Virus record (IMG/VR): IMGVR_UViG_3300025102_000361
Coordinates: 1 to 20,749 of that record
DNA length: 20,749 nucleotides
Source: a virus
Reading direction: 5' to 3' (one strand)
The notes beneath the pieces are model-generated. The model did no database searches. It saw only the letters and a program-made list of their open reading frames with translations, and was not told where the DNA came from. Positions 1 through 20,749 of the stretch are shown here, one piece after another; positions within the stretch are counted from its first letter, which is position 1; each line of letters opens with the position of its first letter. The position numbers and the translations under genes are program-made.

Positions 1-1
1 T

Positions 2-163
2 CAATCTTCTTTTTCAATAGCTGGTCGTTCTTTATCAAGAATGTCAGTAGATGAATTATTAACTTTTAGAGATAGATACAAAGTAGAATATTTAGAAGAA
101 ATTAAAAAAGCAAGAATTAAAAATAAACAAAGGTCAGGTAACACTATAGAGGTTAAATTCTAA
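2..163 (+). CDS. Head-tail joining protein, gpW-like (C-terminal part)
   Basis: An open frame enters from the left edge and stops at 161-163, giving 53 residues. It begins QSSFSIAGRSLSRMSVDEL, continues as a charged helix (LLTFRDRYKVEYLEEIKKA) and ends in a short basic tail, TIEVKF. The order is a beta-hairpin-like 'sIaGRsl' segment, a long helix and a C-terminal strand. This resembles the lambda gpW family, small adaptors that bind under the portal and complete the head for tail joining. The position immediately before the portal, where lambda has gpW before gpB, supports this. The stop shares one base with the portal start (TAATG), so the two are probably translationally coupled. The N-terminus lies outside the window. 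The family assignment comes from pattern and position only. Confidence 0.7.
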   Translation, partial: QSSFSIAGRSLSRMSVDELLTFRDRYKVEYLEEIKKARIKNKQRSGNTIEVKF

Positions 164-1671
164 TGGCTTGGTACGACAGATTTACAAGAAAACCGAAAAG
201 AAGAAAAACTCTTAATTTAAGAAAATACAATGGTGCAAGTACCAGCAGATTATTTTCTGATTTCTTACAAACATCAACATCTGCTGATGAAGAGATAAAA
301 ACCAATTTAAGATTATTAAGAGACAGATCAAGAGACTTAGCAAGAAATGATAGTTATGTGCAAAGATATTTGAATCTGATGCAATCCAATGTTGTTGGCA
401 ACAATGGTATTCGTTTATCAATGAAAGCAAGAAACGATGATGGTAGTTTAGATTTAGTAGCAAACAGAATCATTGAAGAGAAATGGCATCAATGGTGTCG
501 TTTAGGTAATTGCACAACGAATGGCAGATTAACCTTTATAGACTGTCAAAAATTATTTATTGAATCTTTAGCAAGAGATGGCGAAGTATTAGTTCGTCAT
601 GTTAAGTCAAGAGATTCAGAGTTTGGTTATCAGATAGAGTTTTTAGAAGCTGATCATTTAGATGAAACTAAAAACGACAATCCTGAAAAGGGTGGTAATA
701 AAATAAAAATGGGTGTGGAACTAAATGCAAGTAATAAACCTATTGCTTATTATCTCTTCAAAAATCATCCATTTGATAACCAATACTACGCAAGACAAAG
801 CCACATCAGATTAAATGCTGATGAAATGATTCACGCTTACATACCAAACAGACCTGAACAAAACAGAGGTGTGCCATTCACTGCATCCGCTATGGCAAAT
901 ATTAAAATGCTTGGTGGTTATCTTGAAGCAGAAATAGTTTCTGCAAGAGTTTCAGCAAGTAAGATGGGATTTTTTACAAGTCCTGATGGTGATAGTTATG
1001 TAGGCGATGGCGAAGATGAAGAATATGTACCAATAATGAACGCTGAAGCTGGAACATTTGAACAGCTACCAGCAGGAATGGATTTTAAATCTTTTGATCC
1101 TGACCATCCTACATCTGCTTTTGAATCATTTAGCACGCAAGTTTTAAGAAGTATTGCATCAGGTTTAAATATTTCTTATCACGCTTTAACCAATGACCTT
1201 AGTTCTGTAAATTACAGTTCCCTAAGAGCAGGTGCATTAGAAGATAGAGAGATGTACAGACTGTATCAAAGATTTACCATTGACCATTTCGTTAGACCTG
1301 TATTTGAAAGGTGGTTAGAGATGTCAATATCAAGTGGTGCTATCTCAACATCTCCAAGTACCAACCAACCTTTGCCAATGAGCAGATACGATAAGTTTGC
1401 TAATTCAGCAAACTTTATACCAAGAAGTTTTTCGTGGGTTGATCCACAAAAAGAAATGATGGCTTCTATAAGTGGTATGCAGTCAGGTCTAGTAACATTT
1501 CAAGATGTTCAAGCAAACTATGGTAGAGATGTTGAGGAGTTGTTTGAGCAACACGAAAGAGAACAGAAGTTAGCAGAACAATATGGTGTGAAAACAGCTT
1601 TCCAACCTTTTGGTATGAAGATGCCTGTTGAAGCTGACATACAGGGTGGCGAGGGTGGCGAAGATGGCTAG
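163..1671 (+). CDS. Portal protein, lambda gpB-like
   Basis: This 502-aa protein fits the lambda gpB/phage_portal_2 type: the dodecameric ring at the capsid vertex through which DNA is packaged and to which the terminase and head-tail connector bind. Support comes from an N-terminal basic arm (DRFTRKPKRRK), a central segment with HAYIPNRPEQNRGVPFTASA (about residues 225-245), and the crown/stem-like block SASKMGFFTSP followed by GTFEQLPAGMDFKSFDPDHP. Then come LRSIASGLNISYHALTNDL and SSLRAGALEDRE, all typical of lambda-type portals. The length is normal for the family. The start ATG is coupled to the upstream stop (TAATG). The 3' end overlaps the capsid fusion gene by 8 nt. The C-terminal tail is Gly/Glu-rich (DIQGGEGGEDG). 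Confidence 0.95.
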   Translation: MAWYDRFTRKPKRRKTLNLRKYNGASTSRLFSDFLQTSTSADEEIKTNLRLLRDRSRDLARNDSYVQRYLNLMQSNVVGNNGIRLSMKARNDDGSLDLVANRIIEEKWHQWCRLGNCTTNGRLTFIDCQKLFIESLARDGEVLVRHVKSRDSEFGYQIEFLEADHLDETKNDNPEKGGNKIKMGVELNASNKPIAYYLFKNHPFDNQYYARQSHIRLNADEMIHAYIPNRPEQNRGVPFTASAMANIKMLGGYLEAEIVSARVSASKMGFFTSPDGDSYVGDGEDEEYVPIMNAEAGTFEQLPAGMDFKSFDPDHPTSAFESFSTQVLRSIASGLNISYHALTNDLSSVNYSSLRAGALEDREMYRLYQRFTIDHFVRPVFERWLEMSISSGAISTSPSTNQPLPMSRYDKFANSANFIPRSFSWVDPQKEMMASISGMQSGLVTFQDVQANYGRDVEELFEQHEREQKLAEQYGVKTAFQPFGMKMPVEADIQGGEGGEDG

Positions 1672-4633
1672 ACCGAACGAAGGCATGAAAGTCGAAGCAC
1701 AAAAAGGCTTGGATTGGCGAGAAGAATTTGGTCGTGGCGGAACTAGAGTAGGTGCGGTAAGAGCAAGACAGATAGTAGCTGGTGAAAATCTATCAGACGA
1801 TACTATCAAAAGAATGTTTAGTTTTTTTAGCAGACACGAAGTCGATAAAGAAGCTGAAGGTTTTAATTCAGGAGAAGATGGCTATCCTTCAAATGGCAGA
1901 ATAGCTTGGGCATTATGGGGTGGTGATGCTGGTTTTACTTGGTCAAGAAGATTGGTAGAAAAGATGAAAGAAGAACGACAAACATATAACGAAGAAGAAA
2001 ATCAAACAAGACAAGAAACTATTGAATACGAAGTAATTATTAAAGCTGGTGATAATAAATATGGCGAAGGTAATAAATTTTATTTAGATGGAGAACTGTC
2101 ACCAAAACTTTCAATGATTATAGATAATACTTACAAATTTGATTTATCTGATGCTTCTAATAAAACACACGCTTTAAGATTTTCTATTACAGAAGATGGT
2201 GTTCATAACGAAGGTGAAGCGTACACAAAAGGTGTAGAAGTATCAGGTAAGGCAGGTGAAGAAGGTGCATTTATATCAATCACAATTAATGAAGAAACAC
2301 CTGATCTTTATTATTATTGCGTTAATCATTCAGGCATGGGTGGCAAAATATCAGTCATGAATGAAGAAGAAACCAGAGCAGTATCAGGTAAGGCTCTTAA
2401 AATGATTCAAAACAAAGTAGAAGAACATAATGAAGAAGTAGGCGATGTAAAATCTAAAAGAACTACTGTCGGAGTATTATCAAAAGTTTATGAAAGAGGG
2501 ATTGGTGCTTATAAGACTAATCCAGCTTCTGTAAGACCTTCAGTAAGTAGTCCAGAGCAGTGGGCATCGGCACGAATAAATTCGTTTCTTTACTGTCTCC
2601 GCAATGGTCGTTTTCGTTCAGGAAAACATGACACAGACTTACTTCCTGAAGGACATCCTTTATCAACCAAAAACAAAGAGGATAAATCTATGGAATATAA
2701 AGAAGATAGACATATCCTAAATGTTGAGGAAACAGACGATACTTATGTAGTATCTTTTGCTAAACATGAGGATATGGAAGAAATGGAAGATGATGAAAAA
2801 GATATGGAATCTCGACCATTTCATTATGATGAAGAAGATAAAGATGAAGAAGAAAGACTAGATAAGTCCGATATTGTCTATCGAACTCTAGACCTTTCAA
2901 GAGCATCTTATATCGATGAAGAAAAAAGAAGAGTGAGAATCGGAGTTAGTTCCGAAGAACCTGTTGAAAGAGATTTTGGCATGGAAGTAATCTCACATTC
3001 TGAAGAGGATATTGACACTAGCTTTATTGGTAGTGGTAGAAGTCCTTTACTCTTAGATCACGACATGACTAAACAGATTGGTGTGGTCGAAAGATATGAA
3101 ATTGATTCTGCTGAAAAAAGTGCGAAGGCAATTGTTCGCTTTGGTCGAAGTGAACTCGCAGAAGAAATTTATCAAGATGTCAGAGATGGTATTCGTCAAA
3201 ATATCAGTGTTGGCTACAAGATAAATGGCATGGAACGTATGCGTGGCAACCAAGATGATAAGCCGATGTTCAGAGTATCAACTACACCTTTAGAGGTGTC
3301 AGTTGTTTCTGTACCAGCAGATCAATCTCAAGCTGTCGGAGTAGGACGTTCTGAAGATAAACAAACAACCATAAAGGTAAAAACAATGACTGAAGAAGTT
3401 AAAAATGAAATAAACCTTGATGAAGTTAGGCAAGAATCTGTTGCTGAAGCTAAAGCCGAATTCGTTAGAAATTCTAAAGAAATTATGGACTTAGCTGTTA
3501 GACACAACAGAAGAGACTTAGCTGACAAGGCTATTCAAGATGGTAACTCAGTAGAAGAATTTAGAGGAATCTTATTAGACCAAATAGCGACTGATAAGCC
3601 TTTAGAAACTCCTGAGATTGGCATGAATAAAAAGGAAGTACGTCAGTTTTCGATTATGAAAGCAATCAATGCTTTAGCTAATCCAACTGACAGAAAGGCA
3701 CAAAGAGAAGCTGAATTTGAATTTGAATGTTCAGAAGAAGCATCTAAACACTATGGCAGAACTGCACAAGGTATTATGTTACCGCCTGAAGTTATGGCTA
3801 ATTGGAACACTAGAGATTTGAACGCATCTGACGATGCTGGTCTTGTTGGACAAGATTTCAGACCTGAGAGTTTCATAGACGTACTCAGAAACGCATCTGC
3901 TGTAATGCCATTGGCTACAAACCTAAATGGACTATCTGGCGATGTTAAGATTCCTAAGAAAACATCTGCTTCTTCTGCATCTTTTATTAGTGCAGAAGGT
4001 GGTGCATCTGGTGAGTCTGAAATGGTAATAGGTTCTGTAACTATGTCTCCAAAAACTGTAGGTGTACACACAGACGTTACTCGTCAATTAATGCTTCAAT
4101 CATCTTTAGATGTTGAAAACTTAATTCGTGATGACTTAGCTAAATCAATGGCAATTGCAATTGATGATGGTGCTTTAGAAGGTAGTGGTTCTAGTGGAAA
4201 TCCAAGAGGTATCACTAACACTTCAGGTATCAATACTGTTTCTTTAAGTAGTGCATCTGCACCAACTTTTGCAGAAATGGTTTCAATTGAAACAAGTGTT
4301 GCTGTAGATAATGCTTTAGTGGGCGATTTAGCTTACATCATTAATCCAGCTAACTTTGGTACGCTAAAAACTACTGCTAAAGATTCAGGTAGTGGTTTAT
4401 TCGTAGCAGAAAATGGACAAGTAAATGGCTATCCTGTAGTTGTTTCTAATCAAATTACTGCGAATAACTATGTGTTCGGAAACTTCAATGACCTATTAAT
4501 TGGGTTCTTTGGTGGTTTAGACATTACTGTTGATCCTTACTCTAACTCTACTTCAGGTACAGTTAGAATCGTTGCTCTACAATCAGTAGATGTAGCTGTA
4601 AGACACGCAGTTTCTTTCTGTAACGCAAGTTAA
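1664..4633 (+). CDS. Capsid polyprotein: accessory domains + cupredoxin-like domain + HK97 prohead protease + major capsid protein
   Basis: One uninterrupted 989-aa frame. I take ATG 1664, which overlaps the portal stop; a TTG at 1628 would add 12 residues. Residues about 1-100: a block with GLDWREEFGRGGTRVGAVRA and GRIAWALWGGDAGFTWSR, recurrent in phage proteins, function unknown to me. Residues about 120-235: cupredoxin-like, with possible ligands His169, Cys219, His222 and Met225. Residues about 255-335: KVYERGIGAYKTNP through GRFRSGKHDTDLLPEGHP, another recurrent block. Residues about 345-570: acid-rich linker, then an HK97-type (U35) prohead protease with His466 in LLLDHD, Ser515 in RQNISVGY and EVSVVSVPADQS. 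Residues about 575-690: delta/scaffold-like region. Residues about 690-989: HK97-fold major capsid protein (GIMLPPEV, NPRGITNTSGI, NGYPVVVSNQI, C-terminal VAVRHAVSF). Protease and capsid protein are usually separate genes. In-frame internal starts at 2690 and 3386 may make shorter products. Confidence 0.93.
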   Translation: MARPNEGMKVEAQKGLDWREEFGRGGTRVGAVRARQIVAGENLSDDTIKRMFSFFSRHEVDKEAEGFNSGEDGYPSNGRIAWALWGGDAGFTWSRRLVEKMKEERQTYNEEENQTRQETIEYEVIIKAGDNKYGEGNKFYLDGELSPKLSMIIDNTYKFDLSDASNKTHALRFSITEDGVHNEGEAYTKGVEVSGKAGEEGAFISITINEETPDLYYYCVNHSGMGGKISVMNEEETRAVSGKALKMIQNKVEEHNEEVGDVKSKRTTVGVLSKVYERGIGAYKTNPASVRPSVSSPEQWASARINSFLYCLRNGRFRSGKHDTDLLPEGHPLSTKNKEDKSMEYKEDRHILNVEETDDTYVVSFAKHEDMEEMEDDEKDMESRPFHYDEEDKDEEERLDKSDIVYRTLDLSRASYIDEEKRRVRIGVSSEEPVERDFGMEVISHSEEDIDTSFIGSGRSPLLLDHDMTKQIGVVERYEIDSAEKSAKAIVRFGRSELAEEIYQDVRDGIRQNISVGYKINGMERMRGNQDDKPMFRVSTTPLEVSVVSVPADQSQAVGVGRSEDKQTTIKVKTMTEEVKNEINLDEVRQESVAEAKAEFVRNSKEIMDLAVRHNRRDLADKAIQDGNSVEEFRGILLDQIATDKPLETPEIGMNKKEVRQFSIMKAINALANPTDRKAQREAEFEFECSEEASKHYGRTAQGIMLPPEVMANWNTRDLNASDDAGLVGQDFRPESFIDVLRNASAVMPLATNLNGLSGDVKIPKKTSASSASFISAEGGASGESEMVIGSVTMSPKTVGVHTDVTRQLMLQSSLDVENLIRDDLAKSMAIAIDDGALEGSGSSGNPRGITNTSGINTVSLSSASAPTFAEMVSIETSVAVDNALVGDLAYIINPANFGTLKTTAKDSGSGLFVAENGQVNGYPVVVSNQITANNYVFGNFNDLLIGFFGGLDITVDPYSNSTSGTVRIVALQSVDVAVRHAVSFCNAS
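2675..2692 (+). promoter_or_regulatory. Candidate internal RBS and start for a protease-capsid product
   Basis: An AAAGAGGA stretch (2675-2682) lies 7 nt upstream of an in-frame ATG at 2690 (Met343 of the fusion). It falls exactly at the junction between the accessory domains and the prohead protease, where a stand-alone protease gene would begin (MEYKEDRHILNVEETDD). Use of this start is inferred. Confidence 0.45.
3373..3388 (+). promoter_or_regulatory. Candidate internal RBS and start for the major capsid protein
   Basis: AAAGG (3373-3377) precedes an in-frame ATG at 3386 (Met575) by 8 nt. The resulting protein, MTEEVKNEINLDEVRQ and onward, would be 415 aa, a normal size for an HK97-type capsid precursor with a delta domain. 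Its N-terminus also reads like that of such a capsid protein. Initiation here would raise capsid protein over protease. Usage is inferred. Confidence 0.5.
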
Positions 4634-4656
4634 TAGATGGTATTAACAACTGAAAA

Positions 4657-4690
4657 GGCAGTAGGGGTTTTCTCTACTGCCCTTTCTAAA
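4657..4690 (+). terminator. Hairpin after the capsid gene, terminator-like
   Basis: A perfect 8-bp stem, GGCAGTAG (4657-4664) and CTACTGCC (4674-4681), closes a 9-nt loop. The stem can extend by an A-T run if C4682 is bulged. It is followed by CTTTCT, a weak U-tract. It lies 23 nt after the capsid stop. The location suggests partial termination or 3'-end protection of the abundant capsid mRNA, with read-through into the tail genes. The short U-tract makes full termination doubtful. Confidence 0.65.
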
Positions 4691-4705
4691 AACAAGGAAG
4701 GCAAA

Positions 4706-4912
4706 ATGAAAGTTTTAATTCTTAGAGATACAGTTGCTGATGGCAAAAAAGTTTCTGCTGGTGATGTTGTCGAATTAGATAACGATACTGCTAATACTTT
4801 AATGAGTTATGGCAAAGCGGAAGCATCCGATGGCAAAGTATCTGAAAAAAAAGATAGAAGTGTTGGTTTAGAAAAATCAGAAGTCAAAGTCAAAAGGAGA
4901 AAGGAAAAGTAA
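4706..4912 (+). CDS. Small hypothetical protein downstream of the capsid gene
   Basis: A 68-aa protein starting MKVLILRDTVADGKKVSAGD. I chose ATG 4706 because AAGGAAGG (4694-4701) is placed correctly before it and the homology-like core begins at once. The longer in-frame ATG at 4637 would force translation through the post-capsid hairpin and adds a low-complexity segment. The core (K-V-L-D-x-G-K-x-AGD-V-V-E-L-x-x-x-x-A-x-x-L-x-x-G-x-A) is a small beta-type fold that I have seen repeatedly in short proteins between phage capsid and connector genes. The C-terminus is very basic (KVKVKRRKEK). The stop abuts the next start. The function is not recognised; a head-completion or decoration role is only positional inference. 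Confidence 0.7.
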   Translation: MKVLILRDTVADGKKVSAGDVVELDNDTANTLMSYGKAEASDGKVSEKKDRSVGLEKSEVKVKRRKEK

Positions 4913-5260
4913 ATGGCTTTAGAATTTGATGCTGATTTTGATGGCTACTTTGATGATTCTTATGGACATGGTGTATCTGCTACTTATACTGTTAGCGGTG
5001 GTTCTGCAACAACTATCAAGGTTATCCTTGAAGATGAATATTTATCAGTAGATGGTTTAACTGTTGGAGTTGAGAGTAGTACACCTGTCGCATATTGCAA
5101 AACCAAAGATGTACCATCAGCAGGTCATGGTGATACTTTAGCTTTTTCAGCATTAACAGATTTAGATGGCAATACTTTAAAAGGTGCAAAAACTTATTCT
5201 GTTATAAACGTACAACCTGATAATACAGGTGTTACTGTTTTAATTTTACAAGAACAATAA
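4913..5260 (+). CDS. Putative head-tail joining protein, gpFII-like
   Basis: A 115-aa protein with an acidic N-terminus (MALEFDADFDGYFDDSYGHG) followed by beta-rich sequence: TYTVSGGSATTIKVILEDEY, then a DGLTVGVESSTPVAYCKTKD segment, then a C-terminal VINVQPDNTGVTVLILQEQ. That ending ('I..V.pd..G.t.l.L') is characteristic of phage head-tail attachment proteins of the lambda gpFII/phage_H_T_join type, which bridge connector and tail. Location between the capsid and the tail terminator candidate fits. A purine-rich RBS (AAAAGGAGAAAGG) precedes the ATG, inside the end of the preceding gene. The stop overlaps the next start (TAATG). Assignment rests on size, fold-like pattern and position. Confidence 0.65.
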   Translation: MALEFDADFDGYFDDSYGHGVSATYTVSGGSATTIKVILEDEYLSVDGLTVGVESSTPVAYCKTKDVPSAGHGDTLAFSALTDLDGNTLKGAKTYSVINVQPDNTGVTVLILQEQ

Positions 5261-5706
5261 TGGCTAATCACATCAGACAACAAATAAGAGAAAGAGTAGG
5301 TACAACCTTAACAGGTCTAACTACTACAGGATCAAATGTTTTTCAAAGCAGGGTTTATAATTTAGAAAATGCTAAATTACCAGCAATAATAATATATACA
5401 AAATCTGAAGATTCAGAATTACTAGAAATGGGTTCAAGTAGAACAATGCAAAGGAATTTATCTCTAGTGGTTGAAGCGTATGTAAAAGCTAATAACAATT
5501 TTGACGATACCATTGATACGATTGCTAAAGAAGTTGAAGCGGTTATGGGTGCGGATGTAACTCATAACAATTTAGCTAGAGATTCTTTCCTAGAATCAAC
5601 TGAAATAAATTATAATGGCGAGGGTGAACAACCTATTGCCGTTATGACTATGGTATATAATATAGGTTATCAAACTACAGAAGTGACAGCAGATGTCGCT
5701 TTATAG
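5260..5706 (+). CDS. Putative tail terminator / minor tail protein (gpU-like)
   Basis: A 148-aa protein beginning MANHIRQQIRERVGTTLTGL. It contains VFQSRVYNLENAKLPAIIIY near residues 27-47, then SRTMQRNLSLVVEAYVKA and a final EQPIAVMTMVYNIGYQT. The layout is an N-terminal helix, 'v...R.y.l....LPai.vyt', a central strand with 'r.l.l.ve..vk', and a last strand 'm.y.i.Y.t'. This is typical of tail terminator proteins, which cap the tail tube and bind the connector (lambda gpU/HK97 gp10-type). The gene lies between the connector candidate and the tail tube, as expected. Its start shares one base with the upstream stop. Confidence 0.7.
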   Translation: MANHIRQQIRERVGTTLTGLTTTGSNVFQSRVYNLENAKLPAIIIYTKSEDSELLEMGSSRTMQRNLSLVVEAYVKANNNFDDTIDTIAKEVEAVMGADVTHNNLARDSFLESTEINYNGEGEQPIAVMTMVYNIGYQTTEVTADVAL

Positions 5707-5717
5707 AGGTTTTTATT

Positions 5718-5855
5718 ATGGATAAAAATGTAATGGTTTCTCCTGATGGCAAAAGCAAAATTACTGTTTTTGATTCAGAAGTAGAAAATCTAAAACAAAA
5801 CGGGTGGATTCTTGAAGGAGAATCTAAAACTAAAACAAAATCTAAAGAGGATTAA
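5718..5855 (+). CDS. Small hypothetical protein, 45 aa
   Basis: A short frame between the tail terminator and tail tube genes: MDKNVMVSPDGKSKITVFDS, then EVENLKQNGWILEGE and a Lys/Thr/Ser-rich tail. GAGG in the end of the preceding gene lies about 10 nt before the ATG, and the stop is 2 nt before the tail tube start, so it fits the operon. The pattern 'hydrophobic strand, DG, strand, helix ending in GW' is common among tiny phage proteins next to tail tube genes. I cannot assign a function. Confidence 0.65.
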   Translation: MDKNVMVSPDGKSKITVFDSEVENLKQNGWILEGESKTKTKSKED

Positions 5856-5857
5856 TA

Positions 5858-6250
5858 ATGGCAACATTAACAGGTAAAGCTGGTGTAGTTCAAACAGGCA
5901 GTAATGCTTTGGCAGAAGTTAGATCTTACAGTATCACGCAAACAGGCGATACTACAGAATCTACTTCAATGGGTGACTCAGCAAAAACATTTGAAGCTAC
6001 TTTGACTGAATTTTCAGGTTCAGTAGATGTATTTTTTGATGACACTGATACTTCAGGTCAAGTTTCTTTGACTATAGGTTCTTCATTCACTATGAATTTA
6101 GCACCTGAAGGAACAGCAAGTGGTGCATACAAATTGTCAGGCACAGCTATCGTAACTGATGTTACTAGAAGTGCATCACATGATGGATTAGTTGAAATGT
6201 CGATTGCATTTCAAGGCACAGGTGCATTGGCTATTGGTACTTACTCATAA
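5858..6250 (+). CDS. Major tail tube protein
   Basis: A 130-aa beta-rich protein, MATLTGKAGVVQTGSNALAE onward, with SYSITQTGDTTESTSMGDSA, the segment FEATLTEFSGSVDVFFDD and a C-terminal GLVEMSIAFQGTGAL. The pattern 'V.sysit...d..d.T.mgds...fe..l..fsGs.d..fd' followed by 'v.m.i.fqgtG.l' is that of the tail tube protein of siphoviruses and gene transfer agents (gpV-like fold). These proteins stack as hexameric rings around the tape measure to make the DNA conduit. Gene order (tail terminator, tube, chaperones, tape measure) agrees. Its stop overlaps the next start by one base (TAATG). Confidence 0.88.
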   Translation: MATLTGKAGVVQTGSNALAEVRSYSITQTGDTTESTSMGDSAKTFEATLTEFSGSVDVFFDDTDTSGQVSLTIGSSFTMNLAPEGTASGAYKLSGTAIVTDVTRSASHDGLVEMSIAFQGTGALAIGTYS

Positions 6251-6588
6251 TGACTAAAGCGATTGATAATGTCGTTGCTCACTTTGACAGTCAAGAAATT
6301 AAAAAAATTGAAGTCAAAGAATGGGGAACAGAAGATCAACCTTTAGAAATTTTTACCAAACCATTGACATTACAAGAGTCTAAAAAACTCTACAAAATGG
6401 CAAATGGTGGTGATTTAGAAGTCATGATTTATGCAATCATTACCAAAAGTCTTGATGCAGATGGCAATAAACTTTTTACATTAGCTGATAAGGATAGTCT
6501 TATGAATAAAGCTGATGTAGAAGTTTTGTCTAATGTTGCATCTGAAATTTTAGGTAGTGTTACATCTGAAACAGCACAGGAAAAGTAA
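6250..6588 (+). CDS. Tail assembly chaperone, gpG-like
   Basis: A 112-aa acidic protein directly before the tape measure, the canonical place for the lambda gpG-type chaperone that coats the tape measure during tail assembly. It has a beta-rich start (IKKIEVKEWGTEDQPLEIFT, then KPLTLQES) and a helical C-terminal half (LEVMIYAIITKSLDADGNKL and DVEVLSNVASEIL). The ending, TSETAQEK, precedes TAA 6586-6588. The same mRNA continues in the -1 frame with a recognisable T domain, so a minority of ribosomes should make a longer G-T protein (separate entry). Confidence 0.85.
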   Translation: MTKAIDNVVAHFDSQEIKKIEVKEWGTEDQPLEIFTKPLTLQESKKLYKMANGGDLEVMIYAIITKSLDADGNKLFTLADKDSLMNKADVEVLSNVASEILGSVTSETAQEK

Positions 6589-6740
6589 GAGCCGATTCTG
6601 ATCTATTTGCTATGTTTGCTCTTGCGGACAGGCTCGGCATGACAGTTGAACAATTGCAAAAGAGCATGACAGTCGAGGAGTTTGTTTATTGGTTGGCATA
6701 TTTAGACGAAATGAATAAAAGAATGGAAAGAAATGGGTAA
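6250..6740 (+). CDS. Tail assembly chaperone G-T, -1 frameshift product
   Basis: After the gpG stop, the -1 frame has no stop from 6570 to TAA 6738-6740. It encodes ADSDLFAMFALADRLGMTVE and QLQKSMTVEEFVYWLAYLDE, a clear gpT-type domain ('LADrLgMTveqL..mt..E...W.ay'). In lambda-like phages gpT is made only as a gpG-T fusion by programmed -1 frameshifting; the G part coats the tape measure and the T part recruits the tube protein. A TGA at 6567-6569 in the -1 frame and the gpG stop at 6586-6588 confine the shift to about 19 nt. In that interval the only slip-prone sequence is GGAAAAG (6579-6585), read G-GAA-AAG-TAA. Slipping gives ...QEKVRADSD. The coordinates give the fusion span; the frame changes near 6585. 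Confidence 0.82.
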
Positions 6741-8517
6741 CTTAGGAAAATTAAACATTGTCATTTCTGCTGTCAATAAGACGCAAAAAGTATTTAATAC
6801 TGTCAAAAAAGGTTTAGATGGAGTCAAAAATGCAGTTGGCAAAGCACTCAAAGCCTTCGGTATGCTTACCGCTGGTATTGGTGCTGTCGCTGGTGCATTA
6901 ACAGTTCTCTTTAAAAAATCTTTTGATTATATAGATGTTATAGGCAAGATAGCATCTCGGACAGGTGCAACGACCGATGTAATTCAAGCCTTTCAATTAT
7001 CTGCAATTCAATCAGGTGCTTCGATTGATACTGCAAACAAAGCAATTCAAAAATTTGCCAAGATGGTCGGTGAAGGTCGTAAAGGCTTAAAAACTTACAC
7101 AGATATTTTTGATCGTTATGGTGTGTCTTTAATGACTGCCACAGGCGAAGAAAAAAGTTTCAACGAAGTTTTGTTTCAAATGATGGAAGGTATGAAACAA
7201 AGCGGAGATATATTTCTTAGAAATGCAGACTTAGCTTTGTTATTTGGTCGTGCTGGTCAAGAACTTACCAATACTATTTTGATGGGTGGAAAAGCATTTG
7301 AACTCTATGTGGAAAAACAAAAAGAATTAGGTTTAATTTTAGATGGCAAAACAATATCAGCAACAGAAGCATTTAACGACAGATTATCAAGAATAGGTTT
7401 TACTTTTAGAGTTATTAGAGATGCTATAACAACAGCTTTTTTACCTGTTTTAGATAAATTTGCAAAATCTATTGAAGATACTTTGGCAACAAAGAACGCT
7501 AAAAAATTAGGTCAAGATTTTGCTTTACAAATTATAGATGCACTTATAAACATTTTAAAAGCAACAGATGATTTCAGGATGGCTTTCGAGCAAAATTTCT
7601 TTAAAATTTCTGCACCTGTTAATAAATTAGTTGCTAGTTTTAACAGTTTAGGAATAGCAGTTGCAATAGTTAAATCATTTTTTTCAGACTCTAAAGAAGA
7701 AGTTGATAAGTTAATGGCATCAGCACAAGGTCTTGTTGATGCAAATGATGAAATTTTAGAGCAGATGTCAAAACCTATTATACCAAGTGAAAATATAGCA
7801 AATGCAGTATCAGGTTTAGAAAATGTAAAAAAAGCTATGAAAAGTGCTTTTGGCGATGAAGAAGGTGAAGGCGGTAATTTCTTTGAAGTTTTTGGCAAAA
7901 AGACAGAAATGTTCAATCAACAAATGGCTAAGATGGTTGCTGATATACAAGCACCATTATTTACATTTGGCGAAAGTTTTAAAAGCACAGGCACTATGAT
8001 TGGCGATACCATAGTTTCATCAATGAAAAAATTTGAAGATACTATTGTTGATGGCTTAATGACAGGTAAATTATCTTTTAAAGATTTTGCAGATTTTGTT
8101 ATAAAAGAATTATTAAGAATAGCTATCAGGAAATTTATTATTGAAAGTATGTTTAATGCAATCACAGGTGGCTTTGGTAGTCTTTTTGGCGGTGCAAGTA
8201 AAGGAATGTCAGGTTTTAGAGGAAGCATAAATACTGCTGGTATGCCTGTAGCAGAAGGCGGTGGCTTTACAGGCTTTGGCTCAAGAACAGGTGGTGTAGA
8301 TGGCAGAGGTGGCTTTCCTGCAATACTACATCCTAATGAATCTGTAATAGACCACAGAAAAGGTGGTAGAGGTGGCACTCCTATTAATATTACTTACAAT
8401 ATTCAAGCCTTCGATTCTAGAGATACACTTCAAGCAATAACAGAAAATGCACCTACTATATCTGCCATAATAGAAAGTGAATTTAACAAGAGAGGTAGAA
8501 GAGGTTTTGTAACATGA
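6733..8517 (+). CDS. Tail tape measure protein
   Basis: A 594-aa protein, largely helical. It has a hydrophobic segment at about residues 38-60 (LTAGIGAVAGALTVLFKK), a conserved 'G...DVIQAFQLSAIQSG' block at about residues 80-100, and ALLFGRAGQELTN at about 168-180. The Gly-rich C-terminal part contains FKDFADFVIKELLRIAIRKF, MPVAEGGGFTGFGSRTG, GGFPAILHPNESVIDH and ITYNIQAFDSRD. That C-terminal pattern is typical of lambda gpH/HK97-type tape measure proteins. It sets tail length and is ejected with the DNA. At roughly 0.15 nm per residue the tail should be near 90 nm (inference). The start overlaps the end of the T frame by 8 nt. The stop overlaps the next start (ATGA). Confidence 0.92.
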   Translation: MGNLGKLNIVISAVNKTQKVFNTVKKGLDGVKNAVGKALKAFGMLTAGIGAVAGALTVLFKKSFDYIDVIGKIASRTGATTDVIQAFQLSAIQSGASIDTANKAIQKFAKMVGEGRKGLKTYTDIFDRYGVSLMTATGEEKSFNEVLFQMMEGMKQSGDIFLRNADLALLFGRAGQELTNTILMGGKAFELYVEKQKELGLILDGKTISATEAFNDRLSRIGFTFRVIRDAITTAFLPVLDKFAKSIEDTLATKNAKKLGQDFALQIIDALINILKATDDFRMAFEQNFFKISAPVNKLVASFNSLGIAVAIVKSFFSDSKEEVDKLMASAQGLVDANDEILEQMSKPIIPSENIANAVSGLENVKKAMKSAFGDEEGEGGNFFEVFGKKTEMFNQQMAKMVADIQAPLFTFGESFKSTGTMIGDTIVSSMKKFEDTIVDGLMTGKLSFKDFADFVIKELLRIAIRKFIIESMFNAITGGFGSLFGGASKGMSGFRGSINTAGMPVAEGGGFTGFGSRTGGVDGRGGFPAILHPNESVIDHRKGGRGGTPINITYNIQAFDSRDTLQAITENAPTISAIIESEFNKRGRRGFVT

Positions 8518-9116
8518 GTGGCAGTTTCCCAACATCACCTTCAGCAAGTAGCGTAAACATAAAATCTATAGAACCTACTTTAGTTTCTGTCACACAAAAT
8601 TTAAAAAGACAGGTAAGAAGAAGAGGCGGACAAAGATGGTTGTTAGAAGTGGAATTTCCACCAATGACCAGATCAGAGTTTGCACCTATCTATGCTTTTG
8701 CTATGAAGCAACAAGGTCAGTTTGAAACCTTTACTTATGTACCGCCTGTAATAAGCACATCGCAAGGCGATACAAGCGAATCTCCTGTAGTTGATGGTGC
8801 GGTGTCAGTTGGTGCAAATTCAGCGACTATAGATGGTCTTACAGCTTCAGAATCAGGTATTATAAAAGCTGGTGATTTCTTTAAATTTAGTGGTCATTCA
8901 AAAGTGTATATGGCTACTGCTGATATGGATGCAGATGGTACAAGTCACGCTACCTTAAATTTTGCACCTAATCTTTTAAATGCAGTTGCTAATGATGAAA
9001 CTATAGTTTTTTCAGCAGTACCTTTTACAGTTTCTTTTGGTGATGATATTACGCAATTTAATACTGATGTTAGTGCTTTATATGGTTTTAGTATGTCATT
9101 GGTAGAAATATTTTAA
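8514..9116 (+). CDS. Minor tail protein at the tail tip (distal-tail position)
   Basis: A 200-aa protein: MSGSFPTSPSASSVNIKSIE, then QNLKRQVRRRGGQRWLLEVE and FPPMTRSEFAPIYAFAMKQQ, followed by FETFTYVPPVIS. The 'k.r..rr..g.qrW...v.fp.mtr.e.api.aF...q.G.ye.f.f..P' pattern is recurrent in the first gene after the tape measure in lambda- and GTA-like phages. There the product (gpM or distal-tail/DUF2460-like) starts the baseplate hub at the tail tip. The C-terminal half is a beta domain ending GDDITQFNTDVSALYGFSM. The start overlaps the tape measure stop by 4 nt. I recognise the position and pattern but not an exact family. Confidence 0.72.
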   Translation: MSGSFPTSPSASSVNIKSIEPTLVSVTQNLKRQVRRRGGQRWLLEVEFPPMTRSEFAPIYAFAMKQQGQFETFTYVPPVISTSQGDTSESPVVDGAVSVGANSATIDGLTASESGIIKAGDFFKFSGHSKVYMATADMDADGTSHATLNFAPNLLNAVANDETIVFSAVPFTVSFGDDITQFNTDVSALYGFSMSLVEIF

Positions 9117-9120
9117 TGAG

Positions 9121-10890
9121 ATGGATAGAGGAAGCACAGGTGCATTTCAAACAGAGATTGTTAAATCTGCAAACAAACCTTTTCATTTAGTTAAATTATC
9201 TTTTGATGATGTCAGTTATTTTTTATCTGATGCTTATATTCCTGTAACTTACGATTCAAATACTTATACACCAACAGGTAGTTTTCTAGCTTTTTCAGAT
9301 ATTGTTGAAACCAATGAAGCAAATATTGAAACCATAAGTATTTCTTTATCAGGAGTTGATACAACATATATAAATTTATTTTTGACAGGTGGTTATTTAG
9401 ACAGAACAGTACAAATTTATAAAGCATTTTTAGATAGTAATGATGCTTTGGTTTCTGATCCATTATTAATATTTGATGGCAGATTAAATAATCCTGTCAT
9501 TCAAGAAGATGTTGATGCTGGAACAAGCACAATAGCAGTACAAGCAAGTTCATTATTTGTGGACTTTGATAGAATCAATACAAGATTTACAAATAATGAA
9601 TCTCAGCAAAGTTTTTTTTCAGGAGATACAGGCTTTAGATTTAGTTCAGTTGTAGTTAAAGAATTGAATTGGGGAATGACCACAGGTGCTACTGCATCAG
9701 GTGGTGGTAGTTCTAGTGTATCAACACAAGGTTCTACAACATCACCAATCAATAATACTTCACCAGCACAAAAAAGTATTTTTAGAGAAATAAAACCAAC
9801 CAATCCATCTCTTACTTTGCAATCAGGTTCAGTAAGAATACACATCAATTATGCAAATAGAAGCACAAGTAATTTTTCTGTAGGACAACAAGTTAAGATA
9901 AATGGTTTTGAATCTAAAACATTTGATGATGGTGAATTTATTTTAAGTTCTGCTATCAATTTTTCAGAAGGTGCTGGTACTCATGCAATAACTTCAATAG
10001 ATTCTGATGGCTTTGGTTTTACAATTGCAGTTCCAAATACAGTAACATCTGTAAAATCAGGAAAGTTTGGCGGTAGTGAAGTCACAGTTGATGATGAATT
10101 GGTTACACCTGTATTGATACAAACTACATCAGGCTCTAATTTAATCACAGTCAATGCGGATAACTTTGCTAAAACAGGAGAGGCAGTTTCTTTTAATTTA
10201 GAAACAACATCTGTTGGCGGTATTGAAAGCAGGATTCTTTCTTTAGATCACAATATAACAGCAAGAACTACAGATACACTTACAGTTGCAGTTACACAAA
10301 AAAATATTGTTCTAGCCAATCCTTTAAAAACTACATCAGGTTCAACATCTTTAGTAATAGATTTTGCAGAACATAATATTGCTGTAAGTGATTCAATTAC
10401 TATTTCGGGTGCAACAGCTGTTGGTGGTGTACCAACTTCAGATATAAATAAAGCACATACTGTTACAGCCATAACAGAAAACACAGTTACAGTTGTTGTT
10501 TCGACAACAGCAACAAGTACCGCAAGAGGCGGTAGCGATGCAGTTCGTTTAGATGGCTTTATTATTAGAACGAATCCAATAGAAACCACAGCTTCTTCTG
10601 CTACTGTAAAGGTACATTATAGAAGTCATGGTTTAGCAAACAGCGACACAATAACTTTAGAAGGTTTAGATGATGTCGGTGGCTTAGATCGTAGTTTATT
10701 AAATAAATCACATACTGTAGTTGATGCTTCCAATGCAGATTATTTTACAATCACTCTTTCTGAAAGTGCTACAACTACAGAATTTGGTGGTGGTGGTGAT
10801 AGTGTTTTAGAAAGACCTGTAAAAGCAACATCAACAGTTAATTATGGTTCATCAGGTAGTAGAATAAATCTACCAACAGAAATACGATGA
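9121..10890 (+). CDS. Tail-tip hub protein (gpL/DUF2163-like) with tandem beta repeats
   Basis: A 589-aa protein. Residues about 1-185 carry AFQTEIVKSANKPFHLVKLS, TYTPTGSFLAFSDIVETNEA, ISISLSGVD and FDGRLNNPVIQ, resembling the hub-forming N-terminal domain of lambda gpL and the GTA DUF2163 protein. It precedes an NlpC-like and a J-like gene, as in both systems. From about residue 230 there is a series of diverged repeats of roughly 70-85 aa, beginning near 230, 330, 401 and 486, with a truncated fifth at 566. Several open with P-x-x-x-T-T-x-x-S and include a 'lnk.HtV.a.....ft..v' segment. Such repeats are often annotated as E1_FCCH-like in phages. The ATG at 9121 has no clear RBS. An ATG at 9116 in another frame gives only a short peptide, so I keep 9121. 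Confidence 0.78.
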   Translation: MDRGSTGAFQTEIVKSANKPFHLVKLSFDDVSYFLSDAYIPVTYDSNTYTPTGSFLAFSDIVETNEANIETISISLSGVDTTYINLFLTGGYLDRTVQIYKAFLDSNDALVSDPLLIFDGRLNNPVIQEDVDAGTSTIAVQASSLFVDFDRINTRFTNNESQQSFFSGDTGFRFSSVVVKELNWGMTTGATASGGGSSSVSTQGSTTSPINNTSPAQKSIFREIKPTNPSLTLQSGSVRIHINYANRSTSNFSVGQQVKINGFESKTFDDGEFILSSAINFSEGAGTHAITSIDSDGFGFTIAVPNTVTSVKSGKFGGSEVTVDDELVTPVLIQTTSGSNLITVNADNFAKTGEAVSFNLETTSVGGIESRILSLDHNITARTTDTLTVAVTQKNIVLANPLKTTSGSTSLVIDFAEHNIAVSDSITISGATAVGGVPTSDINKAHTVTAITENTVTVVVSTTATSTARGGSDAVRLDGFIIRTNPIETTASSATVKVHYRSHGLANSDTITLEGLDDVGGLDRSLLNKSHTVVDASNADYFTITLSESATTTEFGGGGDSVLERPVKATSTVNYGSSGSRINLPTEIR

Positions 10891-11303
10891 TAGATAAATT
10901 AAAAGCAAATAAATACATAGAAGCTAAATTAAAAGAGCCTTTTGCATGGGGAACTAATGATTGTAATACGTTTATTGTTGAATACTTTGATAAGGTATTA
11001 GGTACAGATTTACTAAAAATAATTTATCAAAAATATTCTACTAAGGAAGGTGCAATTGAATTTCAAAAAGAATTTGCTCAAAGAATATCAGGCAGGTGTT
11101 TAGAATTAGGCATGACAGAGTATCATCCAACAAAAGCTATATTTGGCGATATATTAGTAAAACATAATGAAAATTGGGATTCATGTCATATTTGCATTGG
11201 TAGTAAAATGGCATCTGTAGATGAACAAATAGGTACAGCAATTTTGCCAATATCTGATTTTAACGATTTTGATTCTGCATATAGATTTAACAATGAAAAT
11301 TAG
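10887..11303 (+). CDS. NlpC/P60-like tail peptidase (DUF6950/gpK-like)
   Basis: A 138-aa protein, MIDKLKANKYIEAKLKEPFA then WGTNDCNTFIVEYF. The 'pF.WG.nDC..f' motif puts a candidate nucleophile at Cys26. GDILVKHNENWDSCHICIGS puts a candidate general base at His101. This Cys...GDi(l/v)...His layout matches NlpC/P60-type cysteine peptidases and the related DUF6950 phage proteins. In lambda the equivalent is gpK; in gene transfer agents it is the cell-wall peptidase next to the megatron protein. Such proteins act at the tail tip, probably to open peptidoglycan locally during entry. It is short and divergent, so catalysis is not certain. The start overlaps the upstream stop (ATGA). The end overlaps the J-like gene by 11 nt. 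Confidence 0.68.
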   Translation: MIDKLKANKYIEAKLKEPFAWGTNDCNTFIVEYFDKVLGTDLLKIIYQKYSTKEGAIEFQKEFAQRISGRCLELGMTEYHPTKAIFGDILVKHNENWDSCHICIGSKMASVDEQIGTAILPISDFNDFDSAYRFNNEN

Positions 11304-14300
11304 AAACATAATATTTTTTATATCAGCTTTATTTTTTACAGGTAGTGTTTTTGCTTTACCAGCTTTAGCACCTGTTTTCGCTAAGATTGGTGCAGGTTTT
11401 GTTGCAGGTCTTACTGCTGGTACTGTTGCAGTTGCTGGTGCTACAGCTATAGCAATTGGTGTAGCTGTTGTCGTAGTTGGTGCTTACGCTGGTACTCAAT
11501 TACTAGGTGCTATGAACATGGACTTTCCTGATAATATGTCCGCACAAGCACGTTCAGCTTTATCCAATCAACAAGGTTCAACTAATCCTTTACCTGTAAT
11601 TTATGGAGAAAGAAGAGTAGGTGGTACACCAATTTTTTATCATGTATCAGGAGATGATAATGAATTTCTTCATGTGGTTTATGCAATTGCAGAAGGTGAG
11701 ATTCAAGGTGTAAGCCAAGTCTATTTAAACAATGATGAAGTAAATACCACGCCTGATTTATACGATACATCTCTAACAGATATAATTATTAATGAAGGAG
11801 AAGGTGGTCTTATTAATAATATGTCTGTTTTCGGCTTGGAGAATATACATAAACCAAAGTATGAAGGAATAGTCAAATATGAAATATACAATGGCACGAC
11901 AACACAAACAGCAGATCAAGATTTAATATCAGAAACCAATGGCACTTGGACAGCATCAGATAGATTGCAAGGTGTTGCTTATGCGGTTGTTAGATTTAAG
12001 TTTGAACCTGAAGTATTTGGTAATACAGGAATACCACAAGTAAATTTTGATGTCGTTGGTAAAAAAACCAGAAGCACTACTTCAGGTGGAAGTACTTATA
12101 AAGTGTTTAGTAATAATCCAGCAGACTGTATAGAAGATTATTTAACCAATACCATTTATGGTAGGTCAGTTCCAAGTTCACAAATTGACACAACATCATT
12201 TACTACTGCAAGAAATATTTGTGATACCGAAGTTACAGTAGGTGGTAAAACTCAAAAAAAATATACCTGTAATGGCATATTAAATACCAATAATAAAGCC
12301 TTAGATAATATTGAAAAACTGCTTACATCTTGCAGAGGTTCAATAATATTTTCAGGTGGTAAATATAAATTGTTAATTGATGATACAGGTACAGCAGTAC
12401 AAAGTTTTGATGAAGATAATATTGTTGGTGCTTTTGAATTATCTTTAGGTGGTAAAGAATATAAAGCAAATAAAATCAGAGCAACTTTCTTTAATAAAGA
12501 AAGAGATATGCAAGGAGATTTTGCCATTGTAGAAAGCACAACATTTAAAACAGAAGATAATGGTTTGAGTCTTGAAAGAGCAATTGAACTACCTTTTACA
12601 GATCAAATGGAAAGGTCACAGATGATTTCTACAATCAACATGAAACAATCTAGGCAGTCATTGGTTTTTAAATTTACATCAACAATTGAAGGACTCAGAG
12701 CAGAAATAGGTGATGTAGTTTTTATTTCATTGGAATCTTTAGGTTGGAATACGCTTAATTCTAATCAAGGCAAGAAGTTTAAGATTATGAGACTTGCTAT
12801 AAAAAATAATGATGAAGTAGATATTACCGCAAGAGAATACGATGATGATGTTTATGATTTTGGTTTGATACAAGCAGAAGATACATCGCCTAATACCAGC
12901 TTACCTAATTTTTCATCTGTAGATAAACCAACAATAACTACACCTTCTGAAGAATTAATAGCGATACCGCCAACATTATTTAACAGGGTTACTATCAATT
13001 GGACTCAACCAAATAAATCTTCTGTTGAATCTTATGAAATAGGTATCAACAGATTAAATTCAGTTCGTTTTGAAAATAAAGCTAGTTATGATTTTGAAGG
13101 CAGAAGTGTCACCGAAAGTTTTACTATTGATAAATTAGAAGCTGGTCAATACTTTGTAGCTGTTAGAGCAAAAAACAGATTAGGAGTTTATTCTGATTTT
13201 GCTACAGAAATATTTGAGGTAGAAAACTTTGGAACTTTGCCTAATGTAAATACACCAGCAATTAATTCTGTAACAGAAGAATTGTTTACTACTACACAAG
13301 GTTCAGGTGTAAAAGCAAAAGCCATATTAACTTTTGGTGCATCAACAAACACAGAATGGGAAGATTTAGGTGTAACCATTGACCATTATGATATTGAGTT
13401 TAAAAAATCTACAGAAGCTTCTTTTCAAGGTGCTGGAACATCACAAGGAACTAATTTTGAATTCTTTGATATTGAACCAGCTTTGTATGAATTTAGAGTA
13501 AGAGCAGTAAATACTGTTGGTGTGGCATCAGAATTTTCATCAACTACACAAAGAATCTATGGATTAACTGCTGTGCCAGCAGATGTCAGTAATTTATTTT
13601 TGAGGGCAGATAGTAATACTGCAAGTTTAAATTGGACACCTACAACAGACTTAGATGTCAAGATTGGTGGTTTTTATGAGATAAGACATTCATCGCTTAC
13701 ATCAGGTGCAGTATGGCAACAATCTACTCAAGTAGGGGAAGCTGTATCAGGTATAGCAAACTCAACAGAAGTACCATTATTGGTTGGTACTTATTTGATA
13801 AAAGCTGTTGATTCTATTGGCATTAAATCTGCTAATGCCACAACAGTAGTAAATACAGTTACACCTGATTTATTTCAATCAACACAATTTTTAACAAGAA
13901 CAGAAAATCCATCTTTTGCTGGAACTAAAGCAAATATGGTTGTCATAGATGAAAAATTAAAACTAGAAGCAGATACTTTATTTGACTCATTAGGATTGAT
14001 TGATGAAGTAGGATTGATAGATTCAGCAGGTGGTGTAGATTTAGCAGGTACTTATGATTTTGCTAATGTTATTGATACAGGTATTGCACCTGCTTCTTAC
14101 AGGCTTACTTCTGCATTTGCTTTTACTACTAATTCAACATCGGACTTTATAGATACACGTTCAGGAAATATTGATAGTTATGAATCTTTTGATGCAAATA
14201 CTTATGATGATGTAGAAGTTCAATTGCAAATAGCGACAACCAATGATGATCCTAGTGGCTCACCAACATTTAGTGATTTTCAAAACTTTAGAATTGGAAA

Positions 14301-14628
14301 TTATTTTGGTCGTGCTTTTAAATTTAGATTGCAAGTCACATCAGGTGATATTACACATCAAGTTTATATCACATCATTGTCTGCAACTTTAGAAGCGTTC
14401 CAAAGATTCGATACGCAACAATTAACATCAAGTACAAGTGCTTTAGGTGTTACTTTTGGTCAAGGATTTTTAGTTACTCCAAAAATTGCTGTTACCGCAC
14501 AGAATATGGCAAGTGGAGATTTTTATGAAATAACAAGTGTGTCTAGCACAGGTTTTACAATTACTTTCAAGAACAGTAGTGGTACAATTATCGCTAGAAC
14601 ATTTGACTATATAGCAAGAGGTTTTTAA
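11293..14628 (+). CDS. Central tail / host-specificity protein, gpJ-like
   Basis: I take ATG 11293 (1111 aa) because the typical N-terminus starts there; ATG 11269 would add 8 residues. It begins like a Sec signal peptide (MKIRNIIFFISALFFTGSVF-A, then LPALAP). A long Gly/Ala/Val hydrophobic region follows to about residue 75. Next comes a J-like hub: NPLPVIYGERRVGGTPIFYH, FLHVVYAIAEGEIQGV, then NPADCIEDYLTNTIYGRSVP and IFSGGKYKLLIDD. Three fibronectin type III-like domains lie at about residues 549-645, 655-757 and 762-857. The C-terminal part ends FGQGFLVTPKIAVTAQNM and IIARTFDYIARGF, as in J-type fibres. The protein closes the tail tip and carries receptor-binding parts. The hydrophobic N-terminus recalls gpI-like sequences fused to J in related phages. 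Its stop overlaps the tail fibre start (TAATG). Confidence 0.88.
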   Translation: MKIRNIIFFISALFFTGSVFALPALAPVFAKIGAGFVAGLTAGTVAVAGATAIAIGVAVVVVGAYAGTQLLGAMNMDFPDNMSAQARSALSNQQGSTNPLPVIYGERRVGGTPIFYHVSGDDNEFLHVVYAIAEGEIQGVSQVYLNNDEVNTTPDLYDTSLTDIIINEGEGGLINNMSVFGLENIHKPKYEGIVKYEIYNGTTTQTADQDLISETNGTWTASDRLQGVAYAVVRFKFEPEVFGNTGIPQVNFDVVGKKTRSTTSGGSTYKVFSNNPADCIEDYLTNTIYGRSVPSSQIDTTSFTTARNICDTEVTVGGKTQKKYTCNGILNTNNKALDNIEKLLTSCRGSIIFSGGKYKLLIDDTGTAVQSFDEDNIVGAFELSLGGKEYKANKIRATFFNKERDMQGDFAIVESTTFKTEDNGLSLERAIELPFTDQMERSQMISTINMKQSRQSLVFKFTSTIEGLRAEIGDVVFISLESLGWNTLNSNQGKKFKIMRLAIKNNDEVDITAREYDDDVYDFGLIQAEDTSPNTSLPNFSSVDKPTITTPSEELIAIPPTLFNRVTINWTQPNKSSVESYEIGINRLNSVRFENKASYDFEGRSVTESFTIDKLEAGQYFVAVRAKNRLGVYSDFATEIFEVENFGTLPNVNTPAINSVTEELFTTTQGSGVKAKAILTFGASTNTEWEDLGVTIDHYDIEFKKSTEASFQGAGTSQGTNFEFFDIEPALYEFRVRAVNTVGVASEFSSTTQRIYGLTAVPADVSNLFLRADSNTASLNWTPTTDLDVKIGGFYEIRHSSLTSGAVWQQSTQVGEAVSGIANSTEVPLLVGTYLIKAVDSIGIKSANATTVVNTVTPDLFQSTQFLTRTENPSFAGTKANMVVIDEKLKLEADTLFDSLGLIDEVGLIDSAGGVDLAGTYDFANVIDTGIAPASYRLTSAFAFTTNSTSDFIDTRSGNIDSYESFDANTYDDVEVQLQIATTNDDPSGSPTFSDFQNFRIGNYFGRAFKFRLQVTSGDITHQVYITSLSATLEAFQRFDTQQLTSSTSALGVTFGQGFLVTPKIAVTAQNMASGDFYEITSVSSTGFTITFKNSSGTIIARTFDYIARGF

Positions 14629-16187
14629 TGGCTCAACACGATTACGATATAGCTAACCAATCAGGTGCTAACTTTAGAGCAGACTTAAATAATGCTTTAG
14701 ATGCAATAGTATCTAATAATTCAGGTTCGTCAGAACCATCTACAAAATTTGCTTATGAATGGTGGATTGATACTTCTAATAATTTATTAAAGCTAAGAAA
14801 TTCTGCAAACAACGCTTGGATTACTTTGCCTTTATCAATCACCGCAGATAATGCAACATCAGGTGCTTTAACAGTAAATGGTAATTTAAGCACTACAGGA
14901 ACAGTAGATATTAATGGACAAGAATTAATTTTAGATGCTGATGCTGATACATCCATAACAGCAGATACAGATGATCAGATAGATTTCAAAATTGGCAATG
15001 TAGATGTCGCAACTTTAACAAATAGCAATTTAGTTCTTAAAGGCACAACACCTTCATTAACAATTGGAGATGGTGGAGAAGAAGATACTAAAATTGTTTT
15101 TGATGGTAATGCACAAGATTTTTATATTGGTTTAGACGATTCTGCTGATGATTTAGTAATAGGTACAGGTTCTACTGTAGGCACAAATGGTCTGGTAGTT
15201 ATCGAAAATGGCGGTAATGTTGGTATTAATACTTTAACTCCAACTTTTAGATTAGATGTGAATGGCAGTCTTTCTAGTAATGGTAATGAAAATGTAATGA
15301 GAATTGCTGGTTCAGATACTAATAACGCAGGGGGTATTACTATAAATAATGTTTTTGGTGCTAGTGCTTCTTCAAGAGTTTCAACCTTATTTAGTATTGA
15401 TGGTCAAGATCAAGCATCACCACTAGCATTTGGAAGTGGTACTAGTGAAGTTATGAGAATTACCAATGACTCCAAAGTTGGTATTGGTACTACAAGTCCA
15501 GATAGAAATCTAACAGTTTTTGCTACTAATCCTATACTGAATATAAAAAATTCTAATGCAAATTTACATTTAGAAATGGCTGGTGAAAATGGCTACATAG
15601 GAAATAATTCTTCTTCAGGATTTATACAAATTTTTACTAATAATGGAAATTCTACTTCGCAATTTAATTCTAATGGTGATTTTTTACATGGAGGCACTTC
15701 ATCTTTTGCAACAGGAGTTACATCTTTTAGAAGCAGAACAATAAGCAGTAATGATTTTGCTGAAGTAGCTTGTGGTGGAGAATATGCAACTACAGATACT
15801 TTTTTAGTGTTTGACACAACAAATAGTGTTACTAGATTCAAAGTCAATTATCAAGGAACAGTTTTTGCAACCAGCACATCAATTTCATCATTATCTGATG
15901 GTAGACTAAAAGAAAATGTTAGAGAATTAGACAAAGGCTTAAATGACATACTTAAATTAAAGCCTGTTAGGTTTGATTGGAAGGCTATAGAAGGAAGCAA
16001 TAAAAAAGACATTACAGGATTTATTGCACAAGAATGCGAAGAAGCTGGTTTTGAAGAATTTGTAGATACTTACAAATTTAATGATGAAATTGAAGATGCT
16101 AAATCATTTGGATATAGTGGTTTAATACCTGCACTTGTAAAAGCTATCCAAGAATTAGAAGCAAGAGTAAAAACATTAGAGGAATAA
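14628..16187 (+). CDS. Tail fibre with C-terminal S74 intramolecular chaperone
   Basis: A 519-aa protein. Residues 1-70 (QHDYDIANQSGANFRADLNN, then AYEWWIDTSNNLLKLRN) form an N-terminal domain common in marine phage fibres, probably for attachment. Residues about 80-410 are beta-rich and repetitive (ADTDDQIDFKIGNVDVATLT, GNVGINTLTPTFRLDVNGSL, SKVGIGTTSPDRNLTVFATN), typical of a trimeric beta-helical shaft. The C-terminal domain starts at SDGRLKENVRELDKG (Ser423, Lys428) and includes LKPVRFDW and ITGFIAQECEEAG, ending in a heptad-like helix (ALVKAIQELEARVKTLEE). This is the peptidase S74 chaperone. In the family it trimerises the fibre and then cuts itself off N-terminal to the Ser of S-D-x-x-L-K, so the mature shaft would be about 422 aa. 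Confidence 0.9.
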   Translation: MAQHDYDIANQSGANFRADLNNALDAIVSNNSGSSEPSTKFAYEWWIDTSNNLLKLRNSANNAWITLPLSITADNATSGALTVNGNLSTTGTVDINGQELILDADADTSITADTDDQIDFKIGNVDVATLTNSNLVLKGTTPSLTIGDGGEEDTKIVFDGNAQDFYIGLDDSADDLVIGTGSTVGTNGLVVIENGGNVGINTLTPTFRLDVNGSLSSNGNENVMRIAGSDTNNAGGITINNVFGASASSRVSTLFSIDGQDQASPLAFGSGTSEVMRITNDSKVGIGTTSPDRNLTVFATNPILNIKNSNANLHLEMAGENGYIGNNSSSGFIQIFTNNGNSTSQFNSNGDFLHGGTSSFATGVTSFRSRTISSNDFAEVACGGEYATTDTFLVFDTTNSVTRFKVNYQGTVFATSTSISSLSDGRLKENVRELDKGLNDILKLKPVRFDWKAIEGSNKKDITGFIAQECEEAGFEEFVDTYKFNDEIEDAKSFGYSGLIPALVKAIQELEARVKTLEE

Positions 16188-16188
16188 T

Positions 16189-16545
16189 ATGGCAATAAAT
16201 TATACTTGGAGTTGCAAAACTGTAGATGTTAAAGAAATAGACAGCAACGTTGATACTGTCTTTAACGTGCATTGGCGACTAAACGCTGAAGATGATGCTA
16301 ATACTGTAAAAGATATGCGAGGTAATGATGTACCTGCTACTGCTACAGTATATGGCACACAAGGTTTAGACACTTCAGACTTATCAAGCTTTACCGCTTT
16401 GACAGATTTAACTGCAAGTGATGTACAAGGTTGGGTTGAAACAGCTATGGGTGAAGATAAAGTTACAAAATTAAAATCTAATTTAAGCAATCAAATAGCA
16501 GAATTAGTGACACCAACACAAGAAACAAAAATAATAGGAGAATAA
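16189..16545 (+). CDS. Hypothetical phage protein, DUF7936-like
   Basis: A 118-aa protein, MAINYTWSCKTVDVKEIDSN then FNVHWRLNAED, with ATATVYGTQGLD, SSFTALTDLTASDVQGWVET and LKSNLSNQIAEL. The order is beta strand 'ytW......', a 'v..v.w.l.a.d' strand, an 'a..yG...l' strand, 'F.....lt...v.gWv...lg', then a C-terminal helix. It matches what I recall of DUF7936, found in phage genomes next to tail fibre genes; its function is unknown. It starts 1 nt after the fibre stop with AGAGG upstream, and ends 1 nt before the next ATG. A fibre-associated or assembly role is only positional inference. Confidence 0.7.
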   Translation: MAINYTWSCKTVDVKEIDSNVDTVFNVHWRLNAEDDANTVKDMRGNDVPATATVYGTQGLDTSDLSSFTALTDLTASDVQGWVETAMGEDKVTKLKSNLSNQIAELVTPTQETKIIGE

Positions 16546-16546
16546 T

Positions 16547-16801
16547 ATGTCAGATATACAAGTTAGAAACGATAATGGTGATGTAGAGGAATACAACAAA
16601 GAAGATATGACTGACGAACAAAGAAGTTTGTTTAATGATGTCTTAGCCTTGCAACAAAGGTGTATTGAGATCGAACCAATGGCAAGAGAATTTACTGATA
16701 AAAAACAATTGGTTGATCTTAAATCTAAATCATTATTAGAAAGCCTTAGAGGTATAGGAAATGCCAAAGAAAGCGACAGCAAAACCAAGACAATCGACTA
16801 A
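16547..16801 (+). CDS. Small hypothetical protein, coiled-coil-like
   Basis: An 84-aa acidic protein with a strong RBS (ATAGGAGAATAAT before the ATG). It begins MSDIQVRNDNGDVEEYNKED and then appears mostly helical (DEQRSLFNDVLALQQRCIEI, followed by KKQLVDLKSKSLLESLRGIG). Two amphipathic helices suggest a coiled-coil hairpin. I do not recognise a family. It overlaps the next gene by 41 nt in another frame. The position between the fibre region and the lysis genes gives no clear role. Confidence 0.7.
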   Translation: MSDIQVRNDNGDVEEYNKEDMTDEQRSLFNDVLALQQRCIEIEPMAREFTDKKQLVDLKSKSLLESLRGIGNAKESDSKTKTID

Positions 16802-16997
16802 AAAGCCTACTGTTGAACAAGTAGCAAATGCCCTTGATAGGCATGAAAAAGTTTGTGTACAAAAATGGAAGGAAAACTTCCGCAGATTAGATTCAATTGA
16901 ATCGGATATAAATACTACCAATAAAAGATTGTGGCAAATAGCAGGAATTGTTATTGGGCTATTATCTTCTTTAGTGATTAATGCGTTCTTCATGTGA
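16761..16997 (+). CDS. Small membrane protein in the lysis region
   Basis: A 78-aa protein. The basic N-terminus (MPKKATAKPRQSTKKPTVEQ) is followed by a helical segment (DRHEKVCVQKWKENFRRLDS, IESDINTTNKRL) that could form a coiled coil. One C-terminal membrane segment, WQIAGIVIGLLSSLVINAFF (about residues 58-77), ends at the C-terminus. The layout of charged helix plus C-terminal anchor is common among small proteins next to phage holins. It could modulate the holin or be a second holin-like protein, but no family is certain. The gene overlaps both neighbours (41 nt upstream, 17 nt downstream if the next start is 16981), so expression is likely coupled. Confidence 0.65.
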   Translation: MPKKATAKPRQSTKKPTVEQVANALDRHEKVCVQKWKENFRRLDSIESDINTTNKRLWQIAGIVIGLLSSLVINAFFM

Positions 16998-17361
16998 AAT
17001 GAACATTGAAGAATATTATATTGAAATCTCAATATTTATCGCAAGTGTTTTAGGCGGTCTTGCTCTTAAAGATTATTCAGTATCTTTTATCAAAGGTCTT
17101 AAATTTAAACTCAACTCACAATTCAACGAAGGCGATAAGGTCTTATTAGATGGCGAACAAGCCATGATAATTAAAATAGGCATGGGTACTACTGTTTTTG
17201 GTGTTTATGGGCGAGATGGCTATACATGGCGATATATCAGTAATACTAAGATAGAATCCCTTAAATTAGAAAAGATAGTTGATAAAGACTTACACCAAGA
17301 TTCTGCTTATGAAAAGCGACAAAAACTAAAAGACATATTAGAGGGCAAAGACAATGATTGA
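16981..17361 (+). CDS. Membrane protein with MscS-like beta domain
   Basis: A 126-aa protein; ATG 16999 would give 120 aa and is equally possible. One N-terminal membrane helix (YYIEISIFIASVLGGLALKD, about residues 12-31) is followed by an amphipathic linker (YSVSFIKGLKFKLNSQ). Next is a small beta domain, FNEGDKVLLDGEQAMIIKIG, then TTVFGVYGRDGYTWRYISNT and KIESLKLEKI. 'F.eGD.V...g..a.i..Ig...tvf......W.yIsNt.i' is the pattern of the middle beta domain of MscS-type mechanosensitive channels. The TM3 gate and C-terminal vestibule of MscS are absent. A charged C-terminal helix ends DILEGKDND. It sits directly before the holin, with 8 nt of overlap. A role in lysis is inferred. Confidence 0.72.
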   Translation: MRSSCEMNIEEYYIEISIFIASVLGGLALKDYSVSFIKGLKFKLNSQFNEGDKVLLDGEQAMIIKIGMGTTVFGVYGRDGYTWRYISNTKIESLKLEKIVDKDLHQDSAYEKRQKLKDILEGKDND

Positions 17362-17776
17362 TAAATTTTTTAAACCAATAAGCGATTTAATTGGTAAAGC
17401 CATACCTGATAAAACTAAGCGTATGGAATTAGAAGCAAGTATAAAATCGCAAATGATTGATCTGCAAAAATCACAAAATGAAATAAATCTAGAACAAGCA
17501 AAACATGGTTCTATCTTTGTAGCTGGTGCAAGACCTGCCATCATGTGGATATGTGCATTGGGATTAGCATGGGCATATTTTTTAGCACCAATACTTAATT
17601 GGGTGGTATGGACATTTACCATTGATATTGTGCCACCTGATATTGATACTGAAGGTCTTATGACTTTAACATTATCAATGTTGGGTTTAGGTGGTATGCG
17701 AAGTTTTGAAAAATTCAAAGGTGTTGCAAGAAACAACATGAAAGAAGAAAATACTAAAGATTCATATAAGCCATAA
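17354..17776 (+). CDS. Holin, 3-TM GTA-type family
   Basis: A 140-aa protein: an amphipathic N-terminal region (MIDKFFKPISDLIGKAIPDK), a coiled-coil helix (residues about 22-52), then hydrophobic segments in GARPAIMWICALGLAWAYFL (continuing to about residue 88) and LMTLTLSMLGLGGMRSFEKF. 'GARPaimWiC..gl.......' followed later by 'GLGGMRSFEK.KGVA' is the signature of the 'holin of 3 TMs, for gene-transfer release' family. Holins make the inner-membrane lesion that lets the endolysin reach the peptidoglycan. The next gene, an endolysin whose start overlaps this stop (TAATG), has no signal peptide, which fits dependence on this holin. Confidence 0.88.
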   Translation: MIDKFFKPISDLIGKAIPDKTKRMELEASIKSQMIDLQKSQNEINLEQAKHGSIFVAGARPAIMWICALGLAWAYFLAPILNWVVWTFTIDIVPPDIDTEGLMTLTLSMLGLGGMRSFEKFKGVARNNMKEENTKDSYKP

Positions 17777-18213
17777 TGGAAACAGGTGTCACTAAAGAAC
17801 TGATTGATGATTTAAAAGAAATGCTTATCAAGAATGAAGGCATGGAACTTAAAATGTATCGGTGTACAAGTCAAAAATGGACAATTGGTGCAGGTCGCAA
17901 TATTCAAGATAATGGCATATCTGTTGATGAAGCAGAGTTAATGTTAAAGAATGATATGGATGGTGTCTTTAATGATCTTGATAGAAACATACCTTTTTGG
18001 CAATCTATGCCTTATAACATTAGATTAGTCTTAGCAGATATGTGTTTCAATCTTGGGATCAAAAGATTATGTAGATTTACTAAGATGCTAGAAGCTATGG
18101 AAGAAAGAGATTTTGAACTAGCTGGTGAAGAACTATTAGATTCTACTTATGCGGTTCAAGTAAAAGGACGAGCCAAAAGAAATTTTCGACTCGTCACAGA
18201 TGGGGAGAATTAG
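17776..18213 (+). CDS. Endolysin, T4-lysozyme-type muramidase (GH24)
   Basis: A 145-aa cytoplasmic-type endolysin. IKNEGMELKMYRCTSQKWTI followed by GAGRNIQ aligns with the T4 lysozyme core. Glu21 is the catalytic acid, Cys30 takes the place of T4 Asp20, and Thr36 takes the place of Thr26, giving the family's E-x8-(D/C)-x5-T triad. Arg39 replaces the usual His after G-x-G. Further GH24 features are SVDEAELMLKNDMDGVFNDL and VLADMCFNLGIKRLCRFTKM. It cleaves the MurNAc-GlcNAc bond. No N-terminal hydrophobic stretch (signal peptide or SAR) is seen, so release should depend on the preceding holin. No spanin pair follows: the gene ends at the convergent minus-strand unit. Confidence 0.93.
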   Translation: METGVTKELIDDLKEMLIKNEGMELKMYRCTSQKWTIGAGRNIQDNGISVDEAELMLKNDMDGVFNDLDRNIPFWQSMPYNIRLVLADMCFNLGIKRLCRFTKMLEAMEERDFELAGEELLDSTYAVQVKGRAKRNFRLVTDGEN

Positions 18214-18837
18214 TTATTTTTTCTTGACAGGCTTTCCTTCTCTGTAAAAGCCAAAGTATTTATCATTATCACTTTGTTTGGCTATAGCAGTAAAAGTTAT
18301 TCTGCCATCTAAGTCTGTTGCTTTATCCATTCTTACACCATAGTTCCCATAAAGTTTGAATCCCCTATCATCTTGAAAAACCATTTTAACTGTTCCCCCC
18401 CAATCATTTTCTACAAATTTAGTTCCCAAAACTTTTCCTGTAAATGTGTTCTTTCCATTAGGAACTTCTTCTCTGAAAGCATCCCAAGATTCATTGATTG
18501 TTTCAGATATTGCATTTTGTATTTTATTTATTCTATTTCTTTCAAGCCTAGCTTCTTCGTTTATAGATTCATACCAATTGCCACTACCTGATCCCCAATC
18601 ATTAGTTTCTTTATCAGAATTTGCATAAAGTGGATAAGGAGAATCTTTAAGCCATTCTTTAGCTTTTGCTACAGCAATATCATAATCAGTTGATAGGCTT
18701 CTGCAATAAGAGATTTGTTCTCCTATAACACCTGTATAACCAGCTTGTGTTCCCCATTTTTCATCTACAAAATAAAGACACCACATAATGTTATCTTTAC
18801 CTGTATCTAAAAAATATCGCTTTTGTACCTTTGCCAT
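18214..18837 (-). CDS. Hypothetical protein with OB-like C-terminal domain
   Basis: A 207-aa protein with a good RBS (TTAAGGAGAAAATT before the ATG). The N-terminal part (residues about 1-65) has MAKVQKRYFLDTGKDNIMWC and YDIAVAKAKEWLKDS. A linker (NDWGSGSGNWYESINEEARL, about 79-98) leads into a long helix with ERNRINKIQNAISETINE. The C-terminal domain (about 128-200) reads NTFTGKVLGTKFVENDWGGT, then KMVFQDDRGFKLYGNY and GRITFTAIAKQSDNDKYFGF. That 'G.vl.tk.ve...G.t.KM.v.dd.G.k.yG......G..v.FtA.v..s..d..fGf' pattern looks like an OB-type nucleic-acid-associated domain that I have seen in phage replication and recombination modules. No enzyme motif is seen. It adjoins a recombination nuclease, which supports a DNA role. 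Confidence 0.75.
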   Translation of the reverse strand: MAKVQKRYFLDTGKDNIMWCLYFVDEKWGTQAGYTGVIGEQISYCRSLSTDYDIAVAKAKEWLKDSPYPLYANSDKETNDWGSGSGNWYESINEEARLERNRINKIQNAISETINESWDAFREEVPNGKNTFTGKVLGTKFVENDWGGTVKMVFQDDRGFKLYGNYGVRMDKATDLDGRITFTAIAKQSDNDKYFGFYREGKPVKKK

Positions 18838-18904
18838 AATTTTCTCCTTAATTGTTAATTACAACTATTATCTTAATGATATTTACAACTATTGCAACAA
18901 AAAC
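18838..18904 (-). promoter_or_regulatory. Intergenic region with putative promoter and direct repeats
   Basis: The 67 nt between two minus-strand genes contain two exact 11-bp direct repeats, TTACAACTATT on the plus strand (18859-18869 and 18883-18893), 24 bp apart start to start. On the minus strand TTGCAA (18897-18892) and TAAGAT (18875-18870) are 16 bp apart and could be -35 and -10 elements. The repeats flank the putative -10, so regulator binding is plausible. The RBS of the downstream gene lies at about 18843-18848. Confidence 0.4.
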
Positions 18905-19888
18905 TTAATCTTTTTTTGGTAATTCTTTGATACTAAATCTTCTTGATGTATAGGCTTCTTTTGCTGGTACTAGCTTCTCAGGTTGTGCTTTGTAATTAAT
19001 AGTCTGCCAGACTGCCTTATGGCTCTCAGAATAGCCTTCTTTGGCTTCTTTCATAGACATCATAATGCTTTTCTTAGCTTCTTCGATATTGTCCTTTAGA
19101 TTCTTTATTTGTGCTTCCCAAGCCACAATATTATCTATCTGTACTTGGTCTTGCTTTGTTAGTTCAGTAGATTCGCCATTGTCTTGCGGTGTGATATATC
19201 CAGCTTCTTTGGTATCAAAAGGATCATACCAATCACAATGAGCAATCCTATTGTTAAAGTCTATGACTGTAGGCTCAAGCACATCTTTCTCCCATTGTTG
19301 ATTACGCTGATAGAAATACATTCTTAGATCAGAACCATTTAAAACACAAACGACACTCCATGAAAATTCTGTTATTGCCATCAAACATTTAACTTGAGTT
19401 ACACCACGATAAGTAGGCAAGGTTTCACTCAAAGGTGCATTTGTTGTCTTTATCTCTATAATTCCTTTACCATTGATTTTAAATCCTTCACCATCTTCAA
19501 GTTCAGGACAATAAAAACCTTTCTCTACATCTTTGGTAATAAATAGATTATCAGCAACACCAATCGCATCTATTGAACCATTGATAGTAACTTTCTTATG
19601 TCTTACAGCTTCGGTAATAACTAATTCTGCATCAAGTAAGCCAATCCTTTTACACGCTAATTCAGCTATAGGTTTTTCCAAGACATTACCTACTTCCATA
19701 TAATTATTAGTAGGTATAGATATATCTTCGCCATTCATAGCCTTATGACAATTTTCCAAAACTTGATTCCTAGTTTGGTAAGGATTGTTTCCTGTTATAA
19801 CCGCATCAGCTATCGAGCAACTCAGTTGAAAATCTTCAGTAAGTTTTCCAACAGCTTCAGGTGTATGATCTATCTTTTGTGTTTTCAT
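18905..19888 (-). CDS. PD-(D/E)XK recombination exonuclease, YqaJ / lambda-Exo-like
   Basis: A 327-aa protein with the ordered motifs of YqaJ-type viral recombinases: Glu71 in GNVLEKPIAELACKR, Asp107 in TINGSIDAIG, Glu145-x-Lys147 in GIIEIKTTNAP and Gln165 in TYRGVTQVKCLMAIT. These form the metal site of lambda-exonuclease-like nucleases, which chew 5' strands to give single-stranded DNA for annealing. The C-terminal part has a coiled-coil-like helix (WEAQIKNLKDNIEEAKKSIM, about residues 253-272) and a basic end. A GGAG RBS precedes the start. No recombinase of the Beta, RecT or Erf type is visible in the window; it may lie outside, or another protein may act as partner. The start overlaps the stop of a 29-aa frame by 4 nt (ATGA). 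Confidence 0.85.
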   Translation of the reverse strand: MKTQKIDHTPEAVGKLTEDFQLSCSIADAVITGNNPYQTRNQVLENCHKAMNGEDISIPTNNYMEVGNVLEKPIAELACKRIGLLDAELVITEAVRHKKVTINGSIDAIGVADNLFITKDVEKGFYCPELEDGEGFKINGKGIIEIKTTNAPLSETLPTYRGVTQVKCLMAITEFSWSVVCVLNGSDLRMYFYQRNQQWEKDVLEPTVIDFNNRIAHCDWYDPFDTKEAGYITPQDNGESTELTKQDQVQIDNIVAWEAQIKNLKDNIEEAKKSIMMSMKEAKEGYSESHKAVWQTINYKAQPEKLVPAKEAYTSRRFSIKELPKKD

Positions 19889-19974
19889 ATTTTATTTCTC
19901 CTTTTTAAATCTTTTCTAATTCTGTTCAAAGTTTTTTCTGTTAGCTTTCCAGAATATTTAATCTTGGTTTTCAT
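19885..19974 (-). CDS. Very small ORF, 29 aa, basic
   Basis: The minus-strand frame MKTKIKYSGKLTEKTLNRIR continues KDLKRRNKI and ends in a TGA that overlaps the nuclease ATG (ATGA). It has its own strong RBS (AAAAGGAGATAAAT), which lies inside the end of the DUF3310 gene. It fills the gap between two real genes exactly, which supports translation. It is highly basic with no known motif. It may serve translational coupling or be a small regulatory or DNA-binding peptide; neither is shown. Confidence 0.5.
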   Translation of the reverse strand: MKTKIKYSGKLTEKTLNRIRKDLKRRNKI

Positions 19975-19976
19975 AT

Positions 19977-20201
19977 TTATCTCCTTTTGTTGTGAACCAA
20001 TTCAATTTCCATTTCTAAATAATGTATTGCTTTTTTAAGGTCGTTGATTCTATCGTCTTTATCTCTAGTAATGTATTTGACCGCATTGCCACAACAATAA
20101 GACAGTTCATTAGCCAAGATATATTCTATTGGTTCTATGCCTAAATTCTTATAATGATTACCTGCTACCTGTTTTGTTAGGCTCTTTGGTTTTCTTTTCA
20201 T
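19977..20201 (-). CDS. DUF3310 family protein
   Basis: A 74-aa protein with the DUF3310 signature: QVAGNHYKNLGIEPIEYILA, then NELSYCCGNAVKYITR and INDLKKAIHYLEMEIEL. The family ('QvgGnHYk...iePieyi..n.l....GnaiKYi.R...kg...DlkKa.hyl') is common in phages, is often annotated as nucleotide-kinase-like, and has no firm function to my knowledge. The small helical fold and its regular occurrence beside replication genes suggest a nucleotide-metabolism role. The RBS AAAAGGAGAAG is close to the ATG. The gene belongs to the minus-strand unit, 14 nt after the preceding stop. Confidence 0.9.
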   Translation of the reverse strand: MKRKPKSLTKQVAGNHYKNLGIEPIEYILANELSYCCGNAVKYITRDKDDRINDLKKAIHYLEMEIELVHNKRR

Positions 20202-20215
20202 CTTCTTCTCCTTTT

Positions 20216-20497
20216 TTATTTTGTTTGTACATTTTCATTAATGCTTGATAAAACTGCTTCTCGCCTTTTTTCTTCTTGGCTTTTTTGTATGGCTTTCTTC
20301 TCATGCTTAATGATAAATTCTTTCATGTCTATCATCCATAACTTTAATGCCATAGCTTGTTTGCTATGAAACTGAGTATTAGCGAAATCTTCTCTGGCTT
20401 GTTTGTTGTGATAATCAATGATCTTTAAAACTGTACCAATAGCATCCTGATATGGTTGCCTGACTGCATTACTAAAAGTTCTTTTGACTTTATCCAT
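20216..20497 (-). CDS. Hypothetical helical protein, 93 aa
   Basis: Start chosen at the ATG at 20497: MDKVKRTFSNAVRQPYQDAI. A longer in-frame extension to 20641 would read hydrophobic residues antisense-like over the preceding gene and is unlikely. The protein is probably all-helical and strongly charged (VLKIIDYHNKQAREDFANTQ, then FHSKQAMALKLWMIDMKEFI), ending in a basic coiled-coil-like tail (KHEKKAIQKSQEEKRREAVL). I do not recognise it. It overlaps the stop of the upstream 61-aa gene by 8 nt and lacks a clear RBS, so translation is probably coupled. Confidence 0.65.
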   Translation of the reverse strand: MDKVKRTFSNAVRQPYQDAIGTVLKIIDYHNKQAREDFANTQFHSKQAMALKLWMIDMKEFIIKHEKKAIQKSQEEKRREAVLSSINENVQTK

Positions 20498-20675
20498 AAT
20501 GTTTAAAAACTTGATCGGTAATTTCATCAACAGAATCACGACATTGTATAGGCTCTTCTTTGCCAACCAGATAAACACAAGTAATGCCATGTTCTTGAAA
20601 GACACATCTAAAATCATTGAAGTCGATGTAAACAGAATCATGCGACATATTAAGTCGCAGTCTTAATTTATTCAT
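20490..20675 (-). CDS. Small hypothetical protein, 61 aa
   Basis: MNKLRLRLNMSHDSVYIDFN then DFRCVFQEHGITCVYLVGKE and a final CRDSVDEITDQVFKHYG. I place the start at 20675 because its ATG overlaps the TGA of the upstream frame (ATGA). An in-frame ATG at 20711 lies inside that upstream gene. A small alpha/beta protein with Cys in the middle strand and near the C-terminal helix; family not recognised. A perfect hairpin lies just after the start codon (separate entry). Confidence 0.6.
   Translation of the reverse strand: MNKLRLRLNMSHDSVYIDFNDFRCVFQEHGITCVYLVGKEEPIQCRDSVDEITDQVFKHYG
20641..20659 (-). other. Perfect 6-bp hairpin near the start of the 61-aa gene
   Basis: TGCGAC (20641-20646) and GTCGCA (20654-20659) are exact inverted repeats with a 7-nt AT-rich loop. 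In the minus-strand mRNA it lies about 16 nt after the AUG, so it could slow initiation or mark a binding site. It may also be chance within coding sequence. Confidence 0.3.
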
Positions 20676-20749
20676 CGTTCTAATAAATTCTTTACTTGCG
20701 ATGGATGCCAAATATCTTTGCCATACCTAGTTTTGATTGCTCTGTCTGT
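20672..20749 (-). CDS. C-terminal end of an unidentified protein
   Basis: A minus-strand frame enters from the right edge and stops at TGA (20674-20672). The 25 visible residues end RYGKDIWHPSQVKNLLER. The stop overlaps the next gene's ATG, which supports it as a real gene in the same operon. Too little is visible to assign a family. Confidence 0.55.
   Translation of the reverse strand, partial: TDRAIKTRYGKDIWHPSQVKNLLER

Follow-up and report, generated by a model that had tools for sequence, protein, structure and literature searches.

The gene and its neighbours

The window, by which we mean the whole stretch of 20,749 nucleotides that was analysed, is a 20.7-kb marine virus record with its genes in the order head, tail and lysis. 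An open reading frame at 16981-17361 was confirmed and encodes the sequence quoted in an earlier note on this DNA; within it lies the gene that we refer to as mini-MscS. The gene, its parts and its neighbours are as follows.

16761..16997, + strand: 78-aa protein with one C-terminal TM, the upstream cassette member in the lineage of the window
16999..17361, + strand: mini-MscS gene (120 aa), defined by conserved start, MscS profile and structure; pore helix TM3 at residues 3-38, beta-domain at residues 47-87, C-terminal helix at residues 103-114
17005..17112, + strand: codons of the TM3-like helix (residues 3-38), from profile alignment and AF2 model; V17 (codon 17047-17049) corresponds to E. 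coli L105, L21 (codon 17059-17061) to L109 and G33 to G121
17137..17259, + strand: codons of the MscS-like beta-domain (residues 47-87), from model, structure matches and alignment
17354..17361, + strand: 8-nt overlap of the mini-MscS stop and the holin start (ATGATTGA)
17354..17776, + strand: 3-TM holin (PF11351, phrog_3427; Pfam E 9.8e-14, PHROG holin E 4e-28)
17776..18213, + strand: T4-type lysozyme endolysin (PF00959) with no obvious signal or TM

The start common to relatives is the ATG at 16999 (GTG in some lineages), and since coding similarity begins at that Met the protein is most likely of 120 aa and not 126. Comparison of the window with two relatives gave 3, 0 and 19 changes, and 15, 6 and 45 changes, at codon positions 1, 2 and 3 respectively, with the third position dominating. 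Most of the codon changes are thus synonymous, and the ORF is a real gene under purifying selection. The earlier note put the gene between a small TM protein and the holin, and both neighbours are indeed present, but of the coding overlaps that it described on both sides only that with the holin holds, as the upstream gene ends at 16997, with a single nucleotide between it and the ATG. The 8-nt overlap with the holin gene is kept in most loci that have both genes, and it is likely that the two are translationally coupled.

The 78-aa TM protein is XhlA-like in layout only. It has a match to NCBIfam NF048001, the GTA head formation protein of the RCAP_rcc01685 family, at E 1.2e-6, which is below the cut-off, and this match taken with the GTA-type holin hints at parts in common with gene transfer agents. 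The tail fibre is followed directly, at 16189-16545, by a DUF7936 protein that is possibly a fibre chaperone; one like it comes after the tail fibre of locus L074 and, by eye, also after those of L239 and L245. At 1628-4633 there is a single 1001-aa ORF in which we recognise by eye a small N-terminal domain followed by parts like a prohead protease and a major capsid protein, and which seems to combine the protease-like and capsid-like parts in one protein.

Relationship to MscS

Relatives were gathered in five IMG/VR scans, those with family queries giving 116 to 337 each. The distinct set comprises at least 120 proteins, each of at least 110 aa, from several unrelated marine phage backbones, and among the 52 representatives chosen from it the identity with the window protein falls as low as about 49%. 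Outside IMG/VR, no convincing match came from tblastn of family members against the INPHARED phages, nor any mini-MscS from one scan of GTDB, each absence being limited to the collection concerned, which may lack records close to the window. Longer MscS genes occur in a few phage-collection records, none of them of the mini type.

For comparison with cellular proteins an independent profile of the MscS TM3 and beta-domain was built from 13 bacterial and archaeal MscS proteins. In profile-profile alignment with it the 52 representatives gave a probability of 95.5% and a score of 48.9, about 15 SD above the scores of 400 block-wise column shuffles (12.1 +/- 2.4, maximum 20.9); with 16 close relatives the probability was 90.7 and the score 38.6. 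Residues 14-67 of the window protein align to 102-155 of E. coli MscS over 54 columns with no gap. In the reverse direction a search of every ORF in the loci with the cellular MscS profile alone gave 212 at E<1e-3 (best E 7e-9), and all 212 belong to the mini-MscS family. The most MscS-like member, in locus L362, matches the beta-domain and TM-helix models of Pfam (PF00924 and PF05552) in register and below the cut-off. It reaches 16.1 bits against the PF00924 gathering score of 20.2, which is a score threshold and not an anatomical feature, and the window protein has no match to this model. An hmmsearch of the family against PDB sequences gave only chance matches to ribosomal L38, and plant MSL1 at E 1.2 in the right register.

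With regard to structure, a first AF2 model, made from 12 close and near-identical sequences, had a pLDDT of 62.8 and matched many barrels with no significant fold match; a deeper alignment was needed for that. The second model, from the 52 representatives, is of moderate confidence (mean pLDDT 68.8, pTM 0.40) and has a long helix at 3-38 with strands at 47-50, 53-60, 64-71 and 74-81. The best 50 Foldseek hits of the second model in the PDB are all of the MscS family (best E 1.6e-4, probability 1.00), with TM-scores normalised by the model of 0.48-0.60. VIA-align places residues 4-93 onto 92-178 of MscS (2oau) with Z 9.6 and rmsd 2.9, and gives Z 8.7 over 87 residues to TcMscS of T. cruzi (PDB 9bgq); middling Z values of this kind are common for such folds, and the sequence evidence is independent of the fold match.

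One has to consider that an unrelated TM helix and an SH3- or Sm-like barrel might resemble MscS by chance. The window protein has no family assignment in Pfam, PHROGs or NCBIfam, and the many barrels matched by the shallow first model would also fit such a resemblance. However the gapless profile match covers both helix and barrel at a score far above the shuffles, the profile of cellular proteins finds the family unaided, and the top 50 matches of the deeper model are to MscS only. For practical purposes chance is refuted by the reverse profile search, the profile-profile score and the Foldseek result for the deeper model, and we consider it extremely improbable. Mini-MscS is a true, drastically reduced MscS homologue, with homology well beyond chance that runs from the gate through the beta-domain. 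The MscS ancestry proposed in the earlier note is thus supported by profile matches in both directions and by structure, and the ORF, the profile and the structure matches agree with its description of a single membrane helix, which is N-terminal, and an MscS-type beta-domain, to which both Foldseek and VIA found the match.

That note also held that the TM3 gate was missing, and here the alignment gives a different answer. As judged from the gapless match, the single membrane helix of mini-MscS is TM3, with the gate retained. Both gate positions are hydrophobic in 52 of 52 representatives, position 17 (E. coli L105) having L in 31, V in 17, I in 3 and F in 1, and position 21 (L109) having L in 51 and M in 1. 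Query position 20 corresponds to G108 and is G or A, position 33 corresponds to G121 and is invariant, and positions 42 and 45 correspond to F130 and G133. The Q112-G113 pair of E. coli MscS reads K/R-D in the family, as it does in some cellular MscS, and D at the G113 position is present in 5 of the 13 cellular proteins. The hydrophobicity of the TM is modest (median maximum KD19 1.66).

What has been lost is substantial, and the protein is, as the earlier note said, far smaller than a bacterial MscS (120 aa against 286 for E. coli). TM1 and TM2 are absent, there being only a few residues before the pore helix and no second TM. The cytoplasmic alpha/beta domain with its side portals is also absent, as is the C-terminal barrel, and the protein ends about 33 residues past a beta-domain of 4-5 strands, with a short C-terminal helix. 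Strand 4 has an invariant W-R that is specific to the family, as is the charged tail of about 33 residues, and the invariant residues of beta-domain and tail are W77, R78, K89, K92, D95, H99, D101 and E105. Mini-MscS is a viral and reduced variant of a known channel family, and the fold itself is not new.

Gene contexts

A PF11351-type 3-TM holin is the next recognised gene in 66 of the 120 distinct members, mostly with the -8 nt overlap; the holin scans covered 153 loci, of which 83 have exactly -8 nt. The pairing spans three holin subtypes, of which a and b are about 33-35% identical, and the endolysin partner is either a T4-type lysozyme or an M15 peptidase; 6 of the 120 lie directly after an M15 endolysin. 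The backbones on which the gene is found include the following.

Window type: tail fibre - TM protein - mini-MscS - holin - lysozyme
Terminase/portal type: mini-MscS - holin - M15 peptidase - TM protein - capsid genes
RNR type: M15 - mini-MscS - holin
L197 type: mini-MscS with a primase-like gene
Further type: M15 peptidase followed directly by mini-MscS, the holin being 1.3 kb beyond

A few loci have an insert between mini-MscS and the holin, for example a methyltransferase-like gene in L235 or a small ORF in L226. The DNA methyltransferase-like gene is directly after mini-MscS in both L235 (632-2089) and L024 (3208-4387), and that of L235 represents cargo inserted into the lysis cassette. 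Another mini-MscS contig has, close to its RNR gene, at L268:5138-5578 (- strand), a gene for a cytochrome c-like protein with a CxxCH motif (NCNMCHGMKGEGG), which could be either an auxiliary respiratory gene or a sign that the contig reaches into host DNA.

The place in a lysis cassette, which the earlier note had proposed for the window, persists across several backbones, three holin subtypes and two endolysin types, and the placement is not random. The coupling to the holin gene is found in most relatives outside a T4-like group, which is treated below. The gene is nevertheless an optional component of the cassette, as window-type cassettes that are closely collinear lack it in L239 and L245, and so does that of the isolate Roseobacter phage CRP-823, whose portal (46%) is among the closest to that of the window.

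The T4-like group comprises 38 of the 120 distinct members. These are in large T4-like phages, after RecA, a helicase and a 2-TM protein (phrog_10198). A few other members, in L347, L362 and L367, have no adjacent known lysis gene. A rule that homologues are always next to 3-TM holins, as suggested for checking in the earlier note, therefore fails. The association with lysis is strong for the lineage of the window and weaker for the T4-like group.

The 2-TM family phrog_10198 (L297:3650-4000, L372:2763-2972, L373:2794-2979) is next to a lysozyme in CRP-406, and in phage C72C1 it stands between lysozyme and holin, so one may suggest it as a candidate holin-like family; its relatives in two Vibrio phages and in Mosig are not beside lysis genes, and for this reason the lysis role is put as a suggestion only. 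We also considered the 2-TM protein of the T4-like loci as a relative of the 3-TM holin, and this was rejected (hhalign probability 1.1).

These contexts bear on two of the alternatives for function. The first is that mini-MscS has nothing to do with lysis and is a membrane protein of general accessory function, carried along in the variable parts of phage genomes. The T4-like group, the few other backbones without adjacent lysis genes and the cassettes L239 and L245 that do without it would all be in keeping with this, but the number of members that have a holin as the next recognised gene, or that directly follow an M15 endolysin, argues against it, and we think it quite improbable. The second is that a tension-gated mini-channel acts as an osmotic safety valve that shields the infected cell from early bursting, with the lysis genes as mere housing. 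In T4 the RecA and helicase genes are expressed before the late genes, and placement among such genes fits protection through infection better than a role in lysis; the MscS ancestry and the retained gate are also in its favour. However, in most other backbones the gene is tightly coupled to that of the holin, which suggests production with the lysis proteins and not throughout infection, and an osmotic valve is in our view unlikely.

Possible role and known systems

The presence of mini-MscS in lysis cassettes suggests that an MscS core was taken over to assist in timing or powering host lysis. The reading that we consider best, although we would put it a little short of an even chance, is that mini-MscS forms an oligomeric pore and is a lysis-cassette accessory that influences holin triggering. 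We infer both the channel activity and the lysis role. The protein would insert into the inner membrane so that the N terminus is outside and the beta-domain cytoplasmic, an orientation indicated by the acidic N terminus and the basic residues after the helix. It would then assemble as a ring, probably a heptamer by analogy with MscS and the trypanosome and microsporidian miniature proteins, and form a small ion-conducting pore that is possibly tension-gated. Made together with the holin, it would leak ions or respond to membrane tension, and so contribute to the timing with which the holin collapses the proton motive force. The precedents of TcMscS and microsporidian MscS2 make a pore plausible. 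Against the accessory pore are mainly the members in the RecA/helicase cluster, and also those otherwise away from lysis genes, the lack of TM2, a helix that has a place in the membrane in both TcMscS and EcMscS, the moderate confidence of the model and the modest hydrophobicity of the TM.

A stronger form, which we regard as rather unlikely, is a tension-sensing lysis clock, in which the ring would open at a threshold of turgor or membrane stress, drop the proton motive force and trigger the co-translated holin. If true, this would to our knowledge be the first case of lysis triggered by a mechanosensitive channel, and mini-MscS would be the smallest functional pore of the MscS type.

It could also be that the ring does not conduct, with the beta-domain oligomerising and the helix serving as an anchor, and that this scaffold nucleates, recruits or restrains the holin in the manner of an antiholin. 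It is the ring-forming core that has been retained, the family-specific invariant residues listed above could form a surface for a partner, and adjacency to holins is persistent. Yet a scaffold does not need conservation of the pore-gate residues, and the pairing of the same protein with holin subtypes as divergent as a and b is against a very specific contact, and we give the scaffold a low probability.

Among the open-access papers searched we found no report of MscS in phage lysis and none on the mini-MscS family, and a paper on uncultivated pelagiphages makes no mention of the mini-MscS family. The window protein and its relatives define a family left unassigned by the three family databases searched, and add to the MscS family a virus-encoded branch that consists of TM3 and beta-domain only and keeps the gate positions. 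Their repeated occurrence in lysis cassettes of mostly uncultivated ocean phages provides a natural test of how little of MscS is enough to make a gated pore, and of whether a mechanosensitive core serves phages in the timing of lysis.

Among known lysis systems, GTA_holin_3TM (PF11351) cassettes of marine phages, such as that of CRP-823, have the same order of tail fibre, small TM protein, 3-TM holin and endolysin, and differ in having no mini-MscS between TM protein and holin. Mini-MscS itself has no match to any holin family of Pfam, PHROGs or NCBIfam. A phage precedent for a 1-TM, N-out/C-in protein with demonstrated holin function is LysF1b (PF10874) of a mycobacteriophage (PMC13056207), which has a different fold. 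Compared by its published description, LysF1b is likewise of about 120 aa with one N-terminal TM and a predicted N-out/C-in topology, and its gene overlaps a holin-like gene. It differs in having an extended helical C-terminal part and no beta-domain, in its Gram-positive hosts, and in that its function was established by deletion (PMC13056207).

With regard to the channels, E. coli MscS shares with mini-MscS the TM3 with hydrophobic 105 and 109, G108 (Gly/Ala), G121, F130 and G133, and a beta-domain with conserved DG and [P/S]N motifs. In contrast to it, mini-MscS is without TM1, TM2, the alpha/beta portal domain and the C-terminal barrel, has D for G113 and an extra W-R pair in strand 4, and is viral and lysis-linked. 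TcMscS of T. cruzi, described as "a minimal functional unit", is heptameric with a pore of TM3 and beta-domain and keeps mechanosensitive activity (PMC12334622). It is also a miniature MscS that ends after the beta-domain and has no portals, but it is eukaryotic, retains an N helix as well as TM2, and its mechanosensitive activity is proven. Microsporidian MscS2 has a TM3-like helix and beta-domain and forms a heptamer in vitro (PMC11262690). It is eukaryotic and has no lysis context, but in having the TM3-like helix and beta-domain only, it is the closest known layout to that of mini-MscS.
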